A stretch of 64,000 nt of DNA from Nitrospira sp. Its GTDB lineage: Bacteria; Nitrospirota; Nitrospiria; Nitrospirales; Nitrospiraceae. Positions within the stretch are counted from its first letter, which is position 1; the number at the start of each line of letters is the position of its first letter. The notes below the pieces were generated by a model. That model searched no databases. It worked only from the letters and a program-made list of their open reading frames with translations, and was not told the origin of the DNA. The translations under genes and the position numbers were made by a program. Below, one piece after another: positions 1 to 64,000 of this stretch. The stretch lies in NCBI GenBank assembly GCA_029194725.1, contig JARFXQ010000005.1, forward strand, positions 62,001-126,000, read 5' to 3'.

Positions 1-1
1 A

Positions 2-856
2 AGAGCCGGGGATATCCTACTCATCGTGGATAGTCCAGATATCGCCCAGGCGTACTCAGAATATGTCAAAGAGGACTCTGAATTGCAGTATGCTACGAGA
101 GCGTACGAGTTGGCCAAGGATCTCTACGAAGACAAGGCGCTCCCGCTGAAAGATTTGAAACTGGCCGAAAATGAATTGATCAAAGCCAGAGCGGAGTTCC
201 GCCGGGCGAAAGAACGGTTGCTTTCGCTCAGGATTGCGCCGGAAGAGCTGCGCAAACCGCTGGATAAACAGCAGATCACATCTCGATTTGAGCTGAAGAG
301 TCCGTTGTCCGGGGTTGTTGTCGAACGTACCGTTACGCCCGGTCAGTCGGTGACCGGAGATGCCGACCATGTGTTGTTCACCATCGCCGATCTCGACGTG
401 CTGCAGGTTGTGGCAGATGTCTACGAACGGGATCTCGCGCTCGTTCGGGAAGGCCAGTCGGCTGTCGTGAAAGTTGAAGCTTACCCTGACGCTGATTTTC
501 CGGCCAAAGTCATAGCGGTGGGAGATGTGGTCGATCCTGTGACCAGAACGATCAAGGTTCGAGCTCTCGTCAAGAATGAGGCGCACGAACTGAAGCCGGA
601 AATGTTTGCTCGGTTGCAACTCGACGTCAGCGGTACCGGACCATTTCTTACCGTGCCGCGCGAAGCGGTCCTGGAAATGGACGGCAAGCAGTTTGTCTAT
701 GTGGTTGAAGCAGACAGACGGTATGTAAAGCGGGAAGTGAGGACCGCGAATATCTCGCCGAATCAGACTCGCGTCATCGAAGGGCTGACACAGGGAGAGC
801 GGATCGTGACGAAGGGCGCCGTCTTGATAAAAGGGGAACAGGTCAAGGGCACATAA
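2..856 (+). CDS. RND efflux periplasmic adaptor (membrane fusion protein, CzcB-like), 5' partial
   Basis: The frame is open from the left edge, so the true start lies upstream. The visible part begins inside the biotinyl-lipoyl-like half (AGDILLIVDSPDIAQAY), continues through a coiled-coil hairpin (about the first 80 residues), returns to the lipoyl half (LKSPLSGVVVERTVTPGQSV), then a beta-barrel domain and a membrane-proximal domain ending near 856. This order is that of HlyD/CzcB membrane fusion proteins, which join an inner-membrane RND pump to an outer-membrane channel. The pump gene follows 48 bp downstream and is of heavy-metal type, so metal export is likely. The metal cannot be read from the sequence. 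Confidence 0.93.
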   Translation, partial: RAGDILLIVDSPDIAQAYSEYVKEDSELQYATRAYELAKDLYEDKALPLKDLKLAENELIKARAEFRRAKERLLSLRIAPEELRKPLDKQQITSRFELKSPLSGVVVERTVTPGQSVTGDADHVLFTIADLDVLQVVADVYERDLALVREGQSAVVKVEAYPDADFPAKVIAVGDVVDPVTRTIKVRALVKNEAHELKPEMFARLQLDVSGTGPFLTVPREAVLEMDGKQFVYVVEADRRYVKREVRTANISPNQTRVIEGLTQGERIVTKGAVLIKGEQVKGT

Positions 857-904
857 CCGCCAAGTGTGTCCTGCCTCAATAGCGCCGCTAAGTACGATGT
901 ATTC

Positions 905-3900
905 ATGATCGTTAGAATCGTCGAGATCTCACTGGTACAGCGGTTCTTGGTCTGCACATTCGGGGTTCTGCTCCTATTCGGTGGTCTCTACGCATTTCAT
1001 CTCCTCGACATTGTGGCCTATCCTGATCCTTCCCCTCCGATGGTGGAGTTGATCACCCAACTTCCTGGATATTCAGCCGAGGAAGTTGAGCGGCAAATTA
1101 CCATCCCTATTGAAGTCGCCTTGAATGGCACCCCTGGATTAACCGATGTCCGGTCGCTCTCGATTTTTGGTCTCAGCGACGTCAAGGTGTACTTTGACTT
1201 CGACACCGGCATCTTTCAAGATCGCCAGGAAGTGTTGAATCGGCTCAACTCCGTTCAACTGCCTCAAGGTGTACAACCCGTGCTTTCTCCCTGGTGGACC
1301 ATCGCCGAGATCTATCGGTATGAGTTGATGGGGCAAGACAGGAGTGTGACCGATCTCAAGACCATTCAGGACTGGCAGGTCCGACAGGCGTTCAAACGTG
1401 TGCCGGGTGTCATCGACGTGACGACGTTCGGTGGCACCACGAAGGAATATCATGTCGATATTGATCCGGAGAAACTGATCAGCTACGGCGTCAACCTTTC
1501 TCAAGTCATGGCCGCTTTGGCGAACAGCAACGCCAATGTCGGGGGCAACTATTTGACGATCGGCGAGCAGAGCTACAACATTAGAGGGTTGGGTCTCATC
1601 AACGATCTCGATGATATTGAAAACGTGATGGTGACTGAGAAAGATGGAACGCCGATCTTCGTCAAGACCTTGGGAACGGTGACCGTAGGGCATCGCGTGC
1701 GCCTGGGAAAGGTGGGGATCGATGATCGAGATGACGTGGTGGAAGGAGTCGTGCTCCAGCAACGTGGCTATAAGGCCTTACCGGTCCTCGATAAAGTACG
1801 AGCCAAGGTTGAGGAGTTGAATGGGTTGAAACTCCCATCCGGAGTTAAGATCAAGACATTCTATGATCGAACCGCTTTGATCAACACGACCGTGAAGACA
1901 GTCACGGACATTCTTATCAGCGGCATGGTGCTCGTGTTCATAGTCTTGATCGTCTTTCTCGGGGACCTCCGCGCGGCGTTTATCGTCGCGCTGACCATTC
2001 CGCTCTCGCTGCTATTTACCTTCACGATGATGGTGTTCGTCGGACAGTCAGCCAATTTGATCTCATTGGGCGCGATCGACTTCGGGATCATCGTGGACGC
2101 AACGTTGGTGATGGTTGAAAGCATCTTCTTCCAGTTGGCGCATCGGGAGGCACATGGGCTCACGATGCACCACCAAATCATCCGGGCCGCTCGCCAGGTT
2201 GGAAGGCCTATTGTCTTTTCCACGGCGATCATCGTGGTGGCTTTCGTGCCGCTCTTTACCATGACCGGAGTCCCTGGAAAGATCTTCGCGCCCATGTCCA
2301 TTACCTATGGTTTTGCTCTGTGTGGCGCACTCTTGATCGCGTTTACGCTCGCGCCGGTGCTCTGTTCATTCCTCTTGCGGTCGCCGATCAGAGAAACCGA
2401 TACGATCGTGGTCGGCGCTGTACGCAAGGCCAATGGCAGGATTCTCGTGTGGGCGTTGGAGCATAGGATTACGGTGGTTGGGTTTGCGACAGGCCTGGTG
2501 ATGCTCGCGCTTCTTGCGTTGCAATCGTTGGGTGGTGAGTTCATGCCGGCTCTGGAGGAGGGGAATCTGTGGGTTCGAGCTACGATGCCGGTGGATATTT
2601 CTTTCGATCAGGCCGATCGATTGACGAATGACATCCGTCGCATGTTCAGGGATTCGCCTGAGGTGGAAACGGTCGTGTCACAGCTGGGACGGCCGGATGA
2701 TGGAACGGACCCTACCAGTTTTTTTAACGGGGAATTTTTGGCGAATCTCAAACCCGTATCGGAATGGCGTCGAGGATTGAGCAAAGATGACCTTATCGAA
2801 GAGATCGAGCGTCGGCTGAAAACCATTCCCGGTGTGATTTTCAATTTTTCTCAGGTCATCGAAGATAACGTGGAAGAGGCGATGTCTGGTGTGAAGGGTG
2901 AGAACTCGATCAAATTATTCGGGTCCGACCTCAAAATCATGGATGCGAGCGCGGTCGAGATCGAATCGGTGATGAAAACGGTTTTCGGCGTGAAGGACTT
3001 GGGCATTTTCCGACTGATTGGCCAACCGAATTTGCTGATTCAAGTCGATCGCGAAGCGAGCGCCCGTTATGGGTTGCGGGTCTCCGATGTGAATGCGGTC
3101 ATTCAGGCCGCCATCGGTGGTCAAGCGGTGACGCAGGTCTATGAGGGGGAGAAGCTGTTCGATCTGGTCGTCAGGTTTCTTCCAGAATATCGTCGGGATA
3201 TCGATTCCATCGGCAATATTCTGGTGAGCACGCCGGATGGGGCACGCATTCCGCTCAAACAAGTGGCGACCATCACAATGCAGACCGGAGCCTTTATCAT
3301 CTATCGCGAAAACAACCAGCGGTATATCCCGATCAAATTCAGTGTGCGGGATCGCGATCTTGAGAGTACGGTTGAAGAAGCTCAGGAGAAGTTGGCGCAG
3401 CAAGTGACGCTATCCGAGGGTTATCACATGGAATGGGCCGGGCAGTACGATCAACTGAAGGAGGAGCAGAGACGGCTGATCACAATCGTTCCCCTGAGCC
3501 TCGTCATCATGCTGTTTTTGCTCTATACGACATTTGACTCACTGAAGAATGCATTGCTGGTATTGGCGGCTGTTCCCTTCGCGTTGGTGGGTGGCGTCCT
3601 GTCCTTGGTGATGACTCATACCCATTTCAGTATTTCGGCCGCGGTGGGGATGATTTCGACGTTGGGAGTCGCGATATTGGGCGGTGTGTTGCTGATCTCG
3701 CGCATTGAAGAGTTCAGAAGGACCGGGCTCGACTTGCGGCAGGCCGTGTTACGCGGTGTCGATGTGCAGATGCGTCCGATTCTGATGGCCACCTTGGGCG
3801 CGGCGATCGGACTCCTGCCCGCATCCCTCGCGACCGGGATCGGTGCTCAGGCGCAACAGCCGTTGGCCCGCGTGGTGGTCGGTGGGATGCTGACAGCGGC

Positions 3901-3976
3901 ATTCTTAATTCTCGTGGTGTTGCCCGTTCTCTACGAGCTCCTCCACCAACGTGATGTACATGAAGAAATTGAATAG
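905..3976 (+). CDS. Heavy-metal efflux RND pump, CzcA/CusA family
   Basis: About 1023 residues, the usual length for the family. It is a proton-driven inner-membrane pump working with the adaptor upstream. Twelve membrane segments are implied: TM1 near residues 12-32, two large periplasmic loops, and TM clusters around 330-500 and 860-1010. The TM4 motif AIDFGIIVDATLVMVES with Asp392 and Asp398 matches the proton-relay motif of the HME subclass. A GTG at 866 would add 13 residues, but the ATG at 905 starts directly at the conserved IVRIVEISLVQR segment, so I prefer it; neither has a clear Shine-Dalgarno. No CzcC-type outer-membrane gene is visible; it may lie left of the window. Confidence 0.93.
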   Translation: MIVRIVEISLVQRFLVCTFGVLLLFGGLYAFHLLDIVAYPDPSPPMVELITQLPGYSAEEVERQITIPIEVALNGTPGLTDVRSLSIFGLSDVKVYFDFDTGIFQDRQEVLNRLNSVQLPQGVQPVLSPWWTIAEIYRYELMGQDRSVTDLKTIQDWQVRQAFKRVPGVIDVTTFGGTTKEYHVDIDPEKLISYGVNLSQVMAALANSNANVGGNYLTIGEQSYNIRGLGLINDLDDIENVMVTEKDGTPIFVKTLGTVTVGHRVRLGKVGIDDRDDVVEGVVLQQRGYKALPVLDKVRAKVEELNGLKLPSGVKIKTFYDRTALINTTVKTVTDILISGMVLVFIVLIVFLGDLRAAFIVALTIPLSLLFTFTMMVFVGQSANLISLGAIDFGIIVDATLVMVESIFFQLAHREAHGLTMHHQIIRAARQVGRPIVFSTAIIVVAFVPLFTMTGVPGKIFAPMSITYGFALCGALLIAFTLAPVLCSFLLRSPIRETDTIVVGAVRKANGRILVWALEHRITVVGFATGLVMLALLALQSLGGEFMPALEEGNLWVRATMPVDISFDQADRLTNDIRRMFRDSPEVETVVSQLGRPDDGTDPTSFFNGEFLANLKPVSEWRRGLSKDDLIEEIERRLKTIPGVIFNFSQVIEDNVEEAMSGVKGENSIKLFGSDLKIMDASAVEIESVMKTVFGVKDLGIFRLIGQPNLLIQVDREASARYGLRVSDVNAVIQAAIGGQAVTQVYEGEKLFDLVVRFLPEYRRDIDSIGNILVSTPDGARIPLKQVATITMQTGAFIIYRENNQRYIPIKFSVRDRDLESTVEEAQEKLAQQVTLSEGYHMEWAGQYDQLKEEQRRLITIVPLSLVIMLFLLYTTFDSLKNALLVLAAVPFALVGGVLSLVMTHTHFSISAAVGMISTLGVAILGGVLLISRIEEFRRTGLDLRQAVLRGVDVQMRPILMATLGAAIGLLPASLATGIGAQAQQPLARVVVGGMLTAAFLILVVLPVLYELLHQRDVHEEIE

Positions 3977-4020
3977 AGCCGTCGAGAACTTCCGACCTGG
4001 ATGAAAGGAGGCCGCACATC

Positions 4021-4815
4021 GTGAACCATTCCTCTCCACTCAGGATCTGGGTTATCCTGGCGATCGCACTGGCTGGTGGGACGGCACCGCATGACGGATG
4101 GGCTGATCTGTCTCCGGTATGGCCGGTCCAGGTGCCGTATGAGGCGCCGCCGACGAATCAAGATATTCCTGATGTCTCAATTCCTCCAAATAAGAATCCG
4201 CTGAGCCCCGAAGAGCTCAAGCGCGCTGAAGCCTTGTTGCCGTTGCTTGAGGGCAAGCAAGAATTCTGGGCGATGGGAGAGTTCGTGCATCTGGGAGAGC
4301 CGGCTGTTCCGGTTCTCGTCAAGGCCTTGACCATGCCGAGCCCGCGCATTCGGTACAATGCGATCGAAACGTTACTGATGATGAAAGGAGTTGCGGGGGT
4401 GCCTGCGCTCGTCTCCACAGCCAAGGAGCCAAGCGAAATTTCCCGTGTGCGAGAACATGCCTTGCGAGTCGCCATTCGTCTGGATCCGACGAAGGCACCC
4501 GAGGCGATCGAAGTGATGGCAAAGGATCAAAATCCTTCCGTCAGAAAGGCAGCGGCATTCGAATCACGATATGTGCGGCAGAAGGTGATCATTCCAACCT
4601 TGATTCCGATGGTGAGCGACGATGAGCGCTTCGTGGCTTTGTCGGCGTTGCAATCGCTTTGGATCTTGACTCGCCACGAGACCGAATTCCACGATTGGGA
4701 TACCTCGACCAAGCAGGATCGAGCCTTGTGGTCGAACGAATGGGTTGAGTGGTGGGACGCCAACAAGGAGGTGTTTGAGATTCCAGAGCCGCGGCGTCCG
4801 AAACGGAGTTTGTAG
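4021..4815 (+). CDS. Secreted HEAT-repeat protein
   Basis: 264 residues. GTG start 10 nt after a strong AAAGGAGG. The N-terminus (about 28 residues) looks like a signal peptide ending near GWA. The mature part has alternating helical repeats typical of HEAT/PBS-lyase repeats (VPVLVKALTMPSPRIRYNAI, then VPALVSTAKEP, EAIEVMAKDQNPSVRKAA), which normally make a protein-binding solenoid. It follows the RND pump by 44 bp, so it may be co-transcribed. No catalytic motif is visible; a partner-binding role in the envelope is inferred. Confidence 0.8.
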   Translation: MNHSSPLRIWVILAIALAGGTAPHDGWADLSPVWPVQVPYEAPPTNQDIPDVSIPPNKNPLSPEELKRAEALLPLLEGKQEFWAMGEFVHLGEPAVPVLVKALTMPSPRIRYNAIETLLMMKGVAGVPALVSTAKEPSEISRVREHALRVAIRLDPTKAPEAIEVMAKDQNPSVRKAAAFESRYVRQKVIIPTLIPMVSDDERFVALSALQSLWILTRHETEFHDWDTSTKQDRALWSNEWVEWWDANKEVFEIPEPRRPKRSL

Positions 4816-5083
4816 CAACAACAGAGACCTGGCCGTGTTCCATAGGCCCCGGTGTCTGGCTCGCTATCGTGCGAATGACCGATTGATCGAGACGGGACGG
4901 ACTCATCCTGACCATCGTGGTCCGGCCCAGGGATCGGACGACTGCTCAATCGTGGCTTCTGGGGCAACTGTGTGCGAAGGAATTTCCGCACACAGCAGAA
5001 ATTATTCGAGAAACAAAAGCGGCCAGATCCTGTGCCACCGGAATCGGACAACGTAACTTGCTATCTACAGACCAATTTCAGGA

Positions 5084-6343
5084 TCACTGGCTACTTGCTT
5101 TGACTACAATGACCTGGCGAGTGACTTCGGCCCCGTTGCTCACCACACGCGCCTCAATGGTGTAAAACCCGAATTGCGTCAATGTCGTACGACAAAGCGT
5201 GCCGTCGTCAGCACCATTGAACGGGCAATAGGGGGCAAAACCTTCGATGCGATTCACGGCATTGTTGATCCAGAATTGCACTGAAACGGACCCAGCCACG
5301 TTGGCGGGGTACGCCTGCACGGTCCAGGGCTGACCCGAAGTCGGTGATCCGAGAACAGTCAGCGTCACCGTTGGACCGGAAGTTGCCGGGGGAGTTGCGG
5401 ATGCTTGGACTGTAATGGCCTGGCGAGTGACTTCGATGCCATTGCTCCGCACACGCGCCTCAATGGTGTAGGACCCGAAGGGTCTCGATCTCTTAGCGCA
5501 ATGCACGCCGTCATCATCGCCGTCGAACGGACAATAGGGGGCGTAATTCTCAATGTGATCAAGGGCGTTGTTGACCCAGTATTCCACTGACACGGTCCCA
5601 GCCACGTTGGCCGGGTACGCCTGCACGGTCCAGGGCTGCCCCTGAGTCGGCGATCCGAGAACGGTCAGTGTCACTGTTGGAGCAGAAGTTGGCGAGGGAC
5701 CAGAAGTGGCCGGGGGGGTTGCAGAAGCTTGGACTGTAATGGACTGGCGAGTGACCTCGATACCATTGCTCCGCACACGCGCCTCAATGGTGTAGGACCC
5801 GAAGGGTCTCGATCTCTTAGCGCAATGCACACCGTCATCATCGCCGTCGAACGGACAATAGGGGGCGTAATTCTCAATGTGATCAAGGGCGTTGTTGACC
5901 CAGTATTCCACTGACACGGTCCCAGCCACGTTGGCCGGGTACGCCTGCACGGTCCAGGGCTGCCCCTGAGTCGGCGATCCGAGAACGGTCAGCGTCACCG
6001 TTGGAGATGTTGAAGGCCCGGGTGGTGGAGGGGATGGTGAAGTCCCGGCTGGGGTATAGGTGGCGACGTTGCTCGGGTTCGATTCGAGGTTTGCAGAGTT
6101 GTATGCTGTAACCACATAGTATTGAACGACGGCTGGTGTTCCAATATTGAAACTGGTGCTAGTCCCCACTGTAGCGAGCAGCGTTGCCGTGGCAGCTGAT
6201 GGCGAGCATGATGGCTGGCTGCAGTTATAGATGCGATATCCAGTTATGTTCGGCCCCGTGCTGGCGTCCCACGCCAACGTGGCACCCCATGCTGTACTAG
6301 ACCACAGCACAAGAACAGTAGCAATTGCTTTCACCCAACTCAT
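5084..6343 (-). CDS. Secreted protein: fibronectin-type-III-like domain plus three tandem Ig-like domains
   Basis: 419 residues from the ATG at 6343, which follows AGAGGAAT; an upstream in-frame ATG would put 27 unlikely residues before the signal peptide (MSWVKAIATVLVLWSSTAWG). Next comes a fibronectin III-like domain (LAWDASTGPNITGYRIYNC ... VVTAYNSANLESNPSNVA), a Pro/Ser-rich linker and three copies of a domain of about 100 residues starting PTVTLTVLGSPTQGQPW. Copies 1 and 2 are almost identical; copy 3, at the C-terminus, is diverged. Each copy has a CPF-D/N-G..D/DG loop and a second Cys, suggesting a disulfide. Probably an exported adhesion or surface protein; the ligand is unknown. Confidence 0.8.
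   Translation of the reverse strand: MSWVKAIATVLVLWSSTAWGATLAWDASTGPNITGYRIYNCSQPSCSPSAATATLLATVGTSTSFNIGTPAVVQYYVVTAYNSANLESNPSNVATYTPAGTSPSPPPPGPSTSPTVTLTVLGSPTQGQPWTVQAYPANVAGTVSVEYWVNNALDHIENYAPYCPFDGDDDGVHCAKRSRPFGSYTIEARVRSNGIEVTRQSITVQASATPPATSGPSPTSAPTVTLTVLGSPTQGQPWTVQAYPANVAGTVSVEYWVNNALDHIENYAPYCPFDGDDDGVHCAKRSRPFGSYTIEARVRSNGIEVTRQAITVQASATPPATSGPTVTLTVLGSPTSGQPWTVQAYPANVAGSVSVQFWINNAVNRIEGFAPYCPFNGADDGTLCRTTLTQFGFYTIEARVVSNGAEVTRQVIVVKASSQ
5374..6005. repeat. Two near-identical tandem DNA repeats, period 324 bp
   Basis: The segments around 5374-5697 and 5698-6005 match with a constant offset of 324 bp and only scattered substitutions; for example the same reading pattern occurs at 5405 and at 5729. 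They encode copies 2 and 1 of the Ig-like domain in the secreted protein. Such low divergence implies a recent duplication or gene conversion. A third, diverged unit lies at about 5088-5373. The boundaries are approximate. Confidence 0.85.
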
Positions 6344-7018
6344 GTGAGTATTCCTCTCTATGCTGGCATTACTTATTACGTTCTCCTCACGACAGGCCTC
6401 TCCCACGAGATGCGCACATCTCATGTGCAGGAACCTATGGCGGGTTGCTCAGCCGACTTGGCTACCCGAGAAGAGGCCGAAGAGGAAACCAAGCAAGATG
6501 CGGGCCGCTGTGCCAGGAGGGCGAGCAGGGAAAATTCTCAGAATATCAGCAGTGCCAAGAAGAAGATCAATGATGCTGTATACGCAGAACACAGGGTCTT
6601 GTGATCGATTGAGAGTTAAACGCAATGTTTTCTAGAGGATAGACGATGCATGCGTCCGCCTACAAATTGAACAGTTTAGTACATGATGTGCGGTGGTGGA
6701 CTCGATGCGGAACAAGTAAGTGTGTGAGGTGATTAGGACAGTATAGTGCGTCGCCCATCTCGAAGGCTCAAGTCGAGAGGCGATGGTTCTCCTCACACGC
6801 ACTTCTTTCACAACGGACAGATGCATGCATGTCCTAGTCCTCCTCTCGTCAGACGTACACACCTCCGTCACATCTCAGTGACGTCTGCCCTCAGCTGCGC
6901 TGTACCAGTCATGCCTGAGGAACAAAGCTTAGGAGGGAGTCCTAGGCGGATCAACTCCGACCCACTGCACCTGGTGCCTCAGACAACCGTCGGTCCTCAA
7001 CCATGTCCGTAACAAGCA
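6344..7018. other. About 675 bp with no gene recognised
   Basis: Short open frames occur here, but none has a ribosome binding site plus a recognisable protein. The stretch lies between the promoter side of the secreted repeat protein (transcribed leftwards) and a dead transposase, so its left end should contain the promoter of the former. I see no RNA gene or clear palindrome. Confidence 0.5.
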
Positions 7019-7440
7019 GGCAGCACGGTGAAACATTTTGTCATTGCCACGAACCGGGGAGCGATGGGCTCACACTGATCCGCTGGCATCGACAGAAGGA
7101 GGGGACGGTGGAACACTTGCATCATGTGCTCAAGAATGAGTTGGCAGCTGCGGCGCTACCCAGCCAGAAGGTCGGCGCCAACGCCGCCTGGTTTCGGCTC
7201 AACGTGCTGACCGACAATCTCCTCAGCGCGTTGAAGCGGCTGGCCTGACCTGGAGATTTGTCGGAGGCCCGGCCGAAGTGGTTGCGCTTTCTGATGTTCA
7301 ACACCGTGGGGACCGTCATCCATCATGCTCGACGCACGCGGTTACGGCTCACGACGGTCGCGCAGCAGGCCCTCTTGGCTCTCACACAGAGCAAAATCTT
7401 GGCGCTCACCCTACTTAGCCGGAGAATAGGGGGCAACAGC
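7019..7440 (+). pseudogene. IS1380-family transposase remnant (C-terminal part)
   Basis: The reading starts as VKHFVIATNRG (frame of 7028), shifts frame near 7057-7065 into LIRWHRQKEGTVEHLHHVLK, runs through NELAAAALPSQKVGANAAWF, meets an in-frame TGA at 7246 and continues as LSEARPKWLRFLMFNTVG. This is the order of the C-terminal third of IS1380-type DDE transposases (RWHR-K-GT-EH-H, then L-EARPK-LRF). The N-terminal two thirds and the terminal repeats are missing. One frameshift and one nonsense codon make it non-functional. Confidence 0.8.
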
Positions 7441-7505
7441 GGACCTTGCGGGCCAAGAGACTCCTATGTTACGAATATCACGTAATGAAACTGAAGACGG
7501 GAACG

Positions 7506-8030
7506 ATGCTGAAAATCGCCAAGCTGGGGAATCCTATTCTTCGCAAGATCGCCGCTCCGGTCGACCCGAGGGAGATCAAGTCCTCCGACCTGCAACGGTT
7601 GATCGACGACATGTTTGAAACGATGTACGATGAGCCGGGCATCGGATTGGCCGCGCCCCAGGTTTCGCACTCGATTCAATTGGTCGTGATGGGGTGTCCG
7701 GGCGAGGACGGGTTCCCTGAAACCGTGCTCATTAATCCATCGATTGTCTACTACGGGCCCGAACAGGTGGAAACGTGGGAAGGATGTTTGAGCGTCGACG
7801 GCTTGCGAGGGAAAGTCACAAGGCCTTCCATGGTGCGGGTGAAAGGTCTGGATCGAAAAGGCAAACCCTTGGATTTCGAGGCGACGGAACTGTACGCCGT
7901 CTGTATCCAACACGAACTCGACCACTTGATCGGCAAAGTCTTTCTTGATCGCATGACTGATCTGTCCACCCTCACTCAGCTGCACGAGTTCTCGCAGTAT
8001 TGGAAAAAAGAACCTACGAAGGTCATCTGA
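7506..8030 (+). CDS. def: Peptide deformylase
   Basis: 174 residues from the ATG at 7506 (MLKIAKLGNPILRK), the usual start context; in-frame starts at 7446 and 7485 add residues not typical of the family. Removes the formyl group from nascent N-terminal Met in the cytoplasm using a bound Fe2+. All three motifs are present: GIGLAAPQ, EGCLSV (metal Cys) and QHELDHL (two metal His and the catalytic Glu). The ABC exporter follows after 22 bp. The more usual neighbour fmt is absent here. Confidence 0.96.
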   Translation: MLKIAKLGNPILRKIAAPVDPREIKSSDLQRLIDDMFETMYDEPGIGLAAPQVSHSIQLVVMGCPGEDGFPETVLINPSIVYYGPEQVETWEGCLSVDGLRGKVTRPSMVRVKGLDRKGKPLDFEATELYAVCIQHELDHLIGKVFLDRMTDLSTLTQLHEFSQYWKKEPTKVI

Positions 8031-8052
8031 TACCTGCCCAGCAAAGCCGACC

Positions 8053-9777
8053 GTGAAAGCGCTGCTTCGTGTCTTACAATACCTTCGTCCCCATCGCGCT
8101 CTCGCGGTTGCGACATTGGTCTGCGCCGCTGGTGCGACGGCGATGGAGCTGGTGCCTCCCTGGGTCATCAAGATCATCATCGACGATGTGATTCAGGCGA
8201 AGCAGACGTCATTGCTGCCATGGATGATCGGCCTTCTGGTGGGAGCCTATGTGCTCAAAAACCTGTTTGCTTCCCTCAGAATCCGTCTGAATAATCAACT
8301 TGAGCAGACGGTGGTCCACGATCTTCGCCGGCATGTCTTCTCCGCTCTCCAACGATTGTCCATCACCTATTTCGAGAATCGATCGACGGGGGAGATCATG
8401 TCCCGGGTGACCAACGACACGGAGCATGTCGAGCGGATCTTTATCGATGGACTGGAAGGCATGTTGACGGCGGCGCTCACGCTGATCGGGATCACAGGGC
8501 TTTTATTCATGCTCAACTGGAGACTGGCAGCGCTCTCGCTTCTGCCGATTCCAGTGCTTGCGTTGTCCGCCGGTTGGTTTACGTCAAAAGTACACGGATA
8601 TTATCGAGAGACCAGGCAGAGCGCCGCTGAGCTGAATGGCTACTTACAGGATGCCTTGTCCGGTATTAGGGAGACGATGGGGTTCGGCCGCCAGGCACAT
8701 GAACAAGCCAGATTCGACCGGCTGAGCCAAGCCTATAGCGACAAGAACCTTCAAGCGATGGTGTTGTGGTCGCTGTATTCGCCGGGAATGATTCTGGTTG
8801 CCGCGTTCGGAACCGTCTTGATCCTCTGGTACGGTGCAGGGGAGGTCATGGAAGGCCGTCTCACGCTGGGCGAGTTGGTGTTGTTTCTGTCCTACTTGGC
8901 AATGTTTTATGTGCCTATCAATCAGATCCATTCGGTCAATCATATGTTGCAACATGCGTTGGCGGCGAGTGAGCGGGTCTTTGAGGTGCTGGACACGGTT
9001 CCGGAAGTCGCCGATCGTCCTCGTGCAGTCGCTCCAGTCCATCGTGCCCATGGAGCAGTTCGTTTCGACCAAGTGCGGTTCCATTATCGAGCCGATGTTC
9101 CAGTATTGAAAGGATTCTCTGCGACTGTACCGGAAGGAGAACGTGTAGCACTGGTCGGGATGAGTGGAGCGGGGAAGAGCACAGTCCTGAAGCTGTTGAT
9201 GCGATTTTACGATGTCACGGACGGAGCAATCTTCATCGATGGGAAGGATATCCGCGATCTGCCGATTGCGTACCTACGACAGCAGATCGGGTTTGTGCAG
9301 CAGGAACCATTCTTGTTCAACGGAACGGTGAAGGACAATCTGCTGTACGGTGATTTGAACGCCGACCAAGATCGAGTGGAAGCAGCGGCTCGTGCCGCGC
9401 GGGCACATGAGTTTATCACGGCGCTTCCGGAGGGATACGATACATGGATCGGCGAGCGGGGCGTCAAGCTGTCGGTCGGACAAAAGCAGCGAGTGTCAAT
9501 CGCACGAACGTTGTTGAAGGACCCGCCCATCGTCATTTTTGATGAAGCCACGTCGAACATCGACACCGAGACCGAGGTGAAGATCCGCGAAGCATTGGCC
9601 GAACTCACAATGGGGAGAACCACAATCATCATCGCCCATCGGTTGTCAACGCTCCATGATGTGGACCGGATCTTGGTGCTCGATCAAGGTCGTTTAGTGG
9701 AGGAAGGCCGGCACGATGAACTGCTCAGCCGAGGAGGGGTCTATGCAAATCTGTACGAAGCTCAGTTCCAGGTGTAA
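8053..9777 (+). CDS. ABC exporter, fused permease and ATPase (MsbA/multidrug type)
   Basis: 574 residues from a GTG start. The N-terminal half has six membrane segments (about residues 15-290). The C-terminal ATPase has Walker A (GMSGAGKS), Q-loop (VQQEPFLF), ABC signature in the variant form LSVGQKQR, Walker B (IVIFDEATSNID) and the switch His (IAHRLST). This is the half-transporter layout that works as a homodimer, exporting lipids, drugs or peptides. The substrate cannot be deduced; the family includes the lipid A flippase MsbA. Confidence 0.93.
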   Translation: MKALLRVLQYLRPHRALAVATLVCAAGATAMELVPPWVIKIIIDDVIQAKQTSLLPWMIGLLVGAYVLKNLFASLRIRLNNQLEQTVVHDLRRHVFSALQRLSITYFENRSTGEIMSRVTNDTEHVERIFIDGLEGMLTAALTLIGITGLLFMLNWRLAALSLLPIPVLALSAGWFTSKVHGYYRETRQSAAELNGYLQDALSGIRETMGFGRQAHEQARFDRLSQAYSDKNLQAMVLWSLYSPGMILVAAFGTVLILWYGAGEVMEGRLTLGELVLFLSYLAMFYVPINQIHSVNHMLQHALAASERVFEVLDTVPEVADRPRAVAPVHRAHGAVRFDQVRFHYRADVPVLKGFSATVPEGERVALVGMSGAGKSTVLKLLMRFYDVTDGAIFIDGKDIRDLPIAYLRQQIGFVQQEPFLFNGTVKDNLLYGDLNADQDRVEAAARAARAHEFITALPEGYDTWIGERGVKLSVGQKQRVSIARTLLKDPPIVIFDEATSNIDTETEVKIREALAELTMGRTTIIIAHRLSTLHDVDRILVLDQGRLVEEGRHDELLSRGGVYANLYEAQFQV

Positions 9778-9888
9778 TGGAAGAGACACTCGTTGATTTC
9801 AATTTCAGCACCGGCCGCCTTGGGGAGTTGCGGGTCTGAGGAGGAGCTCGGTATACTCGTTAGACCGACAATAGGATATGGTTAGTCA

Positions 9889-10083
9889 ATGGTACTGCTG
9901 TACGAGAGTGATCCCCTGGACGATGAACATGCGCGAGGGCGCTTCTACCACGTCTGCCGAGGGCAAATCGATCGCACTCCCTTGAATGTTCCAGAACCAG
10001 ATCGCCCATACGAATGCCGACAGTGCGGAATCGATCTCGAAGCTGAAGATTTCTTCGTGGCCCTTCAGAAAGGATCGGTGTAG
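9889..10083 (+). CDS. Small hypothetical protein with a Cys-x2-Cys pair
   Basis: 64 residues, acidic, ATG start with AGGA about 13 nt upstream. Contains YECRQCGIDLE, a half zinc ribbon, and one further Cys near residue 24. Family not recognised. It lies just upstream of another small Cys-rich frame, and the two may form a unit. Confidence 0.5.
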   Translation: MVLLYESDPLDDEHARGRFYHVCRGQIDRTPLNVPEPDRPYECRQCGIDLEAEDFFVALQKGSV

Positions 10084-10136
10084 GACCAATGACCGGGAGC
10101 GTGGGGAGAAAAACGGTAGGGGTTTCGCGAGGCCTG

Positions 10137-10298
10137 ATGATGCTGTGCGATACCTGTTACGCTCAAGTCGTCAACGAAAAACTTCCGGACGCGAAGAACT
10201 TCGTGGCCGACTTCGAAGCCTTGCTGGATAGGATCTGCCCCGGCTGCACCGACATCAATCGCCCCCTCATCGACGACATGGCCGGCAGCGGAGAGTGA
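10137..10298 (+). CDS. Small hypothetical protein with two Cys-x2-Cys pairs
   Basis: 53 residues if started at the double ATG at 10137 (MMLCDTCYAQ), which follows GAGG; a start at 10089 would add 16 residues. Pairs CDTC and CPGC are about 35 residues apart, as in a zinc-binding knuckle. No family recognised. It converges with the secreted protein gene at 10313. Confidence 0.5.
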   Translation: MMLCDTCYAQVVNEKLPDAKNFVADFEALLDRICPGCTDINRPLIDDMAGSGE

Positions 10299-10312
10299 GA
10301 CTGGTTCGATTT

Positions 10313-10675
10313 TCACTGCGACTTGCACTCCGTCCCATTGAAGTACATACAGGTCGATTCGCCTGATTTGACCTTCCAGGTCTTGATCAGCGGACGTTGA
10401 TCCTCACCCCGCATCTCAACGACAAAATCCACGAGACCGGAAAGGGGTAGCTTTTCCATATGGGGCCTCGCGGCTTCCGGGACCTCGATATAGAATACTT
10501 TTCCGCTCGTGGAGATCAGGATCTGATTCTGCTCTTTGTCGATGTAAATGACGGGACTGTAAAAGCTACGGTCTTCAGCAAAGACCGCCGCCGTCGTTGA
10601 GACGGTCACGTACAGCACGAAGGAAAGACCATAGCTGAAGAATCGTCGTTGAATGCTCACCGCAACGCTCCTCAT
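10313..10675 (-). CDS. Small exported protein of unknown function
   Basis: 120 residues with a hydrophobic N-terminal segment ending ...AAVFA, a probable signal peptide, followed by a short beta-rich domain (YSPVIYIDKEQNQI). Two Cys near the C-terminus (CMYFNGTEC) could form a disulfide. It lies 58 bp after the JAMM gene on the same strand and could be the last gene of that operon or separate. Family not recognised. Confidence 0.6.
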   Translation of the reverse strand: MRSVAVSIQRRFFSYGLSFVLYVTVSTTAAVFAEDRSFYSPVIYIDKEQNQILISTSGKVFYIEVPEAARPHMEKLPLSGLVDFVVEMRGEDQRPLIKTWKVKSGESTCMYFNGTECKSQ

Positions 10676-10733
10676 TCAAGCTGCAAGGGCAGATTAGTAT
10701 ATTCTGATGACGATGTGAACCGTAAAATTTGGC

Positions 10734-11243
10734 TTAGCGGATGAGCACGTCGGCGGGAGTGACGCGACCGGATTTGATCCAATAGGTCCTCACGTCCGGT
10801 TCCGGCGTCATGAGGGAGACCAAAAGATAGGCGGGGAGGGGCAAGTTGATCTTGGGCCAAATCTCTTCGTAGTCTGTGGCAATTTTTATGTCGGTGATCG
10901 ACGGACGGGCCGGGTCGTGGGGATGCGAGTGATAGACGACCTGCAGATCGAGTCCTTGGTTGCGCATGTCTTTCTTCGCGGTTGAGAAATCCTGCATGTC
11001 CATCACGAAGGCGATTTCAGCCCGTTCAGTGGGCGAGAGCCGTTCAAGATGGGCGACTTTTGCCGAATCGAAGGACGACAGGTTTTGTGCGCCTTCCATG
11101 GCGACGATGTTCTTGATCCGATAGAGATGGCTGGCTACCCCATTGGTTCCAGCCAGGAGCCCGCAACATTCGTAAGGAGTGAGTTCGTTGGCATGGGCGA
11201 TGATGTCGTCGAGAATCTGTCGGGGAATGATGAGGTCGGCCAC
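10734..11243 (-). CDS. JAMM/Mov34 (MPN+) metallopeptidase
   Basis: 169 residues. Has the full JAMM zinc site: Glu25 in YECCGLLAG and the motif His105-x-His107-x7-Ser115-x2-Asp118. In bacteria such enzymes trim C-terminal residues from, or free amino acids attached to, ubiquitin-like sulfur carriers (Mec in the CysO pathway, QbsD, HcyD). It starts 1 bp after the end of the adjacent E1-like gene and shares an operon with two sulfur carriers, so a carrier is the likely substrate. Which of the two it acts on is not visible. Confidence 0.92.
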   Translation of the reverse strand: MADLIIPRQILDDIIAHANELTPYECCGLLAGTNGVASHLYRIKNIVAMEGAQNLSSFDSAKVAHLERLSPTERAEIAFVMDMQDFSTAKKDMRNQGLDLQVVYHSHPHDPARPSITDIKIATDYEEIWPKINLPLPAYLLVSLMTPEPDVRTYWIKSGRVTPADVLIR

Positions 11244-11244
11244 G

Positions 11245-12048
11245 TTAAATCGTGCAGGTGACGGTGTAGTCCAAACTCAGATCTTTGATCCTAGGATTGG
11301 GACCGCACAGAGGACAGGCCGGATCTTTTGGTCGGCCCACCTTTCGGAACTTCATCTCGAGGGCATCGTAGATCAACAATTTGTCCGCGATCGTCTCTCC
11401 GATGCCGAGGATTTCTTTGATCGCTTCTGACGCCTGGAGAATTCCCATCGTGCCGGCCAGGACACCAAGCACACCGGCCTCCTGACAATTCGGGACTAAC
11501 CCGGCCGGCGGGGGCTCAGGATAGAGACAGCGGTAGCAAGGATAACCTTGGTGCGGCTTGATCGTCGTCAGTTGGCCTTCGAACCGAAACATGCTGGCGG
11601 AAATCAGCGTTTTCTTGGCGAAGTAACAGGCGTCGTTCACCAGAAATCTTGTCGTAAAGTTGTCCGATCCGTCCAGCACGATGTCATATTGCAAGACGAG
11701 GGGGAGGATATTTTCCACATCGACCAGATGATGGTATGCATTGATCGTAATTTCAGGATTGATGGCCGACAAGGTTTTCCGGCCTGACTCAACCTTTGGC
11801 TGGCCAAGCGTCGCAGTCGAATGCATGATCTGTCGCTGCAGATTCGAGAGATCAACGACATCCCCATCAACCAGGCCGATTGTCCCAATGCCGGCGGCAG
11901 CAAGATACAGACCGGCCGGAGAGCCAAGCCCACCAGCGCCGATCAATAGGATTTTGGCCTTGTTCAACTTCAGTTGGCCTTTTCCTCCGACATCTTGGAG
12001 GATGATGTGCCGGCTGTAACGTTGGATTTGTTGTTCGGTCAGTTCCAT
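11245..12048 (-). CDS. E1-like adenylyltransferase, MoeB/ThiF/HesA family (copy 1)
   Basis: 267 residues. Nucleotide-binding motif GAGGLGSPAGLYLAAAG, YSRHIILQDVGGKGQ N-terminus, and two Cys pairs for structural zinc (CYRC near the middle, CPLC near the end). These enzymes adenylate the C-terminal glycine of MoaD/ThiS-like carriers before sulfur transfer. It is followed 1 bp later by the JAMM gene and preceded by an NIL-domain gene and a MoaD-like carrier, its probable partner. Paralogous to the protein at 13871-14689. Confidence 0.93.
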   Translation of the reverse strand: MELTEQQIQRYSRHIILQDVGGKGQLKLNKAKILLIGAGGLGSPAGLYLAAAGIGTIGLVDGDVVDLSNLQRQIMHSTATLGQPKVESGRKTLSAINPEITINAYHHLVDVENILPLVLQYDIVLDGSDNFTTRFLVNDACYFAKKTLISASMFRFEGQLTTIKPHQGYPCYRCLYPEPPPAGLVPNCQEAGVLGVLAGTMGILQASEAIKEILGIGETIADKLLIYDALEMKFRKVGRPKDPACPLCGPNPRIKDLSLDYTVTCTI

Positions 12049-12083
12049 GTGAAACCGTTGCTCGTCAAACGGCAGGTGATTTG

Positions 12084-12323
12084 CTACTCGACCACATTCA
12101 ATTCGATCGGATCGACGACGCAGCCTTTGGCTCGCAGCCCGGCGACGGCTCGTTCAATTTCCATTGTGTCACCCGATAACTCCACATCCGCCCAGCCCGT
12201 GGTGTCGCGAACATCGGCCCGCCGGACATCGGTTACGACGTTATACTCTCGCCCGATCTGATAAATAATCGGCTCTCTTATCTTGTCCTCAGGAAAACGA
12301 ATATGGAAACGCAGATGTGACAT
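12084..12323 (-). CDS. NIL-domain protein
   Basis: 79 residues, all one domain: beta-alpha-beta-beta-alpha-beta with FPEDKIREPIIYQIGREYNV and WADVELSGDTMEIERAVAGL, matching the NIL domain otherwise found at the C-terminus of MetN-type methionine ABC ATPases, where it binds methionine. As a stand-alone protein in a sulfur-assimilation operon (2 bp after the carrier gene) it may sense a sulfur amino acid. That role is inferred. Confidence 0.85.
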   Translation of the reverse strand: MSHLRFHIRFPEDKIREPIIYQIGREYNVVTDVRRADVRDTTGWADVELSGDTMEIERAVAGLRAKGCVVDPIELNVVE

Positions 12324-12325
12324 GG

Positions 12326-12598
12326 CTATCCTCCCGCGATCGCCGGAACGATGGAAACCTCATCGCCATCCTTGAGGGAGGTGTCTTTTCCCTTGAGAAA
12401 ACGAATGTCTTCTTCGTTGACATAAATGTTCACGAAGCGACGGAGTTCTCCCGTTTCATCGCACAGGCGATCTTTTATGCCGGGATGTGTGCTGTTCAAC
12501 ACCTCGATCATTTCCACCACGCTACCGGCTTTCGTCTCGACTTCGCCCTGGCCTTTGGTCAAGGGGCGAAGTGGGGTTGGAATACGAACTTTAATCAT
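12326..12598 (-). CDS. MoaD/ThiS-family sulfur carrier ending in Gly-Gly
   Basis: 90 residues, beta-grasp fold pattern, ending [10 protein letters not shown], so the diglycine is ready for adenylation without trimming. Its start overlaps the end of the threonine synthase gene by 4 nt, implying translational coupling. No molybdopterin genes (moaE, moaA, moaC) are near, so a role in amino-acid sulfur transfer, as for CysO, is more likely than molybdenum cofactor synthesis. Confidence 0.9.
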
Positions 12599-13845
12599 GC
12601 GTCACCACCACCGTTCTTTCCCATCTTAAATGTCTTTTCGAAGTCCACCAGGCTGGGCTGAATGCGTACTGGGCGACCGACTGAGTCGATCACCGCTTCC
12701 TGGGTCTTCAATCCATTGCCGGTGACATAGGCCACCGTCACCTCATCTTTTTTGATCACGCCTTGCTTGACGAGCTTCTTGAGCACACCGATCGTGACGC
12801 CTCCAGCTGTTTCCGCGAAGATCCCTTCGGTTTGGGCCAGGAGCTGAATGCCTTCCACGACTTCCTCATCCGTCACCATATCCATGGACCCATGACTCTC
12901 GGCGGTGGCTTTGAGTGCATAGTAGCCATCGGCAGGATTCCCGATCGCGAGAGATTTAGCGATCGTTTGCGGCTTCACCGGCTTGAAGAAATCCCGTCCC
13001 GCCTTGAACGCGGTAGAAATCGGTGAACAGCCTTCTGCTTGGGCGCCGTTAATCTTTGTGTGAACGTAGTCGATGAGGCCCAAAGCCTTCATCTCATGCA
13101 GACCTTTCCAAATCTTGGTCAGGAGCGAGCCGGAAGCCATTGGAATGACGACTTGATCCGGTGTTTTCCAGCCCAGTTGTTCCACCGTCTCAAAGGCAAG
13201 GGTCTTTGAGCCTTCTGCGTAATATGGACGAATGTTGATGTTTACGAATGCCCAACCATGTTCCCCCGCGATCTCGCTGCAGAGACGGTTGACATCGTCA
13301 TAGTTGCCTTCTATCTCGACGACGTGCGGCTTATAAATCAGATTGCCGAGCACCTTCGCGGCCTCAAGGTCGCCGGGGATGAACACGTAGCAGTGTAGAT
13401 TGGCGGACGCGGCATGGGCGGCGACCGAGTTCGCCAAATTGCCGGTCGATGCGCAAGCTACTGTTTCAAAGCCGAGCTCGCGCGCGCGCGTGAGGGCCAC
13501 GGCGACGACGCGATCTTTAAACGACAGGGTTGGATGGTTCACCGTGTCGTTTTTGATGTAGAGCTCGTCGAGCCCAAGATAGGCGCCGAGATTTTTGGCG
13601 CGTACGAGCGGGGTGAATCCGGCATGTGGACCCACGAAGTTCGTCCCTTCGACCGGCAGCAGGTCGAGGTAGCGCCACATGCTGCGCGGACCATCCTCGA
13701 TCTTTTTACGCGAAATGGTCTTCTTGATCTCGTCGTAGTTGTACTTCACCTCAAGGGGACCGAAGCACATTTCGCAGACGTGGATCGCCTTCGTCGGGTA
13801 TTCCTTGCCACACTCACGGCAAACCAACGCTTTCATTTTGCTCAT
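12595..13845 (-). CDS. thrC: Threonine synthase (PLP fold type II)
   Basis: 416 residues from the ATG at 13845, which has AAGGTGG 7 nt upstream; an in-frame GTG at 13851 lies too close to that site. The N-terminus is a four-Cys zinc ribbon (CREC...CEMC), followed by the PLP domain with LSFKDR (Schiff-base Lys) and [15 protein letters not shown]. The family converts O-phosphohomoserine to threonine. Its fusion by 4-nt overlap to a sulfur-carrier gene raises the possibility that it, or a relative, uses a carrier thiocarboxylate on O-phosphohomoserine to make homocysteine. That is inference. Confidence 0.9.
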
Positions 13846-13870
13846 CGTCACACCACCTTATTATCAAACG

Positions 13871-14689
13871 CTATGCAGATGGACGCATGTCGCATCCGGC
13901 ATAGGGGTCCCCATCGTCGAACAACTCGGTAATCGTGGGATGTTCCCCGCAGAGCGCACAATTCGGATTTCGTCGGACCTTGATTTCTCGGAACTGAGTT
14001 TTGCGCGCATCGAAGTCGAGCAGACGGTCCGTCAACGGTCGTCCAATACCCAAGACAAGTTTCAATGCTTCTGTTGCCTGGATCGTTCCGATAATGCCTG
14101 CCAAGACCCCGATGACTCCAGCCTCTTGGCAGGATGCGACCAAACCAGACGGCGGAGGCGTTTTGAACACGCAACGATAGCAAGCTGACTGCTTCGGGAT
14201 GATGGTCGTGACACGTCCATCGAATCGTAGAATGCCGCCATGGACCAGCGATTTCCCCGCGAAGAAACAGGCGTCGTTGATCAGAAACTTTGCCGTGAAA
14301 TTATCGACACCGTCGATCACAACATCGTAGTCGCCGAAGATCTTAATGGCGTTGCCGGCCGTGAGCCGTTCTTCGTACATCGACACGGAGACATCGGGGT
14401 TCAACGCCTGGATCTTTTCCTTGCCCGAGAGGACCTTAGGACGGCCCACATCGGGGGTATGGTGAAGAATTTGACGTTGGAGGTTGGTTAGATCCACCAC
14501 ATCGCTGTCGATCAATCCAATGGTGCCGACTCCTGCTGCGGCCAAATAGAGTGCTGCAGGGGAGCCGAGACCACCGGCACCGACCAGAAGAATCCGCGAT
14601 TTGGCGATTTTCTTCTGCCCCTTGCCGCCGACTTCAGGTAGCAGGATATGCCGGCTGTACCGGTTGATTTGTTCTTCAGTAAATTCCAT
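13871..14689 (-). CDS. E1-like adenylyltransferase, MoeB/ThiF family (copy 2)
   Basis: 272 residues, same architecture as the copy at 11245: YSRHILLPEVGGKGQ, GAGGLGSPAALYLAAAG, zinc pairs CYRC and CALC. The last 20 or so residues after the second zinc pair, including a further Cys, are not in copy 1. It lies between cysK and thrC, so its partner may be the ThiS-like carrier at 15704. Two E1 paralogues in one operon suggest dedicated carrier-E1 pairs. Confidence 0.93.
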   Translation of the reverse strand: MEFTEEQINRYSRHILLPEVGGKGQKKIAKSRILLVGAGGLGSPAALYLAAAGVGTIGLIDSDVVDLTNLQRQILHHTPDVGRPKVLSGKEKIQALNPDVSVSMYEERLTAGNAIKIFGDYDVVIDGVDNFTAKFLINDACFFAGKSLVHGGILRFDGRVTTIIPKQSACYRCVFKTPPPSGLVASCQEAGVIGVLAGIIGTIQATEALKLVLGIGRPLTDRLLDFDARKTQFREIKVRRNPNCALCGEHPTITELFDDGDPYAGCDMRPSA

Positions 14690-14777
14690 CGTCAGCCTGT
14701 GATGCGTGATCAGTGATGCGTGATGAGCTTGTTAGTGACTTGGTTGATACTCATCACTCTTCACCCATCACCGTTCA
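14690..14777. repeat. Short repeat with possible hairpin between cysK and moeB copy 2
   Basis: On the plus strand TGATGCGTGAT occurs twice in the first 40 bp and related TCATCAC words occur on the other side. On the transcribed strand GTGATGAG can pair with CTCATCAC across about 22 nt. It could modulate expression within the operon or be a small intergenic repeat. Nothing further can be said from this sequence. Confidence 0.4.
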
Positions 14778-15707
14778 CTAGATGTTGAAGTACTTTTCAA
14801 TGCTGATGTAGCGCTCGCCTGTATCGCACAGGATCGTGACGATATTCTTGCCTGGTCCCAGTTCATCGGCGATCTTTTGGGCAGCGAACACATTGGCACC
14901 GGCTGAAATGCCCACCAGCAGGCCCTCTTTCTTCGAGAGCTGTTTCGCGGTCTGATAGGCCTCGTCGTCCGTCACGGTGATCACGCGGTCGAGAATTTTC
15001 CTGTTGAGGACCTTGGGAATAAAGCCCGCCCCGATCCCTTGAATCTTGTGCGGTCCAGGATCGCCGCCGGACAAGACCGGCGAGGTCGCCGGTTCGACGG
15101 CAATCACTTTGATTTGTGGGTTCTTTTCTTTGAAGACCTCACCGCATCCTGTGATAGTTCCACCTGTTCCAACAGCCGCCACAAACGCATCGATGTTCCC
15201 TCCGAGCGCGTCCCAAATCTCCGGTGCCGTCGTCATCCTGTGCATAGCGGGATTGGCGGCATTCGAGAATTGATCCGGCATAAAGTATGAAGGATTTTGG
15301 GCTAAGATGCTTTCCGCCTCCTTAATAGAACCTTTCATGCCCTCCCAGGCCGGTGTCAGAACCAGCTGTGCACCATACGACGACAGCAAGCTCGCCCGCT
15401 CCATGCTCATACTTTCCGGCATCACGAGGATAAGTTTGTACCCGCGCACTGCTGCGACTAACGCCAATCCGATACCCGTGTTCCCACTGGTCGGCTCAAC
15501 GATGGTTCCGCCCGGCTTAAGCTTCCCCTGCTGTTCCGCCTCGTTGATCATATTGAGGCAGATCCGATCCTTGACGCTGCCGCCCGGGTTGAAAAACTCG
15601 ACCTTCCCGTAAATGGTTGCCGAGCCAGGCTTTGAAAGCCGGTTTAACCGTACAAGCGGAGTCTTGCCGATCAGCTCGGTGATATCGTTGTGCAGCGCCG
15701 TACTCAC
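14778..15707 (-). CDS. cysK: Cysteine synthase, CysK type
   Basis: 309 residues, GTG start overlapping the upstream carrier gene by 4 nt. PLP motifs GGSVKDR (Lys), TSGNTGIGLA and GTGGTITGCGE are intact, and the KIQGIGAGFIP segment is typical of O-acetylserine sulfhydrylases of the CysK branch. The family makes cysteine from O-acetylserine and sulfide. Coupling to a ThiS-like carrier suggests sulfur may instead be delivered as a carrier thiocarboxylate, as shown for mycobacterial CysM with CysO. That part is inferred from context. Confidence 0.94.
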   Translation of the reverse strand: MSTALHNDITELIGKTPLVRLNRLSKPGSATIYGKVEFFNPGGSVKDRICLNMINEAEQQGKLKPGGTIVEPTSGNTGIGLALVAAVRGYKLILVMPESMSMERASLLSSYGAQLVLTPAWEGMKGSIKEAESILAQNPSYFMPDQFSNAANPAMHRMTTAPEIWDALGGNIDAFVAAVGTGGTITGCGEVFKEKNPQIKVIAVEPATSPVLSGGDPGPHKIQGIGAGFIPKVLNRKILDRVITVTDDEAYQTAKQLSKKEGLLVGISAGANVFAAQKIADELGPGKNIVTILCDTGERYISIEKYFNI

Positions 15708-15916
15708 CGCCCCCCTCCCATATAGAAGAGGAATTCCACATGGTCTCCTTCATTGAGGTGAGTCGTGGCAAGATGGTCACGATCCAGTACCTTGTCGTTG
15801 ACCTCGACGGCAACCATCTGCGGCTCGATGGCCTTTGTCTTCAGTAAATCGAGGACGGTTCCACTCTGGATCTCTTCAGGCTTTCCATTGATCTTGACCT
15901 GCACAGAATCTCCCAA
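15704..15916 (-). CDS. ThiS/MoaD-like sulfur carrier with an extra C-terminal Arg
   Basis: 70 residues, beta-grasp pattern (VQVKINGKPEEIQSGTVLDLL). The C-terminus is YMGGGR, so one residue follows the glycine run. Carriers need a free terminal Gly-Gly, so Arg would have to be removed; the operon contains a JAMM peptidase that could do it. First gene of the operon, overlapping cysK by 4 nt. The short size fits ThiS as well, but no thiG or thiH is near. Confidence 0.88.
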   Translation of the reverse strand: MGDSVQVKINGKPEEIQSGTVLDLLKTKAIEPQMVAVEVNDKVLDRDHLATTHLNEGDHVEFLFYMGGGR

Positions 15917-16066
15917 GTTGGCTTAGAGATTAAAGAATTTTGAACGTAGCAAAGGCACGCGCTGCTTGTCAAGGTGGCCATGTTTGCCGTTAGATCCATG
16001 AACTGAAGATTTGGATTCATTTCGCCCTGCATGCAGGGGTGGATACTGTCACAGAGGCTCGGCCGT

Positions 16067-16444
16067 CTACTGAGTGCTTGGCGTGATGGGAAGTCGACGT
16101 AGTCGGTACCGGGTTTCTTCTACGGTGACAATCGCACCGGTGGTCAAGGCCTCACGGCATTCAGTGAGCACCTGCAGCAAGCGAGGGATGACAGAAGCAG
16201 GCGTTTGGTTTTGGAGTCGGAGAAGGATCACACTGGGCAACGCATAGGCGCCCAGCGCCAGAAGGTCGGCAAAGTCGAGATCGGACGTAATGACCAGACG
16301 CTCTTCGCGTCGGGCCTTCTCGAGAATGAGCGGGTCAGATAACCGCTGAAGCCCCTCTTCACTCAAATGTCGAACATCGTGACCATGCTGGCGGAGGGCA
16401 TGTGCCGTGCTCAACGCAAGGCCCATATCAGCCAAACACTTCAC
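16067..16444 (-). CDS. DUF5615 PIN-like protein, probable toxin
   Basis: 125 residues. Start KCLADMGLALSTAHALRQHGHDV and the segment VITSDLDFADLLALG carry the acidic residues of the PIN-like DUF5615 fold. It overlaps the DUF433 gene upstream by 4 nt; this gene pair is a recurrent toxin-antitoxin arrangement in which the PIN-like protein is thought to be the RNase toxin. The activity is inferred from family and context. Confidence 0.82.
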   Translation of the reverse strand: MKCLADMGLALSTAHALRQHGHDVRHLSEEGLQRLSDPLILEKARREERLVITSDLDFADLLALGAYALPSVILLRLQNQTPASVIPRLLQVLTECREALTTGAIVTVEETRYRLRRLPITPSTQ

Positions 16445-16677
16445 AAGGGAGTTTCCGAGAGCGGATGCAGTTCCTCATTGGTTAGGGCTGCGGCGTATTG
16501 CAGGGCTTGACGGATATCATCCGCCTCGAGGAGGGGGTATTCTTTCAAAATCTCTCCGGCGGACATGCCGTTGGCCACAAGATTTACGAGTAACGAGACG
16601 CTCACTCGCATTCCGCGAATACAGGCTCGCCCGCCGAGTATCTGAGGGTCGAAGGTGATCCGGTCGTATGCGGTCAT
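16441..16677 (-). CDS. DUF433 protein, probable antitoxin
   Basis: 78 residues from the ATG at 16677, preceded by AAGGAG at 8 nt; the longer in-frame start at 16710 lacks this. Contains the DUF433 pattern ITFDPQILGGRACIRGMRVSV and EILKEYPLLEADDIRQAL, a winged-helix-like fold. It is the first gene of the pair with the DUF5615 protein and probably neutralises it and represses the operon. Confidence 0.85.
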   Translation of the reverse strand: MTAYDRITFDPQILGGRACIRGMRVSVSLLVNLVANGMSAGEILKEYPLLEADDIRQALQYAAALTNEELHPLSETPL

Positions 16678-16817
16678 GAGGCACTCCTTGTCAGGAAGTG
16701 TAGCCGACACAAGAAAGGAAATCCAGCTGCGGATTTCGTGACGCCCACGCGTTGACCGAGCAAGGCCAGGCAGGGGGCGCTGTATGGGTTACGCTGGTGG
16801 GCCGGAGAGGGGGCCAG

Positions 16818-16965
16818 AAAAGGGGACATTCTACTTTTCATGCGCCTCCGTGGGCGCCCACAGGGATTGACACTGATCTCCAGTCCCAGCCGCCGTGCCA
16901 TCCGCTGGACCCAGGCCGCACCCCAAACGGCGTCCCGTCTACAGAAAAGTAGAATGTCCACTTTT
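16818..16965. mobile_element. 148-bp MITE-like element with 22-bp inverted ends
   Basis: The left end 16818-16839 and right end 16944-16965 are inverted copies matching at 21 of 22 positions (core GGACATTCTACTTTTC and its complement). The interior, read on the minus strand, encodes AWVQRMARRLGLE and NPCGRPRRR, resembling the C-terminus of REP-associated Y1 transposases. It looks like a deletion derivative of such an element or a small non-autonomous one. No target duplication was recognised. Confidence 0.6.
16838..16945 (-). pseudogene. Fragment of a REP-associated (Y1) transposase, C-terminal end
   Basis: Only about 35 codons remain: AVWGAAWVQRMARRLGLEIS followed by GRPRRR. The W-R-A-LGLE...GRPR pattern is the usual C-terminal tail of these enzymes. 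The catalytic HUH and Tyr regions are absent. It lies between the inverted ends described for 16818-16965. Confidence 0.5.
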
Positions 16966-17581
16966 CATTCTCCCTCCGTTGACCCCAGGATTCCGAAGGA
17001 AACGGGATGTCGCATCACTGTCGAAGGGGTTGATGACTTATTTGAAACGTACTCGGCCAAATCGGTTATCCATCCCAACGGACGCCTGGAGCTGAAGCCC
17101 TGAGGAGTCAGGGAGTTCTCGATCTTGGACGTTGATGGAAACTTGGTCACTTTCCAACAGGCTGTGGCTTAACAACCCGTTCGAGCGGACGGCTGCAAGC
17201 GCGCTTCGCTTGCTTGCAGTGTCCTCACTCACTACGCTCATCGGCCGCCGCTGATGCTGAGCGTTAGCTTCCAGCAGCCGCTTCCTGCTAGACTGAGCAT
17301 GTCATTGCATTTTCAGTTTACGTAGAAACGTCCGTGATTAGCTACATATGTGGCCAGACCGAGGTGGCCAGCCCGAGCCGGGACATTGTTACTGCGGCTC
17401 CGCAAACCATCACTCAGGAGTGGTGGAATGAGGCGAGAGGGCGCTATGAGACTTACATTTCCGTCCTGGTAGTGGAGGAAGTCAAGCTCCTCGCCGGCTC
17501 CTCAACTTGAGTGTTAGGCAGATCTTGGAGACGGTTGGGATCCGACTAAACGTTACCGTCGAGGAAAATGAAGGGGTGACG
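16966..17581. other. About 615 bp without a recognised gene
   Basis: Contains a short frame ending at 17103 (DDLFETYSAKSVIHPNGRLELKP) that is too short to assign and may be the tail of a lost gene. The stretch near 17180-17290 is rich in palindromic GC words (AAGCGCGCTTCGCTTGC). The ribosome binding site of the next gene (AAGGGG) is at its right end. Confidence 0.4.
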
Positions 17582-17797
17582 ATGAAGAACGAATTCACGG
17601 CGATCATCGAGCGCGAAGGGGAATGGTACATTGCTTACTGCCCAGAAATCCCAGGGGCAAATGGTCAGGGTATGACCAAGGCGGAAGTCCGGAAAAGCTT
17701 AACGGAGGCCATTTCTTTGATCCTTGAGGACAGGCGCAAGGATGGTCTGCGTGGTGTGCCACGGGATGCGGTGTGTGAGAAGGTCACGGTCAGGTGA
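17582..17797 (+). CDS. hicB: HicB-family antitoxin
   Basis: 72 residues from the ATG at 17582 (MKNEFTAIIEREGEWYIAYC), preceded by AAGGGG. The partial RNase H-like fold pattern (WYIAYCPEIPGANGQGMT, then ALTEAI-like helix SLTEAISLILEDRR) matches HicB. The longer in-frame reading from 17507 has no ribosome site. It precedes its toxin with a 4-nt overlap, the B-then-A order, unlike the hicA-hicB copies at 24.7 and 30.6 kb. No DNA-binding domain is visible at the C-terminus. Confidence 0.85.
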   Translation: MKNEFTAIIEREGEWYIAYCPEIPGANGQGMTKAEVRKSLTEAISLILEDRRKDGLRGVPRDAVCEKVTVR

Positions 17798-17991
17798 AAC
17801 CGGGTGACCTGCTTCGCCATCTGAGGCGATACGGCTGCGGGCTCAAGCGGAAAGGGCGAGCGCATTCGCGGTGGATAAACCCAGCGACTGGCGCAGTTGA
17901 GGCTGTGCCGCGGCACACCGAGATTCCCAACAAGCTGGCTCAGAAAATCTGTCGGGGTTTGTCTATACCTGAGATCGGTGGTGAACAGTAG
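17794..17991 (+). CDS. hicA: HicA-family mRNA interferase toxin
   Basis: 65 residues, GTG start within a GTGA overlap. The double-stranded RNA-binding-like fold is indicated by KPGDLLRHLRRYGCGLKRKG, the catalytic His in RAHSRW, and PRHTEIPNKLAQKICRGL. The family cleaves mRNA when not bound by HicB. Apparently intact, unlike the two other hicA copies in the window. Confidence 0.85.
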   Translation: MKPGDLLRHLRRYGCGLKRKGRAHSRWINPATGAVEAVPRHTEIPNKLAQKICRGLSIPEIGGEQ

Positions 17992-18355
17992 CCTGCCTAA
18001 CACACGGCTGAACCTGGCGGTAGGAACTGTTCGAAACGTACGCCACAGGTTAGCTGACCGTCAGCAATCCTCCTCTGTTCACAGAGCCCGACGCATGGAG
18101 TGGAGGAAGTATTGAGCTTTTGATGCCGCTTGGGCAGTCGACGCAAGAGGAGCAGCTCCACGCGTTTGCCGGTCCGCAGGGCGGTGAGTCCATGATCGAA
18201 GAGCGGCTGATCGATGCATGAGAGTCAGTCAGCCGGACTCCTTATTGCACTTGAGACGCAAGAAAAGTAGCCTTGACTTTGATCCGGCTCGTCGCCACTA
18301 TGCCCGCTCCAAGGATGCCAGAGGGCGACCGATGTCGCACCCCAATGATAGACAC

Positions 18356-18384
18356 GTTCATGGTGAGCGTGTCGAACCATGAAC
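18356..18384. repeat. REP-like palindrome 1
   Basis: Perfect 9-bp inverted arms GTTCATGGT (18356-18364) and ACCATGAAC (18376-18384) around an 11-nt loop containing GAGCGTGTCGA. This is the shape of dispersed REP units. A related unit follows 20 bp later. Confidence 0.65.
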
Positions 18385-18403
18385 CAAGGTCACTGAAGTC
18401 ACG

Positions 18404-18430
18404 CGCCCTTCGACAGGCTCAGGGCGAACG
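18404..18430. repeat. REP-like unit 2
   Basis: Contains CCCTTCGACAGGCTCAGGGC, with short GCCCT/AGGGC arms and the same TTCGAC/GAGC core words as the palindrome at 18356. From general knowledge this word is widespread in bacterial genomes as an intergenic repeat. Together with unit 1 it forms a small composite. The remaining parts of 17992-18468 hold nothing else I recognise. Confidence 0.6.
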
Positions 18431-18468
18431 GACTCTGACAAGAATTCTTAGAACCGCATACGTCAGAG

Positions 18469-18846
18469 ATGTGGAAAAAGAACTTTCTCTTTCGCGCTGC
18501 TGAATCGACACCGTTGACTGAGTCCGAGAACGAGCTGTTCCATGATACGGAACCGGCGCTGGACAGTACTGGTCTTGTCCTGGACAAGTTTCTCTCAGTG
18601 TGGGTGCAAGGCGAAGGATCGGAAGAAAAGCCCTCGACCTTTACGAATCTCTATGTCCGAACCGCGATGCTGGATGTGAGGAAGCAGGTGAGTTTGCTCC
18701 AGCCGCTTCAAGGACGCTCACATCAGATTAAGCAACTGCTCACAAAGGAACAGAAACAGTTTCTCCGACAATGGCTTCAGGTGCATGATCCACAGGCCTG
18801 GGAATCGTCCGAAGACCACTTTCGCGACCTCTTCGAACTGGAATGA
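18469..18846 (+). CDS. Hypothetical protein upstream of a phospholipase D-like nuclease
   Basis: 125 residues, charged and helical, with no signal peptide and no recognised family. Its stop overlaps the next start by 4 nt (ATGA), which supports it as a real gene translationally coupled to the phospholipase D-family gene. No obvious ribosome site at its own start. Confidence 0.6.
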   Translation: MWKKNFLFRAAESTPLTESENELFHDTEPALDSTGLVLDKFLSVWVQGEGSEEKPSTFTNLYVRTAMLDVRKQVSLLQPLQGRSHQIKQLLTKEQKQFLRQWLQVHDPQAWESSEDHFRDLFELE

Positions 18847-19409
18847 TCCGGCCTTCACTGTTTCAATTATCCAAGCAGCGCCACAGACTGATCGTCATCT
18901 GGCTTCTTACCGCAGTCCTGCTTGGGCGAGGCTTGGAGGTCTCAGCTTCATCGGTAGAAGTCTGGTACGGCCCGGAGGATAGGCCGCTCGAACATCTCGT
19001 ACGGATGTATGATCGTGCCCAACGATACATTTTTGTGGCCGTATATGGCTTAACGTCGCCGCTCACGGTGAAAGCGCTGGTCGAGGCGAAACGGCGCGGT
19101 GTGGATGTTCGAATCGTGACGGATCGCGAGCGACTTGAGGATATGAAGCAGCAGACAGCCCTGTCAACGTTGCGCGAAGCTGGCATTCCGATCAAGATTA
19201 ATCGACATGATGCGCTCATGCATTTGAAACAGGTCGTGATCGACGACGAGATCAATACCAACGGGTCCATGAATCAGACGACCAGTGGCAACCGCTACAA
19301 TGATGAGCGGTTGGACATCATCAGGGACCATGCGCTTGCCGTCAAAGCGCGTGAAAAGTTTCTTTCGCTTTGGAAGGATCACGAGCGATTCCAAGAGTGG
19401 AAAAAGTAG
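18843..19409 (+). CDS. Phospholipase D-like protein with one HKD motif (Nuc type)
   Basis: 188 residues. An N-terminal hydrophobic segment (residues 15-37) suggests export. Contains a single HxKx4D motif (HLKQVVID) followed by NGSMNQT and E-x-L, as in the endonuclease Nuc, which dimerises to form one active site. Nuclease or phosphodiesterase activity at the cell surface or periplasm is likely. Length is close to that of Nuc. Confidence 0.87.
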   Translation: MIRPSLFQLSKQRHRLIVIWLLTAVLLGRGLEVSASSVEVWYGPEDRPLEHLVRMYDRAQRYIFVAVYGLTSPLTVKALVEAKRRGVDVRIVTDRERLEDMKQQTALSTLREAGIPIKINRHDALMHLKQVVIDDEINTNGSMNQTTSGNRYNDERLDIIRDHALAVKAREKFLSLWKDHERFQEWKK

Positions 19410-19465
19410 GAATGTTGAGGGTAAGGTGGCGACGCCTTTCCATGGCCGAGGAACGTTGAAGCCCA

Positions 19466-20737
19466 ATGGTCGAAGAAACCGACATTGCCGTCGTTGGAGC
19501 CGGTGGAGGAGGGGCCGTGCTGGCCCTGGCACTGGCTCAGAAGGGCATTAAGACCATCGTCTTCGAGCAGGCGCCGGGACCACCGCAGGGATTGCGCGGC
19601 GAGATCCTGCAGCCGAACGGGCAACAAGTGCTTGATCGCTTGGGGCTCCTGAATCGATTGCCGGTCGAGTCCACGCGTACGGTGCATAAGTTCCATTTTT
19701 GCCGTGTCGGAGGCGAGCGGCTGTGCACAGTGGACTATAGCGAACTGCCTCCACCGTACAATCAAGCCGTGGTCACACTGCCGAATGTGGCGCACCATGC
19801 CATTCTGAGCGCGATCGAGCGAGAATCCTCTGTCTCATTGCGATATCGATCGACCTTCACGGGACTGCTTCGAGAGAATGGGCGCGTCGTTGGTCTGACT
19901 GCAAAGCAAGGTGAAGACAGTGTGACCGTGAGGGCAAAGGTGATCGTTGGAGCCGATGGAGCATTTTCAAAAGTTCGAGAGGCCTTGCAGATCTCAGCGG
20001 ATCTTCATCTCTATCCACATGGGTATTTGATCGCGCTATTGGATGCCGCCATTCCTATGACTGAGGCGAAGTATTTTGTCGGGAAGCGAACGATCCTTGG
20101 GATGTTTCCTGCTGCCGGAAGCAAAGTCTATCTCTTCTACATGATCAAGGCTGGTTCGTATGAGCAGGTGAAAGAGAGTGGCATCGCGGCGCTACAACAA
20201 TCGTGGATCGCCATCGATCCGTCCAGCGAGCCTATCTTCCGCACATTGATCGACTGGAAGCAAACCGCCTTCATGCCGACCGGGCGTGTCCGTACTCCGA
20301 CCTGGGTGGCAGATGGGGCGGCGCTGATCGGGGATGCGGCACATGCGATGAACCCTCATGCGTCGCAGGGCCGCATGCAGGCGATGGTGGATGCCATGAT
20401 GCTGGCCGATCTCTTACCTGAATGTCTGGCGACGAACGACTTCTCCGCTGCAAGGCTCAAGGGATACGAAGATTCGCGTCGGCCTCACGTCACGATGCTG
20501 CAACAGTTGGCCGATGAGCAGGTGCTGTTCTGGAACACAGCGAATCCGATCATCGCCTTTCTCCGAGACCGCGTCTTCCGTACGCTGGACCGCAACGCAC
20601 GGCTCCGATATCGTGTCCTATCGACGACAGCTGGACTCCGCAAGGAGCCTCCGTTCGGCTGGCTGGATCGACTGATGGCAGCCGGATTGTTGCCGGATCA
20701 TTCTGTACACGACAGAGCAGCGAGAGGCATTCATTAA
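19466..20737 (+). CDS. FAD-dependent monooxygenase, UbiH/PHBH-like
   Basis: 423 residues. Rossmann motif VVGAGGGGAVLALALA (GxGxxG region), the DG motif IVGADGAFSKVRE, and the second FAD motif LIGDAAHAMNPHASQGRMQAM. This is the group A flavoprotein hydroxylase layout. The substrate is unknown; relatives act in quinone synthesis and aromatic hydroxylation. The usual GxxG of the substrate loop reads HASQGRM instead of the more common PxxGxG. It is followed 4 bp later by a degenerate nucleotidyltransferase gene. Confidence 0.88.
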   Translation: MVEETDIAVVGAGGGGAVLALALAQKGIKTIVFEQAPGPPQGLRGEILQPNGQQVLDRLGLLNRLPVESTRTVHKFHFCRVGGERLCTVDYSELPPPYNQAVVTLPNVAHHAILSAIERESSVSLRYRSTFTGLLRENGRVVGLTAKQGEDSVTVRAKVIVGADGAFSKVREALQISADLHLYPHGYLIALLDAAIPMTEAKYFVGKRTILGMFPAAGSKVYLFYMIKAGSYEQVKESGIAALQQSWIAIDPSSEPIFRTLIDWKQTAFMPTGRVRTPTWVADGAALIGDAAHAMNPHASQGRMQAMVDAMMLADLLPECLATNDFSAARLKGYEDSRRPHVTMLQQLADEQVLFWNTANPIIAFLRDRVFRTLDRNARLRYRVLSTTAGLRKEPPFGWLDRLMAAGLLPDHSVHDRAARGIH

Positions 20738-20741
20738 GCCC

Positions 20742-21497
20742 ATGCAATCGGTCGATTGGACGATAGATGAATTGCCGGATGAAACCCAAAAACTCTTAAA
20801 GTCATACGTTAAGGATGTCACAAAAATCTATGGAAATGAATTGGAGGGAGTTCTGCTGTATGGCAGCGCGGTCCGAGGAGAATTTTTGCCGGGCAGCTCC
20901 AATCTTAATCTCTTGTTGTTGATGTCGTCCTATGACCTCTCGGTGCTGAGAAAGTACGACAGCATTCACAACCGCTGGAGCAAGGAGCAAGTGGTTGTTC
21001 CCCTGTTCCTAACCGCTGCCGATCTCCAATCCGCTTCGTTCGCCTTTCCTCTGGAATACCAGGACATCCTCGAATGTCATCGGCTGCTCTGGGGGCAAGA
21101 TCCCTTCGTCGGCCTCAAAATCGATGCCCGTTACTTGACTGCAGAAGTTCTCCAGGCGTTACGAGGGAATCTGATCCGCCTCCGTCAGCGCCTCGTGGAA
21201 GGACGAAGCACCGAAGAAGCCATGACCATTCTCTTGCCGCTGTCGATCACCGGGCTCCTGCCGGCGCTTCGGGGTCTCCAGCGATTGTTGGATCGCCCTG
21301 TGCTCGCTCATGGGGACCAAATCCTGAGCGACCTCGAATCTCATCTGGAGATCGACCTTGCCGGGCCTCGCGATGCGCTCTTGCTCAAGCGCGGGCGAAT
21401 CTCTCCGGGCCAGAAAGAGATCCCAAGGCTCATGGACCGATATCTTGAAAGCCTGACGAAACTCGTGACTGCCGCCGAACTGCGGATAACCCGATGA
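20742..21497 (+). CDS. Nucleotidyltransferase-fold protein with lost catalytic aspartates
   Basis: 251 residues. Residues 36-60 have the nucleotidyltransferase signature (LLYGSAVRGEF) with Gly41-Ser42, but the metal-binding D-x-D is replaced by Asn54-x-Asn56 (SSNLNLL). The rest is helical, as in KNTase-like proteins with a C-terminal HEPN-like bundle. Catalysis is therefore unlikely; a regulatory or binding role is possible. Its stop overlaps the next gene by 4 nt. Confidence 0.75.
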   Translation: MQSVDWTIDELPDETQKLLKSYVKDVTKIYGNELEGVLLYGSAVRGEFLPGSSNLNLLLLMSSYDLSVLRKYDSIHNRWSKEQVVVPLFLTAADLQSASFAFPLEYQDILECHRLLWGQDPFVGLKIDARYLTAEVLQALRGNLIRLRQRLVEGRSTEEAMTILLPLSITGLLPALRGLQRLLDRPVLAHGDQILSDLESHLEIDLAGPRDALLLKRGRISPGQKEIPRLMDRYLESLTKLVTAAELRITR

Positions 21498-22246
21498 TAG
21501 TTCGAGCAGAGAGGCACACCAGAGGAATTGCCTGCTTCAGCCTGATACTAGTACTCTGGACTGTGGACACACAAGCATCGCTCTATGATAGGCCAAAGGA
21601 ACGTATACCGCTTCCCAGTCCGATTGGATATGTCAGCGACCATGCCAAAGTGGTCGAGCAGCAGTGGAAGGACCGTATCCGTTCCGTTTGTATCGACCTT
21701 GAGAAGAAAAGCGGCGTCGAGATGGTCATTGTGACGGTGCCCAGCATCAAGCCCTATCCGTCGGCCAAGCACTATGCAGACGCGTTGTATGAAAAATGGC
21801 AAATCGGCTCGACACAACAGGAACATGGGCTGATGGTTCTGGTAGCAGTGCAGGAACGGCAAGCCGCGATGGCTTTGGGGCGCAAAATGTTACCGGTCAT
21901 CACGCCGACTGTCAGGAGCGAGGTCAGTCGCGACTATCTTCAGCCTGCGATCGAACGAGAGCATTTCGGGGAAGGGCTGTATCGAACGGCGGTCGCCTTG
22001 GCGACACCGGCACAAGAGGTGAGGTTCGATGCCCCCTCACGGCCTCGTATCAAGGGACTCGGAATCTGGATTACGCTCGGCACGACCATCGCCGTCGTGT
22101 TGTTCTTTTGGTGGCTCAGCCGCCCCGATCTGCGGCACCCCTATCGACGCATCCAGAAGAGTGAATATTGGGGAACCGGCCAAGGAGGTTTTGGGGGAAA
22201 CTGGGGCGGCTTCGGCGGCGGTACGAGCGGGGAGGGGTGGAGATAG
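21494..22246 (+). CDS. TPM-domain membrane protein (YgcG family)
   Basis: 250 residues: signal-like N-terminus, a TPM domain (YVSDHAKVVEQQWKDRI ... GVEMVIVTVP ... LMVLVAVQERQAAMALG) in about residues 35-175, one membrane segment (LGIWITLGTTIAVVLFFWWL) near 190, and a Gly-rich tail (GGFGGNWGGFGGG). Typical of envelope TPM proteins, whose role is unclear (repair or assembly of membrane complexes has been proposed for some). Coupled to the upstream gene by a 4-nt overlap. Confidence 0.85.
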   Translation: MIVRAERHTRGIACFSLILVLWTVDTQASLYDRPKERIPLPSPIGYVSDHAKVVEQQWKDRIRSVCIDLEKKSGVEMVIVTVPSIKPYPSAKHYADALYEKWQIGSTQQEHGLMVLVAVQERQAAMALGRKMLPVITPTVRSEVSRDYLQPAIEREHFGEGLYRTAVALATPAQEVRFDAPSRPRIKGLGIWITLGTTIAVVLFFWWLSRPDLRHPYRRIQKSEYWGTGQGGFGGNWGGFGGGTSGEGWR

Positions 22247-22300
22247 AATGGAAAGAATACCAGCAGTCTCGTATTCTCACACTGTACAGGAGACACATCG

Positions 22301-23074
22301 ATGAACAGTATTCATATCGGGAATCGCTTTCCATTTCCGTTGTGTGTCCTTACGAGCCTCGCCGTACTTGTGTCTGGTTGCTCAACTACAGGCAAGGAAA
22401 CCAAGAGCGCGTCAGCTCCCTCTCAAGATCTGACCGATACAGTGATCGAACGCTACATCCGTGCTCATCCGGAAGTGATCGAACAATCGCTGCAGGGATT
22501 GCTGGCCAAACGCGAAGCGGAACTGAAGGAGCATCACAAAGCTGCTCTTGCGACAAGGCAAAATGAACTGCTGCATGATCCCGCGTCACCGGTCAGCGGT
22601 AATCTGAAGGGCGAAATCACCTTAGTCGAGTTCTATGACTACCGCTGCGGGTTCTGTAAGAAGGCTGCTTCGGCCGTCACGGAACTCCAGAAAGTCGATC
22701 CAAGGGTGAGGGTGGTCTACAAGGATTTCCCCATTCTGGGCGAACCGTCGGAGCTTGCAGCCAAGGCTGCGCTCGCGTCTCAGGCGCAAGGCAAGCACCA
22801 AGCCTTTCATGAGGCGCTGCTCGCCTCCCACGCCGATATGAGTAGGGAGGCAATCTTGAAGATTGCGGCGAACGTCGGCCTCGATGCGAAGCGCCTAGAC
22901 GCGGACATGGCCGATCCCAAGTGGCAGGTCGTCATCGACAAGAATCGGGCTCTCGCCCGCGAGCTCGGCATTTCCGGGACCCCAGGCTTTATCGTCGGCA
23001 ACGAACTGGTGCCGGGAGCGTTGGATTTGAATGGCCTGAAAGAACTCATTGCACGGGCGGGACAGGGAAGATGA
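22301..23074 (+). CDS. DsbA-family thiol-disulfide oxidoreductase, lipoprotein
   Basis: 257 residues. N-terminal lipobox (VLVSGC) indicates an outer- or inner-membrane-anchored periplasmic protein. A helical N-terminal part (about 40-95) precedes the thioredoxin fold with active site CGFC in DYRCGFCKKA and the cis-Pro segment GISGTPGFIVGNEL. This is the DsbA/Com1/BdbD-like branch. Short decayed copies of its 3' end occur at 26413-26565 and 30421-30479. Confidence 0.9.
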   Translation: MNSIHIGNRFPFPLCVLTSLAVLVSGCSTTGKETKSASAPSQDLTDTVIERYIRAHPEVIEQSLQGLLAKREAELKEHHKAALATRQNELLHDPASPVSGNLKGEITLVEFYDYRCGFCKKAASAVTELQKVDPRVRVVYKDFPILGEPSELAAKAALASQAQGKHQAFHEALLASHADMSREAILKIAANVGLDAKRLDADMADPKWQVVIDKNRALARELGISGTPGFIVGNELVPGALDLNGLKELIARAGQGR

Positions 23075-23226
23075 CGAATCGTCGGCTAGCGAGGGCGTGT
23101 CGTCAATTAGCGGGCCGATCTTTTTCCGGATTCACACAAGAGTCTGTCAAGACCGAAGTTGGCTGTCCACAAATCACCGATGTGACATGCCCTCTTTTCG
23201 CCGATGAGATTGTCCGGTTGTCGTGC

Positions 23227-23640
23227 TCAGGTCGAGACATGGGCAGTCACCTCCTCAGCGGTCGTGCCGGCCCGGCGCCGTCTCAAACCGCACCGTCGCC
23301 CGCTGGACGCGCATTGCCCGCTTGGGTCGGATGTGGTCCCGCAAAATCGAGAGCTGGCCTGTAGACCCCTTGGCCGGCAGCTCCCGGAAGATGCCCACCG
23401 CATTCCGACGCTCTCCGCGACCAACCGGTCACTGTCGGCCCGGTACGGATCCAGTCGACTGCGCCGCCGGGTAGGCCGCGAGGCGGGGGCTCTCCCACGG
23501 GCGAGCGCCCGGCGGACGGTCCGGGGATGCACGCCCACCTGTTTCGCGATGTCGCACAGATACAGTCCCCGTTGTGCCAATGCCTGCATCACCATGAAGT
23601 CCTCCTTTCGCAGCATCCGTCCCTCCTCTCCCTGGATAAT
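23227..23640 (-). pseudogene. IS21-type transposase (IstA) N-terminal remnant
   Basis: Begins MLRKEDFMVMQALAQRG with the helix-turn-helix IAKQVGVHPRTVRRALARG of IstA proteins. Downstream the frame changes: the matching sequence continues in a second frame (ALDFAGPHPTQAGNARPAG), so it is frameshifted, and the DDE core and istB are missing. The upstream bases 23640-23700 resemble an IS21-type end region. It abuts a truncated IS5 transposase. Confidence 0.75.
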
Positions 23641-23699
23641 CGGTGAAGGGACATTCTGGTCGTTGTTGAGGGGGATTTCTATTTCGGTGATTTGGTGAC

Positions 23700-24473
23700 T
23701 TAGAGCATCGGCGCTGACAGTGGCCGATGGCGATGGGCTTTGGCCTGCACGAAGCTCCTAGCCTTCGGCGCGTGGTGCCGGATCACCTCGCGTTGTCCAC
23801 TATAGGCCGCGTCGCCCCATACTCGTGTCTCGTTTCCGTGCAGCAACTCCGGCAATACCTGACTGTCATGGACATTCACCGCCGTGGCCACCACGGAGTG
23901 AACCAGCTTCGTCCGGCTGTCCACACCAATATGCGCCTTCATGCCGAGATGCCACTGATTGCCCTTCTTGGTCTGATGCATCTCGGGATCCCGCTCCTTC
24001 GTGCGATTCTTCGTCGAACTGGGCGCACTAATGCTGGTGGCATCCACGATGGTCCCGTGACTGACCTCCATGCCGTGGGTCGCTAGATACGCTCCGATCC
24101 GCGCAAAGAGTTGCTCGTCCAGCTGGTGAGCTTCCAAGAGATGCCGAAACTTGCAGATCGTCGTCTCGTCGGGCACAGGCTCGCGGGCCAGATCAATCCC
24201 GACAAGTTGCCGCATGGCGCGCGAGTCGTACAGCGCCTCTTCCACGGCCGGATCCGACAGGTTGAACCACTGTTGCAGACAATGGAGGCGCAGCATCCGT
24301 TCGACGCCCACCGGGGGACGCCCGGGACCTTCGGCCTTTGGATAGACCGGTTCGATCGCGGCCACCAATTCCGCCCACGGCACGACACGGTTTATTTCAT
24401 CGAGGAACTGCTCGTGGCGAGTGGGCTTGCGATACCGTTCAAAGGTGACTTCTGCAAAGGTCTGTTGGTGCAT
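23700..24473 (-). pseudogene. IS5-family transposase, C-terminally truncated
   Basis: 257 codons remain of a protein usually about 320 long. Present are the N-terminal region (FAEVTFERYRKPTRHEQFL), the first Asp (VDATSIS) and second Asp (GDAAYSGQR). It then breaks off after HRHRPLS, replaced by APML and a stop, so the catalytic Glu region is lost. The break coincides with the IS21-type remnant, suggesting that one element inserted into the other and both then decayed. Confidence 0.85.
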
Positions 24474-24742
24474 GGGTGCGCCTCCCGTTCAGTGCTGTGC
24501 TATCCGTAGCACATTCAGGGAGAAGAATAAATCAGACCTTCCCTAGCACCATCACACATCTCAGAGTAGACTATGCGACGGTGAGTGGCCGGCTCAAGTA
24601 GCGAGTGGAGCCGAATGCACGATGAGGAGACCTTGATTCCCCATGACTCCACCTCATCACGGATAGAAGAAACGTCGTGCTTCGCCTTGTTGTCGGGCAT
24701 GACGGCTGCTATCCGGCTGGTAAGCTTCGAAGTGGGATTTAG

Positions 24743-24929
24743 ATGTCCCCAATAAATCAGGGAGCTGATTGTCGAACTGACGAAGGCCGGATTCAAGGAT
24801 CGGGGAGGTAAAGGAAGTCATCGAAACTTTGTTCATCTACGAGTAACGAAACCGCTTACCCTATCGGGAAAGCCAGGCGGTGATGTCATGCAGTACCAGC
24901 TCCGCGCCGTCTGGTCAGCCATACAGGAG
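24743..24929 (+). pseudogene. hicA: hicA toxin gene, frameshifted and split by an IS4-family insertion
   Basis: Codes in the hicA frame for ELTKAGFKDRGGKGSHRNF (with the toxin's Gly-Ser-His) and SGKPGGDVMQYQLRAVWSAIQE, then runs into the insertion at 24930. The last codons (SKK and stop) resume at 26132-26143, where they overlap the hicB start by 4 nt. Near the 5' end an extra base puts the ATG at 24743 out of frame and a TAA in frame, so the gene was probably already dead or damaged independently of the insertion. Confidence 0.85.
24921..24929. repeat. Target-site duplication, left copy
   Basis: ATACAGGAG here is repeated exactly at 26123-26131 on the other side of the IS4-family element. 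Nine bases of duplication fit IS4-family elements. Joining the flanks through one copy restores the end of hicA as seen in the paralogous copy at 30.7 kb. Confidence 0.92.
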
Positions 24930-26122
24930 CTTGCCACCCTTCAATTTTCAAGAACATGTGCCTGCCTCGTTCCACACTGCCCAGAGAGGCGGGATTGAGA
25001 GGGAGAGGGCGGAACAACGTCGCAGGAAACGCAGTCCCTGTTTGAACACGGAGAGGAGGGCGCGCAGGGCCTGCTTTAGCGTCCCCTTTTTACCCCGTCG
25101 CTGACGGCCTTGGCTTCCGCGAACATGCCGCAAGACACCGCCCAATAGAGGGCCAGACTCATAATCAGGATCAAGCGTTCCAGGCGATCGGGTTTCTTGA
25201 TCTGGCTTTGCATGAGGCCGAAGCCCCGGCTTTTGAGATCGGAAAACATGTTCTCGATGCCCCAGCGCAGGCCGTAATCCAGCGTGGTGTACGGCGATGG
25301 CCTCACGTCCATCGCAATAATCCACGGTTCGGTATGCCCTTTTTCATGTAAGACGCCGATGTTAGTCGTCACGCCGCTACCGTAGAGCTCGGCCCCCGTC
25401 ACACCATGCGGCATGCGGGTCACCACATCGCCCGTCGTCAGTTCGCCGCCCTCGTGGGTCAGCGTCAGATTGCCTTTGAGGCGGATGCGATAGGCCCACC
25501 CGGCCTCCTGACACCAATCAATGAGCTGCGCGGTGCCATAAAACCTGTCCGCAACCAGCAGAATAGCGACGTGTTCTGGTAACCACGGCCGAACGCTGTT
25601 CAGCAGCGCTTTCTGCACGGCAACCCCGATGTTGCCCTGCGTCGAACGCACCCGCCACGCCACGGGCAAGGCTCGCTGACGCACCCGGACCGATAGCATC
25701 AAAACGTCGTTCGTGTCGTTGATGTGACGTTGATCCATCTGCAATACGACGGTTTGCCCGTTCGCCGCCAGCCGTTCGATCACCTCACGCGCATAGGGCG
25801 TGATAACCGTATCCGGGACGATCTCCTCGTGCTTGAGGTGCCGTTCGATGTATTGGTACCGATGCTCGGCGGCGGCAATTTCGCGGGGCAACGCCGCCGC
25901 CAGTTCCATCAGGTTGGCGCTCCGGACCTCCAGCATCACCCCCGTCAGTGCCGCTAACCCCTCGCGCCGGGATTTGTGATAGCGCGGCAACCGTCGTTGA
26001 AAATCCCCATCAATCGCCTCAATCACCGGCACGACCTTCGCCATCGGATCCTCCCAAATGTGTGGAGAATCCTTGAATCATACGCGTTTCCACTCAGTCA
26101 AGAAAAATTGAAGGGTGGTAAG
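24930..26122 (-). mobile_element. Complete IS4-family insertion sequence, 1193 bp
   Basis: Bounded by terminal inverted repeats: the left end reads CTTGCCACCCTTCAATTTT and the right end, complemented, reads CTTACCACCCTTCAATTTT (18 of 19 match). Flanked by a 9-bp direct duplication ATACAGGAG. Carries one transposase gene on the minus strand. Both ends and the duplication are intact, so the insertion looks recent relative to the decayed elements around it. Confidence 0.93.
25076..26044 (-). CDS. IS4-family transposase
   Basis: 322 residues, ATG preceded by GGAGGATCCG. DDE residues lie in VLQMDQRHIND and LLVADRFYG, and the IS4 signature Y-x2-R-x3-E-x6-K is exact in YGLRWGIENMFSDLK. The zero frame stops at 25076, but the -1 frame after AAAAAGGGG (25091-25083) continues KGTLKQALRALLSVFKQGL and stops at 24948, only 18 bp from the left end. 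So the ancestral protein was probably about 43 residues longer and was cut by a 1-base change, or a frameshift product is made. Confidence 0.9.
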   Translation of the reverse strand: MAKVVPVIEAIDGDFQRRLPRYHKSRREGLAALTGVMLEVRSANLMELAAALPREIAAAEHRYQYIERHLKHEEIVPDTVITPYAREVIERLAANGQTVVLQMDQRHINDTNDVLMLSVRVRQRALPVAWRVRSTQGNIGVAVQKALLNSVRPWLPEHVAILLVADRFYGTAQLIDWCQEAGWAYRIRLKGNLTLTHEGGELTTGDVVTRMPHGVTGAELYGSGVTTNIGVLHEKGHTEPWIIAMDVRPSPYTTLDYGLRWGIENMFSDLKSRGFGLMQSQIKKPDRLERLILIMSLALYWAVSCGMFAEAKAVSDGVKRGR

Positions 26123-26131
26123 ATACAGGAG
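26123..26131. repeat. Target-site duplication, right copy
   Basis: ATACAGGAG, identical to 24921-24929. The bases that follow (AGCAAGAAATGA) are the last codons of the interrupted hicA gene. Confidence 0.92.
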
Positions 26132-26139
26132 AGCAAGAA

Positions 26140-26379
26140 ATGAAAGAGAGTGTCAGATATGCGAAAATCGTCGAATGGTCTGAAGAAGATCAGTGTTACG
26201 TAGGGAGCGCTCCTGCTTTGGTGCTTGGCGGATGCCATGGCAAAGATGAGAAGGCGGTGTTCGGCGAGTTGTGTCAGATCGTCGAAGAGGCGATCGCTCT
26301 GTATCAGAAAGACGGCAAACCGCTGCCTTCCTCCACCTCAGGGCGGGACTTTGCCAACAAGATGCAATGTGTCGCCTAG
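26140..26379 (+). CDS. hicB: HicB-family antitoxin, partner of the interrupted hicA
   Basis: 79 residues: MKESVRYAKIVEWSEEDQCY, VGSAPALVLGGCHG and a helix ending in DGKPLPSS, the short HicB fold. Its ATG overlaps the end of the split hicA (ATGA). With hicA disrupted, the antitoxin is orphaned and is now cut off from the original operon promoter by 1.2 kb of insertion sequence. The first few codons recur at 30763 in the decayed second copy. Confidence 0.85.
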   Translation: MKESVRYAKIVEWSEEDQCYVGSAPALVLGGCHGKDEKAVFGELCQIVEEAIALYQKDGKPLPSSTSGRDFANKMQCVA

Positions 26380-26412
26380 CGCTCGCGTGATCCGCTCAAC
26401 ATACACAGTAAG

Positions 26413-26565
26413 CGGCAGACCGTCGTCGACAAGAATCGGGCTCTTGCCCACGGTCTCGGCATCCCGGGAACACCTGGCTCCATCGTGGGCAACGAACTGG
26501 TGGCTGAGACGCTGGATTTGAATGGACTAAAAGAACTGATTGCCCGGGCGGGACATCAAAAATGA
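26413..26565 (+). pseudogene. 3' fragment of a dsbA-like gene, copy B
   Basis: Reads VVDKNRALAHGLGIPGTPG, IVGNELVAETLDLNGLKELI and ends with a stop at 26563-26565, closely matching the last 47 codons of the DsbA-family gene at 22301-23074. No start and no active-site CxxC. It is a leftover of a duplicated block, here placed just after hicB. Confidence 0.85.
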
Positions 26566-26771
26566 TGAAAATGGCAAAGCATCATTGAGAAGAATCGTAA
26601 GTCCACTGGGACACTGTCTCATCGAGAAGGTGCTGCGCTGTCCCAGGTGAGAGGGCTGGAGCACAGCTGTCTGATTTACCCCTGTGGTTTTCCGCAGCCA
26701 GCTAAAGTTTCCATCGGGAAAGCGGGCAAAAGTAGACGACGGGTGGGTTGTTTTGTAAATGGAGGAGGCCA

Positions 26772-27965
26772 ATGGTAGCAAGACTCTCGCAGGTCAATCG
26801 CATTATTTTCTATGCCACGATGATACTCGTCAGTCTTTTGGTGCTTGAGGTCGGATTTCGGACCATACTCGCCTTTTGGATGGGTCCAAGAGTTCTATTC
26901 TATGGCTCGCGTTTCCAACGACAGACCATTAGTCTTGCCGCGCCACCTAAAGCTAATCACACCGTCGGCAGGCACACAAATATTCAGCCGGGATACACGA
27001 AATATTTTCCTAATGAATCGAAGATCGACCATGTCAAGGGGACCGGGGAAACCTTTAAAGTATCCATCAATACACACGGATTTCGCGGTCGAGAATTCAC
27101 CGAAGCAAAGAAAGCAGGAGTCACTCGCATTGTCACGCTTGGGGCATCGTCAACGTTCGGCTTTTTCGACAAAGACGATGAAACATACCCCTACTATCTT
27201 GAGCAGAGGTTAAACGAGGACTCTCCATCGAAGGGCAAGTTTGAAGTTATCAATCTCGGTATTCCTCACCTCCACTCCGAGGAGATACTTGCTCTCTTTC
27301 TTGCGGAAGCGATTCCTTTGCAGCCAGATGTGGTAACCTTCTACGAAGCACTAAATGACGCTGTTAGAGGAAACCCCAGGACAAATGAAAGTAACTCACC
27401 AGACACTACCTTGAGTAAGACACTGTCGCCTCTCTACCTGTTGAAGGCTACGTATGGGATTGTGCGTGACCACCTCGTCATGGTCAGATTTGTCGACAGC
27501 CTGCGATGGCCCAAGATCACTGAGCTGACTTTCAACAAGAGGCAAGCTGATGATCACATTACTGGTACGAGTGAACACTTCATCGGCAATGTCGACATGC
27601 TGTACAAGAAATGCCAACGACGTGGAATCACTTTTGTGGCTCTCAAGCAGCAAGCGAAGTCCTACATAGTCCCGGATGCTGATATGAAGGGTGTCACGTA
27701 TGCACAAGAAGTTCAAATGGTCAAAGACAAGCTAGATAGAGCAGGTACAATTACGTTCTACGAACTCGTCTTTCTTACGCATAACATTCTAACTACGAAT
27801 CTAGAGAATTGGGCGACCTCCAACAGTGTACCACTTGTGAACATTGTGAAGGTGCTCGATCAGGACAGGAATGTCTTGCTTAGCTTGGTGCACCTTGCTC
27901 CTCAAGGTAATCGCATGATTGCAGATGCATTAGCCGGGGAGATCAAGCGGTTGATTGACCGCTAA
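26772..27965 (+). CDS. SGNH/GDSL-type hydrolase, membrane-anchored
   Basis: 397 residues from the ATG at 26772, which follows GGAGGAGG; an upstream in-frame ATG at 26748 lacks this. One N-terminal membrane segment (about residues 10-35), then an SGNH-like domain: TLGASSTFGF holds the probable nucleophile Ser, NLGIPHLHSEE and YEALNDAVRG correspond to blocks II and III, and VHLAPQGNRMI contains the catalytic His. The usual Asp three residues before that His is replaced by Ser. Base composition is more AT-rich than its neighbours, suggesting transfer. Possibly a surface-polysaccharide O-acetyl modifying enzyme. Confidence 0.75.
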   Translation: MVARLSQVNRIIFYATMILVSLLVLEVGFRTILAFWMGPRVLFYGSRFQRQTISLAAPPKANHTVGRHTNIQPGYTKYFPNESKIDHVKGTGETFKVSINTHGFRGREFTEAKKAGVTRIVTLGASSTFGFFDKDDETYPYYLEQRLNEDSPSKGKFEVINLGIPHLHSEEILALFLAEAIPLQPDVVTFYEALNDAVRGNPRTNESNSPDTTLSKTLSPLYLLKATYGIVRDHLVMVRFVDSLRWPKITELTFNKRQADDHITGTSEHFIGNVDMLYKKCQRRGITFVALKQQAKSYIVPDADMKGVTYAQEVQMVKDKLDRAGTITFYELVFLTHNILTTNLENWATSNSVPLVNIVKVLDQDRNVLLSLVHLAPQGNRMIADALAGEIKRLIDR

Positions 27966-28105
27966 GTTTGAATGCACGCCTTCGCCGCTTGGCCGTCTTA
28001 CCGTGAAGTTTCGTGATCATTTCTCGAAGAATCTCGATGAGTCGGTCGCCTGCCGCCATTCTTTCATCATCGCAACCTAATCCATCCATCTTGCGCCTCC
28101 GGCTG

Positions 28106-28656
28106 GTGGCATCGCTCATTGACCCGCAGACTTTGCGCTGGATCGGGTTCAGCCGTTTTGAGGCCGACGAATGCGCGACGGTACCGGAGTGGCAGCAACT
28201 GGCTCCGCATGCGGAAGCGGGTGCAGTGTGGTGGACAAGCTGGTCAGTATCGATAATTGTCTGGCGCTCCGTTCCGCCAAGGGGTTGAGCGAGGGCGAGG
28301 TGATCGAGACAGGACGCTACCGGTTCCGCTTTCTGGCGACGCCGCAAGTTCCCTATTGCTGGGAAGCGGGGCTGTTGTTCGAAGAAACAGAACGGACGCT
28401 TCTGTGTTCGGATCTCTTTCACCAAAACTGGGACGTCGAACCGATGACGGAGTCGGAAGTGATCGACCGCTGCCGAGAAACGTTGGCGGACTATGTGCCC
28501 TCTTGTTCGTTGACGGAGGCGACGTTGCATCGGTTGGCGGCGCTGCAACCAAAGCGGCTCGCCACCATGCACGGATCGGTCTACGTGGGCGATGGAAGCA
28601 AAGCGATTCACGATCTGGCTACTGTTTGGCGAGAGGTCCTTGGCTCACCGTCATGA
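28106..28656 (+). pseudogene. Oxygen-binding di-iron MBL-fold protein, N-truncated and frameshifted copy
   Basis: Matches residues 53 to the end of the intact copy at 32173-32904. Starts at [15 protein letters not shown], where the metal His is replaced by Arg (SRFEADE), shifts frame in the region [11 protein letters not shown], and continues as [13 protein letters not shown] to the stop. Residues for DYQQGPLAN are deleted. The 100 bp upstream still resemble the region upstream of the intact copy, so the promoter-proximal part of the gene was deleted internally. Confidence 0.88.
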
Positions 28657-28825
28657 TCCAGAACGACTTCCCAGTCAAATATGAGGTCATGTAGGCATAT
28701 TGATTTATTGGGATAAATTTACGCACCCGATTCAGTCGATAGTCATGCCTGAGGCGAGGCTCTTATGAGCGAAGAGGGCGGTTCGGAACCATGCATCGTG
28801 ATGAGAAACCTCTCGATAGGTGTTG

Positions 28826-29317
28826 TCACTGGAGCCTGCGTTCGATCAAGCGAGCTTCTGCCTCCAGATGTTTGCTCTCCAGCTGCTGTCGTTGTTGCCG
28901 GAGGTCCTCCATGGCCTTCACATACTGGCGGCGATTCTGTTGCCACTGAGCAAGCATCTGAACCTGAGTCTTCTCCTCCCGGCTCAGCTGGACCTGTTGA
29001 AGGGTATCGCGCGTCAAGACAAGATGGTTGCGCTGCAGTACCCATTGCTGCTGCTGAAGTCGCCAGCCGGACAGGTCCAATGCCTGCAGTTCCTGCAAGG
29101 CTGGATCGGTCCCTGCCGGCGACTGCTGAACATCGTTCATGCGTTTCGACACCATATTGATGTTGACGTTCAATTGCGCGATGCCATTGCTCAAGAGGCC
29201 GAGGACCGGATCATCGGGAGGGGCAGGCTCACGCTGTCTCTGACCGGTGTCGGCACAAGCTGCGATACTGATGGCAAGCACACTTCCGACAAGCACCCTC
29301 AGTCCACGTCTGTTCAT
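28826..29317 (-). CDS. Coiled-coil lipoprotein of unknown function
   Basis: 163 residues from the ATG at 29317, preceded by CGGAGGATGT; an upstream in-frame start lacks it. Lipobox LAISIAAC. The rest is Gln/Glu/Arg-rich helix (LQQQQWVLQRNHL, LRQQRQQLESKHLEAEARLI), a probable coiled coil. It is followed on the same strand, after a short gap upstream, by another lipoprotein gene, so the two may form an envelope operon. Confidence 0.72.
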   Translation of the reverse strand: MNRRGLRVLVGSVLAISIAACADTGQRQREPAPPDDPVLGLLSNGIAQLNVNINMVSKRMNDVQQSPAGTDPALQELQALDLSGWRLQQQQWVLQRNHLVLTRDTLQQVQLSREEKTQVQMLAQWQQNRRQYVKAMEDLRQQRQQLESKHLEAEARLIERRLQ

Positions 29318-29327
29318 ACATCCTCCG

Positions 29328-29990
29328 TTACGAACGATCCATCGCATCCGTCCGCCGGCGAGCATGATGTCCTAACGATTCATGTCGGACGTTCAGCTGG
29401 TTGTTGCTCCTCACCATCTCCTCTTCCTCGATGGAGGAGTGGGCCCGTGACCCTGGTTTGCCGGATGGGATGCCGCTCTGTGGGCCAGATCCATCGGTAT
29501 ATCTGATTGCCGTTCCCGTGAGGATTCGCACGGTTTCATGATACTCATACGGAACCGCCATGCTGCCGAATGGAACCCCACCCCAAGGACCCCAGCCCCC
29601 GTAAAGACCGCCATACATGCCATATCCCCAGGGGCCTCCGTAGTATGGGCTATTGTAGCCCCACGGGCCATAGATGGGCTGATAGGTCTCCCGGCGTATC
29701 GTCCGAGTTTGTGGTTGTGTAAACACCACGGCATCGGCGCCGAGGGCAGCGGCTCGATTCAGGATCTTGTGTTGCATGCTCCCGAAACTGAGCCAGCTGT
29801 CGTCGATCCGTAACTCCGCGAGGTCGCGATGCGGCCTCGTCGGGGTCTGTCTCAATACGGCGACCTCCTCTGCAGACCCCTTGGGGGGAAAGGTGTCGTT
29901 GGTGAGCAGGATGGTATCCACGCTTGTGCATGCAGAGAAGCATAGACAGAGACCGATGATGACAGGACCGGTGGCAATGTATCGTTTCAT
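29328..29990 (-). CDS. Lipoprotein with Gly/Tyr/Trp/Pro-rich segment
   Basis: 220 residues from the ATG at 29990 (GAGG upstream). Signal with lipobox CFSAC. A conserved-looking domain (about 25-105: VAVLRQTPTRPHRDLAELRI ... ALGADAVVFTQ) is followed by a low-complexity part (YGPWGYNSPYYGGPWGYGMY) and a charged tail. The first domain resembles small bacterial lipoproteins of the YajG/heavy-metal-binding-like fold, but I cannot name the family. Confidence 0.68.
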   Translation of the reverse strand: MKRYIATGPVIIGLCLCFSACTSVDTILLTNDTFPPKGSAEEVAVLRQTPTRPHRDLAELRIDDSWLSFGSMQHKILNRAAALGADAVVFTQPQTRTIRRETYQPIYGPWGYNSPYYGGPWGYGMYGGLYGGWGPWGGVPFGSMAVPYEYHETVRILTGTAIRYTDGSGPQSGIPSGKPGSRAHSSIEEEEMVRSNNQLNVRHESLGHHARRRTDAMDRS

Positions 29991-30420
29991 CCGAAGCCTC
30001 GTGTCAGCCTTGAGCCACCTGCATTTATCGACGGCACGTTCGGCTGCGGCAAAGCGGCGCAGCTCGTCGGTTCCCCTCCGTCCGATAGAATACAAGGCAA
30101 AATCCTGGTCCCTCAGCCGATCGCTCACCATCGGCCTAGATAACGTAATTGGATCGTGTGAAAGCTTCTCTCATTTGAACAAACAAATGCAATCCCGATC
30201 CGAAGAGAGGAAGCAAAAGGCCATGACTCTTCCTACCGAGACTCTGTTTCCAAGGAAAGCATCAACACCTGTAGGTCTCGCCGTCCAGTACGCACTGGAA
30301 TTCAACCTGACGCTGGTTGCTTTCCTCGCCGCGAACGGATTTATGATCTGCGTGGGAAAAGAGCTTCTGTGGTAAGGGGATCAGTAGGGGGTGCACCAAG
30401 GTCTGACCCTGAAGTCTCTG
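29991..30420. other. About 430 bp without a recognised gene
   Basis: Lies upstream of the lipoprotein gene on the minus strand and before decayed dsbA/hicA copies on the plus strand. Short frames here have no ribosome sites or recognisable products. Its left part should hold the lipoprotein promoter. Confidence 0.4.
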
Positions 30421-30479
30421 GAAGGTTGGATTTGAACGGGCGGAAGGAGCCAATTCCGCGGGCGGGACAGGGAAGATGA
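30421..30479 (+). pseudogene. 3' fragment of a dsbA-like gene, copy C
   Basis: Reads LDLNGRKEPIPRAGQGR and stop, matching the last 17 codons of the gene at 22301-23074 with a few changes. It sits 90 bp before a decayed hicA, the same gene order as at 22.3-24.9 kb. Confidence 0.75.
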
Positions 30480-30569
30480 CCAATACGACTGGCTGGAATC
30501 ATTACCTACCCCAGAGTACACTATTCGCACGGTGAACGGCAGACTCAGATCTCCGGAGTGCAAAACTAG

Positions 30570-30766
30570 ATGCCTCCAAAAATCAGGGAGCTGATAGCTG
30601 AGCTGACGAAGGCCGGATTCAGGGATCGAGGAGGTAAGGGAGTCATCGAAACTTTGTTCATCCACGAGTGATGAAACCCGTTACCCTATCGGGAAAGCCA
30701 GGCGACGATGCCAAGCAGTACCAGCTCCGCGCTGTCCGGTCAGCCATAGAGGAGACCAAAAAATGA
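30570..30766 (+). pseudogene. hicA: hicA toxin gene, second copy, frameshifted, with the first codons of hicB
   Basis: Starts MPPKIRELIAELTKAGFRDRG; a base is missing in the Gly-Lys-Gly-Ser-His region (GGTAAGGGAGTC against GGTAAAGGAAGTC in copy 1), so the frame ends early at HE-stop. The original end AIEETKK-stop at 30764-30766 overlaps a hicB start (ATGA at 30763). hicB itself is cut after about eight codons, where unrelated sequence begins. Confidence 0.82.
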
Positions 30767-30781
30767 AAGAGAGTGCCAGAT

Positions 30782-31216
30782 ATGCAAATGCACGTTCAAG
30801 TCCTGTTATCGGACCCGGCGTCCATTGAGAAAGCAGGATTGATTGATCAGATCAAGCTTGCGCGGCCATCCACTCCTTGGCAATGCACCAAAATCAACAT
30901 GGATGGAGCCATCTTTAACTTGACTGCGCTTCCGCATGAAGCAGGGCAATACACCCGGTGGGTTTGTGTCAGCAATTCTGTGGCTTGGCGTGGCAAGCTC
31001 GGACCTGCGGATGTTTTGCCTGTAATAGAAGAAAAGGCAGCTCGTCTGACACGTTACAAGTTAGCTGCTCTACGTATTGAGCTGCTTTTAGTGGTTGATA
31101 CGACACGTGCATCTGGGATGGTGCGGTGGAATCCCGCTCAGGCTTTTCCATCTCTGCACGGGTTCGATGCGATCTATCTGTACTTTCACCCAGAAGAGCT
31201 GCTTCGCATCAATTAG
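30782..31216 (+). CDS. Hypothetical protein fused behind a hicB start
   Basis: 144 residues from the ATG at 30782 (MQMHVQVLLSDPASIEKAGL). No family recognised. Its C-terminal part (IELLLVVDTTRASGMV, then FDAIYLYFHPEELLRI) is of a type often seen at the ends of uncharacterised proteins, so it may be the tail of a larger gene truncated at its 5' end by the rearrangement that removed hicB. It could be translated using the old hicB ribosome site. Confidence 0.5.
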   Translation: MQMHVQVLLSDPASIEKAGLIDQIKLARPSTPWQCTKINMDGAIFNLTALPHEAGQYTRWVCVSNSVAWRGKLGPADVLPVIEEKAARLTRYKLAALRIELLLVVDTTRASGMVRWNPAQAFPSLHGFDAIYLYFHPEELLRIN

Positions 31217-31340
31217 GATTTGTACATGGGATCAGAGTCAGCCTGCTGACATTGTTTAATCATCTCCACCTAATGGGGGCATGTTGAAGCTCGATTGGGC
31301 GGTGCGTATGATTCGTACGGCTTCACTCTTAGGAGGCTCT

Positions 31341-31469
31341 ATGGCGAAGATCACCGAGATCGCTCCGGACCTATTCCGCATCACGACCTTCGTTGAACCG
31401 TTCAATATTCAGTTCAGTCAATTCTTGATGCGCGACGATCAGCCGCTGCTGTTCCATACTGGCCCGTGA
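31341..31469 (+). pseudogene. Oxygen-binding di-iron MBL-fold protein, N-terminal fragment
   Basis: Encodes only residues 1-42 ([20 protein letters not shown] to LLFHTGP), then a stop (TGA where the intact copy at 32173 has CGG for Arg43), and homology ends. The ribosome site (TAGGAGG) is retained and the upstream 45 bp resemble those of the intact copy. It is nearly complementary to the fragment at 28106, which begins at residue 53. Confidence 0.88.
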
Positions 31470-31612
31470 GCCATATTGGTCTTCAGATCAGATAGGGGCT
31501 GGTATGAATCGTGACTTGTTAGGTGCCTTGCTGCCCGGATTCCTACCATCGGATACCCTCATTGACTTCTTCTGCGTCGGTCTCTAGACTTCGCCGGTCT
31601 TTTATAGAGATC

Positions 31613-31930
31613 ATGGATCAAGAATCCCTCGCGCAAATCCAGCAGCTCATCGCGTCAGCGACCGATACCATTCGGGAAGAGATTGCCGACTCCAAACGGC
31701 ACGCTGGTGTCCTGGCGGAAGGGCTCCGTCACGAACTTCAGCTCATTGCCGAAGGATTTCAGATGCATCTCGACCGGCGTCATGCCGAGGATCGCTCCTT
31801 CCTTGAAGAGCAATTCCGAGAAACACGCGCACTTATCCAACTCTCATATGGTCAGATTCAGGAACGGGTAGAGCGGTTGGAGCAGCGGGTTCGAACCATC
31901 GAGCAGCATCTCGGCCTGACGAGGCAGTAG
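31613..31930 (+). CDS. Small coiled-coil protein
   Basis: 105 residues from the ATG at 31613. Helical throughout, with heptad-like spacing at the C-terminal end (IQERVERLEQRVRTIEQHL). No signal peptide. Small soluble coiled-coil proteins of this type are often scaffolds or regulators; no specific function can be given. Confidence 0.6.
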   Translation: MDQESLAQIQQLIASATDTIREEIADSKRHAGVLAEGLRHELQLIAEGFQMHLDRRHAEDRSFLEEQFRETRALIQLSYGQIQERVERLEQRVRTIEQHLGLTRQ

Positions 31931-32172
31931 TGCCCTGTATAAAAGGATCGGCCCCTGTAAAGGCTCGCATACTGTTTTGTGAAGTTGCTGGTTTTGCTTC
32001 CCTTCTTCGGTGAGTGGCCAGCTTCACATGAGGTTTTGGGCCGATTTTTAGCGGAACGTGGATAAGTCAGTAACCTGCCGCCACCCTTTTACCATCCCGG
32101 CCTCGACCATCTGTATTGCACCTTGATCTGCCGGTGCGTATGATCGCGCAGTCCCGCTCTTGAGGAGGTTCT

Positions 32173-32904
32173 ATGGCTAAGATCACCGAGATCGCTCCAG
32201 ACCTATTCCGAATCACAACGTTCGTTGAACCGTTCAATATCCAGTTCAGTCAGTTCTTGGTGCGCGACGATCAACCGTTGCTGTTCCATACCGGCCCGCG
32301 GGCCCTGTTTCCGGAGGTCAAAGCCGCCGTGGCGTCGCTCATTGATCCAAAGACGTTGCGCTGGATCGGGTTCAGCCATTTCGAGTCCGACGAATGTGCG
32401 ACGGTGCCGGAGTGGCAGCAACTTGCTCCGCATGCGGAAGCGGTGTGCAGTGTGGTGGGCAAGATGGTGAGCGTCGATGATTGTCTGGCGCTTCGTCCCG
32501 CCAAAGGAATGGCCGACGGCGAGGTAATCGAAATTGGGAAATACCGGTTCCGTTTTTTGTCGACGCCGCATGTGCCCCATTGCTGGGAAGCGGGGCTGCT
32601 GTTCGAAGAAGCGGAACGGACGCTCCTGTGTTCGGATCTCTTTCACCAAAACGGGGACGTCGAACCGATGACGGAGTCAGACGTGATCGGCCGTTGTCGG
32701 AAGACGCTGGTGGACTATCAGCAAGGTCCGTTGGCAAATTATGTCCCCTATTGTTCGTTGACGGAGGCGACGTTGCACCGGTTGGCGGCGCTGCAACCAA
32801 AGCGTCTTGCCACGATGCACGGATCGGTCTATATCGGCGATGGGAGGAAAGCGCTCCACGATCTGGCTTCTGTTTGGCGAGATGTCCTCAGCTCACCGTC
32901 ATGA
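32173..32904 (+). CDS. Oxygen-binding di-iron MBL-fold protein (ODP family), intact copy
   Basis: 243 residues; ribosome site GAGGAGG 6-7 nt before ATG. Metallo-beta-lactamase fold with the di-iron pattern H-x-E-x-D (His69, Glu71, Asp73 in SHFESDE), a further His in STPHVPH, Asp in CSDLFHQ and the last His in ATMHGSV. Resembles flavo-diiron and methyl-accepting ODP proteins that bind oxygen or NO, but there is no flavodoxin domain. Two broken paralogues lie upstream at 28106 and 31341. Role probably oxygen sensing or detoxification. Confidence 0.87.
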
Positions 32905-33002
32905 TCAAAAACAGCTGATTTATGATCAGTTAGCCACAGTCACCACCGAATCCTGGTATCAACTGATCGGCCTACAAGCCAAGTGTTGTTTGTTCGCCCA
33001 CG

Positions 33003-33971
33003 ATGTTCTTCTTGCTCTGGTTGCTCTTCGCGTTGGTGGGTGTCGCTGTTGTCATTACGATCTGGTTTGGAATTGATACCAGGCGAGCCTATGCACGAAT
33101 CACAGGTAACAGTACACTCTTGTCCTCGCCGCTGGGAGATGTTGAGTTCAAGCGAGGAGGGACGGGTGTTCCGGTTCTGGTTGTCCATGGAAGTGGAGGG
33201 GGCTTCGACCAAGGTGAACTCATTGCAAAGGCAATCCTAGACGAACGTTTCGATTGGATCGCGCCGTCTCGCTTCGGATATTTGCGCTCGACCTTTTATC
33301 AAGGCGCGACGTTCGATAACCAGGCTGAGGCCTACGCTCACCTTCTCGACAGTCTTGGCCTCTCAAAGGTTGCCGTCTTAGCACTATCTCACGGTGGCCC
33401 GTCGGCACTTCTATTCGCGGCTCTGTACCCGGAGCGGGTATCCTCGCTGACGCTTCTGTCCTCTGGCGTTGCCTCATCGTCAGAGGTGGGTCAGGCAGAG
33501 GCGAACCAAAAAGGTGCGGCGCTGACGGCGATCTTCAAGTTTGAAATTTTCTACTGGGTTGTCAGGAAGTTTCTGCGCAATCGGCTGATGCAGTTGATGG
33601 GCGCTAGCGATAATGTGATAGCAGACTTGACCACAGAGCAACGTACCCTAGTCAATCGGCTGATCGACTACATGGCTCCGGTTGTGCCTCGCTACGAGGG
33701 CGTCGCCTTTGACAGCAAGGCAACGATGCCCAATGAACGGGTAGCGGCTATTCGGGCTCCGACGCTCATCGTCCATGCGATGGACGACAGCCTTCAGCTT
33801 TTTCACAACGCTGAGTACGCGGCGACCCACATTCCTGGGGCCCGCTTAGTACCTTTCAATCGGGGCGGCCACGTCCTGCTAGCAGTCGAGCAGTCAGCTA
33901 TTCAAGCGGAAGTCAGACGGTTTATCCTGACCCACGCTGGCAGGTCTCAATCGGTAACCAAGATGGAATGA
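33003..33971 (+). CDS. Alpha/beta hydrolase with N-terminal membrane anchor
   Basis: 322 residues. One membrane segment at residues 1-25 (FFLLWLLFALVGVAVVITIW). Hydrolase core: oxyanion region VVHGSGGG, nucleophile elbow ALSHGGPSA with Ser, acid in HAMDDSLQLF and catalytic His in NRGGHVLLAV. Substrate not deducible; relatives include esterases and haloperoxidase-like hydrolases. Confidence 0.87.
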   Translation: MFFLLWLLFALVGVAVVITIWFGIDTRRAYARITGNSTLLSSPLGDVEFKRGGTGVPVLVVHGSGGGFDQGELIAKAILDERFDWIAPSRFGYLRSTFYQGATFDNQAEAYAHLLDSLGLSKVAVLALSHGGPSALLFAALYPERVSSLTLLSSGVASSSEVGQAEANQKGAALTAIFKFEIFYWVVRKFLRNRLMQLMGASDNVIADLTTEQRTLVNRLIDYMAPVVPRYEGVAFDSKATMPNERVAAIRAPTLIVHAMDDSLQLFHNAEYAATHIPGARLVPFNRGGHVLLAVEQSAIQAEVRRFILTHAGRSQSVTKME

Positions 33972-34096
33972 TGGCCACTTCAGCGGAGCTTGACCCAAGG
34001 CAACGAACAGGTTGAGAATATACTTCAAGTCGAAGATTCATAACTGAAGCTGGTCTAGCTACAGGTTGTTTGGCTCTGACAGCAAACACAGGGAAC

Positions 34097-34723
34097 ATGA
34101 AGATCACCGTAATTGGAGCTTCGGCCGGAGTGGGACTCCAAGCCACCCGACTTGCCCTTGAAAAGGGGCATGAGGTTATCAGCCTATCGCGCCGCACCAT
34201 TCCCCTTCCGGATCACGCTAAGCTCAAGAGGGTACAGGGTAGTGCGACAAACCCAAGTGATGTGCGGGCCGCAGTGGATGAAGCAGACGCCATTCTTGTG
34301 ACCCTCGGGGTTAAAAGCCCCTTTGCCACCACCCTGTTTTCCGACTCTGCGCGCCTCTTGCTACAGCTGCAACAGGAGACCGGTTCCTCCCCAACGCTCA
34401 TCGTGTTAACCGGTTTTGGTGCAGGCGACAGCTGGAGCTATAACTCTCTTCCAATGAAGCTCCTCTTTACCTTGCTTCTCAAGGCAGTCTATGCAGACAA
34501 GAGTGAGCAGGAGCGTGTGATAGCCAGTGGATATCGACGTTGGGAAATCGTGCGCCCAGGCCGGTTAACCAACGGCGCCATGACAGGCCATTATCGCGTG
34601 ATGGACAAGCTTGTGGAAGGAATGAGAGTGGGTGCCATTTCCCGTTCTGATGTGGCGCATTTCATGGTGGCCCAAGCTGAGCAGCCGACATACCTCGGCA
34701 AGTCTGTTGCGCTCACCTACTGA
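34097..34723 (+). CDS. NAD(P)-binding SDR-like protein
   Basis: 208 residues from the ATG at 34097 (MKITVIGASAGVG), preceded by AGGGA. The Rossmann glycine motif GASAGVG and the segments VISLSRR, DAILVTLGV and IVRPGRLTNG identify the atypical short-chain dehydrogenase group (NAD(P)H-binding, SDR_a5/BVR-B-like). The YxxxK catalytic pair is not evident. It may be a redox-sensing or reductase protein. Confidence 0.87.
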   Translation: MKITVIGASAGVGLQATRLALEKGHEVISLSRRTIPLPDHAKLKRVQGSATNPSDVRAAVDEADAILVTLGVKSPFATTLFSDSARLLLQLQQETGSSPTLIVLTGFGAGDSWSYNSLPMKLLFTLLLKAVYADKSEQERVIASGYRRWEIVRPGRLTNGAMTGHYRVMDKLVEGMRVGAISRSDVAHFMVAQAEQPTYLGKSVALTY

Positions 34724-34734
34724 TAACCATGTGC

Positions 34735-34983
34735 CGTCTCTCGTTTCGGAACGACTCGCACTTCTTCCAGGTCTTGCAAATCCGACCAAGCGGTTGATGT
34801 CAGTGCGTGATGGATCGATGGCGTCCAGACATTTCTTGAACCTGGCCGCACCTTCAGAAGAACTCGGTCCTCGTGCCAATAGCTGCTGGTTCCATGCTTC
34901 CACATCGCCAGGCTCGTGTGGTTTTACCGTTTGCTCAAGCCACTTCACGACTCCCTTTCGGTCGAATTGACCTTCACCGCAGG
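34735..34983 (-). pseudogene. DUF5069 gene fragment
   Basis: Matches the C-terminal half of the intact DUF5069 gene at 37642-38100 at DNA level with roughly nine of ten bases the same. Compared with it, a base is gained in AGCGGTTGATG and one lost in CCCTTTCGG, so the frame breaks twice. Reads VVKWLEQTVKPHEPGDVEAW in its best frame. The N-terminal half is absent. Confidence 0.85.
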
Positions 34984-35642
34984 GTTCTTGACAACGCGTT
35001 TTGAACCCTTACCGGGATGAATTAAGCACAGGTAGACGCTATGCTGAACTACCGGCGCATCCGGCGTCGTTTCCGAGCATTTTGGACCGTTATCCAGGAT
35101 CAGGGGCTCCGGCAACGGCCGAGCAAAAGACAGCCGATCGACAATCCGGCACACCCTACCGACGAGGGATTGGTAAACTAAAGCCGCATTGCTACCGTCT
35201 TGATGCTACGTGGAATTTTTTGAGGATGACGTGACCTCTGCTGGTCGAAGGAAATGCGGTTTTCGACCAAGTTGCAGATCATTCCAGATATAGAAGTTGA
35301 CTACTCGGAAGAGGTACAAGAACGTTTGTCCGTAGCCTGCTAGAACATCTCCACGATACCGAATGTGGTGGTTCGCCTCACCGTCAGCCGATTTCGCAGC
35401 AAAGGACCAAGAGGAATGGTTCGCAGATGATTGTGATAGTAGGGATGAGTCTTGCCGGCTCGCTGTTTCCATGTCAGCAAGTGGTTTGTCAACAACCTGC
35501 CGATGTACTTCAATACAAACCATTGCTTAATTTTGTATATGCGACGAGGGGATGAACCTATCAATCTGAAAATGGCCTCGGCAGTTCGGGCATAGGTCTG
35601 GATCAGCATTCAGGTTTTGAGCGACGTAGAAAGGGAAGTTCC
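34984..35642. other. About 660 bp without a confident gene
   Basis: Two minus-strand frames (35206-35523 and 35340-35609) overlap in different phases, and neither resembles a known family. One reads RIYKIKQWFVLKYIGRLL and could be a decayed gene. The right end carries the ribosome site and presumably the promoter of the multicopper oxidase gene. Confidence 0.4.
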
Positions 35643-37451
35643 ATGATTGAACGCGCGGGATCAAAGATGAACTGGAAGATTGTAGTCGGCGTCATGATGT
35701 TCGCGATGATCCCTGTCTCTAGCTGTGACCAAGGTGCAGGGCCAACTAGCGAGCTCCCTCCTTCAACCCCTCCTCCCCAAACCCCTCCTCCTCAAACCCC
35801 TCCTCCTTCAAACCCTCCTCCTTCAAACCCTCCTCCTTCAAACCCTCCTCCTTCAACTCCTCCAGTAGTGCCTGTGGTGCCGGTCGCAGAAGTGGCGAAT
35901 CCTTGCCCGCGATTCAACCCTGGAGCTGTTGTACAGCAGCCACCGGCGCTCTTTAGTCAAAATGGTGTATTGGTTGTCCAATTTTCTTATCAAACCCGGA
36001 CCGACGATGCGAACCGATCGTTATTTTGCTTTATGACTCCGAACGGTCTGCAAAACCCGACGCTGCATGTGAAGCCGGGGGACCACTTAATCATAACCGT
36101 GACCAACAATACGCCCCCGCAACCGGAACATATGCCGCTCGATCCACCAAACTGCGGACCAGGGGGCGCTCAAATGACAGGGGCATCGCTGAACATTCAC
36201 TACCATGGCACCAACCTGTCCCCCACGTGCCAATCCGATGAGGTGATCAAGACCCTCATTAATTCCAGACAGACGTTCCAATATACGCTCACGATTCCTG
36301 CCGACGAGCCACCGGGACTGTACTGGTATCATCCCCATGTGCATGGGTTTTCCGAACAAGCAGTTCTGGGTGGCGCCTCCGGAGCCCTCGTCATCGACGG
36401 CATTGAAAACGTCAACCCGGCGGTGGCGAATCTACGTCAGCGCATCCTCATGATCCGAGACCAGCGGACGCGCCAAAAGTTACCTCAAGGCAGCGGGACA
36501 GACCTCAATGGCATTCCATTCAGGGATCTCACGATCAACCACATTCCGACAAACGCCACGACTGACACCACAACCCGTCGCACCACCTATACCCCCGCCA
36601 TTCTTCAGATGGAAGCGGGAGAGCGTCAGTTCTGGCGTATATCCAACTCGACCGCCGACAGTATTCTCGATCTCCAAGTGCAGTTCGACGGCGTCCCGCA
36701 GCCCATCGAGATTGTGGCCATTGACGGGGTGCCGGTCAACTCCCAGGGCGGCGTTCAGCAGACGCACTTCCGACTGCCGACTGCGTCGCGGGTAGAATTT
36801 CTCGTGAATACCCCCCCGTCCACTGTGAAGGTGGCGCAATTAGTGACTCAGAATACCAACACGGGAGTCAGCGGCGACAATAACCCCAACCGACCCCTCT
36901 TGAATATTCAAGTACCTGTCGGCCTGCAGACCGAGGCGGCCGAAGACGACCGCATCGGCTCCTCCGTGGCGTCCGCCCTTAACCTGAATCGGGTTGCCGG
37001 CTTGACCGCCGCGCCCGTTGCCAGACAGCGGCGCGTGTTTTTCACCGAGAACGCGCCGAACCAGTTCTTTATGAATGTGGAAGGGCAACCGGAAAAGGTG
37101 TTCGATCCGAACGCCGGTCCTGCCATTACCGCGACCCAGGGAACCGTCGAGGAGTGGGTAGTGGAAAATCGTACGAGAGGAAATCACGAATTCCACTTGC
37201 ACCAAGTTCACTTCCTAGTAGAAGCGCAAAGCAACTTTGAAATCAACGGCAATGGGCCGGCGCCGGGGATCACCGGGCAATTCTTGGACACGATCGACGT
37301 TCCACACTGGGATGGAAATTCGAACAATCCGTTTCCCAGTGTCACACTTCGGGTCGACTTTCGCGGACAGGACATCGGCGATTTCGTGTTTCATTGCCAC
37401 ATCCTGGTCCACGAGGATCGGGGCATGATGAACATCATCCGCGTCCAGTAA
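35643..37451 (+). CDS. Multicopper oxidase, lipoprotein with Pro-rich tether
   Basis: 602 residues. Signal with lipobox PVSSC, then a Pro-rich linker (about residues 40-80) and three cupredoxin domains. All four copper-ligand segments are present: HYHG, YWYHPHVHG, HEFHLHQVHF and FHCHILVHEDRGMM, giving the type 1 Cys with axial Met and the trinuclear cluster His set. Expected to oxidise a substrate (phenols, Cu(I), Fe(II) or Mn(II)) with reduction of oxygen to water at the cell surface. The ATG at 35643 follows AAGGGAAG; an ATG at 35667 is possible. Confidence 0.92.
   Translation: MIERAGSKMNWKIVVGVMMFAMIPVSSCDQGAGPTSELPPSTPPPQTPPPQTPPPSNPPPSNPPPSNPPPSTPPVVPVVPVAEVANPCPRFNPGAVVQQPPALFSQNGVLVVQFSYQTRTDDANRSLFCFMTPNGLQNPTLHVKPGDHLIITVTNNTPPQPEHMPLDPPNCGPGGAQMTGASLNIHYHGTNLSPTCQSDEVIKTLINSRQTFQYTLTIPADEPPGLYWYHPHVHGFSEQAVLGGASGALVIDGIENVNPAVANLRQRILMIRDQRTRQKLPQGSGTDLNGIPFRDLTINHIPTNATTDTTTRRTTYTPAILQMEAGERQFWRISNSTADSILDLQVQFDGVPQPIEIVAIDGVPVNSQGGVQQTHFRLPTASRVEFLVNTPPSTVKVAQLVTQNTNTGVSGDNNPNRPLLNIQVPVGLQTEAAEDDRIGSSVASALNLNRVAGLTAAPVARQRRVFFTENAPNQFFMNVEGQPEKVFDPNAGPAITATQGTVEEWVVENRTRGNHEFHLHQVHFLVEAQSNFEINGNGPAPGITGQFLDTIDVPHWDGNSNNPFPSVTLRVDFRGQDIGDFVFHCHILVHEDRGMMNIIRVQ
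35757..35872. repeat. 15-bp tandem repeats coding for the Pro-rich tether
   Basis: Units of the type CCTCCTCAAACCCCT and CCTCCTTCAAACCCT repeat seven or so times, coding for TPPPQ and NPPPS pentapeptides. They lie directly after the lipobox of the multicopper oxidase and set the distance of the enzyme from the membrane. Repeat number is likely to vary by slippage. Confidence 0.85.
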
Positions 37452-37641
37452 CAATCTATGACGTCCGACGCGTCGCCTACAAACCTTGCTGTGAGTTGAG
37501 CATGACGATTCAACCAGAGTTTTCCTGCCGTAGTGGGGATTCCTAGCAAGACACTCCAATAGACGCGACATTCCAAGATGGTCATAGGGATCAGCATGAG
37601 AGAATGAGACAGGAAGTCTTCGTTGAGTGACGGGGGAAGAG

Positions 37642-38100
37642 TTACCTCTTCGTGGCGGATTGAATCGCCGGCTCTCGTTTCGGAACGACTCGCCCTTCTT
37701 CCAAGTCTTGCAAGTCCGACCAAGCGGTGATGTCGGTGCGTGATGGATCGATGGCGTTCAGGTATTTCTTGAACCTGGCCGCACTTTCAGGAGAACTCGG
37801 TCCTCGTGCCAACAGTTGCTGGTTCCACGCTTCCACCTCGCCAGGCTCGTGTGGTCTTGCCGTTTGTTCAAGCCACTTCACGACTCCCTCATCGGTCGAA
37901 TTGACCTTCACCGCAGCAGTGAACTGATCGCTGGTGATGCCCGCAAACTCCATCAGCCGTTCGTCCATTGGACAGGGGTAGATATACTCGCCAACGCTGC
38001 CTGCGAGCACTGCCCGGCATTTGTCGATCATGCGGGCGAGATGGGCATAGCCCGCCAGCTTGAATCGCATGCTACGAGGAAAGTCTTTGCGCAAGTCCAT
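37642..38100 (-). CDS. DUF5069 protein
   Basis: 152 residues: starts DLRKDFPRSMRFKLAGYAHL, then RMIDKCRAVLAGSVGEYIYP, CPMDERLMEFAGITSDQF and VVKWLEQTARPHEPGEVEAW, the usual pattern of DUF5069 proteins. Function unknown. A broken copy of its second half lies at 34735-34983 in the same orientation, on the other side of the multicopper oxidase. Confidence 0.85.
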   Translation of the reverse strand: MDLRKDFPRSMRFKLAGYAHLARMIDKCRAVLAGSVGEYIYPCPMDERLMEFAGITSDQFTAAVKVNSTDEGVVKWLEQTARPHEPGEVEAWNQQLLARGPSSPESAARFKKYLNAIDPSRTDITAWSDLQDLEEGRVVPKREPAIQSATKR

Positions 38101-38108
38101 CGTTGTTG

Positions 38109-38780
38109 TTAAAGCAACTTGTGGTTCTTAAAGGTCAGGCTCTTCACGACGACCTGGCCGCCCTCGTAGGTAATAATCCGCCTGGTCGCGGGAAGATCCG
38201 ACGAGCCGACGCGGACATGGGTGTCGGTGAAGCTTTCGACGTTGGTCAGTTTGCCGTCGGTCGGCGAATAGTAGTAGACCGTGTACTTGGTCGTGAGATT
38301 CTTCTGGTCCTGTGTGAGAGCGCTCTCCTCGACGTTGATCGTGAAGGCAAACGGGTTCATGCCGGGATGGGCCATTTTGCGGTTGATCTGTGTAATCCGG
38401 TTGTCCTTGATCCGGTAGAAGGAATTCGAGCCATGGATATTCAGTTTGGTGCCGAACGGATGACCGTCTTCTTCCATCGTCAGGGCATACTTTCCGTCGG
38501 ACTCTTCGAAGCTCCGTGGTCCCCGATGGACCGCAATCATCCCCAGTTGCTCTTGCGCCCATTTTTGAGTTTCGCCATCGCCCAGCTGAACCGATACTTC
38601 GCGGGGGCCCTTGACGATGACCGGGCCGCTGGTTTCCTTTCCGTTCACATTCACGGTGAGATCAGCCGTAAATCCCTTGAAGTCTTTCTGCCACCGTGCG
38701 GTCCTGTCGAACGCTCGGCGCAGTAGATCACGCGCTTGAGGGTCATCGGTGACGGTCGAAGGTTCTTGTGCGTGCTCCAT
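38109..38780 (-). CDS. DUF3386 protein
   Basis: 223 residues from the ATG at 38780, preceded by AAAGGAG; the long upstream reading has no ribosome site. Pattern ARDLLRRAFDRTARWQKDF, GFTADLTVNVNG and INRKMAHPGMNPF matches DUF3386, a family otherwise mainly in cyanobacteria. No signal peptide is visible. Function unknown. It lies 8 bp upstream of the DUF5069 gene, so the two are probably co-transcribed. Confidence 0.82.
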   Translation of the reverse strand: MEHAQEPSTVTDDPQARDLLRRAFDRTARWQKDFKGFTADLTVNVNGKETSGPVIVKGPREVSVQLGDGETQKWAQEQLGMIAVHRGPRSFEESDGKYALTMEEDGHPFGTKLNIHGSNSFYRIKDNRITQINRKMAHPGMNPFAFTINVEESALTQDQKNLTTKYTVYYYSPTDGKLTNVESFTDTHVRVGSSDLPATRRIITYEGGQVVVKSLTFKNHKLL

Positions 38781-39049
38781 GATGGGTCTCCTTTTATGGG
38801 GAAAGAGTCGACATTCAATACTTACCTTATACCGGTGCTTGCGGTCGCACTCAATAGTGAAATCCCTTGGGTCGCCGGCCTCTCCTGCGAAAGGCTTTTT
38901 CGAGAAGCTTTTTGATGCATCGAAGGGCCGCGCAACATTCGATGTTCCAAAAATCATCATAATTCTGATATACTTCGCTGATTTTTTGCGGGCTGTTGGA
39001 CCGCAACAGCCCTGGTCAGCCGGTCAGCCTGTGTTGAGGAAGGATGGGC

Positions 39050-39385
39050 ATGGAACGACGAGCCGCTTCGCATACCGAAGAAGAAGAGATGAATCAACGC
39101 CGCAAACTGTTGAGCGCGGCAAGACGAGGCGACACGAAAGCCATCAGCAAGCTGTTCGAACTCTATCAAGTACGTGTGCTCAGCGGAGACCAATTGGCCA
39201 AGGTCAACCGCACTTCCACCTACATGGTTCCTGTAAAGTCGTCGCAGAGTGGAAAATCGAAAGCGCAGGAAAAAGGGGCTAAGTCAGCTACTTCAAAGGC
39301 GACGAAAAAATCGAACAAACCTTCCGTCGAGCCTTCCGCCAAGCAGCCCTCAAGGGCTACAAAGCGGACATCCAAACATAAGTAG
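39050..39385 (+). CDS. Small basic protein with Lys/Ser-rich tail
   Basis: 111 residues from the ATG at 39050, six bases after GAGGAAGG; the ATG at 39044 is too close to it. The N-terminal half is helical (MNQRRKLLSAARRGDTKAIS); the C-terminal half is low-complexity Lys/Ser/Thr/Ala (SATSKATKKSNKPSVEPS), as in histone-like tails. DNA or RNA binding is possible but not shown. Confidence 0.65.
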   Translation: MERRAASHTEEEEMNQRRKLLSAARRGDTKAISKLFELYQVRVLSGDQLAKVNRTSTYMVPVKSSQSGKSKAQEKGAKSATSKATKKSNKPSVEPSAKQPSRATKRTSKHK

Positions 39386-39397
39386 GTGTAGGGCGTG

Positions 39398-39694
39398 TTA
39401 CTGTACCGCCACTCTGAGCCCACTTCCTGCAAGTTTTGCCGCGATATCATCCGCCTGTTCCGTCGATCCGGTGAAGACGATGGCTTCCCCATCGTGATCG
39501 ATGCGCCAGGCCAACTCAAATGCTCTGGCCGAGGTCATGGCAGGAATAAACCGGCAGAATAGCTCGATCACTTGTTGGTAGGTGTGACAGTCGCAGTTGT
39601 AGACGACGACACGAGACTCAAACCCGTCTCCCGAGCTGATTTGCACATCTTCGATGGTTTCCGGAATTGTCTGTGGCGTGGAAGGTGTCGGCAT
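39398..39694 (-). CDS. clpS: ClpS-like Clp protease adaptor, divergent
   Basis: 98 residues. The core RVVVYNCDCHTYQQVIELFC followed by ARAFELAWRIDHDGEAIVFTG and QADDIAAKLAGSGLRV has the ClpS fold pattern. The usual N-D-D-x-T motif that binds N-degrons reads N-C-D-C-H-T here. The family hands N-end-rule substrates to ClpA or ClpC. No clpA is adjacent. Family assignment is fairly sure, substrate specificity less so. Confidence 0.72.
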   Translation of the reverse strand: MPTPSTPQTIPETIEDVQISSGDGFESRVVVYNCDCHTYQQVIELFCRFIPAMTSARAFELAWRIDHDGEAIVFTGSTEQADDIAAKLAGSGLRVAVQ

Positions 39695-39761
39695 GGAGCT
39701 GGGCTTCTAGCAGATCCGGCGAAAAGGGTTCAGCTATGGCGAGCTGGATGCCATGCAAAGA

Positions 39762-39974
39762 TTAAACTCTGTCCATATCGATTACTTCGGTTGCATCCCA
39801 AAGGTTTTTCGATTCAGCATCAGCCAAATCTTTTTCACGATCCGCGTCCGTTTCTTCGCCGAACGACTGTCGTGGCGATGTTGATGGGGCCTCTGTGCGC
39901 CCGTCATTGGCGGCCAGTGCTTCGGTGGTCTGAGGGCGGCGGCGTTTCTTTGACGGATCCATGTTGACCGGCAT
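39762..39974 (-). CDS. Small hydrophilic hypothetical protein
   Basis: 70 residues from the ATG at 39974, with GGAGG 6 nt upstream; the longer reading is unlikely. Begins MPVNMDPSKKRRRPQTTEAL and ends in an acidic stretch (DLADAESKNLWDATEVIDMD). Probably disordered. Family not recognised. Confidence 0.6.
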   Translation of the reverse strand: MPVNMDPSKKRRRPQTTEALAANDGRTEAPSTSPRQSFGEETDADREKDLADAESKNLWDATEVIDMDRV

Positions 39975-40112
39975 GAGCTTCCTCCTAGAACTTCTGTTAG
40001 TCTTCTCTAATTGTAACCCTCTTGTCAATCGACGAACTACGATTGACAGATGAAATCAGGATGAGCGTTATCGCCCATCTGTCAGTTCGATGTGCCGGTT
40101 CTCGTGGCCTAC

Positions 40113-41243
40113 TCAGAACAGTTGCTCTGCTACTGTATCAGCGTAACGTCGACCCAAGGAAGTCAGCCGCACCAGATCGTGATCGGCATCGAGTAGCCCT
40201 TTCGCAATAAGTTCGTCGATCTGACGATCTCGTTCCGCGACGGTGATGGTTTTTCTGGGGACACCACGAAGAAGACGTAAACCGAACACGAGGGCATCGC
40301 GCTGGCGCTCGGATGTCGAGAGAATTGTGCGGTTGGTCATCGGCAGACGGTCGCCGTTTAAGCATGATGCATAGGCTCCAAGATCTGCAACGTTTCCAAA
40401 CCGGATTCCATGGAGATAGGATTGGGCGCTTGGTCCGAGTCCAAGATACTCGCCGCCGGTCCAGTAGAGAAGATTATGGCGACAATCATAGCCGGACTTG
40501 GCATAGTTGGAAATTTCGTAGCGAGAAAATCCCGCTTCGGCAAGGAAACGCTCCGCTGCTGCTTCCATGTCGATCTGAAGCATGTCGTCAGGTGGCGAGA
40601 TAAGATTTCGAGCGATGTCCTGAGCGAGCCTGGTGCCCTCCTCAATGGTCAGGGCATAACAGGAGATATGAGATGGGGCAAGCGTGATGAGCGATTCCAA
40701 GGTGCCAATCCAATCCCGTAACGACTGGCCCGGTAGTCCATACATCAGGTCGAGGTTGATATTTGTGAATCCAGCGAGGCGCGCAGCCTGGACTGCGGCC
40801 GCCGTATCCTGCACTCGCCCAAATCGACCAATGGAGGCGAAATCCTTGTCCACCATGGACTCCGCTCCAAAGCTGATCCGATTGAATCCGGCATCAGCCA
40901 GGATGGTGAGATCTCTCGCCGTGACGGAAGAGGGATGTGCCTCCACTGTGACCTCCGCCGTGTCGTCGGTCGGCCAGGTGGTTCGAATCAGCGTCAGAAC
41001 CGCGGCCAACTGATCGGCTGGGAGGGAGGTCGGCGTTCCTCCGCCGAAATAGATGCTCTGCAAGCAGCGGCCATCCAGGGACTCTTGCCGACGATGGAGT
41101 GAAATTTCTTGGGTGAGGGCGGAGTGAAATAGCGCCATCGGATCGGGCTGCGCGATTTCGAGATAGAAGGCGCAAAAGTGGCAACGGCGGCGACAAAACG
41201 GGACATGAACATACAGACCGAGGTCCTTGTCGGAAGGGCTCAT
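40113..41243 (-). CDS. hemW: Radical SAM protein HemW (heme chaperone, formerly CPO-like)
   Basis: 376 residues from the ATG at 41243. Cluster motif C-x3-C-x2-C in PFCRRRCHFCAFYL, then YFGGGTPTSLPADQL, FGAESM and YALTIEEGT, all typical of HemW. The fourth Cys directly after in other coproporphyrinogen dehydrogenases (CxxxCxxCxC) is absent (Phe-Tyr follows), which separates HemW from true HemN. Its start overlaps the stop of the upstream 90-residue gene (ATGA). Confidence 0.92.
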   Translation of the reverse strand: MSPSDKDLGLYVHVPFCRRRCHFCAFYLEIAQPDPMALFHSALTQEISLHRRQESLDGRCLQSIYFGGGTPTSLPADQLAAVLTLIRTTWPTDDTAEVTVEAHPSSVTARDLTILADAGFNRISFGAESMVDKDFASIGRFGRVQDTAAAVQAARLAGFTNINLDLMYGLPGQSLRDWIGTLESLITLAPSHISCYALTIEEGTRLAQDIARNLISPPDDMLQIDMEAAAERFLAEAGFSRYEISNYAKSGYDCRHNLLYWTGGEYLGLGPSAQSYLHGIRFGNVADLGAYASCLNGDRLPMTNRTILSTSERQRDALVFGLRLLRGVPRKTITVAERDRQIDELIAKGLLDADHDLVRLTSLGRRYADTVAEQLF

Positions 41244-41512
41244 CGTTTCAGCGAGAAAGTAAGAGGTTGTGAAAAATCCTTGGCCACGACGATTTCGATT
41301 TCGTCGGCCGGCGATACGCCTCGGTTGCGGATATGCGACGACCATCCGTCATGCCTCCGGAGCGACTCGAAGATGGATTTGAGCAGTTGCGGTTTGATCC
41401 TGGCTTCCCACTCGTGCAGCCAATTGCGTTCATCTTCGTCGCCGGTATAGTCGTCGGGAAACGAGGCTTCCAGCGTGAAGCGAATGGTAAAAGTTTTTTC
41501 CTCCTGGTACAT
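41240..41512 (-). CDS. Conserved hypothetical protein upstream of hemW
   Basis: 90 residues: MYQEEKTFTIRFTLEASFPD, then GDEDERNWLHEWEARIKPQL and VAKDFSQPLTFSL. A small alpha/beta protein, no signal peptide. The 4-nt overlap with hemW indicates coupling. Family not named, function unknown. Confidence 0.72.
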   Translation of the reverse strand: MYQEEKTFTIRFTLEASFPDDYTGDEDERNWLHEWEARIKPQLLKSIFESLRRHDGWSSHIRNRGVSPADEIEIVVAKDFSQPLTFSLKR

Positions 41513-41582
41513 AAGTTCCTGTCGTTGCGATTCACTCAGGGTGATTTTATAATGCTCTCAGCAACCGGAGGAGTCCTGAACC

Positions 41583-41807
41583 ATGCCTATCTTCGAATAT
41601 GTGTGCTGCGAATGCAATCACCGTTTTGAGCTGCTGGTCCAGAGATCGGCGGAGGCGGCTTGTCCTCAATGCAAGGCGACCAAGCTCGATAAACAATTCT
41701 CCGCCTTTGGAGTCGGAGCTACGACCGGTTGGGCCTCCTCAGCCGGTCCTGGCGCCTGCGGCAGCTGCGGCGATCCCCGCGGGCCAGGCGCCTGCTCAAT
41801 GAACTGA
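41583..41807 (+). CDS. FmdB-type zinc-ribbon regulatory protein
   Basis: 74 residues; GGAGGAG upstream. N-terminus PIFEYVCCECNHRFE, with Cys pairs at positions 8-11 and 27-30 (CPQC), is the FmdB/CxxC_CXXC_SSSS zinc ribbon. The tail is Gly/Ala/Cys-rich with a further pair (CGSC). Members are small putative regulators; no target can be deduced. Confidence 0.88.
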   Translation: MPIFEYVCCECNHRFELLVQRSAEAACPQCKATKLDKQFSAFGVGATTGWASSAGPGACGSCGDPRGPGACSMN

Positions 41808-41823
41808 ATAAAGTGGACCGACC

Positions 41824-42150
41824 ATGGGCACGCAGGATGAGCAGGCGGTGCAACGTGCAATCTCGAGCATCGCTCAATCCGATCCGCTGATCAAGCTACT
41901 GCAGCAAGTGCGATTGGGCCGCATGAAACCGACGGATGCAGGCTTGCGCGCCGTGACGGAGTCTTGGCTTGGTACCTACGAGAAAGCCCTGGTCATGGAT
42001 GGTCTGACTCAATCCCGCCTGCGCCGACTCAATCCCGCTCCTCGGCTCGCAGTTCTTATTGATGTCGGCGTCCTTGCCGGCGATCACCCAGGTGTGGAGT
42101 CTCTGACGGCTGCTTACGACCGAGCTGTTGCCTCTGCACCGGCCGACTAG
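41824..42150 (+). CDS. Small hypothetical helical protein
   Basis: 108 residues: RAISSIAQSDPLIKLLQQVR, then LRRLNPAPRLAVLIDVGVLA and GDHPGVESLTAAYDRAVA. Soluble, helical, family not recognised. It follows the FmdB-type gene by 16 bp and just precedes the exported protein gene, so the three may be one operon. Confidence 0.62.
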   Translation: MGTQDEQAVQRAISSIAQSDPLIKLLQQVRLGRMKPTDAGLRAVTESWLGTYEKALVMDGLTQSRLRRLNPAPRLAVLIDVGVLAGDHPGVESLTAAYDRAVASAPAD

Positions 42151-42157
42151 GCCTGTC

Positions 42158-42820
42158 ATGCCCTTCCTGTCGTTGTTGTGTCTGTCCGGTCTGATCATTT
42201 TGTCGACTGCCATACAGGCGGAAGATGGAGTCGGATTCCGGCCTCTGAGAACGATTTCTCCCGCCAAGGTTGCCTCGCTTCTTCCTCCTGATACCCGTGT
42301 CCTGTTCGACCGGAGTTCCATCGAAGCGTTTCTGGTGGAGTTGGAAGGGGCGCCTCCCGATTGGGCCACTGTCTACGGTGACGGTCACCATGATCCGGGG
42401 CATGATGAGCGGCTATTCAATCTGAACCGCGAGCGGGATGCTGCACGAGAGGGAAATCCTGTTCTGAACCGGCGTGTGGCATTCGTTTGGCCTGGAGAAT
42501 TGTCACACTTCGATCCAGAAACCAAGAGCTATGCGGTGGCTGTCGGACCAGAGTTTAATTCGACAGGTTGGGGGATGGTCCGATTCAAGCCTGAGGAGTT
42601 CCCAAACAATCTGCGCGTGAGGCCCAACCAGAAACTCGCAGATCGGATCAGTCGGAGCCTCGCCAAAGGTGACAAGGCGCTCGTATCGGTCGTGATGGCC
42701 GGTGTGCTGATTCCCACCGAGTCGATCATCTATGATTTTTCGCACGAGGAGGAAGGGGTCGGCCTCGTCATGCCGGTGGTGAGGGTTGAACAGGTGGAGG
42801 TTCTTTTCAGAGGGCCGTAA
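42158..42820 (+). CDS. Exported hypothetical protein
   Basis: 220 residues from the ATG at 42158; a TTG at 42128 would overlap the previous gene. N-terminal signal peptide (LSLLCLSGLIILSTAIQA). The mature part includes PDWATVYGDGHHDPGHDERL and FVWPGELSHFDPETKSYAVA. No family recognised. It converges with the formylglycine-generating-enzyme-family gene. Confidence 0.68.
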   Translation: MPFLSLLCLSGLIILSTAIQAEDGVGFRPLRTISPAKVASLLPPDTRVLFDRSSIEAFLVELEGAPPDWATVYGDGHHDPGHDERLFNLNRERDAAREGNPVLNRRVAFVWPGELSHFDPETKSYAVAVGPEFNSTGWGMVRFKPEEFPNNLRVRPNQKLADRISRSLAKGDKALVSVVMAGVLIPTESIIYDFSHEEEGVGLVMPVVRVEQVEVLFRGP

Positions 42821-42901
42821 GCTCCCTGATTTCGCTGAAGCGCGATTCCATTGCGCCGGTATGAGTCGGCTCGATCCCAGAGGCTGCAATGCTGCCGTCG
42901 G

Positions 42902-43786
42902 TTAATACGCATCTTTTGCGCAACGAAAGCCGGTGCCACTGGGGCGGCTGTCCATCGTGCCCCAATCGCGATCACTTGTGCGGAGGCTGGTTGCCGGTTT
43001 GAGCCATGATCCACCACGCATGGCTTTGATCGCACCTCGATTCGGACCAGTGGGGTCTGTGAGAGGGGCATGTTTATAATAATTTGGATCGTACCAATCC
43101 TCTACCCATTCCGCGGCATTGCCGGCCATTCCAAATAGACCATAGGGACTTCGTGCTTGTGGAAAACTGTCGACCGGCATCGTCAGGACTTCTCCCTGTA
43201 TACCATTCTCCTTGGCCAGCCGAGCGCCCTCACCTCTGACCCAGAAGGCATCCCAATCCGCTGCGCTATTGAACTGGATTGTCCGTTTCGCCCAGTAGCT
43301 GGCGCTATTCGCCATGGTAAAATCCCAAGTTTCTCCCCAGGGGTACCGTCGACCGTCGGTTCCGCGTGCAGCTTTTTCCCATTCCGCTTCGGTCGGGAGG
43401 CGTTTCCCGGCCCAACGGCAGTAGGTGTCGGCGTCATCCCAACTCACATTGATGACGGGATGTTGTTCGATGCCAGGGATGGGGCGATTGTTCGTCCAGA
43501 GAGTCGCAGCTTGGCGCTCATTCTCAGGGGAGCGATGCCCCGTTGCCCGCACGAAGGAGGCATAGGCCTGGTTCGTCACCTCAACACGGTCAAGAAAGTA
43601 TCCACTCAGATAGACACGCCGTTCCGGACGCTCGTCGGGGAAGCCGTCGCTTCCTTCGGCGCTTCCCATCGTAAACTCTCCCGGAGGAATCATGGCCATG
43701 TCAGTGGCAATTTCAGCGCCGATAGCAGCCGGGTGATGGCCGACAGCAAGGAAGAGTACACACAAGGAAAGGAAGAATCGAGCCAT
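42902..43786 (-). CDS. Formylglycine-generating enzyme family (SUMF1/FGE-sulfatase domain) protein, exported
   Basis: 294 residues from the ATG at 43786. Signal peptide (FFLSLCVLFLAVGHHPAA), then the FGE fold: MIPPGEFTMGSAEG, EVTNQAYASFV, PVINVSWDDADTYCRWAGKR, LPTEAEWEKAARG, NAAEWVEDWYD, RGGSW and GFRCAKD. In true FGE two Cys do the oxidation; here the visible Cys (YCRW, FRC) fit the broader family, so it may be a scaffold-type member. Its ATG shares one base with the stop of the PqqC-like gene (TAATG), a coupled pair. Confidence 0.88.
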   Translation of the reverse strand: MARFFLSLCVLFLAVGHHPAAIGAEIATDMAMIPPGEFTMGSAEGSDGFPDERPERRVYLSGYFLDRVEVTNQAYASFVRATGHRSPENERQAATLWTNNRPIPGIEQHPVINVSWDDADTYCRWAGKRLPTEAEWEKAARGTDGRRYPWGETWDFTMANSASYWAKRTIQFNSAADWDAFWVRGEGARLAKENGIQGEVLTMPVDSFPQARSPYGLFGMAGNAAEWVEDWYDPNYYKHAPLTDPTGPNRGAIKAMRGGSWLKPATSLRTSDRDWGTMDSRPSGTGFRCAKDAY

Positions 43787-44532
43787 TAGGGAGCCTTGAT
43801 GCCACAAGCCTTGGCGACCGCATCGCGATAGTCCAACCACAACGACAAGCTCTTCTTTACGGATCCCAAAACCGATTGCCGAAGGGCGGGCGCTGTGTAA
43901 TTGACGACCATGTCATAGGCATCATGCCGATGGCCTGCTTCGACCATCTGGTGGGCTCGAATCAGGTCCATTCGACTCAGCGAAACCCCATGATATCGGA
44001 CCAAGGGATGAAGCCTGATGATGGATTCGATATCTTCCGGACGTTTCTTCTCAGGAGGTGCAAGGATCTCCGTGCGATCCTTCACGCTGCCTTCAACGAA
44101 AATGGTCAAGCTTGCAGCGGCCATCACCCAATGGCGGTGGCTCGATATGCGCTCAATCCAGGCGCGATAGGTGCGGGCTGCAGGCAACAGCTTGCCACGT
44201 TCGAAATCTCGTCGCCGGAAGCCCAACCCTTCCATCATCGTCAAAAAAAGCTCGGGATGAGATTTTCCCAACGAAAGTCCTCCGGTTTCTTCCTCGTAGA
44301 TGTTCTCAGCCAACATATGACGGACTGAAGGTGGAGGGTTGGTTCCGAGGATCCGTGATAAGAAAACGGGAAAGTCTCGTACGTAGACGGCGTACTCGTG
44401 CTGGAAGTGAATTTTGAGCTGGGTCTTGCTGAGTCGTCCGGAAGAAAAATATTCCCAGGCCCAGTGATGCTTGTCGTCCATGATCCGGAGAAGCGCTTCA
44501 AGAAACGCGGATTTCTTCAGGTAAGCGGGCAT
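43786..44532 (-). CDS. PqqC/TenA/CADD-like heme-oxygenase-fold protein
   Basis: 248 residues, all helical. Metal-type residues in HFQHEYAVYVRDFP, AENIYEEETGG, EGSVKDR and MVEAGHRHDAYDMV match the CADD/PqqC-like group of di-iron or cofactor-free oxygenases. In Chlamydia CADD makes para-aminobenzoate for folate by self-sacrifice. The pqq genes are not near, so a CADD-like role is more plausible than PqqC. Coupled through TAATG to the downstream FGE-family gene. Confidence 0.8.
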   Translation of the reverse strand: MPAYLKKSAFLEALLRIMDDKHHWAWEYFSSGRLSKTQLKIHFQHEYAVYVRDFPVFLSRILGTNPPPSVRHMLAENIYEEETGGLSLGKSHPELFLTMMEGLGFRRRDFERGKLLPAARTYRAWIERISSHRHWVMAAASLTIFVEGSVKDRTEILAPPEKKRPEDIESIIRLHPLVRYHGVSLSRMDLIRAHQMVEAGHRHDAYDMVVNYTAPALRQSVLGSVKKSLSLWLDYRDAVAKACGIKAP

Positions 44533-44590
44533 GATATCTTGCCTTCTCGGGTGAAGCCTCGTTACAATTCGGAATACAGAGGAACAGCCG

Positions 44591-44875
44591 ATGAATCCAA
44601 TAACGATTCAGAATCCTGACGAAATCCTCAATGTGCTGGCCGACGTGACCCTGCGTGGGGCTGGCTTAACGACCGAATCGTTACTCGATTACGTGTTAGA
44701 AGAGGGATTTACCGAACCAATCTTCCTCAATGCAAGTGGCGAGGACCCCACCGCGTTCTTCAAGGGTCAGCCGAATGCATGGGCCGTTTACCAGGTCCGT
44801 GAGTGGAAGCGCGTGCTCACCATCTCGGGCGGTCCGGGCCAGGAACGGCGCGCGCGAATTACGGAAACACCGTAA
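44591..44875 (+). CDS. Small hypothetical protein
   Basis: 94 residues: MNPITIQNPDEILNVLADVT, then FLNASGEDPTAFFKGQPNAW. Soluble, no recognised family, no clear ribosome site (AACAGCCG). Divergent from the PqqC-like gene, with about 58 bp between the starts that must contain both promoters. Confidence 0.6.
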   Translation: MNPITIQNPDEILNVLADVTLRGAGLTTESLLDYVLEEGFTEPIFLNASGEDPTAFFKGQPNAWAVYQVREWKRVLTISGGPGQERRARITETP

Positions 44876-44960
44876 CTCGTGTTCGAGTGTAAAGCGATAG
44901 ACGGCAAAGTGCAATCAAGAGGCACGTTTCACGCGTGAACGATCGATAGGTGGGCGGCTC

Positions 44961-45191
44961 ATGCGTATGATTCATCTTACCAATGCGCAAGATGTCGGCG
45001 AGCTCGCGATGATCAAGAGCTTGCTCGATGGCAACCGCATCGCCTACGTCGTCCATGGAGAACATGTCAGCAGCCTCTATCCGGGTGTGCCCTTCTTTGT
45101 CAGCCGCGTCATGGTCGACGTGTCCGATCACGTTCGTGCCGAAGTGCTTCTGAGCCGACTCAGGCTCTCGATCCGGGAAGCATCAGCCTAA
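44961..45191 (+). CDS. DUF2007 putative signal-transducing protein
   Basis: 76 residues: MRMIHLTNAQDVGELAMIKS, LLDGNRIAYVVHGEHVSSLY and VMVDVSDHVRAEVLLSRL match DUF2007, a small alpha/beta domain often described as signal-transducing. Function unknown in detail. Preceded by GGTGGGCGG-type purine-rich bases. Confidence 0.85.
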   Translation: MRMIHLTNAQDVGELAMIKSLLDGNRIAYVVHGEHVSSLYPGVPFFVSRVMVDVSDHVRAEVLLSRLRLSIREASA

Positions 45192-45219
45192 ATTCTCCGT
45201 TCAACGGCGACCCAAGGCA

Positions 45220-45663
45220 TCATGAGGGCTGAAGTTTGGGGTGAGGTTTACCTGCAGGGAAGTCCCCGGAGCGGCGCTCGCGTGCTCCTTCGTACCATCC
45301 TCCCATCAGTATCCCTTCCTCGAAATAGAGATAGCGGTGGCGGACAACCGCCGAGCTTTCCCAATCTTCGAAAATCCATTCCTCTTGCCTGATGCCGTCT
45401 TTGGTGAACGTGGTGTTGATCGTCTGCGGACCTCCCCAGGATTTCAGAACCTGTTCTTTGGTCATCCCCACCATGACACGATGTTGTTCGATGTGTTTTT
45501 GAAAGTCCGGATCGTCAAGCTGAACGACCATCGGCCATACCACCATCATGAGGACAAACAGTGCAAGTCCCGTATAAATGATGATCCTGACCGGTCGGCG
45601 GCGAATGAACGACGGTTCTTCTGGTTGTGATTCGGCCGAGGACGGCTGAAGGTCGGTAGTCAT
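45220..45663 (-). CDS. Membrane-anchored SmpA/OmlA-like (BamE-fold) protein
   Basis: 147 residues. One membrane segment near residues 27-48 (IIIYTGLALFVLMMVVWPMV), then RVMVGMTKEQVLKSWGGPQT, the G-M-T/S-x-x-x-V pattern of the BamE/SmpA fold. It has a TM anchor instead of a lipobox. Similar in theme to the larger protein at 46364, whose N-terminus also has LSQKELHEKLGMPQ. Likely envelope protein of unknown role. Confidence 0.72.
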   Translation of the reverse strand: MTTDLQPSSAESQPEEPSFIRRRPVRIIIYTGLALFVLMMVVWPMVVQLDDPDFQKHIEQHRVMVGMTKEQVLKSWGGPQTINTTFTKDGIRQEEWIFEDWESSAVVRHRYLYFEEGILMGGWYEGARERRSGDFPAGKPHPKLQPS

Positions 45664-45773
45664 GATGTCACGTCGAAGCGGCGCATGCTAACAACCGAGA
45701 ATGATGGAGTCAAGGAACGGCCTGTTTTCAGTAATCAATTCCAAATAACAAGCGTCACGATATACTTACACCC

Positions 45774-46334
45774 ATGTCTTATCGCGAATGCAGAACGATC
45801 GTTCCGCTCTGTTTGATCGTCGGCGTCATGGCTGCCTGGCAAGGGGGTGCTGTCGAGGCCCACGCAACAACCGTGTATTCCTACATCGACGATCAAGGGA
45901 ACCCGGTCTTGACCGACTCACCGGAGACGATTCCTGAAAAGTATCGAGCCAAGGTCAAGACACACGAACGTCCCGATGCGGCGCAAAAGTCGCCTTCGGT
46001 GGCGGACAGGGTTCGTGATACAGTCAAAGAACAGGCCAAGAGTTTCGGGTTTCAGATGCCGTCGGTTCAAATCGACATGAAGAATTTCAGTTCGACACAG
46101 TCACCCATTCTGACCTATGCCGGCATCGCAGCGATTGTCCTGTTGTTTATTATGTATTTCAGCAAAGACAGTCCCATGATCCGGTTGTTGGCCATGGGTC
46201 TGCTGATTGTCCTTGCGATCGGGACTCCCGTGCTCTTGTATACGAGTGATGGTGGTCCGATGGACAACATGAAGAAAAAAGCCGCTGCTTCCGGACAAGC
46301 TCAGCAAGATCGCCTTCAGCAAGTTCCGCAGTAA
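45774..46334 (+). CDS. DUF4124 membrane protein
   Basis: 186 residues. Signal-like start, then DUF4124 (TVYSYIDDQGNPVLTDSPET IP), and two membrane segments near residues 108-124 (ILTYAGIAAIVLLFIMYF) and 130-150 (LAMGLLIVLAIGTPVLLY). DUF4124 domains are periplasmic and of unknown function. Divergent from the BamE-like gene. Confidence 0.8.
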   Translation: MSYRECRTIVPLCLIVGVMAAWQGGAVEAHATTVYSYIDDQGNPVLTDSPETIPEKYRAKVKTHERPDAAQKSPSVADRVRDTVKEQAKSFGFQMPSVQIDMKNFSSTQSPILTYAGIAAIVLLFIMYFSKDSPMIRLLAMGLLIVLAIGTPVLLYTSDGGPMDNMKKKAAASGQAQQDRLQQVPQ

Positions 46335-46363
46335 GTCTCGTTCCTCGCGCAGAATTCTCTCGA

Positions 46364-47152
46364 TCACTCCGCATATTGTGGAACTGGAATGGTCTTGACG
46401 CGTGGCTTGGCCGGAGCAAGTTGCCGACCGAGTTGGTCGGAGTAGGGATTGACGATTGGTTCATGGGTGTGCCGCTGGCGCTGGGTCACCAGTGCAAGGC
46501 TCTGCGTGCTGATCTCCACACGGTCGATCAGGGCGTCGGTTGTGAGGCGGTCGGGAAGACCTTGCAACGAGAAGAGTTGGTAGCAAAGACTCCAATCGAG
46601 CTGTTCTTTTCCCTTTTCTTTCACGATGAAACGAGCATCGGGTGAAGGGGGGCCTTTGAACAACAGCACCCAGAGGTTGGATCGAAAAGTGGGGTTGGTC
46701 GGATCGGTTGAAGGGCGAAATTCAGGAATCAAAGTCGGAAGCCGACTGATCGGCATTGCTTGGGAGAATTCGATGTCTACCAGCCGTACGGTCAGTGGTC
46801 GGTTTTCATTGTGATCATTCGGGTCGACTGTGTAGCCGAAGGAATAGCGGACATCGATGCCCTCGCGTCTAAACGTATAGACATCTTCGCCGTTTTCCGG
46901 CGACACGAGTTTGCTGAAGTACCTCAGCCAATCGTTGATCGGATAATAGGTGAAGACACGCAACGCAGATTTTCGGTCCCGCACGGCCTGCGGCATGCCG
47001 AGCTTTTCATGGAGTTCCTTCTGGGAAAGCCCTAAAAAACCGTCCTCAAAGTAGGGTGCGGCAGAGGTGAGAGCAGGTTCGGTAAAAAATAAGACAAGGT
47101 AAAGAAGAGGGATCAATACCCTGATTCGCGAAGGAATCGAAACCTGTCTCAT
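46364..47152 (-). CDS. Exported hypothetical protein
   Basis: 262 residues with a signal peptide (LIPLLYLVLFFTEPALTSAA). Begins its mature part with FLGLSQKELHEKLGMPQAVR, a BamE-like motif, followed by a longer beta-rich region. Tail Pro/Lys-rich. Family not recognised. Convergent with the DUF4124 gene. Confidence 0.68.
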   Translation of the reverse strand: MRQVSIPSRIRVLIPLLYLVLFFTEPALTSAAPYFEDGFLGLSQKELHEKLGMPQAVRDRKSALRVFTYYPINDWLRYFSKLVSPENGEDVYTFRREGIDVRYSFGYTVDPNDHNENRPLTVRLVDIEFSQAMPISRLPTLIPEFRPSTDPTNPTFRSNLWVLLFKGPPSPDARFIVKEKGKEQLDWSLCYQLFSLQGLPDRLTTDALIDRVEISTQSLALVTQRQRHTHEPIVNPYSDQLGRQLAPAKPRVKTIPVPQYAE

Positions 47153-47276
47153 GTTTCATCGTAATCAGAGCCTTAATTCATGTCAAGGAAGGGGAGCGCG
47201 CTTGCCCGATCTGAAGGTCTTCCAGTATGATCGCAAATAGTAAATCGCAATTATTCCGGTGATCCATAAGGTGATT

Positions 47277-50200
47277 ATGACGATATCGCATGAGAGTTCC
47301 ATTGCGGCGCTTTTACACGAACGCATCCTTATCCTCGACGGTGCCATGGGGACAATGATCCAGCAGCGAAAGCTGGATGAAGCTGCCTTTCGGGGACAGC
47401 GGTTCAAGGACTGGTCGAGGGATCTCACAGGCCATAACGATCTGTTGAATGTCACGCAGCCGGCTATTATCGAAGAGATCCATCGGCAGTATCTTGAAGC
47501 CGGTGCGGACATCATTGAAACCAACACGTTCAATTCCCAGGCGATCTCCCTTGCCGATTACAAGATGGAGACTCTGGGCTATGAACTGTCCAAAGCCGGG
47601 GCGGAATGTGCCAAGCGGGCGGTGGTTGCGGTACAGCAGGCGCAGTCGGGACGGAGATGTTTTGTGGCGGGGGCGATCGGACCGACGACAAAGACCTCGT
47701 CGATTTCCACCGATGTCAACAGCCCCGCGGCTCGTGGGACGACCTATGAAGAGCTGGTCAAGGCCTATGGCGAGCAAGTTCAGGGGTTGCTCGACGGCGG
47801 CGCCGATCTTCTGCTGGTGGAGACGATCTTCGACACCTTGAATGCCAAGGCTGCATTCTTTGCGATTCAGCAGAGGTTCGCGTCCGGCGCGCGCCAAGTT
47901 CCGATCATGGCGTCGGTCACGTTCATTCAGGCCGGCAGCAATCGTGGAGTGACAGGGCAGACTGTCGAAGCGTTTTGGAATTCCATCTCCCATGTGCCGC
48001 TGTTAAGCGTCGGGATGAACTGCGCGCTCGGTCCAACTGAAATGCGTCCGCTGATCGAAGAATTGTCGCGGATCGCGCCGATCTACATCAGCGCCCATCC
48101 CAATGCAGGCCTGCCGAATCCGTTGTTGCCGACAGGGTTTCCTGAGACGCCGGAATCCTTGGCGCCTCAATTACGCGAATGGACGGAAAACGGGTGGTTG
48201 AATATCGTCGGTGGCTGTTGCGGCACGACACCGGCACATATCAAGCGCATTGCCGAAGCCGTGCGCGGGGTGAAACCGCATGCCCTGTCGATAGTCGCCC
48301 CATACACCAGATTGAGTGGGCTTGAAGCCGTGACCATCCGACCTGACTCAAACTTCGTCAATATCGGTGAACGAACGAACGTGACCGGCTCACCGGCTTT
48401 CGCGAAACTGATTCTGGCCGGTGATTATGAAGCGGCACTGTCGGTGGCGCGGCAGCAAGTGGAGGGCGGCGCGCAGATCATCGATATCAACATGGATGAA
48501 GGCATGCTGGACTCCAAGGCTGCGATGGAGAAATTTCTTCGCCTTGTTGCGTCGGAGCCGGATATCTGCAAAGTGCCCATCATGGTGGACAGCTCCAAGT
48601 GGGAGGTATTGGAGACCGGCTTAAGGAACATCCAAGGCAAGGCCGTCGTCAACAGCATCAGTCTCAAGGAGGGTGAGCAAAAATTCATCGACCAGGCGAC
48701 GCTCGTCCGTCACTACGGGGCAGCGGTGGTCGTCATGGCGTTTGATGAAAAAGGCCAGGCCGACACACTGGAACGGAAGAAGGAGATCTGTGCGCGCTCA
48801 TACAAGCTTCTGACGGAGAAAGTCGGGTTTCCCCCGCAAGACATCATCTTCGATCCTAACATCTTGACCGTCGCAACGGGGATCGAGGAGCACAATAATT
48901 ACGCCGTCAATTTCATCGAGGCGACGCGATGGATCAAACAGAACCTTCCTGGTGCGAAGGTCAGCGGAGGTATCAGCAATATCTCCTTTTCGTTCCGTGG
49001 CAATAACATTGTTCGAGAAGCCATGCACGCCGCCTTCTTGTATCACGCCATCAAGGCCGGTCTCGATATGGGCATTGTCAATGCCGGGCAGCTGGCAGTT
49101 TACGAAGAAATACCCAAAGACTTGCTTGGGCTTGTTGAGGATGTATTGCTCAACCGACGGCCGGATGCGACCGAACGTCTGGTGACTTTTGCGGAAACAG
49201 TGAAGGCGAGAGGGAAAGCGGTTGTCAAGGACGATGAATGGCGTAAAGGGACGGTGGAGGAACGGTTATCCCATGCGCTCATCAAGGGCGTCACGGATTA
49301 TATCGAACAAGATACGGAGGAGGCCCGACAAAAATATGCCAAACCGTTGGAGGTGATCGAAGGACCGTTGATGGCCGGCATGAATATCGTCGGTGACCTG
49401 TTTGGCTCGGGCAAGATGTTCTTGCCGCAGGTCGTTAAGAGTGCCCGTGTGATGAAGAAGGCCGTCGCCTATCTCATGCCCTTCATGGAAGAAGAGAAGA
49501 AGCGGTCCGGCAATTTCCAGGCGCAGGGGAAGGTCTTGCTCGCGACCGTCAAGGGCGATGTCCATGACATAGGAAAAAACATCGTCGGAGTCGTGCTTGG
49601 CTGCAACAACTATGAAGTCATCGATCTGGGCGTGATGGTACCCTGCGAGAAGATTCTGGCCGCTGCTCGAGAGAACAAACCCGATATCATCGGCTTGAGT
49701 GGCCTCATCACACCATCACTGGACGAGATGGTTCATGTGGCCAAGGAGATGACGCGCGAGGGGTTCCATCTGCCTCTCTTGATCGGTGGTGCCACGACCA
49801 GCAAGGCTCATACGGCGGTCAAGATCGCGCCTTCCTACGAACCGGGCGTGGTCCACGTGTTGGACGCCTCACGCGCCGTGGGCGTCGTGGGAAGTCTGGT
49901 CAGCCAAACGCAGAAGCAAGGTTTCGTGAAACAAGTGCGGGACGATTACGAGCGGATGAGACAGTCGCACCAGGAGCGAGGCGCCAAGCCGCTTCTCTCG
50001 ATCGCTCAAGCGCGCGCCAATCGGTTCATGCCGGACTGGGAGAAGATTGATATCCCCACACCGGCGACGTTAGGCGTTCGGACGATCCTCGATCAATCGT
50101 TGGCCGAACTGATTCCCTATATCGACTGGTCACCCTTCTTCCACACGTGGGAATTGAGAGGACGCTATCCGACGATTTTTGAGGATCCAACCGTTGGACC

Positions 50201-50972
50201 GAAGGCGAAGGAACTGCACGAGGATGCGCGACGTCTGCTCGATGAGATCATCCAAAAGCGACAGCTCAAGGCCAAGGGGGTTTATGGATTCTTTGCTGCT
50301 GCGTCGGTCGGTGACGATATTGAACTCTACGTGGAGCCGTCCAGAAAAACCGTACTCACGACGATTCATCACCTTCGTCAGCAATCGGAGAAGCCGGCGG
50401 GCCAGCCCAATCTTTCACTGGCCGATTATGTCGCTCCAAAGGAATCAGGCGGACAGGACTACATCGGAGCGTTTGCCGTCACGGCCGGTATCGGGTTGGA
50501 TGAACTCTGCAAGCGGTTTGATAAAGACCATGACGACTATAATTCGATCATGGCCAAGTCCCTCGCAGACCGACTGGCCGAAGCCTTCGCCGAATTTCTC
50601 CATAAGCGCGTCAGAGAAGAGTGGGGTTACGGCAAGGATGAGCAATTGACGAATGACGACCTCATTCGTGAGCGGTACCGTGGAATCCGCCCCGCGCCGG
50701 GATATCCGGCTTGTCCGGACCACACAGAGAAAAAGCTGCTGTTTGATCTCCTCGAGGCTGAGAAAAATACCGGTATCACATTGACGGAAAGTTTTGCGAT
50801 GTGGCCGGCTGCGGCCGTGAGTGGATTTTATTTCGCCCATCCGGAGGCCAAGTACTTTGCCGTGGGCAAAATCGGCAAAGATCAGGTCGAAGACTACGCC
50901 CGCCGAAAGGGAATGGATCTCCGTACCGTCGAACGCTGGCTCTCGCCGAATCTGAATTACGAGCCTCAATGA
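47277..50972 (+). CDS. metH: Cobalamin-dependent methionine synthase
   Basis: 1231 residues from the ATG at 47277 (AAGGTG 4 nt upstream); a GTG at 47259 is less likely. Domains in order: homocysteine S-methyltransferase (DGAMGTMIQ near 25; zinc Cys in MNCALG and GGCCGT), folate-binding ([11 protein letters not shown] near 360), B12-binding with the axial ligand His763 in GDVHDIGKN, and the AdoMet reactivation domain ([15 protein letters not shown] near 1140). Transfers methyl from methyltetrahydrofolate to homocysteine. All four modules are intact. No cobalamin riboswitch was seen in the 125 bp upstream. Confidence 0.97.
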
Positions 50973-51063
50973 TGTTTGTTTGAGGCCGGTAACCGGCGCA
51001 CTTTCGCTTCAGTCCCGTCTTCCACTACAATTACCAGTCACGAATTCTCCCTCAGGGTGTCTG

Positions 51064-52455
51064 ATGCAGGCACGTATCCTCATTGTCGATGATGATCAAG
51101 ATATTCTCAACGCCCTCAAGAAGCGTTTGACCTGGATGGGGCATGAGGTGCTCACGGCCGAGGATGGCGAACGGGCGCTCAGACTGGCGATGGATGAGGC
51201 TCCTGATCTGATGCTGCTCGACATCGAATTGCCGGACCTCAGCGGACTCGATGTCCTCAAACAGCTTGCTGAGAAACGTTCCGGCCTTCCACCTCAGATT
51301 GTCCCGGAAGTGATCGTCCTCACGGCGTTCGGGACGATCGATCGGGCTGTGGAGGCGATGCGGCTTGGGGCGTGGGATTTTCTGGCGAAGCCGTTTGATC
51401 CCGATTACCTCTCCATCGTAATTGAAAAGGCCATGGCACAGATGGCTCTCACGCGTCAGATTGGTCTCCTCCAAACGGAAGTGGGAGGACGGTATGAGCA
51501 TGTGATCGGACAGAGCCCACGCATGGTTGAATTACTTGACATAGCGCGGCGAGTAGCCGACTCTTCCGCCACGGTGCTGTTACTGGGTGAAACAGGGGTG
51601 GGCAAAGAGGTGATTGCACGCGCATTGCATCGGTGGAGCCCACGAGCCTCGAAGCCGTTTGTCGTCGTACATTGCGGGGCTTTACCCGAGAGCTTAGTGG
51701 AAAACGAGCTATTCGGACACGAGAAAGGCGCCTACACCGGAGCGGTGAGGCGTGAACCAGGCAAAATCGAATCGGCGGAAGGCGGCACCGTGTTTCTCGA
51801 TGAGATCGGCGACATGCCGGCGGGACTGCAGACCCGTCTGCTCCGCCTGCTGCAGGATCAGGAATTCTATCGTGTCGGCGGCGTTCAACCCATACGCACC
51901 AATGTGCGTTTTGTCGCGGCGACGAACAAGGATCTGAAAGAGGCCATTCAGGAGGGACTGTTCCGGCAGGATTTGTTCTATCGCCTGAATGTCATCTCAC
52001 TTACGTTGCCTCCTTTGCGGAAACGGCCGGAGGATCTGCCGGGATTGGTGGATCATTTCGTTCGGCGACATGGGGCTACTATGGGCCGTCGTCCTTTCGC
52101 GGTGAGCGAAGATGCCCTGGAGTTGATTCGTAAATATCACTGGCCTGGAAACGTGCGCGAGTTGGAAAACGTTCTGGTGCGGGCCATCGCACTCTGCCCC
52201 GATGACTGTATTGAACCGGAACATCTCGGGATCAAGGTCAGGCGAAAACTGCAGATGGAAGCGGACTTTGCGGAAGACGATAGTCTGAACTACCATGCGG
52301 TGGTGGAGCAGTACAGCCGGAAAGTCATTGAAGAAGGGTTGCGCCGAGCGGGATGGAATCAGACCAAGGCAGCGGAACTTCTGGGGCTGCAGCGAACCTA
52401 TTTGACGAAGCTCATTCGCCAGATGGATATATCGACCAAGCCACCAACCACGTAG
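51064..52455 (+). CDS. Sigma-54-type response regulator, NtrC/AtoC family
   Basis: 463 residues from the ATG at 51064 (CAGGGTG upstream); the reading from 50980 would add 28 residues before the receiver. Receiver domain (ILIVDDDQD, phospho-Asp in LMLLDIELPD), AAA+ domain with Walker A GETGVGKE, the sigma-54 contact loop as GAYTGA (Phe to Tyr), Walker B TVFLDEIGD, and a Fis-type helix-turn-helix (NQTKAAELLGLQRTYLTKL). It activates sigma-54 promoters when phosphorylated. The partner kinase is probably the convergent gene at 52494. Confidence 0.94.
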   Translation: MQARILIVDDDQDILNALKKRLTWMGHEVLTAEDGERALRLAMDEAPDLMLLDIELPDLSGLDVLKQLAEKRSGLPPQIVPEVIVLTAFGTIDRAVEAMRLGAWDFLAKPFDPDYLSIVIEKAMAQMALTRQIGLLQTEVGGRYEHVIGQSPRMVELLDIARRVADSSATVLLLGETGVGKEVIARALHRWSPRASKPFVVVHCGALPESLVENELFGHEKGAYTGAVRREPGKIESAEGGTVFLDEIGDMPAGLQTRLLRLLQDQEFYRVGGVQPIRTNVRFVAATNKDLKEAIQEGLFRQDLFYRLNVISLTLPPLRKRPEDLPGLVDHFVRRHGATMGRRPFAVSEDALELIRKYHWPGNVRELENVLVRAIALCPDDCIEPEHLGIKVRRKLQMEADFAEDDSLNYHAVVEQYSRKVIEEGLRRAGWNQTKAAELLGLQRTYLTKLIRQMDISTKPPTT

Positions 52456-52493
52456 CCCCACAGCGCACGGGAAACCGCCGAGGTCCGTACCCT

Positions 52494-54281
52494 TCATCGC
52501 GTGATTTGGTGTGAGGAGCTTGACGCGATGGGCTCTGCCGAGGCCGATCGCGGCGCTGTGACCGAGTGCAGCGTAAACAAAAAACAGCTGCCTCGGTTCA
52601 GTTCTGTCTCAACCCACAGACGCTCTTGATGCAGTTCGACCAGCAACTTGGCGATGCCCAGTCCAAGCCCTGCTCCCTTGGTCTGCTTGCGTATGGTGGG
52701 AGCGCGATAGAACGGCTGGAAAATCTTGTTCACATCTTCCGGGGCGATGCCGGGCCCGACATCGCGCACGGAGACTCTGATTTCATCGGTGGATATTCTC
52801 GTGACGGCCAGATCGACGATCGTGTCCACCGGTGCAAATTTGACCGCATTGTGGAGAAGATTGAGGAGGATCTGTCGCAATTTGTCGGGGTCGGCACGGA
52901 CCAGGGGCAGATCGGACGGGAGCGAGATCGCGAGGCTCACGCGGCGTTCGGAGCTGAAGGGGCGAAGCTCTTCGACGGTTTTGGAGATCACGCTCCCGAG
53001 GGCCACCGCTTCCAAGCGGACAGTGGTTCGGCCCATCTCGATTTGGGAGAGATCCAGCAGGTCATCGATCAAGGTCTGAAGGCGTGAGAGGTTGGCTTCC
53101 ACGCGCACAAGCGATCGTCGCTGATCGTCGGTGACGGCTCCATCTATCCCCTCCCGCAGATTGACCAGGTCGACTTTCATCGACGTCAAAGGCGTACGCA
53201 ATTCGTGTGAGGCCGTGGAGATGAAGATCGACTTGCGTCGGTCGAGCTCCTGCAATTTGACGTTGGCGGCGGCAAGCTCCATCGTGCGGGCTTCAACGCG
53301 GTCTTCCAGGGTGTGAGTCAGTTCGCGCAACTCGTGCTCGCGGGATTGCAACGTCGCGGCCATGGTGTTGAAGACCTGTATCAGGGTTCCGATTTCATCG
53401 TTTGTGCGTATGTCCATGGTCGGTACCGGTTTCCCCTCGGCAAGTTTGGTCGCTGCCGTGGTGAGCCCTTGCAATGGAACGGTAATTCGGCGAGCCAGTA
53501 GGGCGATGATACCTAATACCCCTGCCAGTGTGCTCAGCCTAATGAGCACCGCTTGCCACAACAACCGATGCAGGACGTGCTGAAGGTCTGACGTCGAAAG
53601 TCCGATCTGCACAAGTGCGGGAGCCACAGACTGAAGAACGGCGGGGCCTTCCGGCATATCCGACTGCTCCTCCAGCATGAGGTGTAGGGCAGGATCCCAT
53701 ACGGTTGCGCGAGGGTGATGCGGCATCTGGACCAGCAGGTCGTAAAAAATCGGGAGGTCCGAACCTCCCACGAGGCTCAGCAATTCGCTCGCGGTAAATT
53801 CGATGGTCGATCGAAGAACCGGTCCGGTGCCGGCGAGCCAAATCCCGGTGATGAGCGGCTCGTTCATAGCGGCGGCAAGCAGGCGGGGCTGGACCAATTT
53901 CGTCACCGAAAACTGTTGCGTGCCTGCCGGTTGAGTGAAAAATTGCCGTTGCCACTCGGCTTTTCCTGAGCCGGCTTGGAGCTCACCGTCCGAAGACACG
54001 ACCGCCACATACGCCACCGGTCCGACGACGAGAATCTCCTGGATGAGTTGATCCAGCCGCTGGGTATCACCGGCGATGATACTGAATCGCCCCATGCCTG
54101 CCAGATGTTGCGCGAGCAGCGCTCCACTTTGCACCAAGCTTTCGGCGGCCGATCTTACTTGTTGTTGAATAAACAACCAGCCTAACAAGAGGTGGGCGGC
54201 AGCCAGAATGGCGGCCGTACTGAGGACGAGCTTTGTTCTGAGCCTGATCGAGAGAGGGGATCGTTGAGTGGGTTCAGTCAT
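52494..54281 (-). CDS. Membrane sensor histidine kinase
   Basis: 595 residues from the ATG at 54281. TM1 near residues 20-42, a periplasmic sensor region of about 200 residues, TM2 near 250-270 (LAGVLGIIALLARRI), HAMP (TVPLQGLTTAATKLAEGK), a coiled coil, HisKA with phospho-His in TASHELRTPL, and HATPase_c with N-box LLHNAVKFAP, G1 DVGPGIAP and G2 GAGLGLGIAK. Ligand unknown. Convergent with the sigma-54-type regulator, with 38 bp between stops. Confidence 0.93.
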   Translation of the reverse strand: MTEPTQRSPLSIRLRTKLVLSTAAILAAAHLLLGWLFIQQQVRSAAESLVQSGALLAQHLAGMGRFSIIAGDTQRLDQLIQEILVVGPVAYVAVVSSDGELQAGSGKAEWQRQFFTQPAGTQQFSVTKLVQPRLLAAAMNEPLITGIWLAGTGPVLRSTIEFTASELLSLVGGSDLPIFYDLLVQMPHHPRATVWDPALHLMLEEQSDMPEGPAVLQSVAPALVQIGLSTSDLQHVLHRLLWQAVLIRLSTLAGVLGIIALLARRITVPLQGLTTAATKLAEGKPVPTMDIRTNDEIGTLIQVFNTMAATLQSREHELRELTHTLEDRVEARTMELAAANVKLQELDRRKSIFISTASHELRTPLTSMKVDLVNLREGIDGAVTDDQRRSLVRVEANLSRLQTLIDDLLDLSQIEMGRTTVRLEAVALGSVISKTVEELRPFSSERRVSLAISLPSDLPLVRADPDKLRQILLNLLHNAVKFAPVDTIVDLAVTRISTDEIRVSVRDVGPGIAPEDVNKIFQPFYRAPTIRKQTKGAGLGLGIAKLLVELHQERLWVETELNRGSCFLFTLHSVTAPRSASAEPIASSSSHQITR

Positions 54282-54869
54282 GACCTTGTCTGTATCAATC
54301 AATGAGAAGCCATGTCCTCTATGGAATCAAATCGGAATGGCCGTTCGCTTGAGCATGTTAGCCGATTTTTCATGACCATTACGGATGTTTTCAAGTGCCA
54401 TTTCTTTCTCGCATACTCTATACACAAGCCTCCTGTCCTGATGACGTGAATCGAATTAGATACAGGATCTATTTAGATACATTTTCTTGATGAGCTGTGT
54501 CTGCCGTCATCGGGAGTAACCAGCCCATTGACTACTTACTGCCTCAGAGAGCGTTTCCCATCGCGTCTACGTTCACTTTCTGCAATTCATGCCTTGAGGG
54601 AAGACCGCTCCCAATTCAACTGGAGGTTCCTGGAATGAAACTGGCATAGCACCTGAGCCAATCAACCGAGGGATTAATCAGACAGGCAAACCTCCCGTTA
54701 GCCATCACTTCAAACAACAGGCTTTCTGAATGACTTTTGCGCTGACCCATCGTGCGGTTCAGCGTCAGTGATAAGCCGGGTCATTTGTTTGATGTGGGCG
54801 ACGCTTGGGATCTTAAAGTTTAGTGCAATATCATGCGGATCGTTTTCCATAACACTAGGGGGATATACT
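54282..54869. other. Intergenic region of 588 bp before the second multicopper oxidase
   Basis: Lies between the start of the histidine kinase gene (leftward) and the multicopper oxidase gene (rightward), so it should hold two promoters. It is AT-richer around 54340-54500. I see no convincing -24/-12 or -35/-10 pair and no RNA. The right end has AGGGGGAT, the ribosome site for the oxidase. Confidence 0.5.
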
Positions 54870-56876
54870 ATGGCGCAAGATGTATCGGGCAGTTCTGCGA
54901 AAAACGTGATGTGTAGCAGCTGGAAAGCATGCCTCGCCGGGGTCTTGGGGATCATGCTGTGCGTGTCCGGCCAAGAATCAGCACAGGCCACGACGGGAGT
55001 CGGGCCGTATGTGGTTCCACAGGTTCTCGACAGTAATGCTGATCCCAATATTATCGAGACTTACATTGTGGCAGACGAGGCGAGCGTCAATATTGCTCCG
55101 GCAGGCATTCCGACGGTGACAGCGAATGGGATGGCGTTTAAGAGCTGTTCAGACGTTGGTTTGGCCAATTGTACTCCGGCCGCAATACCTGGTCCGGAGT
55201 TTCGGCTCAAGGTTGGAAATCGGGTCATCGTGCATTTTGTGAATAACCTCAATGTGTCAAATTTGACTCCCGAGGCGAATGTGTCGGGTATTCACTGGCA
55301 TGGCATCGAGTTGAGCAATCAAAGCGATGGCACGGAAGTGACCCAGCCTGCAGTGGCTCCAGGGGGTTCGTTCACCTACGATTTCACCGTCAGCCGGCCG
55401 GGGATCTTTTGGTACCACCCTCATCACCACTCGTCGACCAACCAAGTGGCGAAAGGGCTCTACGGGTCGATCATAGTTGAAGATAAAGATGGGTATGAGG
55501 CAGCCCTCATCGCACAAAACGTGATCCCTTCGGCAGCGCAAACCAAGACGCTGGTGATTAGCGACATCACGGTCTGCGGCGCTCCTGGGACTGGGACCAA
55601 CCCGGCTACATTTGATGGCAATCTCCCGCACGTCAGTGGCATTCAATCGTGGGAGATCAACTACCAAAATCACATATTGACTCAGTCTCCGTTCATCCTC
55701 TGCGAGGCGTATCCGCTCGATGCAAATGGAGAGTATAAACCGGGTTTATACGGTGCCGGAGATGTTCCAAACATTCAATCTCCCACGTTGATTGGTTCTA
55801 TGAGTGAAGGGTTTACGGTCCTGACTAACGGCGTCAATGTCGGCGGGAGGTTGGGATCTCCTGGTGAGCCAGGCGCGCTTGAAGCCAACGCGCAAACACT
55901 TGACGTCCAGGCGGGTCAGGGATTGCGGTTGCGGATCGTGAATCCTTCGCCGGTTCGTTACCTTCGCCTCCGGTTGACGACCAACAGTGGACATCTCATC
56001 CCACTGGTTCGAATCGGTGGAGAGGGAGGGTTGCTCAACAAAGCGGTTGTTGAGGGGGGTGTTGAGCGAGGGTTCGATTCTAAGTATGGGAGGGGCGAGA
56101 TCCTGCTCCCGCCTGCAGGTCGTGCTGATGTGGTCGCGGAGATTCCACGTTCCACAGAGCAGCACTCCGTGCTCACTCTCTGGACACAGGATTTCCAGCG
56201 AGTGGCAGCCACCTACTCGTGGATCCCGACGGTGCCGGTAATACATCTGATGGTGAATGGTCGTGCGGCCACTCCGTACAGAATTGGGGACAGTGAGCCG
56301 CTGCTTGCAAGTTTAGGAGCGCATGCGATGGTCAAGGTTCTCGGTGCACCAACGGGTGATCTTGTCGTTCCCTCCGGCGAAGCCGGCGTAAATGGGAAGC
56401 CGGCTGGGTCGACGAATAAAGACATCCAGCTGACGTTCTTTAACAACACCGGCGCTTTTCAGCCGTCGATTGATGGGGTCCCGATGCCGCGTGACTTCAC
56501 GGGTCTGGTCGGCGGCAATCCTTTGAATCCTTTTTTTCTGGAATCAGCCCGTCATGCAGAGCTCGACAAGACGATGGAGCTGACGGTGACCAATGTGACC
56601 GGGGCGCATCATCCGTTTCATTTGCACGGGTTTTCGGTACAGCCGATTACACTGGCCCCACGAGCAGGCACAAAAGGGCCGAAGTACAAGTTCCCTCCTG
56701 AGTTTCGGGATATCGTAGATGTGCCTGAGAATTACACCCTCACGTTCCGGGTCTCCCTGGACGATCACCTGAAGCCCGATCTGTCACCCGGGGGAGGTAA
56801 GGGTCGGTGGCTGTTTCATTGTCACATCCTCCCTCATGCCACGTTCGGGATGATGTCGGAGCTTCACGTCCACTGA
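54870..56876 (+). CDS. Multicopper oxidase, secreted
   Basis: 668 residues from the ATG at 54870 (AGGGGGAT upstream). Signal peptide region KACLAGVLGIMLCVSG-AQA. Copper-ligand segments: GIHWHGIEL, FWYHPHHHSS, HHPFHLHGFS and FHCHILPHATFGMM, i.e. a complete type 1/2/3 set with axial Met. No lipobox, unlike the first oxidase, so soluble periplasmic or exported. Followed 58 bp later by a cupredoxin/beta-propeller gene, its probable partner. Substrate unknown. Confidence 0.92.
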   Translation: MAQDVSGSSAKNVMCSSWKACLAGVLGIMLCVSGQESAQATTGVGPYVVPQVLDSNADPNIIETYIVADEASVNIAPAGIPTVTANGMAFKSCSDVGLANCTPAAIPGPEFRLKVGNRVIVHFVNNLNVSNLTPEANVSGIHWHGIELSNQSDGTEVTQPAVAPGGSFTYDFTVSRPGIFWYHPHHHSSTNQVAKGLYGSIIVEDKDGYEAALIAQNVIPSAAQTKTLVISDITVCGAPGTGTNPATFDGNLPHVSGIQSWEINYQNHILTQSPFILCEAYPLDANGEYKPGLYGAGDVPNIQSPTLIGSMSEGFTVLTNGVNVGGRLGSPGEPGALEANAQTLDVQAGQGLRLRIVNPSPVRYLRLRLTTNSGHLIPLVRIGGEGGLLNKAVVEGGVERGFDSKYGRGEILLPPAGRADVVAEIPRSTEQHSVLTLWTQDFQRVAATYSWIPTVPVIHLMVNGRAATPYRIGDSEPLLASLGAHAMVKVLGAPTGDLVVPSGEAGVNGKPAGSTNKDIQLTFFNNTGAFQPSIDGVPMPRDFTGLVGGNPLNPFFLESARHAELDKTMELTVTNVTGAHHPFHLHGFSVQPITLAPRAGTKGPKYKFPPEFRDIVDVPENYTLTFRVSLDDHLKPDLSPGGGKGRWLFHCHILPHATFGMMSELHVH

Positions 56877-56934
56877 AAACGAAACGCCATGTGTCAACAC
56901 AGATGAAACGGTTGAAACCCTAAAGGAAGGCTCT

Positions 56935-58980
56935 ATGAAAACGCGATATCTCTTATTGACTGCACTCAGTATACTGATGGGATGGTGGACGGCCGGTGTG
57001 GTCCAGGCCGCTCCTCATGGTCACTCTCCTTCTCGTTCTTCCTCTCCTACCGTCTCATTCGAGGCTGGAGACAGGCCTGGGAACTTTTTTACCTGTTCGA
57101 ACACAGCCAACTCGAAATCACTCGGGTGTGTGCCTCCGTCCATTGGAGGGGCTCAGCAGAGGTCCCTCGCAGTCATTGCTCCAGGGGAAACGGTGGGGTT
57201 TCCCACGTATAGTGGAGAAGCAAGTACGGTCCATACGGCGCTGAGCTTGATTTACCCCGATGGAGCCAAAAACATGCCATTCAAGACAGCCATCGATGTT
57301 CGTGATCCGGCAAAGCGAGGGGTGGCCACAGTGAAATTGACGACGCCGGGACTGTACGTCTTCATCTGTGACATCCATGTCTACATGTTCGCGGCGGTCA
57401 TCGTGGATAATCCCTTAACGAAAGTGAATGCCCCGGCCAACCAATTCCCAGGCTTAGGATTGGATCTTGGCAAAAAGATTAGCCTGGTCAACGGCATTAC
57501 GGTGCCGACCTTTAGCGATTTGGCGGTCCGCCTCTTGCGGACCTTCTTTATCATCACGGATCCGACGAATTGGAAAGATTACACCAAGGCGTCGTGGACA
57601 CCAGCCTTTCCCGCTGTCCCGGTGATTGTGTACGATGTGACTGGGAAGAGGATTGATGTTCCGGATCTCTCTGCGGTGCTGGGGATTGGGACAGTCCCTC
57701 TAACGAATGCATTGTCTAACCCGACAACACCAGCAGTGGGTGAAATCTGGGTCGACACCCAGTTCGAATTGACGGCGGGGAAATCAAAGCCGGGGACGGC
57801 GACGGCCGTCGACGGAGGGACATGGGCGTTGACGAAGAAAATTGCACTCCCAACGACCAATATGAACCATCCCCACAACATGTGGACGGATAAAGATCAG
57901 AAGGTGATCTATCAGACCCAATGGCTCGACGAGAGATTGACGGTGTTTAATAGAGAGGACGGATCGTTCGTGCGTGAACTGAAGGCGGGTCCCGCTCCCT
58001 CACATGTGATGACGAGGGCCAATAATGATCTCGTGCATGTGGCACAGAACGGTGGCAATAACGTACGGGAATTTAATGATTATGCGGGTTCAGGTGGCCT
58101 CAGTCCAAATGCATTTATTCGGGACATCCCGATGGGATCGGGGGGAGAGGACGTGTTTACCGCCACCCATCCCCATGGTCATTGGATGAGCGCTGACGGA
58201 AGCATGATGGTGACGCCCAATGAAAATCTCAATACGTCAACGGTGTACAATTTTCCAGCAGGTGCAATCCAGAAAACACTTTCCACAGGACATGTGCCAA
58301 TCGCCACGGGAATGATGCCTGATTCGAGCAAGTATTACGTGGCCAATTTTCTCGACAACACCATATCGGTCATAAATATGGCTACCAACATGGAGATCAA
58401 GAAGATTAACTTGATCGCCAACTACGACCCAGTCAGTGGAGTGGTGGTGCCGGATCCGGCCTCAGGTAAGACGTTTGTCGGCGCCCTGCCGATTCAGACG
58501 CCCGTTAGCCCGGACGGAAAGAACATGGTCACGGCCAATACTCTAACCGCGAGCATTACGATTGTTGATACGCGGCATCTACTGTCGAACGGTAGTGTCA
58601 ATCCGAAGGAAGACACGGTCGTGGCGATGTTGACCTGTGACCCAGGCTGCCATGGTGTGCAATATGGCGCCAAGGTAGGAGGCGGGTACTACGCCTTTGT
58701 CGCCAACAAGGTCAGCAACGCGATGATTGTCGTGGATCCTGATCCCGATATGAACGGCGACCCGAGCGATGCTGCGGTGGTTGGGCGCGTGTTGCTAGCT
58801 GGATCGGCCGCTGTGAACGACGATACGGTGATCGGCAATGCGGGCATGGGCGGACAGGGTGTCCTGCCGGTTCCCGTCGTCTACAACGGGTGGGTGCAAA
58901 ATTTACCCACCTCTTGGTGTAATCTACTGACGGCGCAGCAACGGAACCCGATCGGTGCTCCAGTTAACAGCTGTCCGTAA
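56935..58980 (+). CDS. Secreted cupredoxin plus beta-propeller fusion protein
   Basis: 681 residues with signal peptide ending QAA. N-terminal domain (about 40-160) is plastocyanin-like with the type 1 set His100, Cys145, His148 and Met151 (CDIHVYM). From about 290 to 640 repeated blades of the YVTN/YncE type follow (VYNF, YYVANFLDNTISVINM, NTLTASITIVDTRHL). The propeller carries unusual His clusters: H312 and H314 (NHPHNM), H412, H414, H416 (THPHGHW) and Cys568/Cys572/His573 (CDPGCH). Two Cys lie near the end. A second metal site is possible. Confidence 0.85.
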   Translation: MKTRYLLLTALSILMGWWTAGVVQAAPHGHSPSRSSSPTVSFEAGDRPGNFFTCSNTANSKSLGCVPPSIGGAQQRSLAVIAPGETVGFPTYSGEASTVHTALSLIYPDGAKNMPFKTAIDVRDPAKRGVATVKLTTPGLYVFICDIHVYMFAAVIVDNPLTKVNAPANQFPGLGLDLGKKISLVNGITVPTFSDLAVRLLRTFFIITDPTNWKDYTKASWTPAFPAVPVIVYDVTGKRIDVPDLSAVLGIGTVPLTNALSNPTTPAVGEIWVDTQFELTAGKSKPGTATAVDGGTWALTKKIALPTTNMNHPHNMWTDKDQKVIYQTQWLDERLTVFNREDGSFVRELKAGPAPSHVMTRANNDLVHVAQNGGNNVREFNDYAGSGGLSPNAFIRDIPMGSGGEDVFTATHPHGHWMSADGSMMVTPNENLNTSTVYNFPAGAIQKTLSTGHVPIATGMMPDSSKYYVANFLDNTISVINMATNMEIKKINLIANYDPVSGVVVPDPASGKTFVGALPIQTPVSPDGKNMVTANTLTASITIVDTRHLLSNGSVNPKEDTVVAMLTCDPGCHGVQYGAKVGGGYYAFVANKVSNAMIVVDPDPDMNGDPSDAAVVGRVLLAGSAAVNDDTVIGNAGMGGQGVLPVPVVYNGWVQNLPTSWCNLLTAQQRNPIGAPVNSCP

Positions 58981-59033
58981 GGTCATGAGAAATCTATCGG
59001 TAGCGAGCCTTGCTGCCGTAGACCAATTACTCA

Positions 59034-59064
59034 GTCCCGCCTGGGTTGGGTACCCAGGCGGGAC
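59034..59064 (+). terminator. Rho-independent-like terminator after the copper-protein operon
   Basis: Perfect 12-bp stem GTCCCGCCTGGG (59034-59045) and CCCAGGCGGGAC (59053-59064) with a 7-nt loop, followed by GTGTTATG. The T-tract is weak, but the stem is very stable. Placed 53 bp after the stop of the cupredoxin/propeller gene. Confidence 0.72.
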
Positions 59065-59185
59065 GTGTTATGCGGGCTGATGGAAGATGCTTCAGGTCGC
59101 GTAGCGTCGGTACGATGAACCACACGTGATCTGTCGCGAAGGTATGGGTTTGGTCAGGGGCGGCATAGGAACAGGGAATAAGGCA

Positions 59186-59659
59186 ATGGTGAGATGGTCG
59201 GCGGCGAAAGAAGGCTGGGGAGTGCAGTTGCTGGTTGCGGGTTGTCTGCTGCTGGCCGGAACAGTTGGTTGCGGCTCGCAGGTTTCTGATAAACCGGCAA
59301 ACGCGGAGTTGCGCGCGGGGAATGTCAAGCCAGAAGACCGCACAGCGGTGTTTCAGCCGCGCGACGGGAAATCCGGACAGAACGATCCAGCACCGACGAA
59401 GGCGACTGCCTCAGTCGGTACGACGGCAGCACCGCGAGACGATGACGATCGGCTCAACATCCCTAAGGATGTGGCCAAGGATCTTGGCTCCTCGGACGCC
59501 CGCGACCGATTTCGCGCGTTGGACTATTGGGAGAAAAAAGACAGCAAGGCACCGATGGATCCGGTCTTTAACGCGTTGGACGATGAAGACCCTGCGGTCC
59601 GTGACAAAGCGGCCGCGATTATTGACAAGCTGGCGGAAACGGGGGAGGAGCGGGAGTAA
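59186..59659 (+). CDS. Small lipoprotein with a HEAT-like end
   Basis: 157 residues from the ATG at 59186 (AAGG upstream); the reading from 59126 adds 20 residues. Lipobox LLAGTVGC. A long disordered Pro/Thr/Ala linker precedes an alpha-helical end (FRALDYWEKKDSKAPMDPVF, DEDPAVRDKAAAIIDKL), a single HEAT-like pair. Reminiscent of the HEAT protein at 4021. Function unknown. Confidence 0.7.
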   Translation: MVRWSAAKEGWGVQLLVAGCLLLAGTVGCGSQVSDKPANAELRAGNVKPEDRTAVFQPRDGKSGQNDPAPTKATASVGTTAAPRDDDDRLNIPKDVAKDLGSSDARDRFRALDYWEKKDSKAPMDPVFNALDDEDPAVRDKAAAIIDKLAETGEERE

Positions 59660-60235
59660 GGGGCGCGGACCCTAAAAGGTGATCGGTCGTAGAAAGAATG
59701 CACCGGACTGACCCAGTGGTTGCTGGTCTCGTGTGTGTTGTGAAGTGTTTCAAGTTAGGAAGTTGGGTATGTCAACCCACTGTAAAAATGTCCTCTTGCT
59801 CCCCCAGTAGCAATGTCCGGCTTATGGAGTGGCCGTTGCCGTAGGGTGTCCATGTTCTGGCAACAGCCGTGTGGGCCACGGATGATCCGGCGCTGCCTTA
59901 CCGTATGATGTTGATAGGTTTACCTTTCTCGCGCACCCTAGCCGCGGTATTGCACGGTCCCAAGAGTCAGTAAGATTAGTCGAGCGCCGGTTCTCGTTCA
60001 AATCTCAAGGTCAGATCTTGGTGCACCAGGAAGGCTTGGGATAGCGGGAAGCTCTGGGTAGAAAGGAAGTTGGGATCGGATCTTGTATTGCGCACCATTA
60101 AAATATGACCGTATATCCTTCATTCAATGGCCTGTACCGGTCACGATCAGAGCTGGCCGATGTTCGGTTCTCTCAGAAGCTGAGTATCGGTGATAGTCAA
60201 CGCCATAGCTGTTCCTCCCATTCTAGATTCAGAAA
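59660..60235. other. About 575 bp without a gene; possible IS end remnant
   Basis: Around 59770-59820 the sequence TGTCAACCCACTGTAAAAATG and the words AAAATGTCC and GCAATGTCC spaced about 27 bp apart recall the spaced end repeats of some integrase-type insertion sequences (ISNCY/IS21-like). No transposase remains. The rest shows nothing I recognise. Confidence 0.4.
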
Positions 60236-60263
60236 TTGACAAGGGTGCTACGCACCCTATACT
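60236..60263 (+). promoter_or_regulatory. Promoter with embedded operator palindrome for the vapB/vapC-type operon
   Basis: -35 TTGACA (60236-60241), 16-bp spacer, -10 TATACT (60258-60263), both close to sigma-70 consensus. The spacer contains a perfect inverted repeat AGGGTGC-TAC-GCACCCT (60242-60258). A repressor bound there would block RNA polymerase, matching the autoregulation typical of toxin-antitoxin operons. Confidence 0.75.
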
Positions 60264-60301
60264 GTGAATTAGTCCTAGCATTCCTCCTAGGGAGGTTCCA
60301 G

Positions 60302-60529
60302 ATGAACAACCCCATCCGTGCCCGTGTCAAGGGCGGCGTCATCGAACCGCTGGAACAGATTGATTTGCCCGAGGGTCAGGAGGTCATGGTGACTATTCTT
60401 GCTCCAACCGACCGCCAGGCTTTTCAGCGCAGCGCAGGGCAGTGGAAGGGCACACTCGACGCCGAGGCGCTCATTCGCAACATCTATGCTGATCGATTGG
60501 TTCCTACCAGACCTGTCCCCAACCTATGA
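60302..60529 (+). CDS. DUF104-type antitoxin (AF2212-like)
   Basis: 75 residues from the ATG at 60302, 6 nt after GGGAGG; the longer frame from 60236 would start inside the promoter. IRARVKGGVIEPLEQIDLPE and GQEVMVTILAP are the DUF104 pattern: a small beta-rich antitoxin. Overlaps the toxin start by 4 nt. Confidence 0.88.
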   Translation: MNNPIRARVKGGVIEPLEQIDLPEGQEVMVTILAPTDRQAFQRSAGQWKGTLDAEALIRNIYADRLVPTRPVPNL

Positions 60530-60924
60530 TCTTTCGGTATCTCATCGATACAGACTGGATTATTCATTATCTGAACGGCCATCCAGATATCGTCAGCCGG
60601 CTGAACATCTTGCGCGATGAAGGCTGCGCAGTGTCGGTCATCTCGCTCGCTGAACTGTACGAAGGCGTCTATAATTCCTCCAATCCAACGGGTAACGAAC
60701 GCGCCTTGAATGATTTTCTCCGTGGGGTCACCGTTCTCGGTATCGATGAAGAGACTTGCAAAATCTTTGGCCGACACCGTGGGCGGCTTCGTGCTGCAGG
60801 GAAATTGACAGGTGACTTTGACCTCCTCATCGGCTCTACAGGGCTCCGCCATGGGCTGAAGGTGCTGACAAACAATCGGCGTCACTTCACGCTCATCGAT
60901 GGACTTCTTATCGAATCACTCTAG
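60526..60924 (+). CDS. vapC: VapC-type PIN-domain RNase toxin
   Basis: 132 residues. PIN acidic residues: IDTDWIIHYL (first Asp), ISLAELYEGV (Glu) and TGDFDLLIGSTGL (Asp pair), with TNNRRHF near the end. The family cleaves tRNA or rRNA at specific sites when free of its antitoxin. Coupled through ATGA to the DUF104 gene upstream. All catalytic residues are present, so it is probably active. Confidence 0.9.
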   Translation: MIFRYLIDTDWIIHYLNGHPDIVSRLNILRDEGCAVSVISLAELYEGVYNSSNPTGNERALNDFLRGVTVLGIDEETCKIFGRHRGRLRAAGKLTGDFDLLIGSTGLRHGLKVLTNNRRHFTLIDGLLIESL

Positions 60925-61587
60925 TGCTTCGCTCCCATCAACCCGACACTCCGTTGTCGCCTCCGTAAGCTGAGGCGACAAACTCGACGCCTTGTGCTCG
61001 CGCTTGAGGAGCAGAAAAGGTACCGGGGGTTCTTATCGTACTCTGTGTTATCGTCAACGCGGCGGTGTGGCGCTCCATGCTTATGTCTTTATTGCCGTCC
61101 ATATGCACCCCCAGAACACTCCGGCCTCGAAATCGCCGTGGACGACCATAGGCGCCTCCAGGAGATCTCGTGGAACAGTCCGGACGTCGGCCGGTCTGTT
61201 TCATCTGTCCCTGCAGTCTTATGCTTTGCAGCCCATCGCATCCGACTCGTCGAGAAGGAGTTCCAGTAGCCGGCGCCCTCTTCAGTCTCACCGTCCAACA
61301 AAGCAGACGAATACCGTCAAGTGGAATAGGCTTCAGCGATCGCTCGAAGTGAGCCCCGATGGTGGCTGACGGTCATCCGAATCCATCCTTGCGGAATATC
61401 TCAAACATCTCTCGCACCTTGCCGTTGACTCTGGATCGATTCCAGCCTATACAGAGGGCGTCCATCGCAGGTGGAGTGGTGTCGGAGTCTGCCTCTTCCT
61501 TGTGAGAGGGCTGGCTATGGGGCGACGCGGGAAGATTCCGGTACGTGATTGACAGGAGTCAGGTGAGTTCGAGAAAGGAGTTGCGCA
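60925..61587. other. About 660 bp without a recognised gene
   Basis: Several overlapping short frames on both strands, none with a ribosome site plus a recognisable product. A stretch near 61385-61420 reads on the minus strand GKVREMFEIFRKDGFG, perhaps the end of a lost gene. The right end carries AGAAAGGAG, the ribosome site of the next gene. Confidence 0.4.
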
Positions 61588-62145
61588 ATGCAGGGATGGT
61601 TGAACGGAGTGGCGGCCATGTTCGTGGCCTGCGCCGCAGGTTGTACTTCGATTGACGTGAAGACCGACTTCGATCCGGCCGTCGATTTCAGCCGGTTCAA
61701 GACATTTGCGTTTACCGGATTGACCGACCTGAATAAAACCGGGGTGCTGGATAACTCATTGATGCGTCATCGATTGGAAACAATGATCGACAGGGAACTT
61801 CGGCAGAAAGGGTTGACTCAGACCAGCCTCGATCAGCACCCGGATTTGTTGGTGCATTACTGGGTGGGTGTGAAGGACAAGGAGCAGCTGCAAAGCAGGC
61901 CTGGAAATGAGGCGTCCAACTGGGGAGAAAGATATGGCTGGAGTACCAGCTACAGCGGGGTCTCGACGTATGAGTATCGAGAAGGGACACTGATTACGGA
62001 CTTGGTCGAGCCGGCCAGCAAGACACTGGTGTGGCAAGCCACCATTGTGGCCGAGCTGAAAGATGATGTGAAAAAGAACATCGCGCTGACCGAGAAGGCG
62101 ATTAAAAAGGCGTTCGAAAATTATCCGCCGTCCAAGACGAAGTAG
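61588..62145 (+). CDS. DUF4136 lipoprotein
   Basis: 185 residues, AGAAAGGAG upstream. Lipobox FVACAAGC, then DUF4136 pattern: DVKTDFDPAVDFSRFKTFAF, MRHRLETMIDRELRQKGLT, DLLVHYWVGV and LITDLVEPASKTLVWQA. Envelope lipoprotein; the family's function is unknown. Confidence 0.88.
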   Translation: MQGWLNGVAAMFVACAAGCTSIDVKTDFDPAVDFSRFKTFAFTGLTDLNKTGVLDNSLMRHRLETMIDRELRQKGLTQTSLDQHPDLLVHYWVGVKDKEQLQSRPGNEASNWGERYGWSTSYSGVSTYEYREGTLITDLVEPASKTLVWQATIVAELKDDVKKNIALTEKAIKKAFENYPPSKTK

Positions 62146-62339
62146 CTCGCGACACCGTTGACAATCGGCTGAACGGCGTCATGGGTGAGGACAAGTTCGA
62201 TGGTAGGGTTATCCATTTACACAGGTCTTGACGACCGCCCCTCCAGTAGAGTACTGATGCCGTGTCTCGTCAACTAAGGCCTAGAAGATTCTCCTTACGA
62301 TTCACCGTGCGCAAACCCAGTGTGCCGCCTCAATTTGTG

Positions 62340-62971
62340 AGATCGATTATGACTAAACCTTTCCGATCATTTCATGAGGCCGTGGTGGATCGCGTGGATA
62401 GAAAGAGTCGAGGACATTCCACCCGTCCCCCCGACCTCGTTGCAACTGTACTCCCGTATTCGTTCCTCGCTGCCTGCACTCATTCCGGTTCGATGGCTCT
62501 TCCATCTCAACCGGATGCCAAGCCGTTGCATCGGTTTACGGTCTTGACCTACAACACGCTGCATGGTCTTGAGCCGAGTGGACTGACGGTCAAGGCCGGC
62601 GAATCGAAAGAAGCACGTCAGGCGAGACTGAACCTCCAATTGAACCAGCTCTCCTGGATCCTGAGCGAAACGCGATTGCGGAAGGAGGAGTAAAAGATGT
62701 GCCCTCTGCGCTCCGCGACGCCATGAAACATCTTCCAGAGAGCCAGCGGCGGAAACTACTTGAGGCTTATCAGAACGGGATCGGTCAAGCGCGGCGGGTT
62801 GATTTTCTGTTTCTCATGAGGCAGCCATCGGAACGTCCTGAGGGGTGCTTGCGGCAGGAACTGTTCGGACAGCCGGTGGCTGTGTCAGCGCAGCCGGGAT
62901 CGGATCACTTTGGCATCCTCGACACCTACATTGCCGACTCGTCTCTCTGCGACGCGAGAAAGGAAAATTGA
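62340..62971 (+). pseudogene. Endonuclease/exonuclease/phosphatase-family gene with internal deletion
   Basis: The 5' part reads FTVLTYNTLHGLEPSGLTVK and ARLNLQLNQLSWI up to a stop at 62693, the N-terminal strand and helix of the EEP fold with Asn in TYNTLH. The 3' part, in another frame from 62699, reads ARRVDFLFLM and GSDHFGILDTYIAD, the C-terminal SDH motif of the same family. The central catalytic part (roughly 150 residues) is missing, and the two ends are in different frames. Not functional. Confidence 0.78.
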
Positions 62972-63176
62972 TCAGATGATCGCCCTTTATGGGGATCGTT
63001 TCTTTCGCTGTACGAGGTTGATAAACGCGCTGCCAGTTCGAGCGGACAGGAGTGCTCTCAACGTCCGCCGAGAAAGGAGGTTGCGCAGTTCAGGAATGTT
63101 TACCGCTGGCTAGCGCATGGTCTTTTCAATATCACCGATCGTCTAACGGCCACTCTTATGGATAAGGAGGTTTACG

Positions 63177-64000
63177 ATGCACGACGGTTTGCGATCAAGA
63201 AGCATATTTTATTATGGAACGATGCTGATGTTGTCATGGAGCCTGATGCCGATGGGAATGCCGGTCGCCTATGCGCAAGAGCCGGTCCCCGAGCAACAGC
63301 CGCCGACCATGACGCCAACCGAGGCCGAACAGGCCAAGGAGGCTGAACGGTTGAAACAGACCCAACCAGCCCGAGGGGCTGAACCGGAAACGAGAATTGA
63401 ACATAAACAAGTGCGCCCGAGCGAAACCTACGTGGCAGGGTTCGGCGGCTATACATTCGGCGGTAGCCTCAGTGACGTGGAAAACACGGGACTCCTGTCT
63501 GGAATTCCTGGTAGGAATCGCGATCTTGCAGATTCAGTCGTCTATGGTGGAAAGGTCGGGCATTTCTTCGGCGATCGACTGGATTGGTTGGGCCTGGAGA
63601 TGGAGGCGTACAATACGACTCCCCATTTGGAGCAGGATGGTGCGGTACCCGGGATCCACCAGCGTGTCACCACCTTGGCCTTCAATGTGATCGGCCGGCT
63701 CAAATTCGGTTGTGAAACGAAAAGGGAGCGGACAGAGACGCGAACGGAGCGGCGGATGGAAGAAGGCACTTACAAGGAGCGGAAGCATCCGACGACGGGA
63801 GAGACGTATAGGGAGCGGCGAGATCCGAGCACCGGGGACATCTACATGGAATACATGGAGCGGCGAGATCCGAAGACGGGAGAGCTGTACGTGGATCGGG
63901 TAGATGCAAGTACGGGACAGAGGACCCGCGTGGAGCGAGCTGTGATGGAGCGAGCTGTGATGGCGACCCGTGAGATTCGCTATGAAACTCAATATGAGCG
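63177..64000 (+). CDS. Outer-membrane beta-barrel N-terminus running into charged repeats, 3' partial
   Basis: Open to the window edge (274 codons). ATG 6 nt after AAGGAGG. A signal peptide (residues 10-34) is followed by a Pro/Glu/Gln linker and a barrel-like start (ETYVAGFGGYTFGGSL, VVYGGKVGHFFGDRLDWLGLE, VTTLAFNVIGRLKFGC). After Cys181 the expected barrel strands are replaced by charged peptide repeats of the type RDPSTGDIYMEY and RDPKTGELYVDR. It may be a chimera or a rebuilt protein; its end is outside the window. Confidence 0.7.
   Translation, partial: MHDGLRSRSIFYYGTMLMLSWSLMPMGMPVAYAQEPVPEQQPPTMTPTEAEQAKEAERLKQTQPARGAEPETRIEHKQVRPSETYVAGFGGYTFGGSLSDVENTGLLSGIPGRNRDLADSVVYGGKVGHFFGDRLDWLGLEMEAYNTTPHLEQDGAVPGIHQRVTTLAFNVIGRLKFGCETKRERTETRTERRMEEGTYKERKHPTTGETYRERRDPSTGDIYMEYMERRDPKTGELYVDRVDASTGQRTRVERAVMERAVMATREIRYETQYE
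63764..63935 (+). repeat. Tandem repeats coding for DP-TGE-Y type peptides
   Basis: Three or four units of about 40-50 bp resembling GAGCGGCGAGATCCG followed by ACGGGAGAG and a TAC codon. They encode HPTTGETYRER, RDPSTGDIY, RDPKTGELYVDR and DASTGQRT. A shorter repeat (GAGCGAGCTGTGATG twice) follows near 63930-63965. Confidence 0.75.

Follow-up and report, generated by a model that had tools for sequence, protein, structure and literature searches.

The window analyzed here, a 64,000-nucleotide stretch of a Nitrospira sp. contig to which all unprefixed positions below refer, carries a two-gene unit on the forward strand. The first gene (54870..56876, +), which likely starts at ATG 54870 with an AGGGGGA ribosome site ahead of it, encodes a multicopper oxidase (MCO) of 668 aa that matches PF07732 (E 2.9e-23) and PF07731 (E 7e-20) in hmmscan, has all four HxH motifs of T1/T2/T3 copper (HWH, HPH, HLH, and HCH), and among models comes closest to those of copper-resistance MCOs (TIGR01480, E 4.2e-24). 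The second gene (P0001; 56935..58980, +) is open and in frame from ATG to stop and encodes the 681-aa cupredoxin-propeller protein that we studied by alignment (A1) and AlphaFold modeling. The MCO gene is intact and lies directly upstream with a gap of 58 bases, in agreement with the operon that the initial annotation had proposed. A perfect 12-bp hairpin 3' of the second gene (59034..59064, +), read from the sequence, is a possible transcript end and was missed by a terminator scan that requires a T run. The genome of the window also contains amoA (an AmoA family match over the cut-off), and the organism is therefore of the comammox type. Elsewhere in the window, a second complete MCO gene with HxH motifs lies 18 kb upstream (35643-37448, +; 602 aa), its product having a lipoprotein-like N-terminus with a Pro-rich repeat, and a small gene with the PIN-like gene behind it (60236-60924, +) was read by eye as probably a toxin-antitoxin pair.

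Alignment A1, of 47 sequences, underlies the AlphaFold model of the 681-aa protein (mean pLDDT 88.9, pTM 0.90); conservation counts were taken over 75 homologues, which come from Nitrospira, Methylomirabilota, AOA, AOB, and methanotrophs. Behind a predicted Sec-type signal peptide (residues 1-25, MKTRYLLLTALSILMGWWTAGVVQA; 56935..57009, +; read from the sequence), a type 1 cupredoxin spans residues 40-160 (57052..57414, +), recognizable from its conserved ligands and from an A1 profile match to pseudoazurin 2ux6, a solved blue-copper protein (E 9.6e-6). Its His-Cys-His-Met set is complete and as first annotated, with H100 (57232-57234), C145 (57367-57369), and H148 (57376-57378) each present in 75/75 homologues and M151 (57385-57387) in 73/75, all on the + strand; the single Cys and the C-x2-H-x2-M spacing identify a type 1 and not a CuA domain. 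A family-specific linker with an invariant W213 (residues 161-263; 57415..57723, +), visible in both alignment and model, leads to a seven-bladed YVTN/lactonase-type beta-propeller (residues 264-663; 57724..58923, +). The proposed order of a cupredoxin preceding a YVTN-type propeller is thereby upheld, as both the AlphaFold strands and the structural matches show the propeller to be the second half of the protein.

In the AlphaFold strand map the innermost strands of the seven blades fall at residues 313-318, 355-360, 413-418, 455-460, 519-524, 572-580, and 640-646, the last of which pairs with 270-303 and closes the propeller ring. Invariant in all 75 homologues are the propeller residues H314, H357, H414, H416, H573, N315, A457, Q521, Y468, Y585, W317, and W330, and nearly invariant are Q641 (74/75), C568 (74/75), and C572 (73/75). 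H314 (57874..57876) and H357 (58003..58005) lie at the axial ends of the innermost strands of blades 1 and 2, H414-G-H416 (58174..58182) on the innermost strand of blade 3, and C568-D-P-G-C572-H573 (58636..58653) at the entry of blade 6, all on the + strand. Conservation therefore sustains only part of the His clustering originally pointed out, since H314, H414, and H416 are fixed while H312 (H 38, N 37 of 75) and H412 (H in 34/75) vary, and the invariant H357 had been overlooked; the Cys-x3-Cys-His site, also pointed out then, is kept. The residues H314, H357, H414, A457, Q521, H573, and Q641 stand at the starts of the seven innermost strands, and from this blade register they would form one ring round the central channel at one of its ends. 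Each of the five invariant His falls within the opening four residues of an innermost strand, a set of 28 among 402 positions, which by random placement has p ~1e-6, and those of blades 1, 2, 3, and 6 share the same axial register in the strand map, which records register and not distances. Judged by this register, a metal site, putatively of copper, may lie on the propeller axis.

By VIA-align, the best structural match of the propeller is the YVTN surface-layer protein 1l0q (Z 39.1), with lactonases at Z 32-36 and NosZ structures at Z 30-32 (~310 residues aligned); fold likeness to any of these shows no function. This best match, and the non-catalytic nature of many YVTN propellers, would suit a metal-free propeller that serves only to bring the cupredoxin together with the MCO or with a partner at the cell surface. 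Such docking does not require that His, Gln, Trp, and Tyr of the channel stay strictly invariant from archaea to bacteria at 40-50% identity, as they do, and we consider a role of this kind decidedly unlikely.

The initial annotation had described the protein as reversing the architecture of nitrous oxide reductase. Proteins that resemble NosZ and have a propeller of the lactonase type (L-NosZ) have been described in Nitrospirota (PMC11033732) and are a recent recognition (see also PMC13122619). We took L-NosZ sequences from other Nitrospirota (alignment A2) and NF052460 as the L-NosZ model; one such sequence matches canonical NosZ (~E 1e-25) through the C-terminal CuA domain. Aligned by hhalign over 245 columns (probability 97.5, E 5.7e-12), A1 pairs H314, H414, H416, and H573 with L-NosZ H133, H219, H221, and H383, whereas N315, A457, and Q521, each 75/75, oppose H134, H262, and H325. 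Of the seven L-NosZ His that, by analogy with NosZ, would be CuZ ligands, three are matched, by H314, H414, and H573; one (in DLHEP) falls beyond the alignment. The family thus has part of the axial His set, with other residues fixed elsewhere, and at least three of the seven positions of the seven-His CuZ set are invariantly N, A, or Q. The CuA motif C-x3-C-x3-H-x2-M is absent from the protein, which has only the C-x2-H-x2-M (C145, H148, M151) of its N-terminal cupredoxin, and its score against the L-NosZ model is 29.6 bits compared with an NCBIfam cut-off of 700, the same model giving weak matches in E. coli and other controls as well. Canonical NosZ yields no sequence match to the protein. 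Membership in NosZ or L-NosZ is ruled out by the ligands, the missing CuA, and the score, and on the last two grounds we do not file the protein as a NosZ; what survives of the reversed architecture is the domain order and the conservation of His in the L-NosZ axial register, while the CuZ set, the CuA center, and the model score speak against it.

A stripped-down, CuZ-like axial center fed by the cupredoxin might nevertheless reduce N2O (or NO), and could then account for the N2O reduction of marine AOA, which turn N2O into N2 without a known nosZ (PMC11408285). Both the L-NosZ profile likeness, with four aligned His, and the presence of NosZ among the structural matches would accord with such a reductase. 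We regard it as highly improbable, as three CuZ His are replaced in 75/75 homologues and CuA is lacking, lactonases and plain YVTN propellers match structurally as well or better, the gene is present in only 21/201 genomes of the AOA order, and an O2-reducing MCO is an unexpected partner for a reductase.

The MCO partner differs in type among lineages. In 14 Nitrospira loci the gene immediately upstream encodes a CopA/CueO-like MCO of 657-711 aa; in methanotrophs (L059, L062, L065, and L073) and on the Methylocystis rosea plasmid the partner is a complete, separate two-domain laccase gene; and in Nitrosopumilus (L063, L064, and L069) laccase, cupredoxin, and propeller are joined in one protein of 1091-1121 aa. 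The methanotroph laccase matches 3t9w with E 2.5e-35, and the archaeal fusion protein matches two-domain laccases at its N-terminus (Foldseek); the model of that protein is of medium quality only (pLDDT 66, pTM 0.65), and we claim no domain arrangement from it. In Nitrosocosmicus, Nitrososphaeraceae, and Nitrosomonas, a gene for ~350 aa is followed by one for a fused protein of ~910-1000 aa, and in 16/16 of these split pairs the motifs are complementary, HxH of domain 1 being confined to the small protein and HLH and HCH of domain 2 to the fused one. Since the trinuclear site of two-domain laccases lies between domains that belong to different subunits, the paired products, judged by their motifs, very probably form a heteromeric oxidase with a split site. 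Such split laccase pairs occur across L049-L071 (e.g., L053:4009-5058 and L053:5062-7866) and look undescribed.

The HxH motifs of the O2-reducing trinuclear site are kept in all intact partner MCOs, and the fused forms place the cupredoxin between MCO and propeller. The best argument for electron flow between the two is that the partner remains an O2-type MCO even where its type changes, and both the fusion of the genes and the splitting of the MCO speak for a functional link of the propeller protein with the MCO. Either of the roles suggested in the initial annotation, an electron-transfer partner of the MCO or a new copper enzyme, may therefore apply. Stand-alone homologues without an adjacent MCO occur in AOA and AOB, and likewise at loci L046 and L075. 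An apparent within-ORF MCO fusion in Nitrospira (L041) was discarded because it crosses an unresolved assembly stretch. At another locus (L031:2591-3130; G004:C393:6206-6874), a decayed propeller copy with stops lies upstream of an intact MCO/cupredoxin-propeller pair.

Among the neighbors of the loci examined, no gene names a substrate. A SufR-like (Fe-S type) regulator lies beside three methanotroph copies (L062:8195-8830, L065:4082, and L073:3827-4555; L062 and L073 were tested), and ECF sigma genes lie beside the Methylocystis copy and one Nitrosomonas copy. Stand-alone Nitrosomonadaceae copies (L123-L126) have, read by eye, a small exported ORF rich in His on one side and an acidic, RTX-like ORF of ~300 aa on the other. 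A Nitrosomonas stand-alone copy adjoins a P-type metal ATPase and a MerR-type regulator (by eye), and the Methylocystis rosea plasmid (L118, L122) carries, together with the gene pair, an annotated AmoC, a copper ATPase, Cus-type efflux genes, and NnrS. The metal ATPase and efflux genes of these two settings, the nearness of the window MCO to copper-resistance models, the heavy copper use of nitrifiers and methanotrophs, and the strong up-regulation of two-domain MCOs under copper limitation in Nitrososphaera viennensis (PMC7785015) would be consistent with copper homeostasis, in which the MCO would act as a CueO/CopA-type cuprous oxidase and the cupredoxin-propeller protein would bind or deliver periplasmic Cu(I). 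We consider this fairly unlikely, given that the ordered axial His/Gln ring and the invariant Tyr and Trp look catalytic and not chaperone-like, that no copper genes are recognized beside the Nitrospira or Nitrosopumilus copies, and that the family is nearly absent from 397 other Pseudomonadota genomes, where copper resistance is common.

Surveying the distribution of the family, we found strong homologues in 21/35 Nitrospira genomes, 86/125 Nitrosomonadaceae (often as one stand-alone and one fused copy), 21/201 genomes of the AOA order, and 22/151 genomes of the Methylococcales order, as well as one homologue in Methylomirabilota. Of 398 genomes sampled from Pseudomonadota, only two matched, the query genome and a further one (1/397 others) that has three amoA copies, and among 72,556 plasmids the only matches are on two from Methylocystis rosea. 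AmoA/PmoA is present in 22/25 of the tested A1-positive methanotroph, AOB, and Methylomirabilota genomes. As far as searched, close relatives occur almost only in ammonia-, nitrite-, and methane-oxidizing microbes, and literature searches of open-licence papers returned no description of the family. Within Nitrospira the gene is unassociated with amoA (13/20 vs 8/15, p 0.51), which indicates that ammonia oxidation is not required and that nitrite oxidizers have the gene too, and rules out a comammox-only role; a core AOA enzyme is ruled out by the 21/201 genomes. Among amoA-positive Nitrosomonadaceae, 49/67 have the gene and 18 are without it, so that it is neither a universal nor a core AOB enzyme; the 2x2 test of gene against amoA within this family, where amoA is often lost from draft genomes, is not significant. 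The cupredoxin-propeller gene is thus common but accessory. In the tree, the fused proteins of Nitrosocosmicus and Nitrosomonas group together, which points to transfer between domains.

Collectively, we tentatively favor, with somewhat less than even confidence, a secreted copper oxidoreductase module in which electrons would pass from a propeller site through the cupredoxin to an O2-reducing partner MCO. H314, H357, H414, H416, and H573 would form an axial metal site, probably of copper, with C568/C572 at its rim, and this site would oxidize a small substrate; the electrons would travel to the cupredoxin type 1 copper and on to its type 1 counterpart in the partner MCO, which would reduce O2 at its trinuclear site. 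The direction of this flow, the catalysis, and the propeller copper are putative. We favor the module because the ring, H416, C568, and C572 are kept in archaea and bacteria in the L-NosZ His register, because a partner MCO is adjacent or fused in most lineages although its type differs, because the cupredoxin sits between MCO and propeller in fused forms, as a relay would, and because the gene is concentrated in nitrifiers and methanotrophs (86/125 Nitrosomonadaceae vs 1/397 other Pseudomonadota; 22/25 with AmoA/PmoA). The AOA and AOB stand-alone copies and loci L046 and L075, lacking an adjacent MCO, argue against it.

The leading, though weak, guess at the substrate is a reactive compound formed when ammonia or methane is oxidized, nitric oxide or hydroxylamine for example; such a substrate is unlikely but conceivable, and would make the module an accessory NO/NH2OH-oxidizing or protective enzyme and not a core step. 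The NO to nitrite step of bacterial ammonia oxidation is still without an enzyme (PMC13170337), and the NO oxidoreductase is missing in AOB (PMC13170337; PMC10472526). It would be a long shot, and in our estimation a very unlikely one, that the H-H-H-A-Q-H-Q ring, H416, and the Cys pair represent a new family of copper enzymes in nitrifiers and methanotrophs, obtained by re-wiring a NosZ-like propeller, that oxidizes NO or hydroxylamine together with an O2-reducing (often split) MCO and is a candidate nitric oxide oxidoreductase, at least as an accessory route; the 18 amoA-positive genomes without the gene argue against its being the sole such enzyme.

Nitrifiers and methanotrophs rely on copper enzymes, and the propeller protein offers a concrete gene for testing. 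The combination of a strictly conserved, copper-type propeller with an MCO is common to comammox and nitrite-oxidizing Nitrospira, AOB, AOA, and methanotrophs, and the blue-copper domain, the conserved His ring, and the near-restriction to nitrifiers and methanotrophs make the protein a good candidate for a copper enzyme of nitrogen and methane cycling that has yet to be described. If the module exists, NosZ-like propeller enzymes would extend past N2O reduction, and an unusual trait of the split laccase would be that two degenerate gene copies together supply one catalytic copper site.

Among known systems, L-NosZ shares with this family a seven-bladed lactonase-type propeller, axial strand-end His, secretion, and linkage to a cupredoxin, but its cupredoxin is a C-terminal CuA domain whereas here it is N-terminal and type 1, and the present family has H357 and C568/C572 in addition and N315, A457, and Q521 instead of three CuZ His. 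Canonical NosZ (clades I and II) likewise combines propeller and cupredoxin, with a structural alignment of ~310 residues; here the domain order is reversed, CuA is missing, and the CuZ ligand set is incomplete. The hydrazine synthase beta subunit (profile E 3.6e-12) is likewise a propeller of the YVTN type from bacteria of the nitrogen cycle, but its likeness is confined to generic blades. Two-domain (small) laccases resemble the partner found in methanotrophs and the N-terminal part of the archaeal fusion; the laccase here differs in being attached to a cupredoxin and propeller, and in other AOA and in AOB its trinuclear motifs are split over two genes. Neither thiocyanate dehydrogenase (TcDH) nor SELENBP1 is among the sequence matches of the cupredoxin-propeller protein: a PDB search gives no match to TcDH, and hmmscan at E up to 1 gives YNCE and SGL only, with no selenium-binding protein Pfam match. 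TcDH, with three coppers in its propeller site, is similar in that copper in the central tunnel of a seven-bladed propeller oxidizes the substrate and an external acceptor takes the electrons (PMC9456337), although its described acceptor is cytochrome c, in place of the fused cupredoxin with an MCO found here. SELENBP1/methanethiol oxidase, also a seven-bladed propeller, requires axial His for copper-dependent oxidation (PMC10362175), but has other motifs and is without a cupredoxin or MCO partner. Taken together, TcDH and SELENBP1 are precedents for propeller copper that oxidizes small molecules (PMC9456337, PMC10362175).
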